A stretch of DNA of 58,413 bases. It comes from Ruania albidiflava DSM 18029 (lineage in GTDB: Bacteria > Actinomycetota > Actinomycetes > Actinomycetales > Beutenbergiaceae). The stretch covers positions 1 to 58,413 of the forward strand of contig NZ_ATWL01000019.1 in the NCBI RefSeq assembly GCF_000421225.1, in the 5' to 3' direction. Below the pieces are notes generated by a model. That model was not told where the DNA came from, made no database searches, and saw only the letters and a program-made list of their open reading frames with translations. Numbering within the stretch: position 1 is the stretch's first letter; every line of letters starts with the position of its first letter. Positions 1-58,413 of this stretch are shown in pieces. Position numbers and translations under genes: made by a program.

Positions 1-1
1 C

Positions 2-331
2 CTGGTGTATCAGGACATCATCACCGCCTATCAGCACCCTGACCGGCGCACCGGCAAGAAGCTCATGGCCACCCTCATCGACAAGCTCCGCCGTGGGCTG
101 CCCGACGGGCTGGAGGAGATCGCCCAGCTCGGGCGCACCCTGTGGCGCAAACGAGACCAGATCTTGGCGTTCTTCGACCACGAGGGAGCCTCGAATGGGC
201 CTGTCGAGGCGATCAACGGACGACTGGAGCACCTGCGCGGGATCGCCCTCGGCTTTCGGAACTTCACCCACTACGTCCTGCGCTGCCTCCTACACTCTGG
301 CCAGCTCGCCGCCCGCATCAACGCACTCTGA
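2..331 (+). CDS. ISL3-type transposase, C-terminal part (cut by window edge)
   Basis: The frame is open from the left edge and ends at a TGA at 329-331, so only about the last 109 residues are visible. The protein contains the block SNGPVEAINGRLEHLRGIA followed by GFRNFTHYVLRCLL. This is the usual C-terminal end of actinobacterial ISL3-family transposases, where the final acidic residue of the DDE triad lies in the N-G-x-x-E-A-x-N region. The rest of the gene and the left inverted repeat lie outside the window. Family assignment is by motif only; whether the element is intact cannot be judged. Confidence 0.8.
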   Translation: MVYQDIITAYQHPDRRTGKKLMATLIDKLRRGLPDGLEEIAQLGRTLWRKRDQILAFFDHEGASNGPVEAINGRLEHLRGIALGFRNFTHYVLRCLLHSGQLAARINAL

Positions 332-345
332 ATCCGGAAGAGCCG

Positions 346-1677
346 TCATAGTCGGCGAAACCAGTCGGCGATCGACCTCCACCATGATCCGCGTGGCGTG
401 GGCTGCTGGTTCTTCGGCGGCTGGGCGGTCAGGTTCGCGCTGTTCACAGCAAGGGCCTCGGGTACAGTTTCTTCGGGCGCGGGGCAGTCACCGTTCGATG
501 TCCCGGTCGCTGGCGTGCTGGCGGCGAGCTCGGTCGATGTCGCTGATGCCTGCACAACGACAGGCGGCAGTGGGTGGTGCTGCTCTGCGGCTGAGTCACC
601 GTCTGACTGGACCTTCCGGTCGATCGGCGGCTCCGATTGCTGCTCTGTGACCGGGGCTTTGCTCATGGCGCGTTGTTGTTCTTCCCGCGCTGCTTCAGCC
701 CGGGCGAGGTCCTCGCACAGCACCCAGACGCGCTTTCGTGCCCTATGGCCGTTGTTCTTCGTCAGGACGACGGCGTGGGCCAGGACTCGCTTGCCGCCCA
801 GGATCTCTGCGAGGACCGTTGCCAGTGAGAGTTCTTTGCGGATCAGTGCTCGGCGGTGGGGGTCGAACACTGCGATCGACCCGCTTGCGTAGAGGCGGGC
901 CGTGCGCTCCTGCGAGGCGTCCTCCCACGGCCTCTGCAACTGACTGCGGTCGTCCTTGTTCCGAACGGCCACGTAGATGCCGCCATGCTCGAAGACTTCG
1001 TTGTTGAACGATTTGAGCGTGCGTGTCCGAGGCGCGTTAGGCGGCTGCCAGGGGAACATCCAGACCGTGCGCGCTGCCCCTGTCGACGAGCGCTGCGCCG
1101 TTCGCCCGCGGAAATCTGTGCTCCATCGCTGGTACTCGAGGACGAGGTTGTGCCCCGGCAGGAAGACGTCCGCGCGCGTCAGCGAGTGCTCCACCACTGC
1201 CTCGGCACCCAGGCTCTGCGCGATCTTGAACAGTCGGCCCTTCATCCACAGGTGCTCGTGACCTTCTGGCCCACCGCCTCCGACGAGATCGGATGGATCC
1301 TGTTCGACTTCTCTTCGCTCCAGGCGCATCTCTACCAGGTTGTGGGAGCAACCTCCGGAACGAACCGCGAGGAACCTCAGCCCGCTCCGGCTCATCCGCT
1401 TCGCCGTGAGCAGGGTGTCGCATGACTTGACTAGGCACTTCACTCGGATCGCGGGGTTCTTGTAAATCAGCTCCCAGTCCGCCTGGTCATTGACGCAGAC
1501 CTCGACCGGTCCGGCTGCGCCGGTCGGATTCAGTACAAGCCCCCGGATCCGCACGCGCTGCGTCCGATGCGACGCATGCAGTCTCCGCTTGGCTGAGTCA
1601 GCAACGGGAGAGTCGCTGACGGCGGGCGGCTTTCGATCTGACGAGGATGGAACCATGTCCCATCCATACCGAGGCAC
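346..1677 (-). CDS. CoiA-like PD-(D/E)xK nuclease-domain protein
   Basis: This 443-aa protein is of unknown physiological role. Its N-terminal third has a zinc-ribbon-like set of residues (KCLVKSCD ... GGCSHN). It is followed by a region with CoiA/endonuclease-like signatures: EHLWMKGRLFKIAQSLG, AEAVVEHS, RADVFL and LVLEYQRW, ending in a vWMFPW strand. Spacing of E, D and E-x-Q fits the PD-(D/E)xK core of competence-associated CoiA proteins. The C-terminal 130 residues are low complexity (Pro, Ala, Thr, Ser), and there is no membrane segment. The start is a GTG at 1677; an ATG at 1656 is possible. A 12-bp palindrome, CGACATATGTCG, lies at 1680-1691 just upstream. The gene sits between a transposase and a mutM scrap, which suggests an acquired segment. 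The nuclease call is inferred from motifs. Confidence 0.6.
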   Translation of the reverse strand: MPRYGWDMVPSSSDRKPPAVSDSPVADSAKRRLHASHRTQRVRIRGLVLNPTGAAGPVEVCVNDQADWELIYKNPAIRVKCLVKSCDTLLTAKRMSRSGLRFLAVRSGGCSHNLVEMRLERREVEQDPSDLVGGGGPEGHEHLWMKGRLFKIAQSLGAEAVVEHSLTRADVFLPGHNLVLEYQRWSTDFRGRTAQRSSTGAARTVWMFPWQPPNAPRTRTLKSFNNEVFEHGGIYVAVRNKDDRSQLQRPWEDASQERTARLYASGSIAVFDPHRRALIRKELSLATVLAEILGGKRVLAHAVVLTKNNGHRARKRVWVLCEDLARAEAAREEQQRAMSKAPVTEQQSEPPIDRKVQSDGDSAAEQHHPLPPVVVQASATSTELAASTPATGTSNGDCPAPEETVPEALAVNSANLTAQPPKNQQPTPRGSWWRSIADWFRRL

Positions 1678-1941
1678 ACCGACATATGTCGCTGTTCAGG
1701 ATCGTGTCAGGGCTGGGGCTCGAGGGCTAACCAGGAGGAGAGCCAGGCGCGCGTGGGCTGTCACGCAGCCCCTTCAACCAAACCCTCCTGCACGCTGAGG
1801 TCTGAGCCCGGACTTGGGACGTGTCGGTCGTGATCGACCTACCGCCCTTGGTGCCCAGCGGACGTCGGATCTCGCAAAAGTGCCTCTGAACAGGTCAAAC
1901 ACTGCACCCTCGACAGATCGGAGGGCAGATGTATCTATCGT

Positions 1942-2085
1942 GGGAAGTCGGGCTACTTCGACCGGTCGCTGAACGTCTACGGCCGGGAAGGCCTGCCGTG
2001 CCCGCGGTGCGGCACGCCGATCGTGCGGGAGTCGTTCATGAACCGTTCTGCGGCCTTCTGCCCCAGGTGCCAGCGGAGGCGTTGA
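1942..2085 (+). pseudogene. mutM: mutM/fpg 3' fragment (zinc finger only)
   Basis: Frame 1 encodes [17 protein letters not shown], then [19 protein letters not shown] and FCPRCQRRR, ending with TGA at 2083-2085. This is the C-terminal zinc finger of formamidopyrimidine-DNA glycosylase (C-x2-C ... C-x2-C with the R-x-S/T-x-x-C-P-x-C-Q ending). Upstream, the same frame is open only back to a stop at 1831-1833, and homology stops around 1942. The helix-two-turn-helix and the N-terminal catalytic domain with Pro2/Glu3 are therefore absent. It is a dead remnant about 48 codons long. An intact mutM would have to be elsewhere in the genome. Confidence 0.85.
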
Positions 2086-2137
2086 CTCGGCTGCTCACCC
2101 TGCGGTGACCGCTCTCGGGTGTGCTGCGGTCCCGCGA

Positions 2138-3262
2138 TCACGGGACCTTCGGGTTCGCTGCCGTGCCCTCTGTGCTCAGCAGCACCACGACGGAGTCAGC
2201 TGTGAGGCCGAGGTCGTTCCGCTGTGAGGCGGCTGTGGCCGCGGCCCGCAGCGCCGCGAGGGTCGCTGCACCGCAGGGCCCGGAGTCGACCCCGAGGCTC
2301 GCCAGCTCGCGGGTGGCGCTCAGCGCTTGCTCATCGGTCACGACGGCGGAGGCGTCGAGCCCGTCGCGCAGCGTGGGCCAGGCGATCTCCGAGACCGTGC
2401 CGCAGTTCAGTCCGGTCATGATCGTGTTGCCGGTGTGCACAGGTTCGACGTGCCCGGCGTGGAGTGCCGTCGTCACCGAGGCGGCGCTGTCCGGTTCGCA
2501 CGCCAGGATCGCGGGGCGGCGGGAGGAAGAGCGGTAGTGGTGCACGACCGCTTGCGCGAGCGATCCGACGCCCGCGGGTACGACGACCAGGCCCAGGTCC
2601 CACAGGCCGGCGGCGGCGAGCTGTTCGTCCACCTCCTGCACGAGGGTGGCGTACCCCGCCACGATCCATCGAGGAACCAGCTCGTAGCCTTCCCACGACG
2701 TGTCCTGGATGAGCATCGCCTCGCCTTCCGCCCGCTGGGCGGCGTGCTCGACGACGTCGTCGTAGGGCAGCTCGAGCTGGACCAGCTCTGCACCCTCGGA
2801 CACGATCGCTGCGGTGGCGGCACTGGAGAGACCGTCCGGGACGTAGATCGTGGCGGGCAGGCCGAGAAGTGCGGCGATGTGCGCGACGGCTCGGCCATGG
2901 TTGCCGTCGGTCGCGGCCACCAGCCTCGGCCCCGAGCCGCCGAGCCGCTCCCGGAGCCGGTGCAGCGGCAGTGCGTCGACCTCCCCGAGCCGGGCGGACA
3001 GGGCACGGGCGATCGCATAGGACGCGCCGAGGACCTTGAAGGCCGGCAGGCCGAGACGGGAGGACTCGTCCTTGAGGAACACCGCGCGCACACCGAGTGC
3101 GTCGGCCACCGGAGGCAGCGGTGTCAGCGGTGTTGGTGCGTAGCCGGGCAGCGTGCGATGGAATGCCCGCGGCTGATCTCTCAGCGGCGCGGCCTGCCAG
3201 GAAGCAGCGGCTGGATTCGCATACCAGTCCGCCTGCTGGCCGCCGTCTCCTCGTGGTCTCAT
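2138..3262 (-). CDS. dpaL: PLP-dependent diaminopropionate ammonia-lyase-like enzyme
   Basis: This 374-aa fold-type II PLP enzyme has the N-terminal pattern of 2,3-diaminopropionate ammonia-lyase: AFHRTLPGYAPTPL, then KDESSRLGLPAFKVLGASYA with the Schiff-base lysine at about residue 76, and ATDGNHGRAVAH. Family members convert 2,3-diaminopropionate to pyruvate and two ammonia. The ATG overlaps the stop of the upstream M20 hydrolase gene by four bases (3259-3262), so the two are translationally coupled. The pairing matches the ygeX-ygeY type arrangement, in which an ammonia-lyase sits with an M20 enzyme. Together they may take apart an N-acylated or ureido diamino acid, but that is inference. 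Threonine/serine dehydratase-like activity is the main alternative. Confidence 0.8.
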   Translation of the reverse strand: MRPRGDGGQQADWYANPAAASWQAAPLRDQPRAFHRTLPGYAPTPLTPLPPVADALGVRAVFLKDESSRLGLPAFKVLGASYAIARALSARLGEVDALPLHRLRERLGGSGPRLVAATDGNHGRAVAHIAALLGLPATIYVPDGLSSAATAAIVSEGAELVQLELPYDDVVEHAAQRAEGEAMLIQDTSWEGYELVPRWIVAGYATLVQEVDEQLAAAGLWDLGLVVVPAGVGSLAQAVVHHYRSSSRRPAILACEPDSAASVTTALHAGHVEPVHTGNTIMTGLNCGTVSEIAWPTLRDGLDASAVVTDEQALSATRELASLGVDSGPCGAATLAALRAAATAASQRNDLGLTADSVVVLLSTEGTAANPKVP

Positions 3263-4581
3263 GCTGCTTCCTCAGCGAGCCGTAGCACGGTGTTGGCCAG
3301 CACGGTGACGCCCGCGGCGCAGTCCTCGGGGGTCGAGTACTCGCGCGGGCTGTGGCTGATGCCGTCGTGCTGGCCGCGCACGAACACCATCGCGGTCGGG
3401 GCGATCGCCGCGATCTCCTGGGCGTCGTGCCCGGCACCCGACATGAGCCGGACGTCCTGGAGGCCGAGATCGGCGGCGACGTCGGCGATCGTGTCCTGGA
3501 CGCGCTCGTCGAACACCACCCGGTGGGTCTTCGCCATCCGCTCGGTCTCCACCCGCAGGCCGGCGGCAGGCTGAAGGCCGGGAAGGCCCGCCAGGAAGGC
3601 GGCGAGGTCACGCTCCGCCTCGGCCATCTGCTCGTCGTCGGGATTGCGCAGGTCGACGGTGAGCTCCGCACGGTCCGGCACGACGCTGGGCATGCCGGGG
3701 GAGGTGGCGATGTGCCCGACGGTCGCCCGCAGCCGCCCGTACCGCCCGGAGTCCACCATCTCGCGGACCTTGACGACGACCTGCGCTGCGGCGAGCCCGG
3801 CGTCGAGGCGCAGCTCGGTCGGCGTGGTGCCGGCGTGGGCGGCCCGCCCGCGCAGCGTGACCTTCTGCCAGGAGATCGCCTGCACACCCGTGACCACGCC
3901 GACCGCGCAGCCCTCGTGCAGCAGGACCGGTCCCTGTTCGATGTGGCACTCGACGTAGGCGTGGGGCGGGTCGAGGCGGACCGGACGATCCCCGCGGAAT
4001 CCGACCCGGGCCAGCTCGTCGCCGAACCTGAGACCGGAGGCGTCGGTCAGGTCGTAGGCGTGGTCGAGGGTCAGCCGCCCAGCTGCGACCGCAGAGCCGA
4101 GCATGTCGGTGCCGAAGCGGACCCCCTCCTCCTCTGTCCAGGCGGTGATCAGCAGTGGGCGTCTGGTCGTGATGCCCTGCTCGTTCAGTGAGCGCACCAT
4201 CTCCAGAGCGCCGAGCACACCGAGGCAGCCGTCGAACGCGCCCGCAGTGCCGACGGTGTCGATGTGCGAGCCGGCCATGACCGGCGCCAGGGTCGGGTCG
4301 GTCCCCTCGCGGCGGCCGTACATGGTGCCCATCTCGTCGACCGTGACCTCGAGCCCGGCGTCCGTCATCCACTCCAGCACCAGGCGGCGGCCCTCGGCAT
4401 CAGCGTCGGTGAGGGACTGCCGATCCACCCCGACCAGGCCCGTCTCAGCGTCGTCGTACGCGCCGATCGTGGCCAGCTCCATCAGCGACGCCCACAGGCG
4501 GTCGCCATCGATGCGCAGCCGCGTGGCGGCAGGGGTCCCAGCGGGAACGGGCAGGTCGTCGCTGCGTCGGTGTGGAGTCAC
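3259..4581 (-). CDS. M20-family Zn hydrolase (N-carbamoyl amino acid / allantoate amidohydrolase type)
   Basis: This 440-aa protein belongs to the hydantoinase/carbamoylase family of M20 amidases. Metal-site motifs are visible: GSHIDTVGTAGAFDG (His, Asp), TEEEGVRF (Glu pair), HIEQGPVL, and MSGAGHDAQE near the end (His). A dimerisation domain lies between residues of about 205 and 330. It starts with GTG at 4581. No Shine-Dalgarno sequence is evident, so a leaderless or weakly initiated transcript is possible. It is the first gene of a two-gene operon with dpaL and runs divergently from the LysR gene. The exact substrate (N-carbamoyl-L-amino acid, allantoate, ureidoglycolate) cannot be told from motifs. 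Confidence 0.85.
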   Translation of the reverse strand: MTPHRRSDDLPVPAGTPAATRLRIDGDRLWASLMELATIGAYDDAETGLVGVDRQSLTDADAEGRRLVLEWMTDAGLEVTVDEMGTMYGRREGTDPTLAPVMAGSHIDTVGTAGAFDGCLGVLGALEMVRSLNEQGITTRRPLLITAWTEEEGVRFGTDMLGSAVAAGRLTLDHAYDLTDASGLRFGDELARVGFRGDRPVRLDPPHAYVECHIEQGPVLLHEGCAVGVVTGVQAISWQKVTLRGRAAHAGTTPTELRLDAGLAAAQVVVKVREMVDSGRYGRLRATVGHIATSPGMPSVVPDRAELTVDLRNPDDEQMAEAERDLAAFLAGLPGLQPAAGLRVETERMAKTHRVVFDERVQDTIADVAADLGLQDVRLMSGAGHDAQEIAAIAPTAMVFVRGQHDGISHSPREYSTPEDCAAGVTVLANTVLRLAEEAA

Positions 4582-4610
4582 GAGTCAACAGTAGGCGCCG
4601 ACCCCCTCGG

Positions 4611-4634
4611 TGATCGATACCATGGTTTCGATCA
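4611..4634. promoter_or_regulatory. 24-bp near-perfect palindrome, likely LysR operator
   Basis: The left arm TGATCGATACCA and right arm TGGTTTCGATCA are complementary at 11 of 12 positions (single mismatch 4618/4627). The site is in the 90-bp gap between the hydrolase start (4581) and the LysR start (4672). It is 29 bp from the hydrolase start codon and 37 bp from that of the regulator. This position and a dyad containing a T-N11-A unit fit an autoregulatory LysR site that also controls the divergent catabolic operon. Confidence 0.7.
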
Positions 4635-4671
4635 GTACAGATGCAGAAAATTCACGTGTAGGAGAAGGATG

Positions 4672-5574
4672 ATGTATGACCTGCACCGCCTCCGCCTCCT
4701 GCGCGAGCTCAGCCACCGCGGCACTCTCGCCGCCGTCGCGCAGGCGCTGGGCTACAACCCTTCATCGATCTCGCACCAGCTCACAATCCTCGAGCGGGAG
4801 GTCGGAGCGCCGTTGCTGGAGCGTGCCGGACGACGGGTCCGACTCACCCCCGCGGCCATGACGCTCGTCGGCCACACCGAGCAGATTCTGCTCGAGCTCG
4901 AACGCGCCGAGGCCGCCATCGCCGCCAGTCGCTCCCAGATCGCGGGTACGGTGCACATCGCCACGTTCCAGACCGCGGCGCGCACCTTCGTCCTCGATGC
5001 GATCGACCGCCTCGCCGAGCACCACCCGGCACTCTGGGTCACCGTGACCCACGTCAACGCGGAGAATGCGATTCCCGCCCTGGTGGCACGCGACTTCGAC
5101 CTCGTCCTGGCTGAGGAGTACCCGGGCGTGCCCGCCCCCTCCCGTCCGGGTGTCGAGGCGGCAACGATCGGGGACGACCCGCTCACGCTGGCGCTACCTG
5201 CCGGGTCCGGCGCCGCCGACCTGCCGGCCCTCGCCGACACGGACTGGATCATGGAGCCCGAAGGGACCCTGGCCAGGGCCTGGGCGGTCGATCTGTGCCG
5301 CTCCGCGGGGTTCGAGCCGCGGGTGAGCTACGAGTCCGCCGACGTCTATCTGCATCTCGCGCTCGCTGTCCGCGGCCGCGCCGCAGCCTTCCTGCCCAGG
5401 CTGGGTCTCGCGATCCCGGAGACCATTCGGGCGGTGCCGACACCTCACGCTCGTCGGATCACCGCCGCGATCCGGTCGGGAAGTGCGGTCAACCCCGCTC
5501 TCGCCGCCGTCCGGGAGCAGATCCTCGAGGCCGCTGCCAGCGCCCTGGACCCCGGCGCGCCCGGGAACGGCTGA
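4672..5574 (+). CDS. LysR-family transcriptional regulator
   Basis: This 300-aa protein has an N-terminal winged helix-turn-helix (LHRLRLLRELSHRGTLAAVAQALGYNPSSISHQLTILER) and a periplasmic-binding-like effector domain (IAGTVHIATFQTAARTFVL onward). Two ATG codons occur at 4669 and 4672. The second is preferred because AGGAG at 4660-4664 then has a 7-nt spacer. It is divergent from the M20/dpaL operon, with a 24-bp palindrome between them, so it most likely responds to that pathway's substrate. The downstream gene is convergent, and a long hairpin lies at 5618-5677. Confidence 0.9.
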   Translation: MYDLHRLRLLRELSHRGTLAAVAQALGYNPSSISHQLTILEREVGAPLLERAGRRVRLTPAAMTLVGHTEQILLELERAEAAIAASRSQIAGTVHIATFQTAARTFVLDAIDRLAEHHPALWVTVTHVNAENAIPALVARDFDLVLAEEYPGVPAPSRPGVEAATIGDDPLTLALPAGSGAADLPALADTDWIMEPEGTLARAWAVDLCRSAGFEPRVSYESADVYLHLALAVRGRAAAFLPRLGLAIPETIRAVPTPHARRITAAIRSGSAVNPALAAVREQILEAAASALDPGAPGNG

Positions 5575-5617
5575 GGAGGGCGACGAGACGCTCGGCCCAT
5601 GTAGGTGGCACCGGGGA

Positions 5618-5677
5618 CACGAACGCCCTCCGGCGCGGACACAGCGTGACCTCTGGCCGCGACGAAGGGCGTTCGTG
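5618..5677. repeat. 60-bp imperfect palindrome between convergent genes
   Basis: Perfect 12-bp arms, CACGAACGCCCT (5618-5629) and AGGGCGTTCGTG (5666-5677), enclose a shorter inner stem, CGCGG (5634-5638) with CCGCG (5658-5662). The core reads CACAGCGTGACC. There is no T-tract. It lies between the 3' ends of the LysR and KDG kinase genes and could act as a bidirectional terminator, or be a palindromic repeat related to the one at 43126-43177, which shares the CACAGCGT core. Confidence 0.6.
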
Positions 5678-5693
5678 GGTATGGGGGACCTGC

Positions 5694-6794
5694 TCAGCGG
5701 TCCACGCGGGCGCTACCGCCGCCGGCGAGCTTGACCACCTCGGCCTTGGTGACCATCGAGGTGTCACCCGGAGTGGTCATCGCCAGCGCACCGTGCGCGG
5801 CGCCGTACTCCACCGCAGTGGACAGCGGCTCACCGGAGAGCAGACCGAAGATCAGGCCGGAGGCGAAGGAGTCGCCGCCGCCCACCCGGTCCAGGATCTC
5901 CAGGTGCTCGCGGTGGGTGGCCTGGGCGAAGCCCTCGTCCTTGCTCCACGCGATGGCGCCCCAGTCGTTGTCCGAGGCGGTGTGCACGGTGCGCAGCGTG
6001 TTGCCGATCACCTGGAAGTTCGGGAAGGCTTCCGAGGCGGTGGCGATCATCGACTTGAAGCTGGCGATGTCCAGGTCGGAGAGGTTCTCGTCGACACCGG
6101 GTACCTCGAACCCGAGCGAGGCGGTGAAGTCCTCCTCGTTGCCGATCATCACGTCGATGTGCTCCGCGATGCGCTTGTTCACCTCCTGTGCCTTGGCCTG
6201 GCCACCGATCGACTTCCACAGGCTGGGCCGGTAGTTCAGGTCGTAGGAGACCACGGTGCCGTGCTTCTTGGCAGCGGTGACCGCCTCGATGAGCACCTCG
6301 GCGGTGGACTCGCTCAGGGCGGCGAAGATCCCTCCGGTGTGCAGCCAGCGCACGCCGAGCTCACCGAAGATGTGCTCGAAGTCGATGTCGCCGGGCTCGA
6401 GCTGGCTGGCAGCGGTGTGCCCGCGGTCGGAGACCCCGACCGCGCCCCGTACGCCGAAGCCGCGCTCGGTGAAGTTCAGTCCGTTGCGCACCTCGCGGCC
6501 GATACCGTCGAACTCGGCCCACTTGATCAGCGAGGTGTCCACGCCGCCGGTGAGGATGAAGTCCTCCACCAGGTGCCCCACCGGGTTGTCCGCCAGCGCG
6601 GTGACCACCCCGGCGCGCAGGCCGAAGGCACGGCGCAGCCCGCGGGCCACGTTGTACTCGCCGCCGCCCTCCCAGACCTTGAAGTTGCGGGTGGTGCGGA
6701 TGCGGCCCTCACCGGGGTCCAGGCGGAGCATCACCTCGCCCAGGGAGACGATGTCGTAGCGGCACTCGGACGCCGGGCGGATGCTCAGGGTCAT
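5694..6794 (-). CDS. kdgK: 2-keto-3-deoxygluconate kinase (PfkB family)
   Basis: This 366-aa PfkB-family sugar kinase shows YDIVSLGEVMLRLDPGEG at the N-terminus, a GGGEYNVARGLRRAFG substrate loop, YDLNYRPSLW, and the C-terminal PfkB signature DRVGGGDSFASGLIFG with the catalytic Asp. It phosphorylates 2-keto-3-deoxygluconate to KDPG, which the product of the adjacent eda gene would cleave to pyruvate and glyceraldehyde 3-phosphate. It lies 17 bp downstream of eda on the same strand, so the two form an operon for uronate or Entner-Doudoroff-type catabolism. Other PfkB substrates are possible, but the eda neighbour supports KDG. Confidence 0.88.
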   Translation of the reverse strand: MTLSIRPASECRYDIVSLGEVMLRLDPGEGRIRTTRNFKVWEGGGEYNVARGLRRAFGLRAGVVTALADNPVGHLVEDFILTGGVDTSLIKWAEFDGIGREVRNGLNFTERGFGVRGAVGVSDRGHTAASQLEPGDIDFEHIFGELGVRWLHTGGIFAALSESTAEVLIEAVTAAKKHGTVVSYDLNYRPSLWKSIGGQAKAQEVNKRIAEHIDVMIGNEEDFTASLGFEVPGVDENLSDLDIASFKSMIATASEAFPNFQVIGNTLRTVHTASDNDWGAIAWSKDEGFAQATHREHLEILDRVGGGDSFASGLIFGLLSGEPLSTAVEYGAAHGALAMTTPGDTSMVTKAEVVKLAGGGSARVDR

Positions 6795-6811
6795 CGGGTT
6801 CCTCCTCGTTC

Positions 6812-7441
6812 TCAGGCCGCGACCAGCGCGACGGCCTCGGTGGTCAGGGTGGTGACGCGGTCAAAGTCGCCGGCGGCGATCGCATCCCGCGGCACCATCC
6901 AGCTGCCGCCGACGGCCAGCACGGAGGAGATCGCGGTGTACTCGGCCAGGTTCTTCGGGCCGATACCGCCGGTGGGTACGAACTTCACGCCACCGAACGG
7001 GCCGGCCAGCGCCTTGATCGCGGGCGCGCCGCCGGAGGTCTGCGCCGGGAAGAACTTCACTGCTTGCAGGCCGGCGGCCAGCGCTGCCTGGATCTCGGTG
7101 GCGGTCACCGTTCCGGGCAGCGGCAGCACACCTCGCTCGGTGCAGCGGCGTACGACCGCCTCGGAGAAGCCGGGGGAGACGATGTAGGAGGCGCCGGCAT
7201 CCACGGCCGCATCCACCTGCTCGGCAGTCAGCACGGTACCTGCGCCCACGAGCATGTCGCCGCGAGCGGACATCGCCTTGATCGACTCCACCGCAGCGGC
7301 GGTGCGGAACGTGACCTCGGCGACCGGCAGCCCGCCGGCCACGAGCGCCTCTGCCAGCGGAGCGGCCTGCGCCGCGTCGTCCAGCACGACCACCGGCACC
7401 AGCCGGGCGGCTCCGATTCGTTCCAGCAGTTCCTGGGCCAC
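6812..7441 (-). CDS. eda: KDPG/KHG aldolase
   Basis: This class I aldolase, about 209 aa, has RLVPVVVLDD, the AEVTFRTAAA strand, GAGTVLT, SPGFSE, PLPGTVTATEI and the Schiff-base lysine in LQAVKFFPAQ, then FVPTGGI. A longer frame opens at a TTG at 7486. However, that codon falls inside a 14-bp operator, so I prefer the GTG at 7441, preceded on the minus strand by GGAGAGGA with an 8-nt spacer. It is the first gene of the eda-kdgK operon, divergent from a LacI-type regulator. Transcription is expected to be repressed through the two operators at 7482-7495 and 7550-7563. Confidence 0.88.
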   Translation of the reverse strand: MAQELLERIGAARLVPVVVLDDAAQAAPLAEALVAGGLPVAEVTFRTAAAVESIKAMSARGDMLVGAGTVLTAEQVDAAVDAGASYIVSPGFSEAVVRRCTERGVLPLPGTVTATEIQAALAAGLQAVKFFPAQTSGGAPAIKALAGPFGGVKFVPTGGIGPKNLAEYTAISSVLAVGGSWMVPRDAIAAGDFDRVTTLTTEAVALVAA

Positions 7442-7481
7442 TCTGGCCGTCCTCTCCGTGGTGCGCCTCGTCGAACCGCTC

Positions 7482-7495
7482 CACAAACGTTTACA
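7482..7495. promoter_or_regulatory. LacI-type operator O1 (eda side)
   Basis: CACAAACGTTTACA contains the palindromic AAACGTTT centre with a central CpG, typical of LacI-family operators. It lies 41-54 bp upstream of the preferred eda start. It is the exact reverse complement of the second site, 68 bp away centre to centre. Confidence 0.75.
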
Positions 7496-7549
7496 TCCAG
7501 TTGCTGAAGGTCGACGTTAGCATGGCTTCTTTGCTGTGAACAATGCGCC

Positions 7550-7563
7550 TGTAAACGTTTGTG
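7550..7563. promoter_or_regulatory. LacI-type operator O2 (regulator side)
   Basis: TGTAAACGTTTGTG is the exact reverse complement of the O1 site at 7482-7495. It lies in the 280-bp region between the divergent eda and LacI genes, about 159 bp upstream of the LacI start codon. A pair of identical sites about 68 bp apart suggests looping or control of both promoters. Confidence 0.75.
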
Positions 7564-7721
7564 TTCGGGTCGGTGCTCTGGCATCATCGCGACGACGGAG
7601 CCATCGGTCCAACCATCGACGTCACCCCGGCGCGGCCCACCTGGCCAGGCCGACGGGCGTGGGCAGGATCGGTTGCCGGGCCAGGATGCGGGCACACGCA
7701 CCGAGGAGAACAGGAGGGGTG

Positions 7722-8702
7722 ATGGTCACCACGATCCGTGACGTCGCCCGGGCCTGCGGTGTCTCGATCGCCACCGTCTCGCGCGCCCTGGCAGGATCGA
7801 CCATCGTGGCCGCCGGTACCCGGGAACGGGTGCGCCAGGCCGCTGCGGAGCTCGGCTACCAGCCCAACCGGGCCGCCCGGCAGCTGGTCACCGGCCGCGG
7901 CCAGTCGATCGCCCTGGTGCTGCCCGACCTGCAGAACTCCTTCTACTCCTCGGTGGCCAAGGGCATGCAGCGACGGGTGCGGGCCGCAGGGTTGAGCGCG
8001 ATGATCGCCGACACCGACGAGGACCCGGATGCCGAGCGCGAGGTGCTCGACCAGCTCTCTGCGGTCGTGGACCGGCTCATCCTCGCCTCCCCACGCGTGA
8101 GCGATGGTGACCTGACCGACCTGGCCCAGCGCTGCGCCGTCGTGCTGATCAACCGCGAGCTGCCCGGACTGGCGAGCGTGGTGGGCAACAACGCCGACGG
8201 CATCCGCCAGTCGGTCACCCACCTGCTCGCTCTCGGCCATCGCCGGATCGGTTATGCCGGCGGCCCCAGCACGTCCTGGTCCGACTCCCGCCGCCGCGCT
8301 GGGCTGGCCGCTCTCGCGCTGCCGGACGGGCAGGAGATCGTGGACCTGGGCGCCTTCCGCGCCTCCCAGGCTGGCGGGGTCGCTGCTGCGGACCTGGCGA
8401 TCGCGGCCGGCGTGAGCGCGGTGGTCGCGTTCAACGACCAGCTGGCCCTGGGTGTGCTCGGCCGGCTCGCCGAACGCGGGGTAGCAGTGCCGGAGGCGAT
8501 GTCCGTGGTGGGGTTCGACGACGTACCGGTCGCCCGGCTGCTCGCCCCGCCGCTGACCACGGTCGCCGTACCTACGATCGAGATCGGGGAGCGGGCTGCC
8601 GGTCTGCTCATCGACGCGGCGCCGCAGGACAGCCCACTGCCGCAGATCGTGCTGGAGGTCGAGCTGCAGGTCCGCCGCTCCAGCGCACCGCCGCCGGGCT
8701 AG
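7722..8702 (+). CDS. LacI-family regulator, likely of the eda-kdgK operon
   Basis: This 326-aa protein has a LacI helix-turn-helix (TTIRDVARACGVSIATVSRALAG, then GTRERVRQAAAELGYQPNRAARQL) and a sugar-binding core ending in MSVVGFDDVPVARLLAPPLTTV. The frame is open further upstream, but the ATG at 7722 follows AGGAGGGG (7712-7719) and starts right at the HTH. It is divergent from eda-kdgK, and the intergenic region carries two identical inverted 14-bp operators. Regulation of KDG catabolism is therefore the likely role. The inducer is inferred, not shown. Confidence 0.88.
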   Translation: MVTTIRDVARACGVSIATVSRALAGSTIVAAGTRERVRQAAAELGYQPNRAARQLVTGRGQSIALVLPDLQNSFYSSVAKGMQRRVRAAGLSAMIADTDEDPDAEREVLDQLSAVVDRLILASPRVSDGDLTDLAQRCAVVLINRELPGLASVVGNNADGIRQSVTHLLALGHRRIGYAGGPSTSWSDSRRRAGLAALALPDGQEIVDLGAFRASQAGGVAAADLAIAAGVSAVVAFNDQLALGVLGRLAERGVAVPEAMSVVGFDDVPVARLLAPPLTTVAVPTIEIGERAAGLLIDAAPQDSPLPQIVLEVELQVRRSSAPPPG

Positions 8703-8725
8703 GCCCGCAGACGAGCGTGCCCCAT

Positions 8726-8731
8726 TAGGCT
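8726..8731 (+). promoter_or_regulatory. -10 box for a leaderless response-regulator mRNA
   Basis: TAGGCT ends six bases before the GTG start at 8738. Transcription would therefore start at or next to the start codon, giving a leaderless message. No Shine-Dalgarno sequence is present upstream. Confidence 0.55.
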
Positions 8732-8737
8732 GGGGCT

Positions 8738-9382
8738 GTGCAGCAGCCGGTGCGAGTGATGATCGTAGACGACCACGAGATCGTCCGCCGTGGCATCGCC
8801 GAGGTGCTGGAGAGCCACGGCGACCTCACTGTCGTGGCGGAGGCGGGCACGGTGGCCGAGGCCACCCGGCGGATGACCCTGGTCCGGCCCGAGCTGCTGC
8901 TGGTCGACCTGCAGCTGCCGGACGGCACCGGGTTGGACGTGATCGCTGCGGCCGGCACCCAGGTGCCCGAAGCACGGTCCGTGGTGCTCACCTCCTTCGG
9001 TGATGATGACGCCGTGGCTGCTGCGCTGGAGGCCGGGGCGCACGCGTTCGTGCTCAAGTCCGTGCGCGGTGACGAGATCATCGACGCCGTCCGCAGCGTG
9101 GCTGCCGGCCGCACGCTGCTGCACCAGCGCCAGCTCGACCGGCGCCGGCGCAGCCTCGACGACCCGACAGCGGCGCTGACCGCCACCGAGCGGCGGGTGG
9201 TCGACCTGATCGGCGACGGCTGCTCCAACCGAGAGATCGCCGACCGGCTCGGCATGGCGGAGAAGACTGTGAAGAACCACGTGACCTCGCTGCTGGCGAA
9301 GATGGGGCTGCAGCGCCGCACCCAGGTGGCCGCCTGGGTGGCCGGGCACCGGGGTGGCCGCTGGCGTGCCCGCTCCGGATGA
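8738..9382 (+). CDS. DevR/DosR-like NarL-family response regulator
   Basis: This 214-aa protein has a receiver domain (VDDHE at 11-14, phospho-Asp57 in LLVDLQLPDG, Thr85, Lys107) and a LuxR-type HTH (TATERRVVDLIGDGCSNREIADRL). The recognition helix reads AEKTVKNHVTSLLAKMG. The Lys-x-x-Lys-Asn pattern there is the same as in mycobacterial DosR/DevR, whose sites are GGGAC-N4-GTCCC. No kinase is adjacent, but a DevS-like GAF kinase is encoded at 17297-18781, and a DosR-type box occurs at 19334-19347. It starts with GTG 36 bp after the LacI gene. Assignment as a dormancy or redox regulator is inference from these similarities. Confidence 0.85.
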   Translation: MQQPVRVMIVDDHEIVRRGIAEVLESHGDLTVVAEAGTVAEATRRMTLVRPELLLVDLQLPDGTGLDVIAAAGTQVPEARSVVLTSFGDDDAVAAALEAGAHAFVLKSVRGDEIIDAVRSVAAGRTLLHQRQLDRRRRSLDDPTAALTATERRVVDLIGDGCSNREIADRLGMAEKTVKNHVTSLLAKMGLQRRTQVAAWVAGHRGGRWRARSG

Positions 9383-9433
9383 GCGCGCCCGCCCTGGCCG
9401 AGCAGACCCGATCGACGAAGGAGAACCCCAGAC

Positions 9434-10795
9434 GTGCCCACCCGAGAGCAGCACCTACCCACCGCCGTCGAGAACCTCATGCCCCGGGCGCTGGCGGACC
9501 TGCGCGAGCTGGTCGCCCTGCGCTCGGTGCAGGACGCCACCGTGGAAGATCCGGACCAGTGCCGGCTGGCCGCCGAGTGGGTGCGGCAGGCGTTCGTGGA
9601 CCTCGGCCTGACCGACAGCCAGCTGGTGCGCACCCCGGACGGCAGCGACGCCGTGATCGGCCGCTACCAGGGCCCGCAGGGGGCGCCCCGGGTGCTGCTG
9701 TACGCCCACTACGACGTGCAGCCCGCTCCGCCGGAAGGCTGGGTCAGCGACCCGTGGACGCTCACCGAACGCGACGGGCGCTACTACGGGCGCGGTGCCG
9801 CCGACTGCAAGGGCAGCATCGTCACCCACCTGACCGCGCTGCGCGCCCTGCTGGCCACCGGGGAGCTGCCGGTCTCCCTGACCGTGGTGATCGAGGGGTC
9901 GGAGGAGCAGGGCACCGCCGGGCTGGAGCAGTACGTGGCCGCCCACCCCGAGGAGTTCGACGCCGAGGCGATCCTGATCCAGGACACCGGCAACGTGCGC
10001 GTGGGCCAGCCGACCTTGACCGTGGCGCTGCGCGGGGTGGCCGATGTGGTGGTGGAGGTGGAGGCGCTGCGGGGTGAGCTGCACTCCGGGGCCTTCGGCG
10101 GCGCCGCTCCGGATGCCCTCGCTGCGCTGGTGGCGATGCTGGCCAGCCTGCGGGACGCCGAGGGCAACACCACCATCACCGGGCTGGAGGCCAGTGGCAC
10201 CTGGGACGGTGCCGAGTACACCGAGGAGTCCTTCCGCAGCGACGCCGGCATGCTCGAGGGCACCCAGGTGCTCGGCTCCGGCACAGTGGCCGACATGCTC
10301 TGGGCTCGCCCGACCGTGACCATCTTGGGCATCGACGCCCCGCCGGTCACCGGCGCTGTGGCCGCCATCCAACCGCGGGCCGCCGCGAGGCTGAACCTAC
10401 GTGTACCACCGGGCACCGACCCCGCACAGGCTGCCGAGGCGCTGCAGGCGCACCTGCAGCAGGCCGCCCCGTGGGGGGTGCGGGTGCGCACCGAGGTGCA
10501 GGGCCTGGGCGCCCCGTTCGGGGCCCGGACCGACACGACGGCGTTCGCCCAGCTGGCCGAGGCGCTCACCGAGGCATTCGGTACCGAGACCATCACGGCC
10601 GGCATGGGTGGGTCCATCCCGTTGACGGCGGCACTCGCCCAGGCGCAGCCGCGCGCCTCGATCGTGATGCTGGGCCTGTCCGACCCGGCCAGTGCGATGC
10701 ACGCACCGAACGAGAGCGTGCACCCGGACGAGATCCGGCACACTGCCCTGGGGGTGGCGCTGTTCCTGCACCGGCTCGGACTCTCGACTATCTGA
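9434..10795 (+). CDS. M20-family dipeptidase
   Basis: This 453-aa metallopeptidase is of the M20 dipeptidase (CNDP/PepV-like) type. Metal and catalytic residues are visible in order: YAHYDVQPA (His, Asp), RGAADCKGS (bridging Asp), EGSEEQGTAG (catalytic Glu and metal Glu), IQDTGNV (Asp) and SAMHAPNESV (His). The lid or dimerisation domain lies in between. It starts with GTG at 9434, with AAGGAG at 9418-9423 and a 10-nt spacer. It follows the response-regulator gene by 51 bp on the same strand. It most likely hydrolyses dipeptides in the cytoplasm; exact specificity is unknown. Confidence 0.9.
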   Translation: MPTREQHLPTAVENLMPRALADLRELVALRSVQDATVEDPDQCRLAAEWVRQAFVDLGLTDSQLVRTPDGSDAVIGRYQGPQGAPRVLLYAHYDVQPAPPEGWVSDPWTLTERDGRYYGRGAADCKGSIVTHLTALRALLATGELPVSLTVVIEGSEEQGTAGLEQYVAAHPEEFDAEAILIQDTGNVRVGQPTLTVALRGVADVVVEVEALRGELHSGAFGGAAPDALAALVAMLASLRDAEGNTTITGLEASGTWDGAEYTEESFRSDAGMLEGTQVLGSGTVADMLWARPTVTILGIDAPPVTGAVAAIQPRAAARLNLRVPPGTDPAQAAEALQAHLQQAAPWGVRVRTEVQGLGAPFGARTDTTAFAQLAEALTEAFGTETITAGMGGSIPLTAALAQAQPRASIVMLGLSDPASAMHAPNESVHPDEIRHTALGVALFLHRLGLSTI

Positions 10796-10915
10796 GCCCA
10801 GGCTGCTCCGGTACTCTGCCCAGCCAAGGGGGCACCGGTCGTCCGGTCAGCCGTGCGCCATAGGCCACGCTGGACCTGACGACCCGGTGATGGGTGTCGC
10901 GGCTGGGAGAGGGCG

Positions 10916-13780
10916 ATGAGGTTCCGGGTGCTGGGTCCGGTGGCGCTGCGCGCGCCGGACTGGGTGGTGCCCGGTCCCGGTCTGCGCGGCACGCTGCTCG
11001 CTGCGCTGCTCGCGGCCCGCGGCGGCACGGTCAGCGCCGATGCGCTGGTGCAGGCGATGTGGGGCGAGAGCGCCGACGACGGTGCGCGCGCCCGGCTCCA
11101 GGTGCACGTGCACCGGATGCGCCGGCTGCTCGGCGACGACGACCTGCTGGTGCGGGAAGGGGCCGGCTACCGGCTGCTGCTGGCACCGGACGACCTGGAC
11201 GCTGAGGTGTTCGACCGCCTCGCCGACCGGGCACTGGACCGGCAGAACAGCCCGGAGGAGCTGGCCGCAGCGGCCACGGAAGCACTCGCGCTCTGGCACG
11301 GGGAGGCCTTCGAGGGCGCAGCTGGCGACCTGGTAGACGCCGAGGCGATCCGGCTGGCCGACCGCCGCCGGGCCGTGCTGGAGGCGAAGTTCGCGGCGCG
11401 GCTGCAGCTCGGTGAGCACCGGGAGATCCTCGACGAGGTGCGCCGCGCAGCCGAGGCCGAACCCCTGCACGAGGGCCTGCAGGCGCAGCTGATGGCAACT
11501 CTGGCCGCGGCCGGCCGCCGCAGCGATGCGCTCGCCGCCTACCGCGCCACCCGGGAGCGACTGGTGGACGAGCTGGGCATCGACCCCGGCCCGCAGCTGC
11601 GCTCGCTGCACGAGTCGATCCTGCTGGGCAGCGAGGCCAGACCAGACCGCCCGCCGCGGCCGCACCAGCTACCGCCGGCACCGACTGCGCTCGTCGGGCG
11701 GCGGGAGCAGCTGCAGCTGCTCGACGAGCTTGTCCCCAGCGGTGCCTCCGGCGGCACGGTGGTGCTCACCGGTGCGCCAGGGATCGGCAAGACAGCACTC
11801 GCACTCACCTGGGCACATGCCCGCGCCGACCGTTACCCGGACGGGCAGCTGTACGTGGACCTACAGGGCTTCGGACCCGGAGAGCCGCTCCCGGTGGAGC
11901 AGGTGCTCACCGGGTTCCTGCGCACGTTCGACGCGCCCGCCGATGCCCACAGCTGGCCGCTGGCGGAGCAGACCCGGCTGCTGCGCAGTCTCGTGCACGG
12001 TCGCCGGTTGCTCGTGCTGCTGGACAATGCTGCCTCGGGCGAGCAGGTCCGACCGTTGCTGGCTGCCAGCGCTGGCTGCGCGGTGCTGGTCACCAGCCGG
12101 ATCAGTCTCAGCGCCGTCACCCTGCACGACGGCGCCCGCCCGGTCGAGGTACCGCACCTGACCGAGCAGCAGGGCCGTGAGCTGCTGGCAGGTGCTGTGG
12201 GCTGCGACGCCGACGCGCAGGACCTGCAACCGTTGGTGGAGTGCTGTGCCGGTCTTCCGCTGGCGTTGGCGATCGTCGGGGAACGGGCGCGGTCTGCCCC
12301 GGGTGCCAGTCCCGCGGACCTGGTCGCCGAGATCGCCGCGACCGAGGACCGGCTGGACCGGTTCGACCTGGGGGAGGGGGACGGCAGCCTGCGCAGCATC
12401 CTCACCTGGTCCTACCAGTCACTGTCCGCCGAGGCGCAGCTGGTGTTCCGCAGCATCGGCGCCTTCCCGGGCCGGCACCCGGACGTGGGGGCACTGGCGG
12501 CCATCAGCGCGATGGACCACCGGTCGGCTTCTCGGGCGGTGGACGAGCTGGTTCGGGCGCACCTGGCGACCGCCGCCGATGTGGCTCTGCACCAGCACGA
12601 CCTGCTCCGCGACCTGGCGGCCGAGCTGGCCCAGGAGCACGGTCCGCGCCTGGACGAACAAGCGGCCACACGTCTGGTCGCCTACTGGGCGGTACGAGCC
12701 GCCCAGGCGCGGCCGCGGTTCGTCGCGGAGCAGGCCAGCCCGATGACGGCCCCGGAGCTCGACCGCGTCGACGCGCCCGACTTCATCGACGACGAGCGGG
12801 CCCGCCGGTGGGCGCGCCGTCACCTACCGACGATGGTGGCCGCTGCCCGCCTGGTGCCGGAGCCGCCGTACCCGGCGTTCGATCGGGTGCTGCTGGTGCT
12901 CTCCCGGATGGTGATGGTGATCGCGTCTGCGATCGGCAGCCAGCATGTTGCGGCTGAGTTGTCGTGTGCGGCGCGGCAGGCAGCGGAACGCTCTGGTGAC
13001 ACCCTCGACGTGGTGCGGGCGGCCCTGCAGCACGCGAGTGCGATCGACGACGACGATACCGCGGTGGCCGCACTGCGCACCGCCATCGAGGCCGCTCGCA
13101 AGCACAGCTTGCCCGATCAGGCGGCGATCGGAACCGGCAACCTGGGCTTCCGCACCGCGCGCATGGGAGACACCGCATCGGCGCTGGTGCACTCCGAGGA
13201 AGCGGTCCGGCTCGCGCTGAGCGCGGGCTCGGAGCTGCAGGCCAACTTCTGGCGCTGCAACGCCGCCTCGCAGACGCTGACCCTCGGCGACCTCGCTGGA
13301 GCCGAGCGGTACGCGCGGCAGGCGCTCGCGGAGGGCCGGCGGCTGGGCAGCGACCGGGAGCTCACCGCCGCCAGCGCCGTCTGCGCCGAGGTAGCGCTAC
13401 GCCGCGGGGACCTAGAGACGGCCGAGTCCTGGACCGAGCAGGCCGCGGAGCACGCCCGCGCCCGGGGGCTCACCTTCCGCGAGGCGGACACCGAAGTGCT
13501 CTTCGGTTCCATCGCCGCCCAGCGCCGCAACCTGGAGACGGCGAACGGCCACTTCCGGCGCGCGGTCACCCTGGCGAGCAGTGCGCAGCGGGCAGACGTC
13601 GTCGTCGAGGCCTACCTCGCCTGGGCAGAAGCGCTCGCCGCGCACGGCTCCCCAGACGCTCGGTCCTGCTTGGCCGAGGCAGGAGCAGCTGCCCAGCGGT
13701 CGATGCAACGGGGCCCGCTGCTGGCTGTGCGGGAGAAGACAGCAGACGTGGAGCGTCTGCTCGGCGCCCAGGCGTCCTGA
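10916..13780 (+). CDS. SARP/BTAD regulator with NB-ARC ATPase and TPR repeats
   Basis: This 954-aa regulator is of the AfsR/SARP type. An OmpR-like winged helix (about 1-90) and a BTAD domain (about 95-240, ending ELGIDPGPQLRSLHESIL) are followed by an NB-ARC ATPase. The ATPase has Walker A GAPGIGKT near residue 286, a Walker B-like LLVLLDN, and GLPLAL. A C-terminal third of TPR-like helices runs from about residue 690 to 950. GGGAGAGGG precedes the ATG. Proteins of this type often activate secondary-metabolite or stress genes. No biosynthetic cluster is visible nearby, so the target is unknown. The following APC permease gene starts about 90 bp downstream. Confidence 0.88.
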   Translation: MRFRVLGPVALRAPDWVVPGPGLRGTLLAALLAARGGTVSADALVQAMWGESADDGARARLQVHVHRMRRLLGDDDLLVREGAGYRLLLAPDDLDAEVFDRLADRALDRQNSPEELAAAATEALALWHGEAFEGAAGDLVDAEAIRLADRRRAVLEAKFAARLQLGEHREILDEVRRAAEAEPLHEGLQAQLMATLAAAGRRSDALAAYRATRERLVDELGIDPGPQLRSLHESILLGSEARPDRPPRPHQLPPAPTALVGRREQLQLLDELVPSGASGGTVVLTGAPGIGKTALALTWAHARADRYPDGQLYVDLQGFGPGEPLPVEQVLTGFLRTFDAPADAHSWPLAEQTRLLRSLVHGRRLLVLLDNAASGEQVRPLLAASAGCAVLVTSRISLSAVTLHDGARPVEVPHLTEQQGRELLAGAVGCDADAQDLQPLVECCAGLPLALAIVGERARSAPGASPADLVAEIAATEDRLDRFDLGEGDGSLRSILTWSYQSLSAEAQLVFRSIGAFPGRHPDVGALAAISAMDHRSASRAVDELVRAHLATAADVALHQHDLLRDLAAELAQEHGPRLDEQAATRLVAYWAVRAAQARPRFVAEQASPMTAPELDRVDAPDFIDDERARRWARRHLPTMVAAARLVPEPPYPAFDRVLLVLSRMVMVIASAIGSQHVAAELSCAARQAAERSGDTLDVVRAALQHASAIDDDDTAVAALRTAIEAARKHSLPDQAAIGTGNLGFRTARMGDTASALVHSEEAVRLALSAGSELQANFWRCNAASQTLTLGDLAGAERYARQALAEGRRLGSDRELTAASAVCAEVALRRGDLETAESWTEQAAEHARARGLTFREADTEVLFGSIAAQRRNLETANGHFRRAVTLASSAQRADVVVEAYLAWAEALAAHGSPDARSCLAEAGAAAQRSMQRGPLLAVREKTADVERLLGAQAS

Positions 13781-13871
13781 CCGCCGCGCCGTGCCACGCG
13801 CGGCGACACCGCCCCGGGCAAGAGCCACTCGTGCAAGAGCCATGAAAGTGGCCCCCGCCACGGTGGGCGCC

Positions 13872-15383
13872 ATGACTGACATCGACACCCGTGCGCCCGC
13901 CACCCCCGTGCCGGAACGCTCGACGCTGGCCAAGGACCGGCTCGGGGTCAGTGCCGTGATGTGCTTCATCGCCACGGCGGCCACACCGCTGACCGTGGTC
14001 GCCGGTGTGGTCACCACCGGCTTCGCCACCACCGGGCTGATCGGCATCCCGGTCGCGTTCCTCGCCGTGGGCGCGCTGCTGCTGCTGTTCAGCGTGGGCT
14101 ACGTGGCGATGGCGCGCCGGGTGCGCAACACCGGAGCCTTCTACGCCTACATCGCCCACCTGGCCCGGCCCCTGGGGGTCGGCGCCGCCTGGGTGGCGCT
14201 GATCGCCTACAACGCCCTGCAGGTGGGGCTCTACGGGCTGCTCGGCGCCACCGCTGCACCACTGCTGCAGCAGTGGCTCGGGCTGGACGTGCCCTGGTGG
14301 GCGGTCGCCGCCGTCTGCTGGCTGGTGGTGGCCCTGCTCGGCCTGCAGGCGGTGGACATCAACGGCACAGTGCTGGCGGTGCTGCTCGTCGCCGAGGTCG
14401 CGATCATCCTCGTGCTCAGCGTCTCCAACGTGCTCACCCCCGCCGGCGGGCAGGTCGACCTCGCCGCCTTGTCCCCGGGTGAGCTGGTGGGCCCAGGAGC
14501 CGGGGCGATCCTGGTGCTGGCAGTGCTCGGCTTCATCGGCTTCGAGGCGGCCACCGTGTACGCCGAGGAGAGCCGCAACCCGCGCCGGACGGTGCCGATC
14601 GCCACCTACGCCTCGGTGGTCGCCCTCGCCCTGCTGTACACGTTCGCCTCCTGGGCGATGACCGTCGCGGTCGGCACCGACCAGATCGTGGGGATCTCCC
14701 AGGCGCAGGAGACTGAGGTGATCTTCGGCCTCGCCGGCGCCCAGCTGGGCCCAGCGGTGGTGAACCTCACCCACGTGCTGCTGATCACCAGCATCGTCGC
14801 CGCGACCGTGTCCTTCCACAACACGGTCGCCCGGTACATGTTCTCCCTCGGCCGCGAAGGCGTGCTGCCCCGCGCCCTGGGGCGGACCTCGCCGCGGTCG
14901 TCATCGCCACGCGCCGCATCGTTGGTGCAGTCCGCCATCGGTGCTGCAGTCATCGCCGGCTATGCTCTCGGCGGCCTGGACCCGCTGGTCGAGCTGTTCT
15001 TCTACGCCGGGACCGCCGGCGGTCTGGGCGTGCTCATGCTGATCACCACCACGGCGATCGCGATCGTGGTCTACTTCACCCGCAACCCGCACGGGGAGAA
15101 CCGCTGGCGGTCCCGGGTGGCGCCGGTGCTGGCCACCTGCCTGCTGCTCCTGGTGTGCACCGCAGGCATCGTGAACATGCCCGAGCTGCTGGGCACCCCA
15201 GCCGGGTCGGTGCTCCCGTGGGTGGTGCCCGGGGTCTACCTGGTGGCTGCGCTCGCCGGAGTGGCCTGGGGTCGGGAGCTGGCGGTGCGCCAACCGGAGG
15301 TGTACTCGCGCATCGGGCTCGGTGCGCAGACCGTGCCGCCCGACCCTGCGCGGGACACCGCACAGCAGGGCGCGGACCGATGA
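13872..15383 (+). CDS. APC-superfamily amino acid/amine permease
   Basis: This protein, about 503 aa, is strongly hydrophobic with roughly 12 membrane segments. It shows the APC opening LGVSAVMCFIATAATPLTVVAG and the motif GFIGFEAATVYAEESRNPRRTVPIATY of amino acid-polyamine-organocation permeases. The ATG at 13872 (MTDIDTRAP) is preferred; an in-frame ATG at 13842 would add ten residues. Its stop overlaps the ATG of the downstream GNAT gene by four bases, so the two are co-expressed. Substrate is not predictable from the motifs, though an amine or amino acid is likely. Confidence 0.88.
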   Translation: MTDIDTRAPATPVPERSTLAKDRLGVSAVMCFIATAATPLTVVAGVVTTGFATTGLIGIPVAFLAVGALLLLFSVGYVAMARRVRNTGAFYAYIAHLARPLGVGAAWVALIAYNALQVGLYGLLGATAAPLLQQWLGLDVPWWAVAAVCWLVVALLGLQAVDINGTVLAVLLVAEVAIILVLSVSNVLTPAGGQVDLAALSPGELVGPGAGAILVLAVLGFIGFEAATVYAEESRNPRRTVPIATYASVVALALLYTFASWAMTVAVGTDQIVGISQAQETEVIFGLAGAQLGPAVVNLTHVLLITSIVAATVSFHNTVARYMFSLGREGVLPRALGRTSPRSSSPRAASLVQSAIGAAVIAGYALGGLDPLVELFFYAGTAGGLGVLMLITTTAIAIVVYFTRNPHGENRWRSRVAPVLATCLLLLVCTAGIVNMPELLGTPAGSVLPWVVPGVYLVAALAGVAWGRELAVRQPEVYSRIGLGAQTVPPDPARDTAQQGADR

Positions 15384-15982
15384 GCGCCCTGACCGACCTG
15401 GCGGTGGGCACCTCCGCAGCGGACCGGGTGGCCGCGGCCACCGACCTGATCACCACCGCGTTCCACTCCCTGGCGGTGAGCAAGTGGCTGGTGGCCGACC
15501 CGCACGAGCGCTGGGCCGCGCAGCACGCCCAGTTCCAGATCCTCGTCGAGCACGCCGCCGAGCACGGCACCATCTACCTCGACCGGGACCGCACGGCCAC
15601 CGCCGTGTGGCTGGACTACACCCGACCAGTGCCTGAACCCTTCGACTACGACCGCCGGCTGCTGGAGGCGTGCGGTGAGCACGTGGCCCGGTTCGCCGCG
15701 CTGGACGTGGCGTTCGCCGAGCACCACCCGAGCACACCGCACCAGCACCTGGCGTTCATGGCCGTGCACCCGCGCCAGCAGCAACGAGGGCGGGGCAGTG
15801 CTCTGCTCGCCGACCACCACCAGCGGCTGGACGCTGCCGGTGTGCCTGCCTACCTGGAGGCGGCGAACCTGCGGGCTGCCCGGCTCTACGGCCGGTGGGG
15901 CTACCGGATCCTCGACCGCATCGACCTGCCCGGCGGTCCGTCGATGTGGCCGATGTGGCGCGACCCGGGCGCCCGGGTCTAG
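15380..15982 (+). CDS. GNAT-family N-acetyltransferase
   Basis: This 200-aa protein has a GNAT fold in its C-terminal half: HLAFMAVHPRQQQRGRGSALLADHHQRLDA carries the acetyl-CoA loop (Q-x-x-G-x-G/A type), followed by YLEAANLRAARLYGRWGYRI. The N-terminal half has TAVWLDYTRPVPEPFDY. Its ATG overlaps the stop of the permease gene (ATGA), indicating coupling. A role in acetylating the imported amino compound is conceivable but unproven. It is convergent with the LacI-family gene whose 3' end overlaps it by four bases. Confidence 0.85.
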   Translation: MSALTDLAVGTSAADRVAAATDLITTAFHSLAVSKWLVADPHERWAAQHAQFQILVEHAAEHGTIYLDRDRTATAVWLDYTRPVPEPFDYDRRLLEACGEHVARFAALDVAFAEHHPSTPHQHLAFMAVHPRQQQRGRGSALLADHHQRLDAAGVPAYLEAANLRAARLYGRWGYRILDRIDLPGGPSMWPMWRDPGARV

Positions 15983-17067
15983 CTGCGGACGCCGTGCGGC
16001 CGTGGCGCAGTGCTCTCCCGCACCACCAGGTCGGTAGCCAGATCCACCCGCAGCGCCGGCGGCTGCTTGCCCTCGGCGAGCGTGAGCATCATCGACGTAG
16101 CAGTCTTGGCCATCGCCTGCAACGGTTGGTTCACCGTGGTCAGCCGAGGGGAGAACCAGTCCGCCAGCGGCAGGTTGTCGTAGCCGACCACGGACAGGTC
16201 GCGCGGTACGCTCAGGCCCAGCTCGCGGGCAGCACGCAGCACGCCGACAGCCTGCATGTCGGCGCCGGCGAAGATCGCCGTGGGCCGGTCCGGTCGGGAG
16301 AGCAGCTCCATCGCGTGCTCGTACCCACCGGCGATGTAGAAGTCACCCCAGCGGATCAGGTCCGGGTCGTAGCCCAGCCCGGCACGCTCGTGCGCGCTGC
16401 GGAAACCATCCACGCGGGCGCGGGAGCAGAGCACGTCCTTGGGCCCGGAGATCACTGCGATGCGTCGGTGCCCGAGCTCGATCAGGTGCCGGGTGGCGGC
16501 CATGCCGCCGTCCCAGTTGGTCGAGCCGACGGCGGGCACCCCGGCAGGAGGCTCCCCGTCGGTGTCCAGGGCGACGAACGGGATAGCGCGCGACTCCAGC
16601 TGTTCTCGCTGGTTCGAGGTGAGGGTAGACATCACCAGGATGACACCCAGCGGCCGCCGGGCCAGCACACCGTCCAACCACTGCTGCCCGGGCCGGTGCT
16701 TACCCTCTGAGGCGGTCAGCACCACGCTGGCGCCGAGGTCGGCCAGAGTGGTCTCCACGCCACGGACGATCTCCAGCGCCCACTCCGACTCCATCTCGTG
16801 GAACACCAGGTCCACCAGCGGGGGACCGGAGGGCGAAGGCCCGCGGGACCGGCGCTTGTACTGGTGCCGGGCCATCACCTCCTCGACCCGGGCGCGGGTC
16901 GCGCGAGCCACGTCAGAGCGTCCGTTCAGCACCTTGGAGACGGTCGGCACCGACACACCAGCCTCGGCGGCGATGGCCGCGATCGTGACGCGCCGGGGAG
17001 GGCGGGACGGTGTGGCGGCGTCAGCCGGCTGTTCCGGCCCACCGCCGGGTACCGATGGTGTGCTCAT
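15979..17067 (-). CDS. LacI-family transcriptional regulator
   Basis: This 362-aa protein begins at the ATG at 17067 (MSTPSVPGGG). The HTH reads TIAAIAAEAGVSVPTVSKVLNGRSDVARATRARVEEV, followed by a sugar-binding core that ends LSVVGYDNLPLADWFSPRLTTV. A longer open frame reaches 17475 but reads through non-coding sequence. No transporter or glycoside hydrolase is adjacent, so its regulon is unknown. A possible operator, CGAAACTATCG, lies at 17223-17233, about 156 bp upstream. Its 3' end overlaps that of the convergent GNAT gene. Confidence 0.88.
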   Translation of the reverse strand: MSTPSVPGGGPEQPADAATPSRPPRRVTIAAIAAEAGVSVPTVSKVLNGRSDVARATRARVEEVMARHQYKRRSRGPSPSGPPLVDLVFHEMESEWALEIVRGVETTLADLGASVVLTASEGKHRPGQQWLDGVLARRPLGVILVMSTLTSNQREQLESRAIPFVALDTDGEPPAGVPAVGSTNWDGGMAATRHLIELGHRRIAVISGPKDVLCSRARVDGFRSAHERAGLGYDPDLIRWGDFYIAGGYEHAMELLSRPDRPTAIFAGADMQAVGVLRAARELGLSVPRDLSVVGYDNLPLADWFSPRLTTVNQPLQAMAKTATSMMLTLAEGKQPPALRVDLATDLVVRESTAPRPHGVRS

Positions 17068-17222
17068 CGCTGCCTCACGACTTCCAGGAGCATGGTCTCG
17101 CAACTTTCGAGGTCGAACGTCAGGGGGAGCATCTCTCGCCCGCTGGTGGACATGCGGCAGAGTGCTCGGGTCAGGTACAGCCCGACGGTGACCGTCAGAC
17201 CGCATGTTCATGCTGACCGTAT

Positions 17223-17233
17223 CGAAACTATCG
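17223..17233. promoter_or_regulatory. Possible LacI operator
   Basis: CGAAACTATCG is an 11-bp imperfect dyad (four of five arm pairs match). It resembles the CGAAACTTTCG-type sites associated with some actinobacterial sugar repressors. It lies in the region between the LacI gene and the upstream histidine-kinase gene. Evidence is limited to sequence resemblance. Confidence 0.3.
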
Positions 17234-17296
17234 TACCGGCGACACTGCACCGGACCGATGGGGAGCGACGTCATGGGCGTCGGGCAGCCTGCCGGG

Positions 17297-18781
17297 TCAG
17301 CTGCGGTACGCCGTCCAGAGCAGCTCGCTGCCGCGCCCGTCCGGTCCCGGCCCGAGCGTGCAGGTGCCGCCGTGGGCCTCGGCCCGAGCGGTGAGGTTCG
17401 CCAGCCCGGAGCGTCGGCTGCGGGTGCCCTCGGGCCCCGTGCCGTCATCACGGACCTGCACCGTGAGCTGCTCACCGGTCACGTGCACGCACACGTCGAC
17501 GGCGGTCGCACCCGCGTGCCGGGCCGCGTTGGCGAATCCTTCGCGGACCACGGCCACGACGTCGTCGGTGAGCTCTGCGCCGAGACGTTCTTCCAGGTCG
17601 GGGTCGTCGGCCAGGGGCCCCTCGACCCGCAGCGTAGGGGCGAACCGAAGCCCGATCCGGGCCAGCGACTGCTCCCGTTCCAGCCGGACCCGCAGGGGAG
17701 AGTCCTGGCCGTCGGTGCGCAGCGTGCGCACGATCGACCGGATCTGCACGACCGCCTCGTCCACCCCGGCCAGTGCGCTCTCGAAGGCTGCCTGGGCTGC
17801 CGGGTCCGCTGTGGCCTGTGCGGCCGAACGCAGCTGCAGCTCCGTGGCGAACAGCTGCTGGATGGCCAGGTCGTGCAGGTCGCGGGCGATCCGGCCACGC
17901 TCGGCGAGCAGGGCGGCCAGGTCCTCGGCCTGCCGGGACTCGGCGAGGGTGAGCGCGAGCGCCGCCTGCCGGGCGATCGACTCGGCGATCGCCAGCTCGT
18001 TCTCGGTGAACTCCGGGGCGTCCTTGTGCCGCAGCAGGATGAACACCCCCAGGCTGCGGCCCGCGGCCACCAGCGGTGCGTACAGCGAGGGGCCGTACCG
18101 ACCGAACTCCGGCACGCGGAGCGTGCGCGCCCGGGCGAAAGAGTCCACGATGATGCCGTGCTGCTCGGCCAGCACCGACATGGCGCGGCCGGCCGGGGGC
18201 ATCACGATCCCGATCAGGTCACCGACCGGGTCGCCGTCGGCGAACTCGATCACCCAGTCCTCGCCCACCCCGGGCAGCACGATCACCGCCGTGTCCGCCC
18301 GGGCCACCTGCCGCACCCGGGCGGCGATCAGCGCCAGGGACTCCTCCACATCGGTGCCGGAGAGCAGGTCGGTGGTGATCTCCTGACCCACGGCCAACCA
18401 GCGTTCCCGGGTGCGGGCGGCGTCGTAGAGCCGGGCATTCTGCACCGCGATCGCGGCTGCACCGGCCAGCAGCCGCACCTGGTGGGTCTCCTCGGCGGTG
18501 AACGGGCGGTCCCGGCCGGCCAGGGACAGCGTGCCGTAGCTGCCCTCCTGCCCGCGTACCGGGACCTCCAGGCCCACCCCGCCGGGCCGGTCCCGCCCTG
18601 GTGCCTGGTTGCCGTCGGTATCGACGAACGTCTCCACCTCACCAGAGGGCTCCAGCACGGCGATGGCCGCATAGTCGGCGCCGGTCAGCTCGACCGCGGC
18701 GTCGACGAGGCTGCGCAGCATGTCCCGGGTGTCCAGGTGCGAGGTGACTGCCAGCACCGCATCGAGTACCGGCGAGCTCAT
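17297..18781 (-). CDS. DevS-like sensor histidine kinase with two GAF domains
   Basis: This 494-aa soluble kinase carries two GAF domains (about 1-118 and 140-282), a HisKA_3 dimerisation helix with the phospho-acceptor His303 in RIARDLHDLAIQQLFATELQL, and a HATPase_c domain (VVREGFANAARHAGAT, DDGTGPEG, GLANLTARAEAHGG). This layout is that of DevS/DosT kinases, which bind heme in GAF-A and pair with DevR. Whether a heme-ligating His is present cannot be judged by eye. Ten bases upstream is a small membrane protein gene; both are probably transcribed from a promoter behind the DosR-type box at 19334-19347. The likely partner is the orphan regulator at 8738-9382. Confidence 0.88.
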   Translation of the reverse strand: MSSPVLDAVLAVTSHLDTRDMLRSLVDAAVELTGADYAAIAVLEPSGEVETFVDTDGNQAPGRDRPGGVGLEVPVRGQEGSYGTLSLAGRDRPFTAEETHQVRLLAGAAAIAVQNARLYDAARTRERWLAVGQEITTDLLSGTDVEESLALIAARVRQVARADTAVIVLPGVGEDWVIEFADGDPVGDLIGIVMPPAGRAMSVLAEQHGIIVDSFARARTLRVPEFGRYGPSLYAPLVAAGRSLGVFILLRHKDAPEFTENELAIAESIARQAALALTLAESRQAEDLAALLAERGRIARDLHDLAIQQLFATELQLRSAAQATADPAAQAAFESALAGVDEAVVQIRSIVRTLRTDGQDSPLRVRLEREQSLARIGLRFAPTLRVEGPLADDPDLEERLGAELTDDVVAVVREGFANAARHAGATAVDVCVHVTGEQLTVQVRDDGTGPEGTRSRRSGLANLTARAEAHGGTCTLGPGPDGRGSELLWTAYRS

Positions 18782-18791
18782 CGAGGGAGCC

Positions 18792-19202
18792 TCAGCGGTG
18801 CGACCGGCGCTCGGCCAACCACACGTCCAGTCCAGCGTTCGCCTCCGTGCGCCAGGTCAGGACCTCCCGCGCCCAGCGGGGGTAGAGCCAGCGGGGGACC
18901 GGCAGGAACGCCAGGATGAAGTACACGCCGGGCAGAGCCAGCAGGATGATGATCAGGAAACCGCCGATCGCCGTCGCCGTCGGCGAGTCCAGCGCCGCCA
19001 TCAGCGCGATGCTGAGCATGATCAGACCGAACGTGGGTGCCCCCAGCAGGACGCACCGCTCCAGCATCCAGTCGCCGCGGAGGTTGAGCGGCATCCAGAA
19101 CCGGGCCGCCTTCGAGCGCCCGCGCCGTGCCCAGATCGTCCCACCGAGCAGCGCCAGCCCGACAGCCGCCACGAGCAGGGAGGGCAGGTGTCCGGAAAGC
19201 AT
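18792..19202 (-). CDS. Small membrane protein of unknown function
   Basis: This 136-aa protein starts at the ATG at 19202 (MLSGHLPSLLV). Three hydrophobic segments are visible: LPSLLVAAVGLALLGGTIW, APTFGLIMLSIALMAAL, and AIGGFLIIILLALPGVYF. They are followed by a basic-aromatic cytoplasmic tail (YPRWAREVLTWRTEANAG). The reading frame extends to 19349, but that part has no coding character. It ends 10 bp before the GAF kinase start, so it probably forms an operon with it. I do not recognise the family. Confidence 0.65.
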   Translation of the reverse strand: MLSGHLPSLLVAAVGLALLGGTIWARRGRSKAARFWMPLNLRGDWMLERCVLLGAPTFGLIMLSIALMAALDSPTATAIGGFLIIILLALPGVYFILAFLPVPRWLYPRWAREVLTWRTEANAGLDVWLAERRSHR

Positions 19203-19333
19203 GGCACCAGTCTGCCAGCGGGCCCGCAGAGCCGGTGCAGGCACGCTGCTGGTCGGACGCGAGGTTGCGCACGGGAACCGTCCTTCGAGAGTGCTGTCGT
19301 CCCACCGTAGGCCGCGCCGCGGAGGTGTTTTCC

Positions 19334-19347
19334 GGGACGTAGGTCCC
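19334..19347. promoter_or_regulatory. DosR/DevR-type box
   Basis: GGGACGTAGGTCCC has perfect GGGAC/GTCCC arms with the 4-bp spacer of the mycobacterial DosR motif (12 of 14 positions match GGGACTWWAGTCCC). It is 132 bp upstream of the small membrane protein / GAF kinase operon. On that strand TACGGT at 19304-19309 could be the -10 box. The window also encodes a DosR-like regulator with the same recognition helix residues. Confidence 0.6.
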
Positions 19348-19354
19348 ACTCTCG

Positions 19355-19371
19355 ACGGCGGTACCCGCCGT
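19355..19371. other. Hairpins in the gap upstream of rne
   Basis: The 550-bp gap between the small membrane protein gene and rne holds ACGGCGG-TAC-CCGCCGT (19355-19371), and a 7-bp stem GCCAGCG (19404-19410) with CGCTGGC (19425-19431). I see no open gene in the gap. It must contain the rne promoter and a long 5' leader; a GATACT at 19459-19464 is one candidate -10, without a convincing -35. Confidence 0.35.
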
Positions 19372-19753
19372 GGTGCTGCCCCGCAGCGGGCGGGGGTGCG
19401 CCGGCCAGCGCCGGGGCGGCGCGCCGCTGGCTTGCCGGTGCAGACGGCCCCGCTGTGCGATACTGCTACCGGTGACCGGCGCGTCCGTACCTGCCGGTAT
19501 CACCCAGCGACATCAGCAAAGGTAGTTGGGGTTGCGGAACACGCGCCGCCGAGAGGCTCGGCGCGGTCCGGGACCGACCACCCGGCGAACGGGCCCACAT
19601 GGTTCGTGATGACGCTGGCAGAGGGTCGACGCGAGCACTCGCGAGGCCGGAGCACAACGACTTTGTGAACATCAGGCCCACCAAGGGTCACGAGACTGCC
19701 TCCGAGCACCAGGTGGGTATGGCTGGGGCACGGTGGCACCCGGGAGCATCCCC

Positions 19754-22708
19754 GTGTCAGAAGAACAGAACACCGAATCCACCGACGCAGCGCAGGAAGC
19801 CCAGGCGCAGGAGCCGCAGGCCGCGCAGCAGCGCAAGCCCCGCCGGGCCCGGCGGGCCACCGCTCCGGTGACCGCCCCGGCACCGGTGGAGCAGGAGGAG
19901 CCGGCTAGCAGTGCGGGGGGCGCGCCGGCACCGGTGGAGACCGAACCGGTGGCCGCCACCGAGCCGGCACCGGTGGAGACGCCGGTCAAGGAAGCCGCCG
20001 CATCGGCGCGCCCCGCGCGCAGGCGCCGCACCACCAGCCCCCGCCGGGCCACCAGTGCCACCGTCGCCGAGGCGGACGCTGCCCGGAGGGAGGACGCCGA
20101 GGAAGGCACGGCCCAGGAGGAGCAGCGGCACCAGGTCGAGGAGGAGACCACCGAGCCGGCGGGCTCGGACGCGACCTCATCGGCCAGGGCGCCGAAGCGG
20201 TCCCGCCGCAGCACGCAGAAGACCGAGCTGGCGGAGGCGTCGCCCACTCTGGATGTCTTCGCCGCCTTCGGTGTGCAGCCGGGTACTGAGGAGGAGCCCG
20301 AGGAACCTGCCGACGAGGTGCAGATCGACATCGACCTTCCCGACCGGGACTCGACCGATCCCGACGGTCACGCAGAGGACGAGGAGGACAGCGACGAGGA
20401 CGAGACCGCCGAGGAGGACAGCTCGCCCCGTCTCCCGGCCACCGCACTGCTGTTCCAGGCCCCGGAGATCGCCGGGTCCCGCCGTCGCCCTCCGACAGCA
20501 GAACCCGACAGCGAGACCGCCGAGAGCTTGGCTGAGCAGGATGCGGACCACGTCGAGGACGAGGCCTCCAGCGGTGTCTCCAGCGATGACTCGGGGCAGT
20601 CCGGCGGAGGCAAGCGCCGGCGCCGCCGAGGCGGCCGCGGCCGCCGGAAGGGGTCCGGTGGCTCGAGCAACGCGGACACCGGCACCGAGAGCGGTCGGTC
20701 GGAGGAGAAGCCAGGCACCGACGACTCGTCGAGCAGCGAGTCGGGCAGCAACGACGCAGACGACGGCAAGAAGTCGTCCACACCGGGGGAGTCCGGACCG
20801 GACAACGCTGGCGGAACGGACAACAACGGCAACAACAACGGCAACGGGAACGGTTCTGGCGAGTCCGGGGGAAGCTCGCGGCGTCGGCGCCGCCGTCGCG
20901 GTGGCCGCTCCCGAGGGGACAACGGCGGCTCCGGTGACGAGGTCACCGCGCTGAAGGGTTCGACGCGGCTGGAGGCCAAGCGGCAGCGTCGCAAGGAGGG
21001 GCGGAACGCTACCCGGCGCCGGTCCATCATCACGGAGGCCGAGTTCCTCGCCCGCCGGGAGTCGGTGGAGCGGAAGATGGTGGTGCGCTCCATGGAGGGC
21101 CGCACCCAGATCGCCGTGCTCGAGGACGACGTGCTCGTCGAGCACTATGTCGCGCGCAAGTCCCAGACCTCGATGGTCGGCAACGTCTACCTCGGCCGGG
21201 TGCAGAACGTGCTGCCCTCGATGGAGGCCGCGTTCGTGGACCTCGGCAAGGGGCGCAACGCCGTCCTGTACGCCGGCGAGGTGAACTGGGACGCCGCCGG
21301 CCTGGAGGGGCAGCCGCGCCGCATCGAGGAGGCGCTGCACTCCGGAGACTCGATCCTGGTGCAGGTCACCAAGGACCCGATCGGGCACAAGGGTGCCCGC
21401 CTCACCGCGCAGGTCACCCTCGCCGGCCGGTACCTGGTGCTGGTGCCCTCTGGTGCGATGACCGGGATCTCCCGCAAGCTGCCGGACACCGAGCGGGCGC
21501 GCCTGAAGAAGCTTCTCAAGGAGATCGTCCCGGACGGGCAGGGTGTCATCGTGCGCACCGCCGCCGAGGGCGCGAGCGAGGAGGAGCTGCGCCGGGACGT
21601 GCAGCGGCTGTCCAAGCAGTGGGACGACATCCAGACCAAGGTGAACCGCAAGTCCACCAGCGCTCCCACGCTGCTCAAGGGTGAGCCGGAGCTGGCCACC
21701 CGGGTGGTGCGGGACGTCTTCAGCGAGGACTTCACCTCCTTGACCGTTTCCGGTGTGGAGGCCTGGCGGACGATCTCCGGCTACATCCAGACCGTCGCGC
21801 CCGACCTGACCGAACGGATCCACCAGTGGACCGAGGAGAAGGACGTCTTCGCTGCCTACCGGATCGACGAGCAGCTTGCCAAGGCCTTGGACCGCAAGGT
21901 CTTCCTGCCCTCCGGCGGTTCCCTGGTGATCGACCGGACCGAGGCGATGACCGTCGTCGACGTGAACACCGGTAAGTTCACCGGCTCCGGCGGCACGTTG
22001 GAGGAGACCGTCACCCGCAACAACCTGGAAGCTGCTGAGGAGATCGTCCGCCAGCTGAGGTTGCGGGACATCGGTGGCATCATCGTCATCGACTTCATCG
22101 ACATGGTGCTCGAGGCGAACCGGGACCTGGTGCTGCGACGGCTCACCGAGTGCCTGGGCCGGGACCGCACCCGCCACCAGGTGGCGGAGGTGACGTCCCT
22201 CGGCCTGGTGCAGATGACCCGCAAACGGGTCGGTCAGGGCCTGGTGGAAGCGTTCAGCGAGCCCTGCGAGCACTGCCACGGACGCGGGCTCATCGTGCAC
22301 CCCGAACCGGTGGAGTCGCGCTCCGGCGGGGCCGACGCTGGCGGCTCCGACGGCTCCCGTTCTCGTCGGCGGAAGAACAAGAGCGAACAGAACAAGCCGG
22401 CACCGGTCGAGCCGGAGGTCGATGACGCGCAGCGGGAGCAGGTGAAGGCGACCCTGGCCACCATCGCTGCTGCGGCCGCGCACGCCCACGGCAGTGCCGA
22501 GGAGGCGAAGACCGCAGTGGGTGCGGCCGACGCCAAGGACGCTGCGGGCGCGAAGGACGAGAATGTGACGGCGACCGCAGACCCGACCGAGACGGCCGGC
22601 AGCACGAGCGGCGGTGACGCCACGAGTGCCGGCAGTGCGGACGCAGGGCAGGCATCCTCCGGGACCGACGAGACGGCCGGGGACCAGGCGAGCACCGGTA
22701 CGCGCTGA
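19754..22708 (+). CDS. rne: Ribonuclease E/G family endoribonuclease
   Basis: This 984-aa actinobacterial RNase E has a roughly 440-residue N-terminal extension. The extension is rich in Glu, Ala, Pro, Ser and Arg, with basic runs such as KRRRRRGGRGRRKG and a Gly/Asn tract. The catalytic core begins with an S1 domain around residue 456 (SMVGNVYLGRVQNVLPSMEAA). It is followed by the metal-binding VVDVNTGKF (about 735) and VIDFIDM (about 778), and the zinc-link CEHCHGRG (about 838). A disordered acidic tail follows. GTG at 19754 is chosen because GGGAG lies 7 nt upstream; a GTG at 19733 is in frame. It cleaves single-stranded RNA in rRNA maturation and mRNA decay. In many relatives rplU follows directly, but here two genes intervene. 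Confidence 0.93.
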   Translation: MSEEQNTESTDAAQEAQAQEPQAAQQRKPRRARRATAPVTAPAPVEQEEPASSAGGAPAPVETEPVAATEPAPVETPVKEAAASARPARRRRTTSPRRATSATVAEADAARREDAEEGTAQEEQRHQVEEETTEPAGSDATSSARAPKRSRRSTQKTELAEASPTLDVFAAFGVQPGTEEEPEEPADEVQIDIDLPDRDSTDPDGHAEDEEDSDEDETAEEDSSPRLPATALLFQAPEIAGSRRRPPTAEPDSETAESLAEQDADHVEDEASSGVSSDDSGQSGGGKRRRRRGGRGRRKGSGGSSNADTGTESGRSEEKPGTDDSSSSESGSNDADDGKKSSTPGESGPDNAGGTDNNGNNNGNGNGSGESGGSSRRRRRRRGGRSRGDNGGSGDEVTALKGSTRLEAKRQRRKEGRNATRRRSIITEAEFLARRESVERKMVVRSMEGRTQIAVLEDDVLVEHYVARKSQTSMVGNVYLGRVQNVLPSMEAAFVDLGKGRNAVLYAGEVNWDAAGLEGQPRRIEEALHSGDSILVQVTKDPIGHKGARLTAQVTLAGRYLVLVPSGAMTGISRKLPDTERARLKKLLKEIVPDGQGVIVRTAAEGASEEELRRDVQRLSKQWDDIQTKVNRKSTSAPTLLKGEPELATRVVRDVFSEDFTSLTVSGVEAWRTISGYIQTVAPDLTERIHQWTEEKDVFAAYRIDEQLAKALDRKVFLPSGGSLVIDRTEAMTVVDVNTGKFTGSGGTLEETVTRNNLEAAEEIVRQLRLRDIGGIIVIDFIDMVLEANRDLVLRRLTECLGRDRTRHQVAEVTSLGLVQMTRKRVGQGLVEAFSEPCEHCHGRGLIVHPEPVESRSGGADAGGSDGSRSRRRKNKSEQNKPAPVEPEVDDAQREQVKATLATIAAAAAHAHGSAEEAKTAVGAADAKDAAGAKDENVTATADPTETAGSTSGGDATSAGSADAGQASSGTDETAGDQASTGTR

Positions 22709-22721
22709 CCTCTCGGCGGCT

Positions 22722-22739
22722 CGGTGCGTGCCCGCACCG
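22722..22739. terminator. Hairpin between convergent rne and membrane-protein gene
   Basis: CGGTGCG (22722-22728) pairs with CGCACCG (22733-22739) around a 4-nt loop, 14 bp after the rne stop. There is no T-tract. It may act as a bidirectional terminator for rne and the convergent gene at 22770. Confidence 0.4.
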
Positions 22740-22769
22740 GCCCCCGCCGCCTGTGCTGAGTGCCTCCGG

Positions 22770-24770
22770 TCAGGTGGTGCGGGACAGCAGCCGCTGCCAC
22801 AGGGAGCGCGCCGCTGCCGGCACCACCGCCACTGCGGCCAGCACCAGCAGCGCGAGCGTGGCCAAGGGGTTGCCTGCCAGTGTGAACGGAACCACGGTCA
22901 GGCACCAGAACATGAGGATCACCATCCCGCGGGTCGGCGGGCCGCTGTGCACCCGCTGCGCCTGCGGGGTGCGGTCGTCGAAGACGTCCGCGCCGCCCTC
23001 CAGTCGCTCAGCCTGAGCATCTGCCACGGTCAGCCCCGCGGCCTCGGCAAAACCGGCGAGCGGGGCGAGGTCCCCACCGGGTGCCCACTGCTCGATCGGC
23101 AGCACGAACTGCCATCGCCCACCCTGGTCGACCAGTGCGACCGCCCACGGCTGCCCGCCGTCGAGGAGACGATGCACCGCCACGATGCCCAGGTGCGGAT
23201 CCCACGGACCTGCGGCCCACGCCAGGTGGCCATACGGTCCGCGCACACCGATGTCCGTGCCGTCGAACAGCAGGGCCGCGCGGCCGGCGAAGCGGCGGGT
23301 CCCGCCCGGGTAGCGGCCGGGTCGGTACACCGCTGTCATCGGTCGCCGACTGCGGTCCCGCAGGTGCACCCAGGCCCACCAGAGCCACGGTTCGCTCACC
23401 GCCACCGCGGACCACAGCAGGCACAGCTGCGCCCACAGGGTCCCGCTGAACAGGTACGCACTGCCCAGCCCGCCGATCCAGATGGCCGCTGGAGCGGCCG
23501 ACCGCACCACCGAGTTGATCGGAGAGGCGGGTCCGGTGTCCTTGCGCCAGAACTTCATCCGCTGCAACCTGCGGTTGTACGCGGCGGCAGGCTTGGTGGC
23601 ACCGCCCCGGTAGGGCTGGTGGTGCGGCCCCGGCCGCAGCAGGCGCACCAGCTCGCGTGGCTGGTAGCCAGGAGTACCCGGAGGTGTGGGGCTGGCTGCC
23701 CGCAGGGTGCCGGTCAGGGCAGGGTGGATCGGTGGGTGCATCACACCCCGGCGGACCGGAACACCGAGCACTGCGGCCCCGTCCACGATGCCCGTTGCCT
23801 GCAGGCCCCACACGAGCCGGTCCCGGGCCGCCTGCGGGTGGTCCCCCGGGGTGGTGGCCACCTGCTGGCCGACCTGCAGCCAGGGTTGGTTGAGCCAGTC
23901 CGCCACGGCGATGGCGCCAAGGCTGTAGCCGTCTGCATCGCACAGGTGCACAGCGCCCAGCTCGTCCTGCAGTGGCAGCTGCGCATACCGTTCTGCCACG
24001 TCATAGCCACTCAGCACCGCCCGCGGAGAGGGTGGCGCGACGTGCATCAGCGCGGCGACCGGTCGGTCTGCTCCGATGACGACCGTGGCCTCGGCCGTGG
24101 TGATCTCTACCCGACCTGGCACGAAGAGCAGGCGGGCGAGGTGCGCCCAGCGTGCCTGCGGGTGGGCGCGGGGCCCGCTGCGCAGCTCCACCCGGGCAGA
24201 GGAGCCAGCAGGGGCAGGCATCGCGGGTCGCTCGAAGTCCCACACCGCAGCGGTGAACATCGACACCACCGCCTCGGTCCGCGCGGCGAACTCCGCCACC
24301 GCCGCCGCCAGCATCACCCGCCGCAGGCCGGTGCCGAAGGTGGCCTGTCCCTGGGCAAGGGCGTCGACTGCGCCGGTCAGGTGCGCAAGCAGCGGCGTGA
24401 TCGCGCCTTCGAAGCCGTAGACCGCCTCGTCGGCGAGGCGGACCGGCTCCGAGCCCACCCAGACGTCCTCCAGCATCGGCGCCTCCGCCCAGGAGGGCAC
24501 CGTGGTCGAGGCCAGCACAGCGGCCTCCTGCACCGACAAGGTCCAGGTGCGCAGCACCGATGCGGCGTACCAGGCGGCTCGGCGTGCCGGGTGGAACTGC
24601 TCGGCCAGCTGCTGCTGGTCGCCGGGCAGCAGCTCCAACAGCTCGTTGATCGCCCGGTGCGCAGCCTCCGCCCGAGCGCTCGCCTGCGCGAACGGGTCGC
24701 CCGGCTGGGCCAGCAGCATGAGCGTGGCCGTGGTCGGGTACTGGGGCGGTGCAGGCCGGGACGAGGACAT
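22770..24770 (-). CDS. Uncharacterised 666-aa membrane-associated protein
   Basis: The start is placed at the ATG at 24770 (MSSSRPAPPQYP); an open frame extends to 24881. I do not recognise the family. The N-terminal 400 residues are mainly alpha/beta and soluble-looking, with MSxFTAAVWDFERP and VEITTAEATVVIGAD. A Pro-rich linker then leads to two hydrophobic stretches (AAPAAIWIGGLGSAYLFS and LCLLWSAVAVSEPWLWWAWV). A soluble module with WAVALVDQGGRWQFVLPIEQW follows, and a C-terminal membrane hairpin (GMVILMFWCLTVVPFTLAG, ATLALLVLAAVAVVPAA). It is convergent with rne and divergent from fdhA, breaking the usual rne-rplU adjacency. It is long, continuous and shows normal codon bias, so it is a real gene. 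Confidence 0.7.
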   Translation of the reverse strand: MSSSRPAPPQYPTTATLMLLAQPGDPFAQASARAEAAHRAINELLELLPGDQQQLAEQFHPARRAAWYAASVLRTWTLSVQEAAVLASTTVPSWAEAPMLEDVWVGSEPVRLADEAVYGFEGAITPLLAHLTGAVDALAQGQATFGTGLRRVMLAAAVAEFAARTEAVVSMFTAAVWDFERPAMPAPAGSSARVELRSGPRAHPQARWAHLARLLFVPGRVEITTAEATVVIGADRPVAALMHVAPPSPRAVLSGYDVAERYAQLPLQDELGAVHLCDADGYSLGAIAVADWLNQPWLQVGQQVATTPGDHPQAARDRLVWGLQATGIVDGAAVLGVPVRRGVMHPPIHPALTGTLRAASPTPPGTPGYQPRELVRLLRPGPHHQPYRGGATKPAAAYNRRLQRMKFWRKDTGPASPINSVVRSAAPAAIWIGGLGSAYLFSGTLWAQLCLLWSAVAVSEPWLWWAWVHLRDRSRRPMTAVYRPGRYPGGTRRFAGRAALLFDGTDIGVRGPYGHLAWAAGPWDPHLGIVAVHRLLDGGQPWAVALVDQGGRWQFVLPIEQWAPGGDLAPLAGFAEAAGLTVADAQAERLEGGADVFDDRTPQAQRVHSGPPTRGMVILMFWCLTVVPFTLAGNPLATLALLVLAAVAVVPAAARSLWQRLLSRTT

Positions 24771-25064
24771 CGAGCCCCACGCTAGCGGCCCGCCACAGCC
24801 TCCAGCGGCAGGCACGATGGGGAGTTGAGTCCGATGCAGCACCGGCCGGGACGCGTGCGCCGCACCAGTTGTTGACCCCACCTCCCGATGCTAGCGTCGA
24901 AGAACCATACCCGTCCCGCCGCGGCGGGACGCCAAGGCATCGATCGTGCGGACTGTCACGGTCGAGCGACGTTTGCCCAGCCGCCTCGGTCCGCCGTCAC
25001 TGCGGGTCGAGTCCGGCTCGGAACTGGCCCGCGCCCTCACAAAGATGATGAAGGAGCAGAACAA

Positions 25065-26276
25065 ATGCCAGGTAACAGGGCAGTCGCATACAAGGGCCCG
25101 CACCAGGTCGAGGTGCAGGACATCCCCTATCCGGAGTTCGAGCTGAAGGACGGTCCGGGTGTCAACCCGGCCAACGTCGGACGCAAGGTCCCGCACGGGG
25201 TGATCCTGAAGACGGTCGCGACCAACATCTGCGGGTCGGACCAGCACATGGTCCGTGGGCGGACCACCGCACCGGTGGACCTCGTCCTCGGTCACGAGAT
25301 CACCGGTGAGGTGATCGAGCTCGGGTCGGACGTGGAGACGCTAGAGGTCGGTGACATCGTCTCGGTGCCGTTCAACATCGCCTGCGGGCGGTGCAAGAAC
25401 TGCAAGGAGCGCAAGACCGGCGTGTGCCTGAACGTCAACCCGGACGGGTACGGCAGCGCCTACGGGTACGTGGACATGGGCGGCTGGGTCGGCGGACAGG
25501 CCGAGTACGTGCTGGTGCCGTACGCGGACTTCAACGCGCTGAAGTTCCCCGACAAGGACCAGGCGCTGGAGAAGATGCTGGACCTGACCATGCTCTCGGA
25601 CATCTTCCCCACCGGGTTCCACGGCTGCGTCAGCGCCGGGGTGGGCGTCGGGTCCACTGTGTACATCGCCGGTGCCGGACCGGTCGGGCTGGCCGCTGCG
25701 ACCAGCGCCTTCCTGCTCGGTGCCGCAGTGGTGATCGTCGGCGACATGAACGCCAAGCGGTTGGAGAAGGCGGCCGCCTTCGGCTGCGAGACCATCGACC
25801 TGACCAAGGGTGAGCCGGGCGAGCAGATCGAGCAGATCCTTGGCGTGCCCGAGGTGGAGTGCGCGGTCGACGCGGTCGGCTTCGAGGCTCGCGGGCACGG
25901 CGGCGACGCCGGTACGGAGAAGCCGGCCACCGTGCTGAACTCGTTGATGGACATCACCGGATCCGGCGGGTCGCTGGGCATCATCGGCCTGTACGTGACC
26001 GGTGACCCGGGTGCCAGCGACGAGGCGGCGAAGAAGGGTTCGCTGTCCCTGAGCCTGGGCACCGGCTGGGCCAAGTCGTTGGCGTTCGTCACCGGTCAGT
26101 GCCCGGTGATGAAGTACCACCGCGGGCTGATGAACGCGATCCTGCACGACCGGGTGAACATCGCGAAGAACGTGAACGCCACGGTGATCGGCCTGGACGA
26201 GGCGCCGCAGGGCTATGCCGACTTCGACTCCGGGACGGCGGTGAAGTACGTGCTCGACCCGAACGGGTACCTCTGA
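25065..26276 (+). CDS. fdhA: Zinc-dependent formaldehyde dehydrogenase-like alcohol dehydrogenase
   Basis: This 403-aa medium-chain dehydrogenase matches glutathione-independent formaldehyde dehydrogenase (FdhA). Visible features are catalytic zinc ligands in NICGSDQHM and VLGHEITGEV, and the structural zinc loop CGRCKNCKERKTGVC. The characteristic insertion LNVNPDGYGSAYGYVDMGGWVGGQAEYVLVP and the Rossmann motif AGAGPVGLAAA are also present. The ATG at 25065 follows AAGGAG (25051-25056). The FdhA type keeps NAD tightly bound and oxidises formaldehyde or dismutates aldehydes; the exact substrate is not certain. It is monocistronic, with a 13-bp stem terminator at 26290-26322. The 294 bp upstream contains no gene. 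Confidence 0.88.
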   Translation: MPGNRAVAYKGPHQVEVQDIPYPEFELKDGPGVNPANVGRKVPHGVILKTVATNICGSDQHMVRGRTTAPVDLVLGHEITGEVIELGSDVETLEVGDIVSVPFNIACGRCKNCKERKTGVCLNVNPDGYGSAYGYVDMGGWVGGQAEYVLVPYADFNALKFPDKDQALEKMLDLTMLSDIFPTGFHGCVSAGVGVGSTVYIAGAGPVGLAAATSAFLLGAAVVIVGDMNAKRLEKAAAFGCETIDLTKGEPGEQIEQILGVPEVECAVDAVGFEARGHGGDAGTEKPATVLNSLMDITGSGGSLGIIGLYVTGDPGASDEAAKKGSLSLSLGTGWAKSLAFVTGQCPVMKYHRGLMNAILHDRVNIAKNVNATVIGLDEAPQGYADFDSGTAVKYVLDPNGYL

Positions 26277-26289
26277 GCACTGCGAACCA

Positions 26290-26322
26290 CGCGCGGTGGC
26301 TGACTAGGGCAGCCGCCGCGCG
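26290..26322 (+). terminator. Strong hairpin downstream of fdhA
   Basis: A 13-bp stem (26290-26302 with 26310-26322, one G-U pair) surrounds the 7-nt loop ACTAGGG, 14 bp after the fdhA stop. There is no T-tract, which is common for actinobacterial terminators. Confidence 0.65.
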
Positions 26323-26397
26323 TCCAGGCGTTCCTCGCTGACCGTCGGTCACCGCCCGTCTCGGCGCCGAAGGAGAGCCAGGTCACGCTGTGGTGGT

Positions 26398-26427
26398 TTG
26401 CCCCACATGCCCACACTCGCGTAATCT
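26398..26427 (+). promoter_or_regulatory. Promoter of rplU-rpmA
   Basis: TTGCCC (26398-26403) and TAATCT (26422-26427) are separated by 18 bp. The predicted start near 26434 leaves a leader of about 115 nt before rplU that contains several hairpins. Confidence 0.6.
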
Positions 26428-26429
26428 TG

Positions 26430-26504
26430 GACGGCGGTGCCTCAGTAGCACCGTTACCCGTGCGCGCTCCAGGGCGCGGCCGCATGTCTGCGGCCGCCGC
26501 CGTC
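26430..26504 (+). other. Structured rplU leader with alternative stems
   Basis: Three local hairpins are visible. CGGTGC/GCACCG (26435-26440, 26448-26453) has a 7-nt loop. CGCGC/GCGCG (26463-26467, 26474-26478) has a 6-nt loop. GCGGCCGC/GCGGCCGC (26476-26483, 26490-26497) also has a 6-nt loop. A competing long-range stem joins GACGGCGG (26430-26437) to CCGCCGTC (26497-26504). The second and third hairpins overlap, and the long-range stem excludes the first. This is the layout of a switching leader, as expected for feedback control of a ribosomal-protein operon. Confidence 0.5.
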
Positions 26505-26548
26505 TCGATGTGAGCGACCGGGTGCCCAGACCGATGCGAGCGACAGAG

Positions 26549-26869
26549 ATGAGCAAGAACGTGGTGTACGCGATCGTCAAGGCCGGCGGCCGTCAGGAGA
26601 AGGTGTCCGTCGGCGACATCGTCGTCGTGGACCGGGTCTCCACCGACGCCGGTGACTCCGTCCAGCTCGAGCCCGTTCTGCTGGTCGACGGCGACACGGT
26701 GACCTCCGAGGCCGATGCGCTGGCGAAGGTGTCCGTGACCGCCGAGGTGGTGCGGGACGAGAAGGGGCCGAAGATCTCCATCGTCAAGTACAAGAACAAG
26801 ACCGGCTACCGCAAGCGGCAGGGTCACCGCCAGCAGCTGACCCGGCTGAAGGTCACCGCCATCGGCTGA
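26549..26869 (+). CDS. rplU: 50S ribosomal protein L21
   Basis: This 106-aa L21 has [56 protein letters not shown]. The ATG at 26549 ([10 protein letters not shown]) is preferred. An upstream ATG at 26534 and GTG codons at 26561/26564 are alternatives, and none has a good Shine-Dalgarno. It binds 23S rRNA near L20. It is followed by rpmA after 50 bp in the conserved rplU-rpmA-obgE order, and is transcribed behind a structured leader that could serve autoregulation. Confidence 0.96.
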
Positions 26870-26919
26870 GGTCACCGGCACCTCGGCATCCAGCTTCTAC
26901 AGACGAAAGGGCCACCACC

Positions 26920-27177
26920 ATGGCAACGAAGAAGGGCGCCAGCTCATCCAAGAACGGGCGCGACTCCAACGCGCAGCGGCTCGGTGTCAAGCGCTTCGGC
27001 GGCGAGACCGTGAAGGCCGGCGAGATCCTCGTCCGCCAGCGGGGCACCCACTTCCACCCGGGTAGCAACGTGGGCCGCGGCGGGGACGACACCCTGTTCG
27101 CGCTCGAGGCCGGATCGGTGCAGTTCGGCAACCGGCGCGGCCGCCGGATCGTGGACGTCGTCCTGGCCGACGCCTGA
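26920..27177 (+). CDS. rpmA: 50S ribosomal protein L27
   Basis: This 85-aa L27 begins [29 protein letters not shown] and contains [28 protein letters not shown]. The basic N-terminal tail reaches the peptidyl-transferase centre. GAAAGG lies upstream of the ATG. There is no N-terminal cleavage extension of the Firmicutes type. It is followed by a strong intrinsic terminator at 27191-27237. Confidence 0.97.
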
Positions 27178-27190
27178 TCCCACAGACCTC

Positions 27191-27237
27191 CGGCGGGGGC
27201 GCAGCGGCGAACGTCGCTGGGCCCCCGCCGTCTTTTT
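27191..27237 (+). terminator. Intrinsic terminator after rpmA
   Basis: A perfect 10-bp GC stem (27191-27200 with 27221-27230) is extended by CAGCG/CGCTG (27202-27206, 27215-27219) and followed by TCTTTTT. It separates the ribosomal-protein unit from obgE-proB, so obgE depends on read-through or on a promoter in the 77 bp before it. Confidence 0.9.
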
Positions 27238-27313
27238 CTCAGGGTGGCCACCGCGTCGGCCGCAGCACACCAGCGGCTGGCGGGGCGCACACCCCAGCGG
27301 AGGGAACCAAGGA

Positions 27314-28822
27314 ATGACCAGCTTCGTCGACCGGGTCGTCCTGCACGCGCGGGGCGGGGACGGCGGCAACGGTTGTGCCTCCGTGCGGCGGGAGAAGTTC
27401 AAGCCCCTGGGCGGGCCGGACGGAGCCAACGGCGGCTCCGGTGGGGACGTGGTGCTGGTCGTCGACCCGCAGACCACCACGCTGCTGGACTATCATCACG
27501 CCCCGCACCGGCGGGCCACCAGCGGCACCCAGGGGATGGGGGACATGCGCACCGGCCGCAACGGCGACGACCTGGAGCTGTTGGTCCCGGACGGCACCGT
27601 GGTCAAGGACACCCATGGCACCGTGCTGGCCGACCTGGTCGGTGCCGGCACCTCCTTCGTGGCCGCCGAGGGTGGCCGCGGCGGTCTGGGCAACGCTGCG
27701 CTGGCCTCTCCGCGGCGCAAGGCCCCCGGGTTCGCGCTGCTCGGTGAGCCCGGCCAGGAACGGGACCTGGTGCTGGAGCTGAAGACGGTCGCGGACGTGG
27801 CCCTGGTGGGCTACCCGAGTGCGGGGAAGTCGTCGCTCATCGCCGCACTTTCCGCGGCGCGGCCGAAGATCGCCGACTACCCGTTCACCACGCTGGTACC
27901 CAACCTCGGAGTGGTGCAGGCCGGCTCGGCACGGTTCACCGTGGCGGACGTGCCCGGTCTGATCCCCGGCGCCAGCGAAGGTCGGGGCCTGGGTCTGGAG
28001 TTCCTCCGGCACATCGAACGCTGCGCGGTGATCGTGCACGTGCTCGACTGCGCCACCCTGGAACCCGGTCGGGACCCGATCAGCGACCTGGAGGTGATCC
28101 AGGCCGAGCTGGCCGCCTATGCCGACGCGCTGGCGGACACCGGGATCGCCGGGGGGCGGCTGCCGCTGACGCAGCGCCCCCAGCTGGTGGCGCTGAACAA
28201 GATCGACGTGCCCGAGGCGCGCGACCTGGCCGAGCTGGTCCGACCCGAGCTGGAGCAGCGCGGGCTGCGGGTATTCGAGATCTCGACGGCGGCCCACGAG
28301 GGGCTCCGGCCGCTCACCTTCGCGCTGGCCGAGCTGGTCACAGCGGCTCGCGCCGCCGAACCGGCCCCGGAGCCGACCCGGATCGTGATCCGCCCAGCAG
28401 CCGTGGACGACGCCGGGTTCACCATCACCAGGCGACAGACCGACCACGTCTACTACCTGGTGCGTGGTGACAAGCCGGAACGGTGGGTGCGGCAGACCGA
28501 CTTCGCCAACGACGAGGCAGTCGGCTACCTGGCCGACCGGCTGGCCCGGCTCGGTGTGGAGGAAGGGCTGTTCGCCGCCGGTGCGCAGGCTGGCGACGAG
28601 GTGGTGATCGGCGACGGCCCGGACGGGGTGGTCTTCGACTGGGAGCCGACGATGACCACCGGTGCTGAGCACCTGGTCGGACCCCGTGGCAGCGACGCGC
28701 GCCTGGAGGACCGCAGCCGACCCACCCGGGCGGAGAAACGGGAGCAGTTCCACCAGCGGATGGACGCCAAGGCCGCAGCCCGGCAGGAGCTGTGGGCAGA
28801 GGACGAGGACCGGCGGTCGTGA
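27314..28822 (+). CDS. obgE: Obg-family GTPase
   Basis: This 502-aa protein has the three Obg parts. The glycine-rich N-terminal fold starts [26 protein letters not shown]. The G domain has [11 protein letters not shown] near residue 166, [12 protein letters not shown] and NKID. A C-terminal OCT domain around residues 350-430 reads [17 protein letters not shown]. An additional charged tail follows. Obg acts in late 50S assembly and stress signalling. AGGGAACCAAGGA lies just upstream of the ATG. Its stop overlaps the GTG of proB by four bases (GTGA), so the two are translationally coupled. Confidence 0.96.
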
Positions 28823-29991
28823 CGCCGGCGCTGCAGGACCGCGCTGCGCTCACCGACCCCGCACGCGCCCACCGGCTGGTGGTCAAGGTCGGGTCGTCCT
28901 CGCTCACCGATGCCGCCGGACGGCTGGACGTGGTCAAGCTCACCCGGCTGGTGGACGTGCTTGCCCGCCGGATCGAGGCAGGCAGCCAGGTGACGCTGGT
29001 CTCCTCTGGTGCGATCGCCTCCGCGCTGACCGTGCTCGGCCTGTCCGGCCGGCCACGCGAGCTGTCCATGGCGCAGGCGGCCGCCTCGGTGGGGCAAGGG
29101 TTGCTGATGGCGCACTACACCCGCGCGTTCGCCACCCACAAGCTGCACGTGGGACAGGTGCTGCTCACGGTGGAGGACGTGATCCGGCGCAGCCACTACC
29201 GGAACGCTCAGAGCGCGCTGAACCGTCTCCTCGACCTCGGTGTGGTGCCGGTGGTGAACGAGAACGACACCGTCGCCACCCATGAGATCCGGTTCGGGGA
29301 CAACGACCGGCTCGCCGCCCTCGTCTCGCACCTGACCCGCGCGGACGTGCTGCTGCTGCTCACCGACGTGGACGCCCTCTACGACGGCCCACCATCACGG
29401 CCGGGCAGCGCCCGGGTACCGCTGGTGACCGGGCCGGAGGACCTGGACGGACTGGAGATCACCGCTCCCGGCTCGCGCGTGGGCACCGGGGGGATGGTCA
29501 CCAAGGTGGAGGCCGCCCGGATCGCCACGGGTTCGGGCATCCCGGTGCTGCTGACCAGCGCGGAGAACGCTGCCGCAGCTCTGCAGGGCGCGGATGTGGG
29601 CACCTGGTTCGCGCCGACCGGGCGTCGGATCCGCACCCGGCGGCTGTGGCTCGCGCACGCAGCACACACCCGCGGCCAGGTGATCCTGGACGATGGTGCG
29701 GTGCGGGCAATCACCGTGGGAAAGAAGTCGCTGCTGGCGGCCGGGGTGACCGGGGTGCACGGCGAGTTCGAGGTGGGCGACCCGGTGGACCTGGTGGACA
29801 CCCGAGGGGTGGTCGTGGCCCGCGGGCTGGTGGCCTACTCCGCGGACGAGCTCCCCACCCGCATGGGCCGGACCTCGGCCCAGCTGCGGGAGAGCTTCGG
29901 CGACGGCAACGACCGGGAGGTGGTGCACCGTGACGACCTGGTCGCCGTGCACCAGCCCCGCCAGCAGATGGGGACCTCTCCCTCTCCGTGA
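28819..29991 (+). CDS. proB: Glutamate 5-kinase
   Basis: This 390-aa protein has an amino-acid kinase domain ([62 protein letters not shown]) and a C-terminal PUA domain from about residue 285. It catalyses the first step of proline synthesis. The GTG at 28819 is chosen because it overlaps the obgE stop; an upstream GTG at 28792 would add nine residues inside obgE. proA, normally close by, is 11.8 kb downstream here, separated by an accessory block. Confidence 0.95.
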
Positions 29992-30082
29992 TCCGCCGCC
30001 GAGGTGGCAGGATGGCGACCGTGCGAACGCTGCGGCCGACCCGGCCGGGCGGTACTGGACTGCTCGTGCGAAGGGGAGGCGG

Positions 30083-30607
30083 ATGAGGGCGAGGCGCCCA
30101 CACGCAGGTATGTCGAAGGCCGAGGTGCGCCTCGCGGTCACCGGTCACCGCGCCTTCGACGACGCCGCAGCTGAGCACATCCGGTCCCGGGTGGTGCTGC
30201 TGCTGGAGACGCTGTCCGCCGCCGGTCCGGTGCGGGTGGTCACCAACCTCGCCGAGGGAGCAGACCAGCTGGTCGCGGAGGCAGCCGTGCAGCGCCGCCT
30301 CCCGCTGGAGGTGATCGTCCCAGCGGCCGGGTACGCCGAGAGCCTGCCGGAGCCGGACCAGCGTCGCTTCACCGAGCTGCGCACCGCGGCTGCGTCGGTG
30401 CGCACCCTCGACCACCCTGCGCCCTCGCCCGCTGCCTACCGTGCAGCCGGTCTGGCGATGCTGGCCGAGGCCGACCTGCTGCTGGCGATCTGGGACGGCG
30501 GTGCGGTCCGCGGCACCGGGGGTTCCGCCGAGGTCGTAGCACACGCCCGCGAGCTCGGCCTGCCGGTCGAGGTGATCTGGCCCCCCGGCTACGCCCGGCC
30601 GGCCTGA
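30083..30607 (+). CDS. SLOG-like nucleotide-binding Rossmann protein
   Basis: This 174-aa protein opens with the strand RLAVTGHRAF, then VVTNLAEGADQLVAEAAV, LEVIVP, AYRAAGLAMLAEADLLLAIWDG and GTGGSAEVVAHARELGLPVEVIWPPG. This order (GHR, EGAD, D-x-x-x-A-x-W-D-G, GGT/S-A-E) is that of SLOG/LOG-type domains, which bind nucleotide derivatives and recur in prokaryotic conflict systems. The ATG at 30083 follows AAGGGGAGG; an ATG at 30110 is possible. It ends 9 bp before the membrane TIR-like gene, so the pair is almost certainly co-transcribed. No effector domain is attached. The ligand is unknown and the SLOG call is by motif. Confidence 0.65.
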   Translation: MRARRPHAGMSKAEVRLAVTGHRAFDDAAAEHIRSRVVLLLETLSAAGPVRVVTNLAEGADQLVAEAAVQRRLPLEVIVPAAGYAESLPEPDQRRFTELRTAAASVRTLDHPAPSPAAYRAAGLAMLAEADLLLAIWDGGAVRGTGGSAEVVAHARELGLPVEVIWPPGYARPA

Positions 30608-30619
30608 CCAAGGGGGATG

Positions 30620-32464
30620 ATGAGGCGAGCCCTGACCCGGGTGGGGCTGTTGCTGCTGGTGAGCTGCGCCGTCGTGCTGGGCAGCACGCTGCCCGTTGCA
30701 GCAGACGAGACGCCGCCGTGGAGCCCCGGGGACGAGTGGGGCACGGCCACCTCCACCGAGCTCTCCCAGTGGGGGCGTTCGGATGCCTGCGATGTGGGCC
30801 AGGAGTGGGTCTGGACCGGCCCGGGAGGTCAGATCACCTGGAGCACAGTACGCTGCGACGGGGCGAGCACCGCCCGGGGCGCGGCGCTGTGGCAGCAGCC
30901 GGACGGTCACACCCTGCCCGAGGCCAGCGTCCTGGCCGGCGGCGAGGAGCAGGTGTGGTGGCTGCCGGCATCGGACCAGCTGGTCCGGCGCTGGGTGCAG
31001 GATCTCGAGGCGGAGAACGACGCTGTCTTCGTGGAGGTCAGCAGCACCTGTTCCCGCGATGACCCGCGAGCGTGTGCGCAGGAGACGGCATGGGTGGCCC
31101 AAGGGGTCGCCGCCGCGATGGACGGCGAGGTGGAACGGGTCGAGTACGGGCTGGTGGATGCGATCGTCATGGCACTGGTCGGCCCGTCCCTGCTCTGGGC
31201 CGTGCTCGTGCTCCCGTGGCGGAGCATCACCGCACTGCTGCGGCCGCGGTACCTGATGACGGCGGACCCGCCCCGGGTGCAGGACCTCACCCGGCAGGTG
31301 TTGCTGGCCCGCACCGGGCGCGCGGTACGCAAGGTGGTGTGGACGCTGGCCGGCTCCTTCCTGGTGCTGGTGCTGGCGCTCGCCGTCGAAGGGGACGACG
31401 GTGCCATGGGCGCTGCGGTGATCTTCGGAGTGCCGGCCATCGCGCTGCTGGCCCTCACCTACCGGTTCGCACCACCGCACCCGGTGGAACGCGGGCGCAG
31501 GGTGTCCTTGGCGGACACCGGCGCCCGTGGTGTGCTCGGCGTGGCCCTGACCACGATCGCCTACGGACTGCTGCCGGTGCTGCTGCTGGTCTACCTGCTC
31601 GTCGCCGTGTACGGCTCGTTCGTGCCGGGCTGGCCGGTGACCTCCGCAGCCGGGCTGGCCGGGCGCCCGGAGCCGCTGGTGGGCCAGTTCTACACCCTGG
31701 CCATGCACCTGGGACGCAACCCGTTGTCGGCCTTGTTCGTGCTGCTCGTTCCCGGTCTGCTGGTGCTGTTCGCCCTCGACCTGCTCGGGCAACGGCTCCG
31801 TGCCGCCGGGATGGCGCAGGTGCTCGCCCACGACCGGCGACCGCACTACCTGTACCTGCGCAGCTTCGACGAGGACACGCTGCGCATGCCGGGTCTGCTC
31901 CGCCGGCGCGGGCTGATCGGTGGGCTCACCGTGCTGCGCCGGGTGCGGTTCGAGGAGGTGCTGGTGCGTCAGCTGTCCATGACCGGTCCGGTGATCGCGA
32001 TCGCCCCACCCGGCACCCGGCTGCCCCCCATCGGTGCAGCGCGGGCCAGCTTCAGCAACGAGGAGTGGCAGCAGCACGTGGAGCGCTACGCCCGCACCGC
32101 CCGCGCAGTGGTGCTCTCGGCCACCCCGCGTGAGGTGCGCGCCGGGTTCGGCTGGGAGATCGACCTGGTCGCCCATCGGATCGGGCACCGCAGGGTGATG
32201 GTGGTGCTGGGGCCGTGGTCCCGGACGCAGCTGGCCAGCAGGTGGCGGCAGTTCTGCCAGGCGGTGGCGCACCTACCGTTGTTCGCCCCGATGGCGCTGC
32301 CGTGGGTGCCGCCCGGGGTGCAGGTGCTCGCGCACAGCGACCGGCAGGGCTGGCGCGCCTGGGGAGCACGTGGACGGACCGACTGGACCTACACGATGGC
32401 CGTGGACCAGGCCACCCGGGAGTACCTGCCGGACTGGTCCGGACCGACCGGGCTACCGTGGTGA
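30620..32464 (+). CDS. Multi-pass membrane protein with C-terminal TIR-like domain
   Basis: This 614-aa protein has a signal peptide (GLLLLVSCAVVLGSTLPVAA) and an extracytoplasmic region of about 150 residues with Cys pairs. About five membrane segments follow (roughly 177-200, 238-256, 261-284, 304-335, 367-389), then a cytoplasmic domain of about 200 residues. That domain starts HYLYLRSFDEDTLRMP, continues RFEEVLVRQL-SMTGPVIAIAPPGTRLPP, EEWQQHVERYARTARAVVLSA, and ends the core with GFGWEIDLVAH. Strand/helix order and the Glu after W (near residue 512) resemble a divergent TIR fold. GGGGG immediately upstream favours the ATG at 30620 over the one at 30617. Neighbours are a SLOG-like gene and an AsnB-like gene. 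Function is unknown; effector or signalling roles are inference. Confidence 0.6.
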   Translation: MRRALTRVGLLLLVSCAVVLGSTLPVAADETPPWSPGDEWGTATSTELSQWGRSDACDVGQEWVWTGPGGQITWSTVRCDGASTARGAALWQQPDGHTLPEASVLAGGEEQVWWLPASDQLVRRWVQDLEAENDAVFVEVSSTCSRDDPRACAQETAWVAQGVAAAMDGEVERVEYGLVDAIVMALVGPSLLWAVLVLPWRSITALLRPRYLMTADPPRVQDLTRQVLLARTGRAVRKVVWTLAGSFLVLVLALAVEGDDGAMGAAVIFGVPAIALLALTYRFAPPHPVERGRRVSLADTGARGVLGVALTTIAYGLLPVLLLVYLLVAVYGSFVPGWPVTSAAGLAGRPEPLVGQFYTLAMHLGRNPLSALFVLLVPGLLVLFALDLLGQRLRAAGMAQVLAHDRRPHYLYLRSFDEDTLRMPGLLRRRGLIGGLTVLRRVRFEEVLVRQLSMTGPVIAIAPPGTRLPPIGAARASFSNEEWQQHVERYARTARAVVLSATPREVRAGFGWEIDLVAHRIGHRRVMVVLGPWSRTQLASRWRQFCQAVAHLPLFAPMALPWVPPGVQVLAHSDRQGWRAWGARGRTDWTYTMAVDQATREYLPDWSGPTGLPW

Positions 32465-32488
32465 GCACACGCGGACGAGTGAGGAGAC

Positions 32489-34009
32489 ATGTCGGCGATC
32501 GTTGCAGCGCACGGCCCCTTCGATGAGCGGCTCGGGCACCGGATGCTGGCGCGGATGGCGCACCGTGGCCCGGACGGGTGTGGCGGGCGGCAGGTGGGAC
32601 CGTCCTGGGTGGGTGCTCGCTACCTGGCGATCACCGATCCGCAGACCGGTGCCCAACCGCTGTCCGGCAGCAGGCGGGACATCGCCCTGGTCGGCGACGG
32701 CGAGATCTACAACCACCGGCGCATCCGGGCCAGGCTGGGCAGCGACCGGTTCGCCACCGGATCGGACCTGGAGGCCGCCCTGCAGCTCTACAAGGACGAG
32801 GGCGTGGCTGCGTTCGAGGAGCTGTGGGGGACGTTCGCGCTAGTTGTGGCCGGGGCGGACGGATCCTTCGCCGCCGCTCGGGACGTGCTGGGTATCGCGC
32901 CGTTGTACTGGGCCCGGCGCGGCGAGACCACCCTGTTCGCCTCGGAGCTGAAGGCCTTCGACGAGGACTGGCGGCCGCTGGTGGAACCCTTCCCGCCCGG
33001 GCACTCCTGGACACCGGCGGACGGGCTGGTGGCAGGTCCGGCGTTTCCCGGGAGCGCCCCGGTGCTGCTGAAGAGTCGTGCGCCGGGGGAGGCACCGCCG
33101 TCGTGGGTGTTCGACGCGATCCGGGAGACGTTGGTGCGGGCGGTGCAACGCAACCTGGACGCCACAGTGCCGGTAGGTGTGCTGCTCTCCGGAGGAGTGG
33201 ACTCCAGCATCGTCGCCGCGATCGCCGCACGGTTGGCGGCCCGCCAGGGAGAACAGCTGCCGACCTTTGCTGTCGGTCTGGAGGGCAGCCGTGACCTGGC
33301 GGCAGCCCGCACGGTGGCCGAGCACGTGGGCACCGACCACCACGAGCTGGTGTACACCGCCGAGGACGCGATCAGGCTCGTGCCACAGATCATCGGTGAG
33401 CTGGAGTCCTTCGACCCCACGCTGGTGCACAGCGCGGTACCGCACCACCTGGTCGCTTCGTTGGCGGCCGAGCACGTGCGGGTGGTGCTCGCCGGTGAGG
33501 GTGCCGACGAGCTGTTCGCCGGCTACAGCCACTACGGGCGGCACGACACCGGGGAGGCGTTGCACGAGGACCTGCTGGCCACCTTGGAGGGGATGCACAT
33601 CGGCGGCCTGCAGCGGGTGGACCGGGTCGCTGCAGCGCACGGGATCGAGCCCCGGCTGCCGTTCCTCGACCTGGACTTCGTGGAGCTGGCCCTGGCCCTG
33701 CCGCCCGGGTGGAAGCTGCTGGAAGAGGACCGGCCGGCGAAGTGGTTGCTCCGGCAGGCCTTCGACGGCTGGCTCCCGGAGGAGGTGCTCTGGCGGCGCA
33801 AGGAACAGTTCGGTGAGGGCACCGGTATGAACACTGTGCTGCGGGACCACTTCGAGCAGCAGGTCACCGCCCAGGACCTGGCCGCTGCGGCGCCGTCCCT
33901 CGAGCCGCCGCTGCGCACTCGGGAGGAGCTGGCCTACTTCCAGGTCTTCGTGGCCGCACTGCCCGGCATCGACCCGCAGCGCACTGTCGGTCGGTTCGTC
34001 GAGGCGTGA
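32489..34009 (+). CDS. Asparagine synthetase B-like protein with a destroyed glutaminase site
   Basis: This 506-aa protein has both AsnB domains. The ATP-pyrophosphatase half is intact: VLLSGGVDSSIVAAIAA, GEGADELFAGYSHYG, LPFLDLDFVELAL, and the catalytic-type Lys in RPAKWLLRQAF. The Ntn glutaminase half is altered at its key residues. The nucleophilic Cys after Met is Ser2 (MSAIVAA), the Gln-binding Arg of R-L-S-I is Tyr45, and the Asn of NGEIYN is Asp70. Glu72 and Asp93 remain. It should not use glutamine and may be ammonia-dependent or act on another acid. It starts 24 bp after the TIR-like gene (AGGAG, short spacer), so it may belong to that operon. A glutaminase is encoded 5 kb away. Confidence 0.8.
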   Translation: MSAIVAAHGPFDERLGHRMLARMAHRGPDGCGGRQVGPSWVGARYLAITDPQTGAQPLSGSRRDIALVGDGEIYNHRRIRARLGSDRFATGSDLEAALQLYKDEGVAAFEELWGTFALVVAGADGSFAAARDVLGIAPLYWARRGETTLFASELKAFDEDWRPLVEPFPPGHSWTPADGLVAGPAFPGSAPVLLKSRAPGEAPPSWVFDAIRETLVRAVQRNLDATVPVGVLLSGGVDSSIVAAIAARLAARQGEQLPTFAVGLEGSRDLAAARTVAEHVGTDHHELVYTAEDAIRLVPQIIGELESFDPTLVHSAVPHHLVASLAAEHVRVVLAGEGADELFAGYSHYGRHDTGEALHEDLLATLEGMHIGGLQRVDRVAAAHGIEPRLPFLDLDFVELALALPPGWKLLEEDRPAKWLLRQAFDGWLPEEVLWRRKEQFGEGTGMNTVLRDHFEQQVTAQDLAAAAPSLEPPLRTREELAYFQVFVAALPGIDPQRTVGRFVEA

Positions 34010-34048
34010 CCGCGGCGCGCTCGCTCGCAGTGGAGCGCCGCGCCGCGG
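34010..34048. terminator. Bidirectional hairpin between convergent genes
   Basis: CCGCGGCG (34010-34017) pairs with CGCCGCGG (34041-34048). The inner stem CGCTC/GAGCG (34018-34022, 34033-34037) has a 3-nt bulge. It separates the AsnB-like gene from the convergent binding-protein gene that ends at 34061. There is no T-tract. Confidence 0.55.
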
Positions 34049-34060
34049 CCGATGGTCGCA

Positions 34061-34993
34061 TCAGTCGAGCAGACCCTGCTCGTCGAGCCACTCCTCGGCG
34101 ACATCGCGGGGCTGCTCCCCGTCGTTGTCCACACGGCCGTTCAGGTCCGTGATCACCTCGCCGGTGAGTGCCTCGCTGATCGGCGCCATGATGTCGGCGA
34201 TCTCGGGGTACTCCTCCAGCGTCTCCTCGCGCAGCGTCACCGCCGCGGCGTACTCCACGAAGAAGCCCTGGTCGTCCTCGAGCACGGTCAGGTCGTTGGA
34301 GACGATGCGCGCGTCGGTGGAGAACACCTCCCCGAACTGGCACTCCTGGCCGACCTGGGTGTAGATCAGGTTGAGGTCGAGCTCGACCACCGAGGTGAAC
34401 TCGAAGTCGTAGGCCTCCTGCAAGCCGGGCAGACCATCGTCCCGGTTGATGAACTCGCTGGCCGCGCACACCACGCCCTGGTCCGGGTTGGCCGTGATGA
34501 ACTCCGCCATCTCGGTGGAGTTCGTCAGGCCGTTCTGCTCGGCGAAGTCGGTCTTGGTGGCGATCCGGTAGGTGTTCTCGAAGTTCGCTGGCTGCAACCA
34601 GGCGATCCCGTTCTCCGCATCCTCCTCGGCGACGGCGGAGTACAGGTCCTCCGGGACGTCTTCGGTGGTGTGCCCGAGGATGTTCACCCAGCCGGTCCCG
34701 GTGTAGTCCCAGTAGATGTCGATCTCACCGGACTCCAACGCTTCGCGGACCGTGGCGCTGCCGGCCAGACCGGTCTGGTCGGTGACCTCGGCCCCGGCGT
34801 TCTCCAGTGCGAGCGCGGTGATCTGGCCCAGGACGATGGACTCGGTGAATTCCTTGGAGCCGACCGTGAGCTGCGCACCGGCCAACGGGCCGTCGGAGCT
34901 GCCGCCGCCGTCGTCACCGCCGCAGCCGGCGAGCCCCAGGAGCAGGGCGAGTCCGCCGGCGGTCAGTGCAGTACGGGTTGATGTTCTAGTCAT
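34061..34993 (-). CDS. Osmoprotectant (betaine/choline-type) ABC transporter substrate-binding lipoprotein
   Basis: This 310-aa lipoprotein has the signal sequence and lipobox LALLLGLAGC (lipidated Cys at about residue 24). It has an OpuAC/ProX-like fold: LTVGSKEFTESIVLGQITALALENAG, SGEIDIYWDYTGTGW, and a C-terminal EEWLDEQGLLD. It captures a quaternary amine such as glycine betaine, choline or carnitine outside the membrane. It is the last of four same-strand genes (permease, ATPase, permease, binding protein); 54 bp separate it from the preceding permease. Ligand specificity is by family only. Confidence 0.88.
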   Translation of the reverse strand: MTRTSTRTALTAGGLALLLGLAGCGGDDGGGSSDGPLAGAQLTVGSKEFTESIVLGQITALALENAGAEVTDQTGLAGSATVREALESGEIDIYWDYTGTGWVNILGHTTEDVPEDLYSAVAEEDAENGIAWLQPANFENTYRIATKTDFAEQNGLTNSTEMAEFITANPDQGVVCAASEFINRDDGLPGLQEAYDFEFTSVVELDLNLIYTQVGQECQFGEVFSTDARIVSNDLTVLEDDQGFFVEYAAAVTLREETLEEYPEIADIMAPISEALTGEVITDLNGRVDNDGEQPRDVAEEWLDEQGLLD

Positions 34994-35047
34994 CGGTGTC
35001 TCCTCGTGGTGGGCGGGTGATGGGTGGGACCCGGGGACCGGCCGATC

Positions 35048-35830
35048 TCACAGGCCCCTGGGGCGCAGCAGCGCCTCGGCGATCCCGGCGAGATAGTCGA
35101 TGGTCAGGGCGAGCACCGCGGTCAGCACAGCACCCACCAGCTGGACGGTGAACCGGTTCGTGGACAGCCCGGCGACGATGACGTCGCCGAGCCCACCGGC
35201 GTTGATGTAGGTCACCAGCGTGGCGGTGCCGACGTTGATCACCAGGGCGGTGCGGATCCCGGCGAGGACCACCGGGACCGCGAGGGGCAGCTCGAGGCGC
35301 CGGAGCACGGTCAGTCTGGACATGCCCATCCCTCGACCCGCTTCCAGCACGGCCGGATCCACCTGCTCCAGCCCCACCATGGTGTTCAGCAGGACTGGCA
35401 CGATCGCGTAGAGCACCAGCCCCACGATCGCGGCTTGGAACCCGAGGAACAGGAATGCGACCGCCAGCAGCACCAGGATCGCGATGGTCGGCACCGCCTG
35501 GCCCAGGGTGAGCAGCGTGATCAGGAACGGCTGGATGCGACGGGCGAACGGCCGGGTGAGGACGATGCCCAACGGGACGGCGACGAGCAGGGTGAGCACC
35601 GTCGAGACGGCGGTCAGCTGCACGTGCTGCCAGAGCGCCGTGCTCAGCCGACCGACGCTCAGTGCTCGCGCCTCGATCGAGTCGAGCTCCTTGGTCGCCA
35701 CATAGACATAGAGGGCGAGGCACACAGCGGCCAGCACCGCCGGCATCACCAGGTAACCGCCGAGAGAGTGCCGGGTCTTCGCCTCACCGGACTGGGCGAC
35801 GAGGATCCGGGACGGCGCGTCGATGCTCAT
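35048..35830 (-). CDS. Osmoprotectant ABC transporter permease
   Basis: This 260-aa permease has about six membrane segments and the EAA-type loop VDPAVLEAGRGMGMSRLTVLRRLELPLAVPVVLAGI of OpuBB/OpuBD proteins. Its ATG overlaps the stop of the ATPase gene (35827-35830), indicating coupled translation. It has an N-terminal extension before the first membrane span. Together with the second permease at 37008-37655 it forms a heterodimeric channel for the importer. Confidence 0.9.
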   Translation of the reverse strand: MSIDAPSRILVAQSGEAKTRHSLGGYLVMPAVLAAVCLALYVYVATKELDSIEARALSVGRLSTALWQHVQLTAVSTVLTLLVAVPLGIVLTRPFARRIQPFLITLLTLGQAVPTIAILVLLAVAFLFLGFQAAIVGLVLYAIVPVLLNTMVGLEQVDPAVLEAGRGMGMSRLTVLRRLELPLAVPVVLAGIRTALVINVGTATLVTYINAGGLGDVIVAGLSTNRFTVQLVGAVLTAVLALTIDYLAGIAEALLRPRGL

Positions 35831-37011
35831 GTCTGCTCCTGCAGCCCGGCGCGGGCCTGGCTGACTGCGCTGGCGCGCATGTCTCTGATGGCGTCGGTGA
35901 TCTGGTCGATGTCGACCACCCCGAGGAACTCACCGTCGTCATCGACCACGATGGTGACGCTGAACCGGGCCGTGATCAGCTCGTTCAGCGCGTCGCTGAG
36001 GGTGGCTCGCGGTTCGACGGCCGGGTTGGTCGCCAGACCGACCTGGTCCAGCGGCCGGCCCGCGGCCCGGTGCAGGTCGTCCGCACCGACCCAGCGCACC
36101 GGCCGACCGCCGGCGTCCAGCACCAGCAGCGCGCTCTCCGGGACGGAGCGCAGCTGTGCCAGCGCGGTGTCGGCATCGGTGCTGGCGGACACGGTGGGCC
36201 AGTCGCGCAGCTCGATGTCCGCCACGTGGGTGAGGTTCAGCCGCTTCAGCGAGGCACCCCGGCCGATGAAGTCGGAGACGAAGTCGTTCGCCGGGGCGGT
36301 GAGGATCTGCTCCGGGGTGTCGTACTGGGCGATCCGGGAGCCCTCCTGCAGGATCGCGATCCGGTCACCGAGCTTGATCGCCTCGTCGATGTCGTGGGTG
36401 ACGAACACGATGGTCTTGCGCACCTCGTTCTGCAGCCGGAGCAGCTCGTTCTGCAGGCGGTCCCGGGTGATCGGGTCGATCGCCCCGAAGGGTTCGTCCA
36501 TCAGCAGCACGGCCGGGTCAGCACCGAGCGCCCGGGCGACCCCGATCCGTTGCTGCTGCCCGCCGGAGAGCTGTTTCGGGTAGCGGCCACGGTACTCCTC
36601 GGGTGCCATGCCGACCATGGTGAGCAGCTCGTCCACCCGTGCCGCGATGCGTGGCTTGTCCCAGCCCAGCAGCTTGGGCACGGTGGCGATGTTCTCCCCG
36701 ATGGTCATGTGCGGGAAGAGCCCGATCTGCTGGATGACGTACCCGATCCGACGGCGCAGCTGGTCGGCATCGGTACCGGTGACGTCCTCGCCGTCGAGCA
36801 GGATGCGTCCGTCGGTCGGTTCGATGATCCGGTTGATCATCTTCATCGTGGTGGTCTTGCCGCAGCCGGACGGACCGACCAGCACCACCACCTCGCCGCG
36901 GCGGATGTCCAGGTCGAGGGCGTCGACGGCGTTGCTCTGCTGGCCGGGGTAGCGCTTGGTGAGTCCTTCCAGGCGGATCATCACGTCGTCGTTGGTGGCA
37001 GTACTCATCAT
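35827..37011 (-). CDS. Osmoprotectant ABC transporter ATPase with CBS domains
   Basis: This 394-aa ATPase has Walker A GPSGCGKTTTMKMI, the signature LSGGQQQRIGVARAL, Walker B VLLMDEPFGAIDPITRDRLQ, and the switch His in VFVTHDIDEA. The C-terminal 120 residues contain a CBS pair (VSASTDADTALAQLRSVPESALLVLDAGGRPVRWV ... FSVTIVVDDDGEFLGVVDIDQI). In OpuA-type transporters CBS domains gate activity by ionic strength or cyclic di-AMP, which fits an osmotic role here. Four-base overlaps link it to both flanking permease genes. Confidence 0.93.
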   Translation of the reverse strand: MMSTATNDDVMIRLEGLTKRYPGQQSNAVDALDLDIRRGEVVVLVGPSGCGKTTTMKMINRIIEPTDGRILLDGEDVTGTDADQLRRRIGYVIQQIGLFPHMTIGENIATVPKLLGWDKPRIAARVDELLTMVGMAPEEYRGRYPKQLSGGQQQRIGVARALGADPAVLLMDEPFGAIDPITRDRLQNELLRLQNEVRKTIVFVTHDIDEAIKLGDRIAILQEGSRIAQYDTPEQILTAPANDFVSDFIGRGASLKRLNLTHVADIELRDWPTVSASTDADTALAQLRSVPESALLVLDAGGRPVRWVGADDLHRAAGRPLDQVGLATNPAVEPRATLSDALNELITARFSVTIVVDDDGEFLGVVDIDQITDAIRDMRASAVSQARAGLQEQT

Positions 37012-37655
37012 CGGACTCCTCGTGAGGTCGTCAGGTGCCGGACGGCGTAGAACACCAGGTCGTAGACGATCGCCAGGATGATCACACCGAGGGTGCCGGC
37101 GAGCACCAGGTTCACCGCCACCGGTGTCCCGACCCGGTGCAGACCGGTGAAGATGAGCTCGCCGTAGCCGGGGCCGTTGACGATGTACCCGATCGCCGCG
37201 ATGCCCAGCAGCACCAGCGTGGTCACCCGGATCCCGGTGATGATCACCGGCCAGGCCAACGGCAGCTCGATCCGCAGCAGCCGCTGCCAGCGGGTCAGGC
37301 CCATGCCTCGGGCGGACTCCACCACCGCCGGGTCGACGCTGTTCAGACCAGCAACGGTGTTGCGCACGATCGGCATCAACCCGTACATCGTCAGGGCCAC
37401 CACTACCGGGGTCCAGCCCAGCCCGAACACACCGAGCAGCAGGATGAACAGGGCGAAGGAGGGAACGGTCAGCATCGCGCCGGTGGCGGCGAGGACCAGC
37501 TCCCGGGGGCGTTGCCGCTGGTAGGTGAGCACACCGAGGGTCACGCCGATCACGGCGGCGAGGAGGACGGAGATCCCGACCACGGCAGCGTGCTCCAGGC
37601 CGAGCTCGACCATGTCATCGCTGCGTTTGGCCAGAAACTCCAGAAAGTCCACCAC
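37008..37655 (-). CDS. Osmoprotectant ABC transporter permease (first gene of operon)
   Basis: This 215-aa permease has the loop VDPAVVESARGMGLTRWQRLLRIELPLAWPVIITGI and about five to six membrane spans. Two consecutive GTG codons, at 37655 and 37652, could start it. The second has the better spacing from GGGAGG (37658-37663). On this strand TATGGT at 37689-37694 may be the -10 box. It starts the four-gene importer operon, which lies downstream of the glutaminase gene on the same strand. Confidence 0.88.
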   Translation of the reverse strand: MVDFLEFLAKRSDDMVELGLEHAAVVGISVLLAAVIGVTLGVLTYQRQRPRELVLAATGAMLTVPSFALFILLLGVFGLGWTPVVVALTMYGLMPIVRNTVAGLNSVDPAVVESARGMGLTRWQRLLRIELPLAWPVIITGIRVTTLVLLGIAAIGYIVNGPGYGELIFTGLHRVGTPVAVNLVLAGTLGVIILAIVYDLVFYAVRHLTTSRGVR

Positions 37656-37724
37656 GCCTCCCGTTTGTGCAGGTGATCAGTCTCTTCCACCATAGGCCAG
37701 ACCGGTGGTCGCCCAGCCGGAACT

Positions 37725-37748
37725 GACCGTGCCGCGGTGGGCACGGTC
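37725..37748 (-). terminator. Hairpin downstream of glsA
   Basis: GACCGTGCC (37725-37733) and GGCACGGTC (37740-37748) form a perfect 9-bp stem with loop GCGGTG, 12 bp past the glsA stop. There is no T-tract. It probably ends the glsA transcript before the ABC operon promoter. Confidence 0.5.
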
Positions 37749-37760
37749 GCCGGGTGGGGA

Positions 37761-39566
37761 CTACTCCTCTCGTTGCCCGGCAGCAGCCTGAGCATAGTGC
37801 TGCGACTGGGCGTGCGCGTGCCGAGCCAGCGCCCGCCAGAGCTGCACGGCCAGCTCCGGGTCGGAGTGCTCCAGGTCGTCGATGGCCTGCGCATCCAGCA
37901 GCATCACCTCGACCGGCCCGGCGGCCTTGGCGGTCGTGGTCTGCCGGTCCTGGTCGCCCAGGGCGAGATCTCCGACCACCATCCCGGCGGTGAGCGTGGT
38001 GACCGGCACCCGGTGCCCGCTCGCGTCCGTACCGATGGTCACGATCCGCCCGGAGAGGATGAAGTAGATCCCGCCGAACCGTTGCCCCACCCGGCGGACC
38101 ACCTCTCCGTCGGAGTAGCTGCGTCGCTGCATCCGGGTCGCCAGTGCGGCGGCGGCACCCTCGTCCAGCAGGTCCAGCACCGGCGAGTCGACCACCGGCA
38201 CGAGCCCTGGGCGTGGCCGGAACCCATGCTCGGCCAGCAGCCAGTTCTCGCACCAGGCGACCGCCCGGTCGCGCGTCTCCAGGTTCGGCACCGGTGCGTC
38301 GGTGAACGCCTCGGCGATGGACTCGTCCGGGTCCACGAGCACCAGATGGCGTTGGTCGCCGGTGAGCTCGACCCCCAACGCCCCGAGCATCCGCAGGGCC
38401 ACCTCGCTGACCTCGTCCACCCGTCGTGCGTCGAGCACCACCACCTGGATCTCGGCACTGAGCCGGCTCACCTCCCGCACCACCGACTCGGTGCCGGCGA
38501 AGAACAGGTCTCCGGAAAGCTCGATGACCAGCACCCGGTGCCCGTAGGTGACCAAGATCTCGTGTGCTTCCGTGCTGCGTCGGATGGTCGAGGGGGCTCG
38601 GTCGATGGTGTAACGGGCGCGGATGGCGGACCGCCCCATGCGCGCGGCCCGGACGAAGTGCATCTCCATGTCCCGGGAGATGCGCCGGCAGGTGGCCACA
38701 CCGCGCACGCTGTTGCCGTGCGGGTCCAGGGGAGGGGAGTAGACCGCCAGACCGGCCTGGCCGGGAAGGACCGCGACGATCCCGCCGCCGACCCCGGACT
38801 TCGCGGGCATGCCGACGTTGCTCACCCAGTCGCCGGCGTCGTCGTACATCCCGGAGGTCATCATCACCGACAGCACCCGTTCTACCGCCTCCAGCGGCAG
38901 CACCTCGGTGCCGGTGACCGGGTTGGTGCCGCCGTTGGCCAGCGTGGCGGCGATCATCGCCAGGTCCCGGCAGGTGACCTGCACGGCGCACTGCCGCAGG
39001 TAGTTCTCCAGCACAGTGGTCGGGTCGGTCTCGATGATCCCCACCGAGCTGAGCAGGTAGGCGAGGGCATGGTTGCGGTCGCTGTGCCGCAGCTCAGCCT
39101 GCAGCACCCGAGCGCTGCGGCGCAGCGTCCGGCCCGCGAAGGCTGCGTAGGTCTCGTCGATCCGCTGGATCGCTGACCTGCCGCCGGACCCCTTGATCAT
39201 GGACACCACGGCCAGGGCACCTGCGTTGATCATCGCGTTCGCCGGCCGTCCGGTGAGCGGATCCAGGGAGATCTCGTTGAACGGGTCGCCGGAGGGCTCC
39301 AGGTCGACCTTCGCGTCCACCCGTGCCGTGCCGGCGTCGCTGAGCGCCAGACCGTAGGTGAGGGGTTTGGAGATCGACTGCAGCGCGAACTCCTTGGCCG
39401 TGGTGCCCACGGTGTAGACGTAGCCGTCCACTGTGGCCAGGGCGATCCCGAAGTCGTCCGGGTCGATCCGGGCACGTCGCGGCCGGACCGGGTACGGCAG
39501 CCCGTCCCGGAGCTGGGCGATGTCCGCGTGCAGCTCCTCCAGGTAGGCGACGATGGGCGACTTCAT
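37761..39566 (-). CDS. glsA: Glutaminase A fused to STAS and cyclic-nucleotide-binding domains
   Basis: This 601-aa protein has a serine-dependent glutaminase domain (about 1-300) with the catalytic S64-x-x-K67 in LQSISKP, NAMINAGALAVVSM and SGVGGGIVAVLPG. A STAS-like domain follows (about 325-430, VLVIELSGDLFFAGTESV). The C-terminal cNMP-binding domain (about 465-590) has GQRFGGIYFILSGRIVTIG and GMVVGDLALGDQDRQTTT. It releases ammonia and glutamate from glutamine. The phosphate-binding cassette is degenerate, so the nucleotide may differ or be absent. The ATG at 39566 is six bases from TAGGCT (39573-39578, minus strand), indicating a leaderless transcript. Confidence 0.92.
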   Translation of the reverse strand: MKSPIVAYLEELHADIAQLRDGLPYPVRPRRARIDPDDFGIALATVDGYVYTVGTTAKEFALQSISKPLTYGLALSDAGTARVDAKVDLEPSGDPFNEISLDPLTGRPANAMINAGALAVVSMIKGSGGRSAIQRIDETYAAFAGRTLRRSARVLQAELRHSDRNHALAYLLSSVGIIETDPTTVLENYLRQCAVQVTCRDLAMIAATLANGGTNPVTGTEVLPLEAVERVLSVMMTSGMYDDAGDWVSNVGMPAKSGVGGGIVAVLPGQAGLAVYSPPLDPHGNSVRGVATCRRISRDMEMHFVRAARMGRSAIRARYTIDRAPSTIRRSTEAHEILVTYGHRVLVIELSGDLFFAGTESVVREVSRLSAEIQVVVLDARRVDEVSEVALRMLGALGVELTGDQRHLVLVDPDESIAEAFTDAPVPNLETRDRAVAWCENWLLAEHGFRPRPGLVPVVDSPVLDLLDEGAAAALATRMQRRSYSDGEVVRRVGQRFGGIYFILSGRIVTIGTDASGHRVPVTTLTAGMVVGDLALGDQDRQTTTAKAAGPVEVMLLDAQAIDDLEHSDPELAVQLWRALARHAHAQSQHYAQAAAGQREE

Positions 39567-39651
39567 GGACCGAGCCTAGTCAGCGCCGCCACCGCTGTGG
39601 GGTCGCTCGTGCTCCCGGGCCGCGCAGCGGCTGCGCCCGCGTGGGCTGGAT

Positions 39652-40194
39652 TCAGAGTCGGGAGTGCTGGCCGAGCCCGTGGTAGGTGCGGTCGTGGTAG
39701 ACCAGCGGGGCGCTGGTGCGGGCGATCTGTGCCTCGAGGGCATGCAGGGTCACCAGGTGGCTCTCCCCGGTCGGCACGTGCTGCGCCACCCGGGACCGCA
39801 CCCACGCTGCCGCCTCGGTCAGCAACGGTTCGCCGGTTGGCAGCCTCCGGTGCTCGACCCCGGCGAACCGGTCGGTGCCGCGCCGGGCGAAGCGGGCGGA
39901 CAGGTGCGCCGAAGGAGCGTCCAGGAAGTTCACCAGCACGGTCTGCGCCTGCTGCAGCGTCTGCCAGGTGGAGGAGGAGGCGGCGATCGCGAACGCCAGC
40001 ATCGGGGGAGCAGCAGAGACGGAGATCACCGAGGTCGCGGTGAAGCCCATCGGGCCTTCCGGGCCAGCGAAGGTGATGACGGCCACACCGGCCGGGTGCT
40101 GCCGGAAGAGCTGTTTGAACCCGATGGTGTCCAGGCCGTCGGCACCCTCGGCCGAGGATGCCGCCAGCTGCTGTAGAAGATCCGTCTCGCGCAT
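39652..40194 (-). CDS. Flavin reductase-like FMN-binding protein
   Basis: This protein, about 180 aa, has a split-barrel flavin reductase fold: FKQLFRQHPAGVAVITFAGPEGPMGFTATSVISVSAAPPMLAFAIA, then VLVNFLDAP and HLVTLHALEAQI ... PLVYHDRTYHGLG. The ATG at 40194 is preferred (GGGGTG just upstream); a GTG at 40212 is in frame. It is divergent from the monooxygenase-like gene at 40726. Two-component flavin monooxygenases need such a reductase to supply FMNH2, so the pair probably works together in sulfur acquisition. Confidence 0.85.
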   Translation of the reverse strand: MRETDLLQQLAASSAEGADGLDTIGFKQLFRQHPAGVAVITFAGPEGPMGFTATSVISVSAAPPMLAFAIAASSSTWQTLQQAQTVLVNFLDAPSAHLSARFARRGTDRFAGVEHRRLPTGEPLLTEAAAWVRSRVAQHVPTGESHLVTLHALEAQIARTSAPLVYHDRTYHGLGQHSRL

Positions 40195-40312
40195 AGTGCT
40201 CACCCCGCTCACGGTAACCCGGGGCAGCGGGCTGCTGTTCCCGTGCCGGCTGGTCTCACTTGGTGAGCGGGCCCGGGTGGGGAGGGCGAGGCTGCGACCG
40301 CTGCAGCGTTGG

Positions 40313-40342
40313 TTGACACGTCATGCAACTTCTTCCTAGGCT
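40313..40342 (+). promoter_or_regulatory. Promoter of the SAM-IV-controlled unit
   Basis: TTGACA (40313-40318) and TAGGCT (40337-40342) are separated by 18 bp. This is the best consensus-like promoter I saw in the window. The start expected near 40349 coincides with the 5' edge of the riboswitch. Confidence 0.8.
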
Positions 40343-40351
40343 GTCCGCGTA

Positions 40352-40464
40352 GGTCTTGAGCGTCAGTCTTGTGGCCCCGGCCGGCTGACCGGCAACCCTC
40401 CAGATGCGGTGGGGTGCCCCGGGTGACGACCTGGTCTCGTCCGTACCGGCCGAGGCAAGCGCAG
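40352..40464 (+). ncRNA. SAM-IV riboswitch
   Basis: The conserved SAM-IV core is readable: GGTC TTGAGCG, then CCCCGGCCGGC, GGCAACCCTCC, GCGGTGGGGTGCCCCGGGTGA, and the closing GACC (40428-40431), which pairs with GGTC (40352-40355). The downstream pseudoknot/P5 part is CCGTACCGGCCGAGGCAAGCGCAG. SAM-IV elements are found in Actinobacteria upstream of methionine and sulfur genes and turn expression off when S-adenosylmethionine is high. A 16-bp palindrome, CACCGCGATCGCGGTG (40465-40480), follows at once and may be part of the expression platform. It belongs to the 531-bp gap between the flavin reductase and monooxygenase-like genes. Confidence 0.9.
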
Positions 40465-40507
40465 CACCGCGATCGCGGTGACGAGTAGAAGGAACAAGAC
40501 AGCAGCG

Positions 40508-40585
40508 ATGAACCAGGTCCGGCAGTACGTGCCCGTCTCGAGCACCGCCACCTGCGTCATGTGCTGTTGTTCCATGTCGGCCTGA
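40508..40585 (+). CDS. Cysteine-rich leader peptide ORF
   Basis: This 25-codon ORF starts at ATG 40508 and stops at TGA 40583-40585. Its C-terminal part reads TATCVMCCCSMSA, with Cys at codons 16, 19, 20 and 21. It lies between the SAM-IV riboswitch and the monooxygenase-like gene, followed by a strong hairpin at 40654-40676. In mycobacteria, poly-cysteine upstream ORFs act as cysteine-responsive attenuators of sulfur genes. The same logic is inferred here. AGAAGGA is 14 nt upstream, so initiation strength is uncertain. Confidence 0.6.
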   Translation: MNQVRQYVPVSSTATCVMCCCSMSA

Positions 40586-40646
40586 GCCGCCCTCACCCGA
40601 TGCCTCGGGCGTCCCGCCCCTCGGCATCACCCCTGGCTCGTGCGTG

Positions 40647-40680
40647 GCACAGAGCCGACGGAGTGACACCGTCGGCGTGC
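40647..40680 (+). promoter_or_regulatory. Hairpin between Cys leader and monooxygenase-like gene
   Basis: GCCGACGG (40654-40661) pairs with CCGTCGGC (40669-40676) around AGTGACA. The outer stem GCAC (40647-40650) / GTGC (40677-40680) has an AGA bulge. There is no T-tract. It is a candidate attenuation element, responding to ribosome stalling on the leader's cysteine codons 70-90 nt upstream. Confidence 0.5.
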
Positions 40681-40725
40681 CTCAGCCGGGTCGGGCCTTC
40701 CGCTCCTCACCTCAAAGGAACAGCC

Positions 40726-41760
40726 ATGACCTTCACGCGCTCGCACACCACTGCCGCCACCAGCGCAGCATCCGCCCCGCCAGCACCTGCCCCGCAGGCA
40801 CGTCCGGCCGGTCGCGTCGGGCTGCGCACCTCGCTGGTCGCCCTCGACCTGTCCGGCGCCGGTGCGCCTCGGGAGTGGCGCCGTGGCGCCGACCCGGACG
40901 CGGAGTCCTTCATCATGGGGCGCCTGGCCGGTCTGGCATCGCTGGCGGACCAGGGCGGGGTGGACCTGATCACCCTGGACGAGACCTTCCACGCAGCCGG
41001 CCAGCGCCGCCGCGACGACTGGCTCGACGGCGCGGTCGCCGCCTCCCGGCTGTCCCGGCACACCACCACAGCCACCCTGGTGACTGCGGTGCCGCTCGGC
41101 CGGACCCGCCCCCACCACGTGGCCGGAGCCCTGGGTAGCGTGCACCGCGCCAGCGCCGGCCGAGCCGGGTGGCAGCTGGAGACCGACGTTGCCGTGGCCC
41201 CTCGGGCCGTGGACGCAGTGATCAGCTCCTGGGGCTCCCAGGCTGCCCGCCCGCAGATCGTGGTCCCGGTGCGCAACGCCGTCGACGGCGAGCTGGCGGC
41301 CGCCCGGGCCGACGTCGCCCGGCTGTCCGTGGCCACCTTCGAGGAGGCGCACGCCGCGCGGGCGGCGATCCGGCAGGCCGCCGCGGACTGGGGCCGGGAC
41401 CCCGACGACGTGCAGGTGCTGGTGGACGTGCAGGCTGTGATCTCTGCAGACCGACCCAGCGCACGCGCCCGGTGGGACCTGCTCACCTCGCTGGAGACGC
41501 AGCCGCGTGCCGTGCCGCTGCGCTCGCTGGGTACGGCCGCGGACCTGGCGGACCTGTGGGGGTCGTGGGTGCACCGTGGCGGTGCGGACGGGTTCACCCT
41601 GGTCCCCGCCTCCGTACCCACCGACGTGCTGGCCCTGGTGCAGGAGGTCATCCCGGCGCTGGTGGAGCGCGGGCTGCGCAAGCCGCGGCAGGCGAAGGTG
41701 GACCGGTTCACCGGGCACAGCACCAGCCGCGCTCGCAGAACCGCCCGGGCGCGGAGGTGA
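40726..41760 (+). CDS. Luciferase-like flavin monooxygenase homolog
   Basis: This 344-aa protein resembles the bacterial luciferase-like superfamily of the NtaA/SnaA/DszA side: [84 protein letters not shown], and [14 protein letters not shown]. It is shorter than typical members and ends in a basic tail ([12 protein letters not shown]). AAAGGAA precedes the ATG. It is controlled by a SAM-IV riboswitch and a Cys-rich leader ORF. Together with the divergent flavin reductase, this points to release of sulfur from organosulfur compounds under methionine/cysteine shortage. Catalytic competence of the short form is uncertain. Confidence 0.75.
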
Positions 41761-41791
41761 GACGCCCCGGCTGGCGTCGACCCAGGCGGCC

Positions 41792-41797
41792 TATCCT
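41792..41797 (+). promoter_or_regulatory. -10 box for a leaderless proA mRNA
   Basis: TATCCT ends six bases before the proA ATG at 41804, which places the transcription start at the start codon. There is no Shine-Dalgarno sequence. Confidence 0.6.
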
Positions 41798-41803
41798 GGT
41801 GCC

Positions 41804-43117
41804 ATGAGCGTGCAGACCGACCAGCAGCCCGCCGTCGACCCGACAGCGGACGAGCGTGCCCAGGCCGGCGTGACCGAGCTGGCGGTGCGGGCCCGCACCG
41901 CGGCGCGGGCGCTGCGCAGTGCCACCACGGCCACCAAGGATGCCGCCCTGCACGGCATCGCCGACGCGCTGGTCGCCGCTGCGGCGGAGATCACCGCGGC
42001 GAACGCCCTCGACGTGCAGCGCGAGTCCGCCGCCGGGATGAGCCCGGGCCTGGTGGACCGGCTCCGCCTGGACGAGGCCCGGATCCGCGGTATCGCCGAC
42101 GCTGTCCGTGAGCTGGCTGCCCTGCCGGACCCGGTTGGCGAGGTGGTCCGCGGACAGACCCTCCCGAACGGGCTCACCGTGCGCCAGACCCGCGTGCCGA
42201 TGGGCGTGGTCGGGATGATCTACGAGGCCCGCCCGAACGTGACCGTGGATGCCGCCGGGCTGGCGCTGAAGAGTGGCAACGCCGTCCTGCTGCGCGGCGG
42301 GTCTGCTGCTGAGGAGTCCAACGCCGTGATCGTGCGCGTGCTCCGGGAGGCGCTGGCCGCTGCCGGTCTGCCGGCTGATGCGGTCGCGTCCGTGGACGCC
42401 TACGGCCGGGCCGGGGCCCGCGCCCTGATGCGCGCCCGCGGGCTGGTGGACGTGCTCGTTCCCCGCGGCGGCACCGGGCTGATCCAGACCGTGGTGCGCG
42501 AGTCGGTGGTGCCGGTGATCGAGACCGGGGTGGGCAACTGCCACCTGTACGTGGACGCCAGCGCCGACCTGGCCCAGGCGCTGCCCATCGTGATCAACGC
42601 CAAGACCCAGCGGGTCGGGGTGTGCAACACGATCGAGACTCTGCTGGTGCACCAGGACGTCGCCGCTGAGTTCCTCCCCTCGGCGCTGTCGGCGCTGGCC
42701 ACTGCCGGGGTACACATCCACGGGGACGAGACCGCCGCCGCGCATGTTCCTGCCGACGGCCAGTTCTCCCCGGCCACCGAGGAGGACTGGGGCGCCGAGT
42801 ACCTCAGCCTGGACCTGGCGGTGCGGGTGGTGCCGGACCTGGACGCCGCCCTGGAGCACATCCGCACCTGGTCCTCCGGGCACACCGAGGCGATCTGCAC
42901 CACCGACGTCCGGTCCGTGCAGCGCTTCACCACCGAGCTGGACTCGGCGGCACTGATGGTGAACGCCTCTACCCGGTTCACCGACGGCGGCCAGCTCGGC
43001 CTCGGTGCCGAGCTGGGCATCTCCACCCAGAAGCTGCACGCCCGCGGCCCGATGGGGCTGGCCGAGCTGACCACCACCACCTGGATCGTGCAGGGCGACG
43101 GGCACATCCGCCCCTGA
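41804..43117 (+). CDS. proA: Glutamate-5-semialdehyde dehydrogenase (gamma-glutamyl phosphate reductase)
   Basis: This 437-aa protein shows the ProA pattern: [55 protein letters not shown], the catalytic Cys in [15 protein letters not shown], and the C-terminal [22 protein letters not shown]. It reduces gamma-glutamyl phosphate, the product of ProB, in proline synthesis. It is transcribed from its own leaderless promoter, consistent with separation from proB by 11.8 kb of accessory genes. A 52-bp palindrome lies 9 bp after the stop. Confidence 0.96.
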
Positions 43118-43125
43118 CCACCAAC

Positions 43126-43177
43126 CGGGTCGTCATGCCAGGAGTGCGCCACAGCGTACCCATGGCATGACGACCCG
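43126..43177. repeat. 52-bp palindrome downstream of proA
   Basis: The 15-bp arms CGGGTCGTCATGCCA (43126-43140) and TGGCATGACGACCCG (43163-43177) are perfectly complementary. The interior continues the stem imperfectly: GTGCGC/GCGTAC with loop CACA. The core CACAGCGT is shared with the palindrome at 5618-5677. It could serve as a terminator, but length and symmetry suggest a repetitive palindromic element. Confidence 0.65.
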
Positions 43178-43247
43178 AGGTCTGGGGGTGGCGTGGGCCG
43201 GTGTGCAGTGGGATCCTGGGGGCATCGCAGGAGAAGGAGGTCGCCAG

Positions 43248-43424
43248 ATGTCTGCACCACTCACGGACGACCCGCGCGAGCAGATCGAGATCGGGGTGCT
43301 GCTGCCCAACGGACGGCTCGCCCCGCGCACCTTCGCCACCCGTGCCGAGGCCGAGGCCTGGGCCCACCCGGACGAGGGTGAGCAGGTGGTGGAGTTCAGC
43401 GCGCTCTGCGACTGCGAGATGTGA
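43248..43424 (+). CDS. Small protein of unknown function (58 aa)
   Basis: ATG at 43248 is preceded by AAGGAGG (43234-43240) with a 7-nt spacer. The product reads MSAPLTDDPREQIEIGVLLP and ends FSALCDCEM. It has no membrane segment. The Cys-x-Cys end and acidic composition are notable, but I do not recognise a family. It follows the palindrome behind proA and is convergent with the P450 gene. Confidence 0.6.
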   Translation: MSAPLTDDPREQIEIGVLLPNGRLAPRTFATRAEAEAWAHPDEGEQVVEFSALCDCEM

Positions 43425-43466
43425 CCGGGGGTGCGAGGACCGGCCAGGTGGCGCGCGTCCCGACCC

Positions 43467-44696
43467 TCAGCGCAGCAGCAGCGGCGCCGACTCGTACCCA
43501 CCTACGGGCGGGCGGCCCCGGCGCCGCGTGCGTGCCGTGTCCGGCAGGATCGCCTCGGTGACCGCGAGCACGGCCCGAAGCAGCGCCCGCAGCTCCATCG
43601 TGGCCAGCTCCCGGCCCGGGCACACGTGCCGCCCGATGCCGTAGACCAGGTTGTGCGCAGCGTTGCCGTCGGGGTCGAACTCGTCCGGGTCGCCGAAGGC
43701 GTCCGGGTCCCGGTTCGCCGCCGTCCAGTTCAGGAACACCCGCTCCCCAGGGCCGATCGGCCGACCACCGACGACCGTGTGCCTGGTCGTCACCCGCCGG
43801 TTGGCGGTGAACGGGGAGTCGATCCGCAGCACCTCGTCGATGATCGCGTCCAGCTCGGTGTCGCTGACACCGGACCGTACCCGTAGCTGCAGGTCCCGGT
43901 GGTCGGCGAGGTAGGTGAGCAGCACGCCGGTGCACAGCGCCATCGACCCCAGGTCCCCGCCGGTCCAGTTCCGCAGGATCGAGGTGATCTCGGCGTCGGT
44001 GAGCTCCCGACCCAGGCTCCGGTCCCGGATCAGCTCGGTGGTCACGTCCAGCGGCGCCGCATCGCCCAGCTCTCGGCGGGCGGTCACCACCGAGGTGATG
44101 ATCCGGTCGAACCGCTGCGCCACGGCGGCCATCCGCTCCCGGTCCAACGCCCGGGAGGCGGCGTGGTTCTCCGCCACCCAGGAGACCAGCTCGTCCTGCA
44201 GCTCGGCCGGCCAACCCAGCCAGGCGCTCTGTGCCTGGACCGCGAACGTCGATCCCAGCTCGACGGCGTCGATAGGCCCGGGCACGTGCAGTCCCGCGGC
44301 TATCCGCGTTGCCACAGTGGTGATCGTCGGGGCCAGGGCCACCATCTGCTGATGGTCCAGGTAGGAGTCGATCAGCCTCCGGAACCGGGTGTGCTCTGCC
44401 CCGTCCATGCCGTTGGGCACCTGCAGGTGCGCGGAGACTGCGCTGGAGAACGTGTCATCGTCTAGTGCTGCCGCTCGTACGTCCGCGTGCTTGAAGAACG
44501 TCCACGCCCCGGACGAGCCCATCGCGACCGGGCAGCTGCGCCGCATCTGGTCATACGCTCGTCGCGGGTCGACCTGCACCTGGGTGCCACGCGGATCCCA
44601 GTCCGGGTGCACAGTCGGCATCGCCGGATCCGGACGGGGCCGGCCGTAGCGTGGGTCGGTGCGGGCGAGGTCGTCCCGTGGTTCGTGTTCCGTCAT
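43467..44696 (-). CDS. Cytochrome P450
   Basis: This 409-aa soluble P450 starts at the ATG at 44696 (MTEHEPRDDL). The heme-binding loop is YGIGRHVCPGRELA with the thiolate ligand at Cys359. The ExxR motif is in IIDEVLRIDSP, and the meander-like region contains NRDPDAFGDPDEFDPD. The I-helix has NWTGGDLGSMA instead of the usual A-G-x-D/E-T-T, so the acid-alcohol pair is atypical. No ferredoxin or reductase gene is adjacent, and the substrate is unknown. A longer open frame reaches 45056, but it overlaps the divergent SGNH gene in antisense and is not used. Confidence 0.92.
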   Translation of the reverse strand: MTEHEPRDDLARTDPRYGRPRPDPAMPTVHPDWDPRGTQVQVDPRRAYDQMRRSCPVAMGSSGAWTFFKHADVRAAALDDDTFSSAVSAHLQVPNGMDGAEHTRFRRLIDSYLDHQQMVALAPTITTVATRIAAGLHVPGPIDAVELGSTFAVQAQSAWLGWPAELQDELVSWVAENHAASRALDRERMAAVAQRFDRIITSVVTARRELGDAAPLDVTTELIRDRSLGRELTDAEITSILRNWTGGDLGSMALCTGVLLTYLADHRDLQLRVRSGVSDTELDAIIDEVLRIDSPFTANRRVTTRHTVVGGRPIGPGERVFLNWTAANRDPDAFGDPDEFDPDGNAAHNLVYGIGRHVCPGRELATMELRALLRAVLAVTEAILPDTARTRRRGRPPVGGYESAPLLLR

Positions 44697-44823
44697 GACC
44701 TCATCGTGCCGTGGGCGGCCCGCGCTGCGCTGCATGCTCCCGGCTGCGAGGCTGTGAGGTGCATGACAGCCGGACGGCGGCCCGTCGCCGCAGGCACGGC
44801 CGCACCAGGAGGGAGGACTGCTG

Positions 44824-45549
44824 ATGGCACGAGCACGAGGCCGCCGCCAGCGGCTGCGGGCCCGGGTGGCCGTGCTGCTGGGGCTGCTGCTGGTGCTCAC
44901 CGCGTGCCCCGCGCCGCCCAGCGAAGACGGTGCCAGCTCTCCGAGCCGCAACGAGGGGTCCGCAGGCGGACCCACCGGGGACGGTGCGGGTCCCGGCAGG
45001 CAACAGCTGACCATCGCGGTGGTGGGTGACTCGATCACCGTGGGCTCCGACCCCACCTTCGCCCCTGGCCAGGTGAGCGAGGACTCGTGGGTGCGCTACG
45101 CCGTCGGCGACCCGGTCGAGCTGACCGGCGGCTGGGCGCGCTGGGGTGCGACCACAGCGGAGATGGCCGCAGCGGTCGAACCGGTGCCCGCCGACGTGCT
45201 GGTGATCATGGCCGGCACCAACGACCTGGCAGCTGGGACACCCACCGCACAGGTGGCGCAGAACCTGGAGGACATCGTCGCCACCGTCGGTGCCCAGGAC
45301 GTGCTGCTGTGCGCGGTACCGCCGCTGGATGCTCGCCCGGACGTGGTGCCGCCGTTCAACGAGTTCCTGGAGCGCACTGCCGAGGACCGCGGCTGGGCGT
45401 GGGTCGACCCGGCTGCGGAGATCCGCAGCGAGGGACACTTCGCACCCGGGATGAGCGTCGACGGGGTGCACCCCACCCAGGCCGGTGCCACACAGCTCGG
45501 CGTCCACGTGCGCAGTGAGCTGCTCAGTGGCTTCGGTCACTCCGGATGA
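44824..45549 (+). CDS. SGNH/GDSL hydrolase lipoprotein
   Basis: This 241-aa protein has a lipoprotein signal (VAVLLGLLLVLTAC, lipidated Cys near 27) and a Ser/Gly-rich linker to about residue 60. The SGNH fold shows block I VVGDSITVG (catalytic Ser), block III MAGTNDLAAG, and block V MSVDGVHPTQAG (Asp and His). GGAGGG precedes the ATG. It is probably an extracytoplasmic esterase or lipase acting on acylated carbohydrates or lipids; substrate unknown. It is divergent from the P450 gene. Confidence 0.9.
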   Translation: MARARGRRQRLRARVAVLLGLLLVLTACPAPPSEDGASSPSRNEGSAGGPTGDGAGPGRQQLTIAVVGDSITVGSDPTFAPGQVSEDSWVRYAVGDPVELTGGWARWGATTAEMAAAVEPVPADVLVIMAGTNDLAAGTPTAQVAQNLEDIVATVGAQDVLLCAVPPLDARPDVVPPFNEFLERTAEDRGWAWVDPAAEIRSEGHFAPGMSVDGVHPTQAGATQLGVHVRSELLSGFGHSG

Positions 45550-45687
45550 CCAGATGTCGGCAGATGAGCGTGCCCGCGGACGAGCGACGGTGTGAACATG
45601 CGACACTAAGGGGGTGCAGCGCCCGAGGAGTGGTTTCCACCGCCCTGCGGGCCGGACAACCATGAAGGACAGGAGAGGACGACCCCG

Positions 45688-45849
45688 ATGAGCAGTTCCG
45701 TGCTGGCCCTCGCGGCCGAGACCGGCGAGCACGCCGCGCAGGGGCTTTCGCCGATCGGTTTCGGTGTGGTGACGTTCGCGATCCTGGTGTCGTTGCTGCT
45801 GGCGACGCTGGCGTTGCGGAGCATTGGTACGCGGCACCGCAAGCGTTGA
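45688..45849 (+). CDS. Small single-span membrane protein (53 aa)
   Basis: ATG at 45688 and TGA at 45847-45849 delimit a 53-aa protein with one hydrophobic span, FGVVTFAILVSLLLATLAL, and a basic tail RSIGTRHRKR. AGGAGAGG lies about 10 nt upstream. It lies 61 bp upstream of nadD. Small proteins of this shape accompany nadD in other actinobacteria as far as I recall, but the function is unknown. Confidence 0.75.
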   Translation: MSSSVLALAAETGEHAAQGLSPIGFGVVTFAILVSLLLATLALRSIGTRHRKR

Positions 45850-45910
45850 GATGGCGGGGAGACGGACTCGGCTCCGTGGGTCACCGGCTCGTAGCACTCC
45901 CGTCGGGTGA

Positions 45911-46555
45911 ATGATGATCAGTTCTGAGCGCACCCCCACACGGGTGGGGATCATGGGCGGCACGTTCGATCCGATCCACCACGGCCACCTGGTTGCCGCG
46001 AGCGAGGTGGCGGACGAGTTCGACCTGGACGAGGTCGTGTTCGTGCCGACCGGTGCCCAGCCGTTCAAGCTGGACCGGCCGGTGACCCTCGCCGAGCACC
46101 GCTACCTCATGGCGGTGATCGCGACGGCCTCCAACCCGCGCTTCGGGGTGTCCCGGGTGGACATCGACCGGCCCGGGGTGACGTACACGATCGACACTCT
46201 GCGCGACCTGAAGGCCGAGTACCCGGCTGCCGAGCTGTTCTTCATCACTGGGGCGGACGCCCTCGGGCAGATCCTGTCCTGGAAGGACGTGGACGAGCTC
46301 TGGCAGCTGGCGCACTTCGTCGGCGTGACCCGACCGGGGCACCGGCTGGACACGGACAAGCTGCCCAGCCGGGACTACTCGTTGCACGAGATCCCGGCGA
46401 TGGCCATCTCCTCCACGGACTGCCGGGAGCGGGTGCGGGCCGGTAAGCCGGTCTGGTACCTGGTGCCCGACGGGGTGGTGCAGTACATCGGCAAGCACGG
46501 CCTGTACAAGGATCCGGCCACGTTCCACCGAGGGGCGGAGGGGGTGACCGCGTGA
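45911..46555 (+). CDS. nadD: Nicotinate-nucleotide adenylyltransferase
   Basis: This 214-aa protein has the nucleotidyltransferase signature [15 protein letters not shown] (HxGH). Further motifs are [37 protein letters not shown], and the [21 protein letters not shown] region (the I-S-S-T/S-x-x-R motif). It makes deamido-NAD from nicotinate mononucleotide. Two ATG codons (45911, 45914) could start it. Its stop overlaps the GTG of the next gene by four bases. The order nadD - unknown - rsfS is conserved in actinobacteria. Confidence 0.95.
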
Positions 46556-47931
46556 CTGACCAGCCATCGCCGCGACCGATGGGGGAGCGGCGTCGTCGGC
46601 GGGAGGCGGAGCGCCGCCGCGCCCAGGAGACCGGCGAAGGGCTTACCCCGCCGATGACCCGCCGCGAGCGCCGCGCCCTGGAGGAGGCGCTGGCCAGTGG
46701 TGCTCTCGAGCTGACCCCAGACGGACAGTACGCACCCACCGGGGAACTGCCGGTGGCCACCACCGGGCAGCACGCGCTCTCCGGCACGGAGACCGCCGCC
46801 TCCGCGGAGAGCACCGATACGGAGCAGCCGCACAGCGAGCAGGCTGGACCAGCCCAGGAAGCACTGTCGCCGGGAGAGCCGGAACCGGCGGCCTCGGAGG
46901 TGGAGACCACGGCGGCCTCGCCGGATCCGCCGCAGCGGCAGAGCTGGCGGGACACTGCGCAGGAGGTGGAGGCGCTGCATCCACCGCCCACGATGGCGCC
47001 CACGGCGGACGGCGGAGGTTCCGGTGATCGAGCTGGGTCACCGGCATCGGCCGGTACCGGTGAGCAGCAGGTGGTACCGGGCCAGGTCTCCCGCCGGTCC
47101 TTGCGGCAGCGGCGGCAGGACTCCAGCCCGAGCGTGCCGGAACAGCCCAGCGAACGTACGGCCACCGGCCGGCGACCGGTGATCCGCCCGCCGGCCAGCG
47201 CGCTCGGCACCCGTTCGGTAGACGGGGTGACCGGTGAGCTGACCGCGATCCAGCGCGCCATCCGGGACATCAACGCCGCCCCGGACGAACCGACTACCGA
47301 CTCGGTGCTGCACCCGGTGGACACCGGCTCGCCGGCGCCGGCGACCAGCCCGGAGGCGGGCAGCAGCCCCGAAGCGGGCAGCAGCCCGGTGGTGGCCGGC
47401 AGCACAGAGGAGCCGAGCACGGCGACGACCGAGACCTCGCCGGCGTCTGTGAGCCCAGCAGAGGCCCTGCCCGCAGCCGCCGGTACGACCGAGGCGTCGC
47501 CCGCAGCGGCGAGCCCGACAGCGGACTCGCCTGCGGAGGAGGATGTCGACGACTCCTTCGACATGAGCCCCCGTTGGCCCAGCGTCGCGGCCGTCGCCGA
47601 ACAGACCGCAGCAGCCCCGCCGCAAGCGCCGGAGGACAGCCAGCAGTCAGGACCGGCACCGGAGGCTGATCGCAGTGTCGGCTCTGCCGGGTCCCCGGTC
47701 AAGGTCGACGAGCCCGGCACGGACCTGTCCCCGGAAGACGATGAGGGGCTCGACGAGACAGACGAGGACGACGAGCGGCACACACCTCGGTTGCTGCAGG
47801 CGCTCTACTGGTTGGTGCTCGTGCTCGCCGGGGTGGTGCTCGGGCTGTTGGTGTGGCGGATGGCGACCGGAGACTTGTTCGGCGACGGTGACGCGCTGGC
47901 CGCCGCGAGCTGGATGGTGCTGCGTCAGTAG
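46552..47931 (+). CDS. Low-complexity protein with C-terminal membrane anchor
   Basis: This 459-aa protein starts at GTG 46552, overlapping nadD. A basic N-terminus ([15 protein letters not shown], then [13 protein letters not shown]) leads into about 350 residues of Pro/Ala/Ser/Thr/Glu-rich disorder. The disordered part has short repeats such as [14 protein letters not shown]. One membrane span near the end ([19 protein letters not shown]) follows. It lies between nadD and rsfS, where other actinobacteria encode similar tail-anchored, disordered proteins. Function unknown; not a shadow ORF, because it is coupled to nadD. Confidence 0.75.
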
Positions 47932-47960
47932 ACTGCTGCTGAGCGACCCCGAGGAGACCT

Positions 47961-48368
47961 GTGCCCGCCGATGACCGTTCCCGACACCTCGCTGTGGTGG
48001 CGGCGCGTGCCGCCGCTGACCTGAAGGCCCGGGAGGTGATCGCCCTGGACGTCTCCGAGCGGCTGGTGCTCACCGACGTCTTCGTGGTGACCTCCGGATC
48101 TACGGAACGGCAGGTGCGGTCGATCGTGGACGCCGTCGAGGAAGCGATGCACCACGAGGGCGTCAAGGCGGTGCGCCGCGAAGGGGTCGCCGAAGGGCGC
48201 TGGGCGCTGCTGGACTACGGCGACGTGGTGGTGCACGTGCAGCACGACGAGGACCGCGTGTTCTACGCACTGGAACGCCTCTGGAAGGACTGTCCCGTCG
48301 TCGAGCTGCCCGAGGACGCCCGCGGCGGCCCGGGTGAGGCAGGCGACGAGAACGCAGCCGACTCATGA
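47961..48368 (+). CDS. rsfS: Ribosomal silencing factor RsfS
   Basis: This 135-aa RsfS/Iojap protein has the block KAREVIALDVSERLVLTDVFVVTSGSTERQVRSIVDAVEE, followed by EGVAEGRWALLDYGDVVVHVQ and RVFYALERLWKD. It binds L14 on the 50S subunit and blocks subunit joining when nutrients are limiting. It starts with GTG at 47961, with GAGGAG upstream. Its stop overlaps the ATG of the following phosphatase gene (48365-48368). Confidence 0.95.
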   Translation: MPADDRSRHLAVVAARAAADLKAREVIALDVSERLVLTDVFVVTSGSTERQVRSIVDAVEEAMHHEGVKAVRREGVAEGRWALLDYGDVVVHVQHDEDRVFYALERLWKDCPVVELPEDARGGPGEAGDENAADS

Positions 48369-49012
48369 CCGCCGCCACTGTGCTGCTGTGGCGGCACGGC
48401 CAGACCGACTACAACTCCGGCGGTCGGCTCCAGGGTCAGGTGGACATCCCGCTGAACGAGATCGGTCGGGCACAGGCCGAAGCCGCAGCCGAGGTGCTCG
48501 CCCGGGTGCAGCCGGCGCAGATCCTCAGCTCCGACCTGACTCGCGCCCACGCCACGGCACAGGCCCTCGCCGGACGCACCGGGGTGGAGGTCGGCGTGGA
48601 CGAGCGTCTCCGGGAGCGCGGGTTCGGGCAGTGGGAAGGACTGACCCACCCGGAGATCGCCGAACGTTGGCCGGAGCAGTTCGTGGAATGGGAGAACGGC
48701 CGGCACCCGGAGGGGGTCGGGGCCGAGACCCGCGGCCAGACCGGTCGCAGGATCGCCGAGGCGGTGGCCGAGGCGGCCGCCGCCATGGACGGTGGTGTGT
48801 TGGTGGTCACGTCCCACGGGGCTGCGATCAGCTCCGGCATCACCACCCTGCTCGGCCTCGATGCCGAGGTCTGGCGCGGAATCACGGGGCTTGGCAACTG
48901 CCACTGGTCGGTGCTGCGCCCCAACGACGGGTCGCAGCCGGCGTGGCGGGTGGCCGCCCACAACGTCGGCCTCGAGGGTCCTGATTTCACACGTGGGCCC
49001 GGCATCCGCTAA
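48365..49012 (+). CDS. Histidine phosphatase family protein
   Basis: This 215-aa protein of the phosphoglycerate mutase-like superfamily has LLWRHGQTDYNSGGRLQGQVDIPLNEIGRAQA with the phospho-accepting His. LSSDLTRAHATAQALA, ERGFGQWEG and VVTSHGAAI (second His) follow. It lacks the longer cofactor-dependent mutase insertions, so a phosphatase such as a GpgP-like or cobalamin-pathway type is likely. It is coupled to rsfS by the ATGA overlap. The tRNA-Ala promoter lies in its 3' end. Confidence 0.9.
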   Translation: MTAATVLLWRHGQTDYNSGGRLQGQVDIPLNEIGRAQAEAAAEVLARVQPAQILSSDLTRAHATAQALAGRTGVEVGVDERLRERGFGQWEGLTHPEIAERWPEQFVEWENGRHPEGVGAETRGQTGRRIAEAVAEAAAAMDGGVLVVTSHGAAISSGITTLLGLDAEVWRGITGLGNCHWSVLRPNDGSQPAWRVAAHNVGLEGPDFTRGPGIR

Positions 49013-49015
49013 CCT
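48986..49015 (+). promoter_or_regulatory. Promoter of tRNA-Ala
   Basis: TTCACA (48986-48991) and TAACCT (49010-49015) are separated by 18 bp. The -10 box lies about 30 bp before the mature tRNA. The -35 region lies inside the upstream phosphatase gene. Confidence 0.5.
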
Positions 49016-49044
49016 GTATCCGGCCCGCCAGGGCAACCCGACTT

Positions 49045-49117
49045 GGGGCTATGGCGCAGTTGGTAGCGCGCTTCCATGGCATGGAAGAGGTCGGGGGTTC
49101 GAATCCCCCTAGCTCCA
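49045..49117 (+). tRNA. tRNA-Ala (anticodon GGC)
   Basis: This is a cloverleaf of 73 nt. The acceptor GGGGCTA pairs with TAGCTCC (one G-U) and the discriminator is A. The D-arm is GCGCAGTTGGTAGCGC. The anticodon stem CTTCC/GGAAG surrounds ATGGCAT, giving anticodon GGC for alanine. The T-arm is GGGGG-TTCGAAT-CCCCC. CCA is not encoded. A serine-recombinase remnant begins just downstream on the other strand and its open frame reads through this gene in antisense. Confidence 0.97.
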
Positions 49118-49853
49118 CGTAAGTTGAGAAAATCGAAACCTGCCCCGCCTGAGTGCGGGGCAGGTTGGTTTCTGCGGTCACCGGCTCGGGGACGTCGGTG
49201 TTGACGTGGGCGAGGACGCTGGCGGCGGGCTCGGCAGGGACGACGCTGATGTCCTCGCCCTCATCGATGACGATGCGGTCGAACAGTGCCCGGTTGAGCA
49301 TGCGGCGTTCAGCGGGTTCGCATCGGTTGTAGAGATCGCCGAGGTCGGTGAGCAGGTCAAGGAGCTCGTCGAGACCGTTCCGGGCGCCGGTATAGGTGGC
49401 CGTCATGGTGTCAAGGCGTCTGGTGATCTGGTCGAGGCTGGTGCGGATGCGTTCCTGCTCGCTCTTGAGCAGGTCCAGAGGGATCGCGTCGGCGTAGTGG
49501 GCCTGGACGAGCTTGAGTCGTTCTGCTTCGAGCTTGTCCTTCTGGGCTTCGAGGAGCTTGCGTTCGTCGTCGCTGGTGGCTTGGAGCTGGTCGAACACCC
49601 GGTGCAGCACGCCGTGTACCCGTTCGGCTTCGTTCTTGGTGAGGCCGTTGGTGTTGTAGGTGGCTTGGATGCGCTGCTCGATCCGCTCTGCGAGGATCGC
49701 GGAGCGGGTGCAGGGGGTGCGCTTGCGGCGTCGTCCGGAGCAGGTGAAGTACTCGTACCGGTCTCCGTTCTTGTCGCGGGGCCGTTCGATCATGAACTTC
49801 GCGCCGCAGGAGCAGTACAGGGAGCCTTCGGCACGTCGTTCTCCCGCACCACG
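49118..49853 (-). pseudogene. Large serine recombinase remnant (C-terminal half)
   Basis: The frame encodes a zinc-ribbon motif (EGSLYCSCGAKFM, then YEYFTCSGRRRKRTPCTR). A coiled-coil-rich region follows (HGVLHRVFDQLQATSDDERKLLEAQKDKLEAERLKL ... RIRTSLDQITRRLDTM), with FDRIVIDEGE. These are parts of the C-terminal half of large serine recombinases. The N-terminal resolvase domain with the catalytic Ser is missing. Upstream sequence switches to an AraC-type fragment near 49850. At the other end the frame runs on through tRNA-Ala antisense to 48987, so the true stop is lost. It is a dead remnant of an integrated element. Confidence 0.8.
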
Positions 49854-49862
49854 GCCAGAGTG

Positions 49863-50095
49863 GTGACGGTGATCGATCCCTCAAGCTCACTCCCACATAA
49901 CGTGTTCGCCCCGAGTGGCACCACGTCACCGGTCGTGGCCGGCTGCTCACCGAATTCACTGAACAGGATCGCCGAACCGTGCCGAACGAAGATGAGCTTC
50001 ACGCAGTCATAGGCAACCGGCCCCACCGAATGTCGGATCGAGCGGGTGCGGGCCAGGACTGGCAGAAACCGCTCGCGGTCAGGGCCGTTTACCAT
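49863..50095 (-). pseudogene. AraC-family regulator, N-terminal fragment
   Basis: From ATG 50095 the frame encodes RSIRHSVGPVAYDCVKLIFVRHGSAILFSEFGEQP, then VVPLGANTLCGSELEGSITVTTL. This looks like the cupin-like N-terminal part of an AraC-type regulator. Homology stops where the recombinase remnant begins, leaving no HTH. The residues after VTTL are out-of-frame recombinase sequence. The gene was truncated by insertion or deletion at this junction. Confidence 0.55.
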
Positions 50096-50234
50096 CCGCA
50101 CCGGTCGCCCTGATCTGCAGAGCGAGCACTGTCTCGACGTTGTCCGACGCCCTCTGCGTCGAGTACAGAGTCCACGCCGCCGATATCATCGTCTTTGAAG
50201 CGCCGTGAATGAGTGTTCCGACCCATCGAGCCGA

Positions 50235-50816
50235 TCAGTCGTCGAGCAGGGGGTTGTACTTCATGCTCAGGCTGCGTTCGAGCCCGGCGGCTCCGGCCAG
50301 GAAGATGAGCGCCAGGTTCACCCAGCCCGATAGCGTCAGTGCCGGGACCTCGAACGACGGCAGTCCGATGAGCGGCGTCAGGTTCCCGGCGAGGTTGACC
50401 AGCTGGGGAAGCTCGATCCCGAGCACGGCCAGTAGGACGACGAGCGAGACCCAGCCGACGACTCGGCTCGCGGTAGGGTGAGCGTGACCGATCCGCGCCC
50501 GCCATGCCTCAGCCGTTCCGTCGGCCGGCGGAAGCTGCACCGTGTCGCCGCCTCCGCCATGTCGCAGGCGGACGTACTTCATGCCGACCTGAGCGACCGC
50601 AGCCTCGATCCGCGCGCCACCGCCGATGTGGAACGTGGCACGCCGGCGAGCGGTGTCGACCAGTCGCCCGTCCTGGTAGAGGCGGATGCGCTCGTCCAGG
50701 TCGAGGTAGTGTGCGTCCACGACGTAGGTCGACCCGTTGTGCTCGGTCTCGAACCGGCCCCGCACGAGCCCCTCGGCTCGCCGCAGCGGCCGCAGCACCG
50801 CGGGGTCATGTGTCAT
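50235..50816 (-). CDS. Membrane protein of unknown function, coupled to TetR
   Basis: This 193-aa protein has a beta-rich N-terminal domain (GRFETEHNGSTYVVDAHYLDLDERIRLYQDGRLVDT) and two to three C-terminal hydrophobic segments (GWVSLVVLLAVLGIELPQ, WVNLALIFLAGAAG). Its ATG at 50816 overlaps the TetR gene stop by 11 bp, so it is expressed with the regulator. I do not recognise a named family. Confidence 0.7.
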   Translation of the reverse strand: MTHDPAVLRPLRRAEGLVRGRFETEHNGSTYVVDAHYLDLDERIRLYQDGRLVDTARRRATFHIGGGARIEAAVAQVGMKYVRLRHGGGGDTVQLPPADGTAEAWRARIGHAHPTASRVVGWVSLVVLLAVLGIELPQLVNLAGNLTPLIGLPSFEVPALTLSGWVNLALIFLAGAAGLERSLSMKYNPLLDD

Positions 50817-51459
50817 GGCCAGCCTCCGTGCCGTTCGCCGTGTTCTTGCCGAGCCCGCAGGCCAGCGCCGCGTCTAGGACCCGGTGGGCCTCGTCGGACC
50901 CGAGATGGCCGTGTAGGACCTCACTCGCGAGCCCTCCGGCCGTCGCAAGCAATCCATCAGAGAGCGTCTCCGGAGACGTGGCGCCGGATGCTTCCAGCTC
51001 AGAACCCGACCCGCGCAAAACGAGCGCAACCTGATCGATCAGCAGCCTGCGCAGCTCTGCGTGGCCATCCAGCAGAGCCCGCCCCAGCGCCGGCTCGGTG
51101 AGCGCCAAGGCCTCAAACATCGTGACCACACGGAGGTCTCTGAAGTCCTCCGGACTACGCGGGATCATCGTGCGCAGAATCGCCGCGACCACCTTCGCGG
51201 GACTCGGCTCGACTGCCGCGAGCGTCGCCTCCACACGAGAACGCGCCCTATCCTGCACAGCATCGAAGCAGGCCCGCACCAGGCTGGCGCGGTCGGTGAA
51301 GTAGTGCTGGACCCGTCCCGGGGACACGTCCGCGGCAGCGGCGACCCGCCGGAACGTCAGCGACTCGACGCCCCCCTGCTCGACCGCCGTGCCCGCTGCG
51401 TCGACGATCGCTTGCCGGACCGCATCGTGATCGCGTCCACGTCCTCGCGCCACAACCAT
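50806..51459 (-). CDS. TetR-family regulator
   Basis: This 217-aa protein has an N-terminal HTH: RQAIVDAAGTAVEQGGVESLTFRRVAAAADVSPGRVQHYFTDRASLVRACFDA. It is followed by an alpha-helical ligand domain. The ATG at 51459 lies downstream of GGAGG. A 16-bp dyad, CGATACGAGCGTACCG (51479-51494), overlaps its promoter region. A closely related dyad precedes the acyltransferase gene at 52895-52910. It therefore probably represses both its own operon and the acyltransferase. Confidence 0.88.
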   Translation of the reverse strand: MVVARGRGRDHDAVRQAIVDAAGTAVEQGGVESLTFRRVAAAADVSPGRVQHYFTDRASLVRACFDAVQDRARSRVEATLAAVEPSPAKVVAAILRTMIPRSPEDFRDLRVVTMFEALALTEPALGRALLDGHAELRRLLIDQVALVLRGSGSELEASGATSPETLSDGLLATAGGLASEVLHGHLGSDEAHRVLDAALACGLGKNTANGTEAGHDT

Positions 51460-51478
51460 CTCCCATCCTCCAACAATG

Positions 51479-51494
51479 CGATACGAGCGTACCG
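51479..51494. promoter_or_regulatory. TetR operator (autoregulatory)
   Basis: CGATACGAGCGTACCG is a dyad (six of eight pairs) 20 bp upstream of the TetR start. It shares the CGATAC-N4-GTAYCG form with the site at 52895-52910. The 196 bp between it and the acyltransferase stop hold no gene that I can support. Confidence 0.6.
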
Positions 51495-51690
51495 AAATAG
51501 GTGCACGGTGTCCACGCCCTCGGGCAGGCGTGTGAAGGTAGCAGGGTCGACATCAGCGCTCTACGACTACTTGGCGATTGCGCAACCGCGGGAACGACCG
51601 GCCGCCAGGAGCCGTGTAAGGGCTTGGCCACGGCCGACCTTTGCGACCCTGTCGCGAAGGACGCTGGCCATGGAGGAGTCGTGAAGGCTG

Positions 51691-52878
51691 TCACATGATC
51701 TTCTTGACTCCGGGGATCGTGCGCACGGTGGCAGCGAGCAGCCAGCAGGCCGGTACTGCCAGGAGAAGCAGGACGCCGAACTTCGCGATCGCCGGAGCTG
51801 TGACGTCCCGGAGCATCAGCGCAAGGCCGACCAGGATCGCGGGATGAATGACGTAGACGGTGAACGCGTTCGCCGTCAAGAGCCGCCGGATCGGTCCGGT
51901 GCCCGGTGCGAGTCGTCTGACCAATACCAGAACTACCACACTGAGCCCAGGGCCGAGCGCGGCCGTGAGGACTCCTGCCACGATCGCAGAGGTACGAGGG
52001 TCCGGCGACATCATCCCAGGCGCGAGCACTGCAAGCGTGAGCGCGGACAGGACTGCGCTCATCGCGGCGACTGAGGCGGGTACACGTTCTAGCCACCGAT
52101 GCCGGGACGCGAGCGCACCAGCGGCAAACATCAACGCGTACTGCGGAAGGAAGGACGGCGTCGGCAAGCCCACGACCGGCCAATGAGTGCCGTCGGGAAC
52201 GATGAGCCGCCAGACCGCCCCCGTTGCGGCCATGACGGCCATGAGCGCGAGGAGCTGGCCGACGGCAATTCCGGGGCGAAGTTCGGATGCGGTGTCCCGG
52301 CCAGGCCAAGGGGTTCCGCGTGCGGCGCGGTAGGCGGCGTAGGTCAACGAGAGTGCCAGCAGCACTTCGAGGAACCAGGCCGGTCCCGCATCGATGGTGC
52401 GCAGGTAGTGCAGAGCGTAGGGCGGTCGGTCCGAGTCGAGTAGCCAGGAGTGGAAGTTGGCAAGCGGGCGCACGATCAGCACAAAGCCGAGCAGCGGGAG
52501 GCCAAGACGGATGAGCCGATCCCGGGCGAATACGCGCGGCCCGTGTCGGTCGACCGACGCAGGAACGAAGTATCCCGAGATCAGGAAGAACAGGCCCATG
52601 AACCAGGTCTGGTTCAGCACAACCAGCACGTCCAGTGCATAGGCCGACGAATCCTGCGGGGGCTCGTTGTAGAACCAGACGGGGATGTTCCCGTAGGTGA
52701 CCGCGCAGTGGTGCGCGATGACGAGGATGGTCACTGCCACCCGGACCGTGTCGATCCACGGTAGTCGCGGACGGGCACGGGCCTCGGCCCGGTGCAGCCC
52801 CCGCAAGTTCGGTTGAGACTCTCTATGCATCAGATCGGCGTCCTGTCTGTGCTCTCGTGCGGTGAATGGTCGCGACAT
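51691..52878 (-). CDS. Acyltransferase family 3 membrane protein
   Basis: This 395-aa protein, with about ten membrane spans, opens RPRLPWIDTVRVAVTILVIAHHCAVTYG. The His pair in the first span and LFFLISGYFVPASVDRHGPRVFARDRLIRLGLPL are typical of OafA-like acyltransferases, which acylate sugars or lipids at the membrane. The ATG at 52878 is preferred because TATTAC (52889-52894, minus strand) lies about ten bases away, giving a near-leaderless transcript; an ATG at 52830 is in frame. A TetR-type operator sits directly upstream of the -10 box, and the TetR gene is the next gene on the same strand. Confidence 0.85.
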   Translation of the reverse strand: MSRPFTAREHRQDADLMHRESQPNLRGLHRAEARARPRLPWIDTVRVAVTILVIAHHCAVTYGNIPVWFYNEPPQDSSAYALDVLVVLNQTWFMGLFFLISGYFVPASVDRHGPRVFARDRLIRLGLPLLGFVLIVRPLANFHSWLLDSDRPPYALHYLRTIDAGPAWFLEVLLALSLTYAAYRAARGTPWPGRDTASELRPGIAVGQLLALMAVMAATGAVWRLIVPDGTHWPVVGLPTPSFLPQYALMFAAGALASRHRWLERVPASVAAMSAVLSALTLAVLAPGMMSPDPRTSAIVAGVLTAALGPGLSVVVLVLVRRLAPGTGPIRRLLTANAFTVYVIHPAILVGLALMLRDVTAPAIAKFGVLLLLAVPACWLLAATVRTIPGVKKIM

Positions 52879-52894
52879 GGTCGAGACAGTAATA

Positions 52895-52910
52895 CGATAC
52901 AGCCGTATCG
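52895..52910. promoter_or_regulatory. TetR operator at the acyltransferase promoter
   Basis: CGATACAGCCGTATCG is palindromic at 14 of 16 positions. It lies between the presumed -35 and -10 regions of the acyltransferase, where a bound repressor would block transcription. It matches the form of the site in front of the TetR gene. Confidence 0.65.
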
Positions 52911-52995
52911 GTTAGTGGTGTAAGCTCGATGAGTCTGGCCTTGGCGGTGACTGACCTCAGAGCGCTTCCCGCCCGGGAGGAGGCCTGGAGGCCCG

Positions 52996-53716
52996 GTGGA
53001 AGCGTTCGGAGGGCGTGTGGGCGATCGCGAGATGGGGCAAACGTTCTTCCTCCCCGTCCACCCGGTCTCCACCTTTGCCTCCTTCGGCCGGATGTTCACC
53101 GGTCTCGGGCGGGAGTCCCTCGGCTGGCTGCTGATCGACGACGCCGGTCAGGCCGCGCCTCAGTACGCGGCGGGAGCCATCTGGCGTGCGCAGCGTGTGC
53201 TGGCGGTCGGCGACCCGCTCCAGCCCGTGGCCACCATCCTGCAGAAGGCGCAACGGGACATCGCGCGCCTACCGGCTCTCCGCCACGTGGATCCCGCCGC
53301 TGTCCGCGGTGCAGACGCTCGCCGACCGGGTCTCGGCGTTCGGTACCTTGTTGGACCAGGGAGAGGAACGCACCTGGGTGGGCGCACCACTGACCGTGCA
53401 CCGGCGGTGCGACGAACCGATGTTCTCGCTGTGCAACCAGATCGCCTACAACGGCATCATGGTCAACGGTGTGCACCGGGACGCCGACGGCCCAGCAGAT
53501 CACGATCCGTTCCACGAGCGTTCCGGACCGGTGATCGCCCCGAGCCACTGGGCGGATGAACCGGTGCACACCCGCGGGACCCATCGGCGCCTGTACGTGG
53601 TCGGTGACCATGCCGCTGGGGCGAAGCACAACTACTTCCACCAGCTCGCCCTCACCCTCACGCCGCCATCCAGCTGGCGGACCGCCGATCCTGACCTGCG
53701 CTCTCAGCCGCGGTGA
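52996..53716 (+). pseudogene. Superfamily 1 helicase (DNA2/NAM7-like), frameshifted and deleted
   Basis: Frame 1 from 52996 encodes [40 protein letters not shown] and [10 protein letters not shown], that is, motif II (D-D-A-G-Q) and motif III of an SF1 helicase. Around 53270-53285 the homology moves to frame 2, [20 protein letters not shown] and [28 protein letters not shown]. It then jumps at HTRGTH to the extreme C-terminal block RRLYVVGDHAAGAKHNYFHQLA. So it has lost its N-terminus with Walker A, carries a frameshift, and has an internal deletion of the last motifs. It is clearly non-functional. Confidence 0.8.
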
Positions 53717-55815
53717 CCACCGCCCCGCGCACTGGCGGCATGTCCATTGCCTGGCGTCACCCGCGCCACCCGGCACTCGTACGGGGTCAGCGTGGCCCGC
53801 AGAGGCCCGCCGGGGGAACCGAGCACCGTCTCGGCCTCCGGCACCCCGCGCGGGCGGCGGATGGTCCGGCTGGTCAGGTTCACCTCGATCAACCAGTCGG
53901 CCGAGCCGCCGACGGCGGTGCGGAGCCACCCGAAGTAGGTCCGGGACCGGGGCGCCAGGGCCCGGAAGGCGCCCCGGGTCAGCGCCGGCTCCGCCCGGCG
54001 CAGCGCGATCAGGTCCCGGTAGTAGGTCAGCACCGAGTCCGGGTCGTCGGTCTGCTCGGCCACGGTGAACCCCCGTGAGTCCTCCCGGCCGGTCTGCCAC
54101 GGTGTGCCGGCGGTGAAGCCCGTCGTCAGGCCCGGCTCCCAGCGCATCGGCACCCGGGCATGGTCCCGGGCACCGGGCAGCACCTGGGCGAGTGCGACCG
54201 CCTCGCTCAGCCCGGTCTCGCACAGCTCCGCATACCGGTTGCGCGACTCCACGTCCTGCAGGTCACCTACCGAGGTGAACTCCTGGTTGACGGCGCCGAT
54301 CTCCTGGCCCTGGAACAGGAACGGGGTCCCGGGGAGGGTGAGCTGGATGGTCGCCAGCACCTTCGCCGCCGCTGCCCGTAGCTCCGGGTCGCGATCCTTG
54401 GCGCCGAGCACCTTGGACAGCATCCGCGGGTTGTCGTGGTTGTCGTAGAACAGCGCGATCGCATCACCAGGCCCGGTGCGCGCCAGGTAGTCCAGGTAGA
54501 AGCCCTTCAGGTAGGCCAGGTCGTAGCGGTAGTCGTCCCAGCGCACCTTCCCCGGCCCGTCCAGCACGTCGAAGTTGAACACCAGGTCCAGCTCAGCCCG
54601 GCTGCGGTTGCTCAGCAGCCGGGACATCTCCACCCCCACCCCGGGTGTCTCACCGACCATCACCCCGGCCTCATCGGGCGGCAGCGGGCCGCCGAGCGTG
54701 CCATCTGCGAAGCGCTCGCGGGCGGTGGACGCCGGTGGCGGGTCGTCGCTCCTGCGGGTGAAGCCGGCCTGGCGCAGCTCGGCCAGATAGGCGTGCAGGT
54801 GCGGACCGAAGAAGTAGTGCTCGATCCCCGGGAAGCCCATCAGGCGCCCGATCGCCTCGTTCCCGTCGGGCAGCCCGGACCGTTTGGAGATGTAGTTGAT
54901 CACGTCCAGACGGAAGCCGTCGATCCCGCGGCCCCGCCACCAGCGCACGATCTCGGCAACCTCGGCCCGCACCTGCGGGTTCTCCCAGTTCAGGTCCATC
55001 TGCCCCGGCGCGAACAGGTGCAGCGCCCACCGCCGTGCCTCCGGCACCCAGCGCCAGGCACTACCGCCGAAGAACGAGGTCCAGTTGTTCGGCGGTGGAC
55101 CGCTACCGTCCTCCCCGGGTGCTCCGGGCACCAGGTGGTAGTAGTCCCCGTACGGGCCGTCCGGGTCGGCCACAGCGGCGCGGAACCACTCGTGCTCGGC
55201 GGAGGTGTGGTTGACCACCAAGTCCAAGATGATGCGCATGCCCCGCTCGTGGCAGCCGGCCACCAGCTCGTCCAGGTCCGCCAACGTGCCCATCTCGGCC
55301 ATCACCGCGCGGTAGTCGCGCACGTCGTAGCCCATGTCCTCGTTCGGGGAGTCGAAGATGGGGGAGAGCCACACACAGTCCACGCCCAGGTCGGCCAGAT
55401 GGTCCAGCCGGGAGGTGATCCCACGCAGGTCCCCGATGCCGTCGGCGTCGGAGTCCGCGAACGAGCGCGGGTACACCTGGTAGAACACCGCCTCGCGCCA
55501 CCACTCCGCCCCGGCGAGGACCACACCGCCCGGTGCGGCTGCGCCGTCCGGAGCATGCTGGGCGGGTGCACCGACCTGGTCCAGGCGTGCTGCGCCGTCG
55601 TCGTGATCGGCGAGCACGGTGACCAGCGAGCTGACGAAACCGTCCCCGAGCACGGGGCGCGCCAGCCGCGCCACCGTGCCCAGGCGCAGGTTCGCCACCA
55701 CCGGGTTGCGCACCCAGCCCCGGGACCGGCCCAGCTGCAGCAGCACCTTGTCGATCGCATCCCGGCCGACCGGATGGGCGTAGACCTCCTTGAGCCGGCT
55801 GCGCGCATCAACCAT
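53704..55815 (-). CDS. GH13 alpha-glucosidase (oligo-1,6-glucosidase type) with N-terminal extension
   Basis: This 703-aa protein has all four conserved GH13 regions. These are DLVVNHT (I), GFRLDVIN with the nucleophile Asp (II), VMVGETPG with the acid/base Glu (III), and FYDNHDNPRM with the stabiliser Asp (IV). It also has FYQVYPRSFADSDADGIGDLRGI. Val after the nucleophile Asp is the residue linked to alpha-1,6 specificity in this subfamily. About 130 residues before the catalytic domain (MVDARSRLKEVYAHPVGRDA onward) form a helical extension not usual in the family. The start at 55815 overlaps the transporter stop by 8 bp, so the two are one operon. Probably cytoplasmic; no signal peptide. 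Confidence 0.92.
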   Translation of the reverse strand: MVDARSRLKEVYAHPVGRDAIDKVLLQLGRSRGWVRNPVVANLRLGTVARLARPVLGDGFVSSLVTVLADHDDGAARLDQVGAPAQHAPDGAAAPGGVVLAGAEWWREAVFYQVYPRSFADSDADGIGDLRGITSRLDHLADLGVDCVWLSPIFDSPNEDMGYDVRDYRAVMAEMGTLADLDELVAGCHERGMRIILDLVVNHTSAEHEWFRAAVADPDGPYGDYYHLVPGAPGEDGSGPPPNNWTSFFGGSAWRWVPEARRWALHLFAPGQMDLNWENPQVRAEVAEIVRWWRGRGIDGFRLDVINYISKRSGLPDGNEAIGRLMGFPGIEHYFFGPHLHAYLAELRQAGFTRRSDDPPPASTARERFADGTLGGPLPPDEAGVMVGETPGVGVEMSRLLSNRSRAELDLVFNFDVLDGPGKVRWDDYRYDLAYLKGFYLDYLARTGPGDAIALFYDNHDNPRMLSKVLGAKDRDPELRAAAAKVLATIQLTLPGTPFLFQGQEIGAVNQEFTSVGDLQDVESRNRYAELCETGLSEAVALAQVLPGARDHARVPMRWEPGLTTGFTAGTPWQTGREDSRGFTVAEQTDDPDSVLTYYRDLIALRRAEPALTRGAFRALAPRSRTYFGWLRTAVGGSADWLIEVNLTSRTIRRPRGVPEAETVLGSPGGPLRATLTPYECRVARVTPGNGHAASARGGGHRG

Positions 55816-57241
55816 CCTCGCCGCCCCGGCTCGGCATCGGACGGGGATCGATGGCACCCTCCGGCTGAGCGCCCAGGGCCGCCTCCCGATCACGCAGGTC
55901 CGCGACGATGCCGGCATAGGTCGCCTCGTCCAGGCGATACGTGCGCGCCAGCACCAGCCAGCTGAGCGCCACCAGCAGCATCGGCAGCACCATCATCGCC
56001 ACCTTCAGCACCGCGATACCGCCGTCGGTCACCTCCGCCGGCGTCTGCGCCTCGTTGATCCCGGAGACGATCAGCGTCAGCCCCACCGCTCCGGCGGCCA
56101 ACGCGCTGGCGGCCTTGTAGATGAACGGCTGTAGGGAGAAGGTCACCGACTCGTTGCGCCGGCCCAGCTTCCACTGCCCGTACTCCACCGAGTCGGCGAT
56201 GAACATCATCATCAGCAGCTGGATGAACGCCTGCCCGGCGAACAGCAGCACCCCGGCCACACCGATCACCACCATCGAGGAGCCCGCCACCAGGAACACT
56301 GCATACCCGGCCACGCAGGACAACGTCGCCAACAGGTGCACCCGCCGCCGGGCCAGGCGCTTGGACACCAGCGGGAACGCCAGCAGCCCACCGATCTGGG
56401 TGACGCCGAGGATCGCGGCGAACACCGGGTACATGCCCGCGTCGCCGTAGGCGTAGGTGAAGTAGTACAGGCCCAGGCTGGTGGTGATCGTGTACCCGGT
56501 CATGAACACCACCATCGCCACGGTGACCCAGAGCAGCTGGTCGTTGCCCACGATCACCCGCAGCAGCTCCCGCAGCGGCGTCTGCTCGGTGCTCGTGGCC
56601 ACCTGCTGCCGGGTGGCCACCAGCGTGATCGCCTGGAAGGCCAGCATCAGCACTGCCACTGCCAGAGCGAGGACGAACCAGGCCCGCTGCGCCGAGCCCA
56701 GTGCGCTGGTGAGCGCCTCGGTCACCGGGACCAGCGCCACCACCACGGTGAACACCCCCACGTTCGCGCACAGCCGCGCTACCACACCGATCCGTTCCCG
56801 CTCGCCCTGCTGCCGGGATAGCGAGGGCAGCATCCCGTAGTAGGAGATGTCGTTGATCGTGTAGGCGACCTCCCAGAGCAGGTACACGCCGACGAACACC
56901 ACCACGAACACCGGCCCGCTCACACCCCAGTCGGAGAACATCAGCAGTGTCGCCCCCGCCCAGGCGAGCGCGCCTCCGGCGATCCATGGCTTGAACTTGC
57001 CCCACCGGGTGCGGGTGTTGTCCACCACGTAACCCATCACCGGGTCGTTGACGGCGTCGAACAGCCGCATCACCACCAGCACCACGGTGATCGCGCCCAG
57101 GGTGGCGTCGGAGACCCGCACCACCTCGGTGAGGTAGACGAGCAGATACATCGTCACCAGGGTGGCGACCATGTCACGCCCGAGGGTGCCCAGGCCAAAA
57201 CCCCAGATATTGCGGCGGCCCGCCGGGGCATCGGCGGCCAT
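55808..57241 (-). CDS. GPH/MFS-type sugar:cation symporter
   Basis: This protein, about 477 aa with roughly 12 membrane spans, matches the glycoside-pentoside-hexuronide family: NIWGFGLGTLGRDMVATLVTMYLLVYLTEVV, RLFDAVNDPVMGYVVDNTRTRWGKFKPWI (the D-x-x-x-D-P-x-x-G motif), and a later DSVEYGQWKLGRRNE. The ATG at 57241 is used; an in-frame GTG at 57259 would add six residues, and neither has a Shine-Dalgarno. It is the first gene of an operon with the GH13 glucosidase and probably imports the oligosaccharide that the enzyme cleaves. Confidence 0.9.
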   Translation of the reverse strand: MAADAPAGRRNIWGFGLGTLGRDMVATLVTMYLLVYLTEVVRVSDATLGAITVVLVVMRLFDAVNDPVMGYVVDNTRTRWGKFKPWIAGGALAWAGATLLMFSDWGVSGPVFVVVFVGVYLLWEVAYTINDISYYGMLPSLSRQQGERERIGVVARLCANVGVFTVVVALVPVTEALTSALGSAQRAWFVLALAVAVLMLAFQAITLVATRQQVATSTEQTPLRELLRVIVGNDQLLWVTVAMVVFMTGYTITTSLGLYYFTYAYGDAGMYPVFAAILGVTQIGGLLAFPLVSKRLARRRVHLLATLSCVAGYAVFLVAGSSMVVIGVAGVLLFAGQAFIQLLMMMFIADSVEYGQWKLGRRNESVTFSLQPFIYKAASALAAGAVGLTLIVSGINEAQTPAEVTDGGIAVLKVAMMVLPMLLVALSWLVLARTYRLDEATYAGIVADLRDREAALGAQPEGAIDPRPMPSRGGEDG

Positions 57242-57314
57242 GCTGGGGGAGGAGGTCACGAGTGGCAGTCTGCCAGGCGTGGGAGCGCGGCGGGGCCGGT
57301 AGTCTCGGTGCGCG

Positions 57315-58142
57315 ATGGCCACCGCAGAACCTGAACCACTGCTCGATGCTGCCGCTGTGGCTGCGCTCCGTGCGCCCGCCGTTAGGGGTTCGCGCTGGTG
57401 GGTGCTGGTGGCTGTGCTGGCCGTGCTGGTGCTGGCGCTGCCGGCTGTGCTGTACGTCGTTGCCGACGGTCAGCACTCGCTCGGCGGCGATCGCCTGGAG
57501 CACCTGCTCGGCCGCACCGAGCAGGTCACTGCTCGGGTGGACGCGGTGCAGCATGTGGGGTACTGCGGTAGGCTGTCGGAGTCGCGGGAGCAGTTCCGGA
57601 TCGAGCTGAACTGGACCGCGGGACCGCCGCCCGGGCACGGCGGCTACCTGGTCTGCAAGAGTGCACCCGGTGTGGGGGAGAACATCTCGGCCTGGGTGGA
57701 TGCGGACGGCTACGTCCAGCTGGAGTCGCCCACCGAGGTCCGGCTGGCCGTCGCCGGGATCGGCCTGGCCCTCGCGCTGGTGACGATCGGTACCGGTGCC
57801 GGCATCCTGATCCCGCCCGCCCGCCGGCGCCGCCGATTGGGGTCGGCTGCCGATGCGCCGCTGCTGCCACCTGTCCCGGTGCTTGCCGGGGAGAACCGGA
57901 GCAGGCAGCTCGGCTTCCCGTTCCGCCCGGCGTCGCCCGCAGAAGGTGTTGCTCCACCGATGTGGGCGGTACCGGTGCTCCACGCTGCCCCCGGCGAGGC
58001 TCCCGTGCCCACCAGTCTGCGCAAGCTGCGCGGCCGATGGTACTTCCGGGCCGGGCCGATGCTGGCGTCCGGACGTCAGCTCGGGGTGCTGGAACGTGCC
58101 GGCGAGCGCTGCTGGGTGGAGTGCCGGGCGTTGCGGCGCTAG
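57315..58142 (+). CDS. Two-span membrane protein of unknown function
   Basis: This 275-aa protein has one membrane span near residue 30-50 (WWVLVAVLAVLVLALPAVLYVV), an outer region of about 100 residues with two cysteines (VGYCGRLSES ... GGYLVCKSAPG), and a second span (VAGIGLALALVTIGTGAGILI). A cytoplasmic tail of about 100 residues follows. TAGTCT at 57300-57305 lies nine bases before the ATG, so the mRNA is nearly leaderless. The IS481-type element begins within about 100 bp of its stop. Not recognised. Confidence 0.65.
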   Translation: MATAEPEPLLDAAAVAALRAPAVRGSRWWVLVAVLAVLVLALPAVLYVVADGQHSLGGDRLEHLLGRTEQVTARVDAVQHVGYCGRLSESREQFRIELNWTAGPPPGHGGYLVCKSAPGVGENISAWVDADGYVQLESPTEVRLAVAGIGLALALVTIGTGAGILIPPARRRRRLGSAADAPLLPPVPVLAGENRSRQLGFPFRPASPAEGVAPPMWAVPVLHAAPGEAPVPTSLRKLRGRWYFRAGPMLASGRQLGVLERAGERCWVECRALRR

Positions 58143-58250
58143 GTGTACCCGGCCAGGAGGTTGGTAGCACTCGGCGGGTCTGGTTGACCTAGGAGGAGCC
58201 TCCGAGTGGGGTGTGGCTGTTCGAAGGCTGCACCACCACAAGGAGGCTCC

Positions 58251-58413
58251 GTGTCACACCGTAATGCCCGCCTGACCTTCTATGGTCGGCGTCTGATCGT
58301 CGACCGTCACCGGGATGGTTGGAAGCAGGCCCACATCGCTGCCGCGATGGGTGTGTCCCGCAAGTGCGTCAAGACCTGGATCGACCGCTACCAGGCTGAG
58401 GGCGAAGGGGGGG
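58251..58413 (+). CDS. IS481-type transposase, N-terminal part (cut by window edge)
   Basis: GTG at 58251 is preceded by AGGAGG. The visible 54 codons read SHRNARLTFYGRRLIVDRH, GWKQAHIAAAMGVSRKCVKTW and IDRYQAEGE. This is the helix-turn-helix start of IS481-family (integrase-core) transposases. The DDE domain lies beyond the window. The left end of the element should lie between the stop at 58142 and 58251; I could not fix its inverted repeat. Confidence 0.85.
   Translation, partial: MSHRNARLTFYGRRLIVDRHRDGWKQAHIAAAMGVSRKCVKTWIDRYQAEGEGG

Follow-up and report, generated by a model that had tools for sequence, protein, structure and literature searches.

Can one mRNA leader read two end products of sulfur metabolism? 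This question is raised by a leader of Ruania albidiflava lying before a gene for a luciferase-like flavin monooxygenase, in a window of 58,413 nt (the whole stretch of contig that was analysed). On the + strand the leader consists of a promoter-like site, a SAM-IV aptamer, an SD-like AAGGA, an upstream ORF (uORF) of 25 codons, a structured stretch of 140 nt and then the monooxygenase gene (Table 1). An initial annotation had proposed that SAM and cysteine are sensed in series in this leader. The sequence bore out this order, and the spacing described below adds that the uORF itself would lie in the reach of the riboswitch.

Table 1. Features of the monooxygenase leader of R. albidiflava and of the adjoining genes, in window coordinates.
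Feature	Position	Strand	Basis
Promoter-like TTGACA (40313-40318), 18-nt spacer, TAGGCT (40337-40342)	40313-40342	+	sequence; TTGACACGTCAT conserved
SAM-IV aptamer	40352-40467	+	RF00634, 101.7 bits, model 1-116 complete
Small hairpin CACCGC-GAUC-GCGGUG between aptamer 3' end and uORF SD	40465-40480	+	folding
SD-like AAGGA of the uORF, 14 nt 5' of the ATG (rather far)	40489-40493	+	sequence
Cysteine leader uORF, 25 aa, MNQVRQYVPVSSTATCVMCCCSMSA, ATG to TGA	40508-40585	+	sequence; relatives
4-bp hairpin, loop containing the uORF stop codon	40578-40589	+	invariant in 8 Ruania leaders
Hairpin H1 (stems GAUGCC and GGGCG)	40599-40628	+	pairing across 12 sequences
Stem A (40632-40638 with 40689-40695) around H2 (40654-40676, loop AGUGACA)	40632-40695	+	8 Ruania leaders
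SD AAAGGA of the monooxygenase gene	40714-40719	+	sequence
Luciferase-like (NtaA/DszA/YtnJ-like) flavin monooxygenase, 344 aa	40726-41760	+	profile matches
Divergent flavin reductase gene	39652-40212	-	PF01613, 104 bits

SAM-IV riboswitches, which respond to the methyl donor SAM, are a class reportedly described by Weinberg in 2008. An Infernal search, which the initial annotation had named as the check on its SAM-IV call, matched RF00634 over the full length with a score far above the gathering score of 38, and by this covariance model the element is a SAM-IV riboswitch aptamer for which SAM binding and control of an ORF are predicted. All eight Ruania genomes carried two or three SAM-IV sites, one before the monooxygenase gene and another before a gene for a SufS-like PLP enzyme. 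The leader resembles other members of RF00634 in having a complete aptamer over the gathering score and a probable sulfur-metabolism gene downstream. It differs from them in that the first downstream start codon, at the usual distance, is that of the cysteine leader ORF and not that of the enzyme gene. Between the aptamer and the SD of the uORF a small hairpin was predicted in all 12 folded leaders with differing sequences, in one genome (G007) in another register.

Upstream of the aptamer a consensus-like promoter had been annotated. The two boxes are present and the block TTGACACGTCAT was found 5' of the aptamer in 8/8 Ruania and 4/4 Occultella leaders, but the site fails the stricter consensus scan, which returned no promoter between 40200 and 40800. 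Over the -35 box, at 40313-40324, TTGACACGTCAT contains the near-palindrome TGACACGTCA, seen in all 12 of these leaders and possibly a candidate repressor site.

The 25-codon cysteine-rich ORF was recovered as annotated, and a purine-rich site precedes its start in relatives too. Its cysteine codons are clustered near the stop and conserved before a sulfur gene, as in the leader peptides of attenuators, and by this analogy the uORF is probably a sensor of cysteine supply. Actinobacterial cysteine leader peptides were reportedly treated by Canestrari in 2020. The start is not leaderless as in the mycobacterial polycysteine sORF, since it has an SD-like site and lies approximately 157 nt after the transcription start predicted from the promoter-like site. 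Between genera the uORF peptides diverge almost completely (examples are CVMCCCSMSA, MCMCLCTMA, MCCAPVARTCMR, MCMCGRPCMSV and TRSCCR) and the cysteine codons near the end persist. Among the eight Ruania sequences 31 of the 32 codons at the four cysteine columns encoded cysteine, every column containing TGC as well as TGT, and outside the cysteine stretch the peptide varied freely. Of the single-step codon differences along the whole Ruania uORF, 78 left the amino acid unchanged and 118 did not, a modest excess of the synonymous share (0.40 against 0.25 expected); for Occultella this share was 0.35 against 0.26 expected.

A sensor that reads codons accounts for this pattern better than a peptide with a fold of its own does. 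We regard it as highly improbable that the leader peptide itself senses metal, thiol or redox state through its cysteine cluster or acts in trans. Metal binding or disulfide formation is conceivable for motifs like CxxCCC and CMCMC, but the number and spacing of the cysteines vary between genera together with the sequence, some uORFs in SAM-IV leaders are tiny (e.g. MTGCRG and MTCRMPF), and two others use a known leader-peptide family; a function of the peptide was set aside because the peptides diverge. The uORFs of these two leaders (L227 and L292) reached 28.0 and 40.2 bits for NF042934 ('putative leader peptide'), above its cut-off of 27, with weak matches to the cysteine-rich leader models Ms4527A in both and Ms5788A in L292 as well. 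The peptide MNQVRQYVPVSSTATCVMCCCSMSA matched none of the NCBIfam leader models NF042934, NF042933 and NF042936, and NF042934 was found neither elsewhere in the R. albidiflava genome nor over its cut-off in any of 14 control genomes.

The monooxygenase gene was present in 23 of the 24 Beutenbergiaceae genomes (in G001 and G009 it was matched in two pieces), and in all 23 it is preceded by SAM-IV and then by a cysteine-rich uORF. Relatives by the monooxygenase protein include Ruania, Occultella, Pseudactinotalea, Miniimonas and Serinibacter. Order-wide, homologues were found at 1e-15 in 80 of 396 genomes, 57 of them outside the family. Upstream DNA was examined for 48 of these 57 genomes, with nine left out, and some of the fetched stretches end at contig ends (e.g. 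L100 and L103). Seventeen of the 48 upstream regions showed a SAM-IV at gathering score, 14 of them also with a cysteine uORF. The order thus gave 40 SAM-IV leaders before the monooxygenase or a homologue, and a cysteine uORF was recognised by eye in 37 of them, in four families; the aptamers of L083-L090 were confirmed by Infernal at 57.7-94.1 bits. The conservation of the ORF in relatives, a further check named in the initial annotation, was hence found both in the family and across the order. Across the class few genomes outside the order have this group of proteins: at 1e-20 homologues turned up in 9 of 394, including two from the family itself.

On the evidence of this conservation the joining of SAM-IV and a cysteine uORF is confirmed as a real, conserved pairing of two known sensors. 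The three SAM-IV leaders lacking a cysteine uORF were two in which the gene starts directly after the aptamer (L127 and L129) and L120, which has a cysteine-free uORF. In L120 the aptamer (599-706, - strand) is followed by an ORF of 33 aa ending in RRTDLFVRL, with no NCBIfam match, before a monooxygenase homologue. At least six homologue leaders (L092-L096 and L098) had a cysteine uORF (e.g. ending in CCRCCR) with no SAM-IV match. Here one sensor has been kept and the other lost or never gained, and the two modules are therefore separable.

We compared the uORFs with shuffled sequences and with SAM-IV leaders of other genes, both criteria having been framed after the first examples were seen. 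An SD-preceded uORF with at least two cysteines in its last 20 codons, starting 12-50 nt past the aptamer, was found in 31 of 31 monooxygenase leaders. Shuffled sequences gave a mean of 0.29 (maximum 3), and of 98 SAM-IV leaders before other genes 2 had such a uORF. A stricter criterion was applied to 202 leaders and demanded ATG or GTG 10-60 nt past the aptamer, an SD-like site, 4-45 codons and at least two cysteines in the last 12. By this count 35 of 40 monooxygenase leaders had such a uORF (mean of 50 shuffles, 0.24). The other classes gave 10/54 for metY (shuffle mean 0.20), 2/25 for others (0.08), 0/78 for SufS-like (0.16) and 0/5 for metX (0.00). With at least one cysteine the numbers were 36/40 for the monooxygenase (2.62), 21/54 for metY (1.78, including L207 and L226, which overlap a gene and are probably spurious), 3/25 for others (0.32), 0/78 for SufS-like (1.50) and 0/5 for metX (0.26). 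The leaders of other genes, 98 from the order and 64 from the class (the latter excluding L252 and L253 as duplicates), were best-scoring listed matches and not a random draw, and a few (L187) had very little DNA downstream. Gene classes and main starts were set by protein motifs chosen by eye, with 25 of 162 left as 'other', and the labels were checked by NCBIfam on one or two examples each (L137 and L288 as metY-type O-acetylhomoserine sulfhydrylase, L139 as MetX, L005 with SufS as best model below its cut-off). For L083-L090 the aptamer ends in the enrichment and pairing tests were estimated by pattern, 1-4 nt off the Infernal ends.

A cysteine uORF after SAM-IV thus also occurs before metY, in part of the sampled Actinomycetia leaders; most of the sampled metY leaders (44/54) are without a uORF of at least two cysteines. 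Six-codon ORFs without cysteine, (V)SKRMR, NQRMR and IQRMR, were seen after SAM-IV in L237, L240, L243, L244, L249, L254, L255 and L265, where the SufS-like gene is at least 120 nt away; their CGAATG core is common to many metY uORFs (CRM). Among the SufS-like leaders with a start at least 120 nt away, 8 of 9 had a uORF of this type in the same slot. Occupation of that slot by such uORFs in one family would be expected if the uORF were a mere translated spacer that couples translation or protects the RNA, with no response to cysteine. We nevertheless judge a spacer very unlikely for the monooxygenase leaders, as it leaves the strong, gene-specific enrichment in cysteine unexplained (35/40 observed against 0.24 expected, and none in the SufS-like class).

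How the two sensors are joined is suggested by their spacing. In 31 monooxygenase leaders, counted by hand, the uORF starts 19-42 nt past the aptamer with a median of 35, and in 85 other SAM-IV leaders with a start within 60 nt the main gene starts at a median of 36 nt. The uORF start therefore stands at the distance of a main-gene start, which would place the riboswitch to control translation of the leader ORF, and we infer that SAM closes the uORF start. A similar layout was seen in metY leaders with a gene start at least 120 nt away, 16 of 17 of which had a short cysteine uORF in the near slot. For the 16 metY leaders with a start 61-119 nt away the scan for a near-slot cysteine uORF found none, and one was recognised in L232 by separate inspection.

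This spacing bears on whether the two sensors act as two independent modules in series, with SAM-IV acting alone (e.g. on Rho access or transcription) and the cysteine uORF as a separate attenuator that is not under SAM control. Each module does occur alone, as the leaders described above show in both directions, but independent modules would give no account of why the uORF start is spaced from the aptamer just as the main starts of single leaders are, and we consider such independence rather unlikely. We favour, as the fairly probable reading, a nested leader with two inputs in which SAM gates the translation of a cysteine attenuator and the gene is on when SAM and cysteine are both short.

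In the nested leader the start of the uORF would occupy the place where SAM-IV elsewhere faces the start of the main gene. The SAM-bound aptamer, together with the hairpin following it, would keep the ribosome-binding site of the uORF closed, and with SAM short the uORF would be translated. If Cys-tRNA were sufficient, the ribosome would pass the cysteine codons to the stop and leave, and the structured C-rich leader would stay in an OFF state set either by Rho-dependent termination or by closure of the gene start, between which our scheme makes no choice. If Cys-tRNA were short, the ribosome would stall on the cysteine codons, a step taken by analogy with actinobacterial cysteine leader peptides, the downstream fold would shift and the gene would be expressed. 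The net logic would be expression under a joint shortage of SAM and cysteine. The product would then, together with the divergent flavin reductase, cleave C-S bonds of organosulfur compounds or S-alkylcysteines so that sulfur or cysteine is recovered, a role assigned here from the enzyme families. Whether the same AND gate holds throughout Actinomycetia, with the SAM-IV before the C-S monooxygenase and before part of the metY genes regulating a nested cysteine leader ORF and not the enzyme gene, appears to us evenly balanced.

For the RNA between the uORF and the gene, the strong hairpin of the initial annotation was found in a modified form, as structure is present but consists of several hairpins rather than one, none with a U-tract. 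A search of 40200-40800 yielded no terminator-like site, and no U-tract follows the leader structures. The leader hence departs from the classical transcription attenuator with intrinsic terminator and U-tract, and an intrinsic terminator within this interval was rejected as the output; in its absence we infer an output step by Rho or by closure of the start site. The hairpin at the stop codon keeps 3 of its 4 pairs in all 12 Ruania and Occultella leaders, and pairs that never vary offer no evidence from covariation. In H1, across the 12 sequences, 94.4% and 98.3% of the cells were paired, with one pair changed on both sides. In the eight Ruania leaders 100% of the cells were paired in stem A and 93.8% in H2, each with two pairs changed on both sides. 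For the downstream fold of these eight leaders 96.3% of the cells pair and five pairs changed on both sides, with none in any slid control; among 500 shuffles, 59 had at least as many such doubly changed pairs and 498 at least as many pair types. The loop of H2 keeps GUGACA in Ruania and Occultella while the stem changes, and could be a candidate binding or kissing site.

The stretch between uORF and gene is rich in C (C 0.43, G 0.29), its C excess ranking within the top 2.2% among stretches on the + strand of the window, a composition that might weakly favour Rho loading. The gene start, 140 nt past the uORF stop, is far for simple reinitiation. In minimum free energy folds the uORF start region pairs with the cysteine run in several leaders. 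Over 31 leaders this pairing gave a mean z of -0.6 against dinucleotide shuffles and -1.1 against synonymous shuffles (9/31 positive). It was strongest in part of the Ruania leaders, in Pseudactinotalea and in four closely related leaders of one further group (f3), was absent elsewhere, and is only suggestive. A pairing of the cysteine run with the SD of the monooxygenase gene, judged by eye, looked good in two Ruania leaders, was lost in others and was dropped.

The gene downstream of the leader was luciferase-like as annotated, with its product scoring 29.1 bits for Bac_luciferase (PF00296) against a cut-off of 27.9, and 86.8 against a cut-off of 279.7, thus below it, for the NtaA/DmoA subfamily (TIGR03860). 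The divergent gene was likewise recovered as a flavin reductase (Flavin_Reduct), and among the 23 family genomes with the monooxygenase at least 11 have a homologue of this reductase in the locus, taken with short flanks. The closest solved relatives of the monooxygenase by profile were nitrilotriacetate (NTA) monooxygenase, YtnJ (which we take to be CmoJ), MoxC and DszA. CmoJ cleaves a C-S bond in salvaging cysteine from S-alkylcysteine, by a pathway that uses a flavin reductase according to the excerpted text of PMC10863075. The proposal of a two-component monooxygenase for organosulfur use stood at the level of the family, through these profile relatives, and the monooxygenase is a probable sulfur-scavenging enzyme with a substrate class assigned by family.

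A leader combining SAM-IV with a cysteine leader ORF was found in no report of the open-licence literature among the matches listed, nor in the excerpted texts of PMC8632094, PMC9094748, PMC13236596, PMC2965389 and PMC9232105, in agreement with the initial annotation, for which no such leader was known. SAM-IV riboswitches and cysteine leader peptides are each known. Two inputs in one leader are found in the mgtA leader, with a Mg2+-responsive RNA and the MgtL peptide, and in tandem riboswitch gates such as SAM-I with B12, and neither kind is known to combine SAM with Cys-tRNA.

Cysteine leader peptides have been described before cys operons of Mycobacterium and Propionibacterium acnes and before cbs of Bifidobacterium longum, with no terminators in the text excerpted from that study (Seliverstov 2005, PMC1262725). 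Our uORF is like them a short ORF with a cysteine run near the stop, before a sulfur gene and with no intrinsic terminator; unlike them it follows a riboswitch, has a leadered start of the SD type and encodes a peptide with no match in NCBIfam. In Mycobacterium tuberculosis the Mbox riboswitch directly controls the conserved uORF rv1805A through a translational platform and Rho-dependent termination, and is a precedent, with Rho, for a uORF under riboswitch control (PMC12810186). It differs in responding to Mg2+ and not SAM, and in the excerpted part of that article rv1805A is not described as an amino-acid attenuator. Riboswitch and uORF also set expression together in the B12 riboswitches of M. 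tuberculosis, which have another ligand and uORFs that either lie within the aptamer or overlap the gene, with no codon-specific sensing described in the excerpts of PMC11260477.

With leaders of this kind, actinobacterial cells may sense two end products of sulfur metabolism on a single mRNA. If SAM does gate the cysteine attenuator, this would be a compact gate for two metabolites that is used repeatedly, before two gene classes and, for the monooxygenase, across four families of the order. The long distance between some SAM-IV riboswitches and their gene would then be explained, and one mRNA would show how actinobacteria balance the methionine branch against the cysteine branch.

Two neighbouring genes were labelled by eye. 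A proA-like gene (41804-43117) lies directly 3' of the monooxygenase in many relatives and has no evident link to sulfur. On the - strand the product of an ORF of 601 aa (37761-39566) resembles a glutaminase joined to STAS-like and cyclic-nucleotide-binding-like regions.
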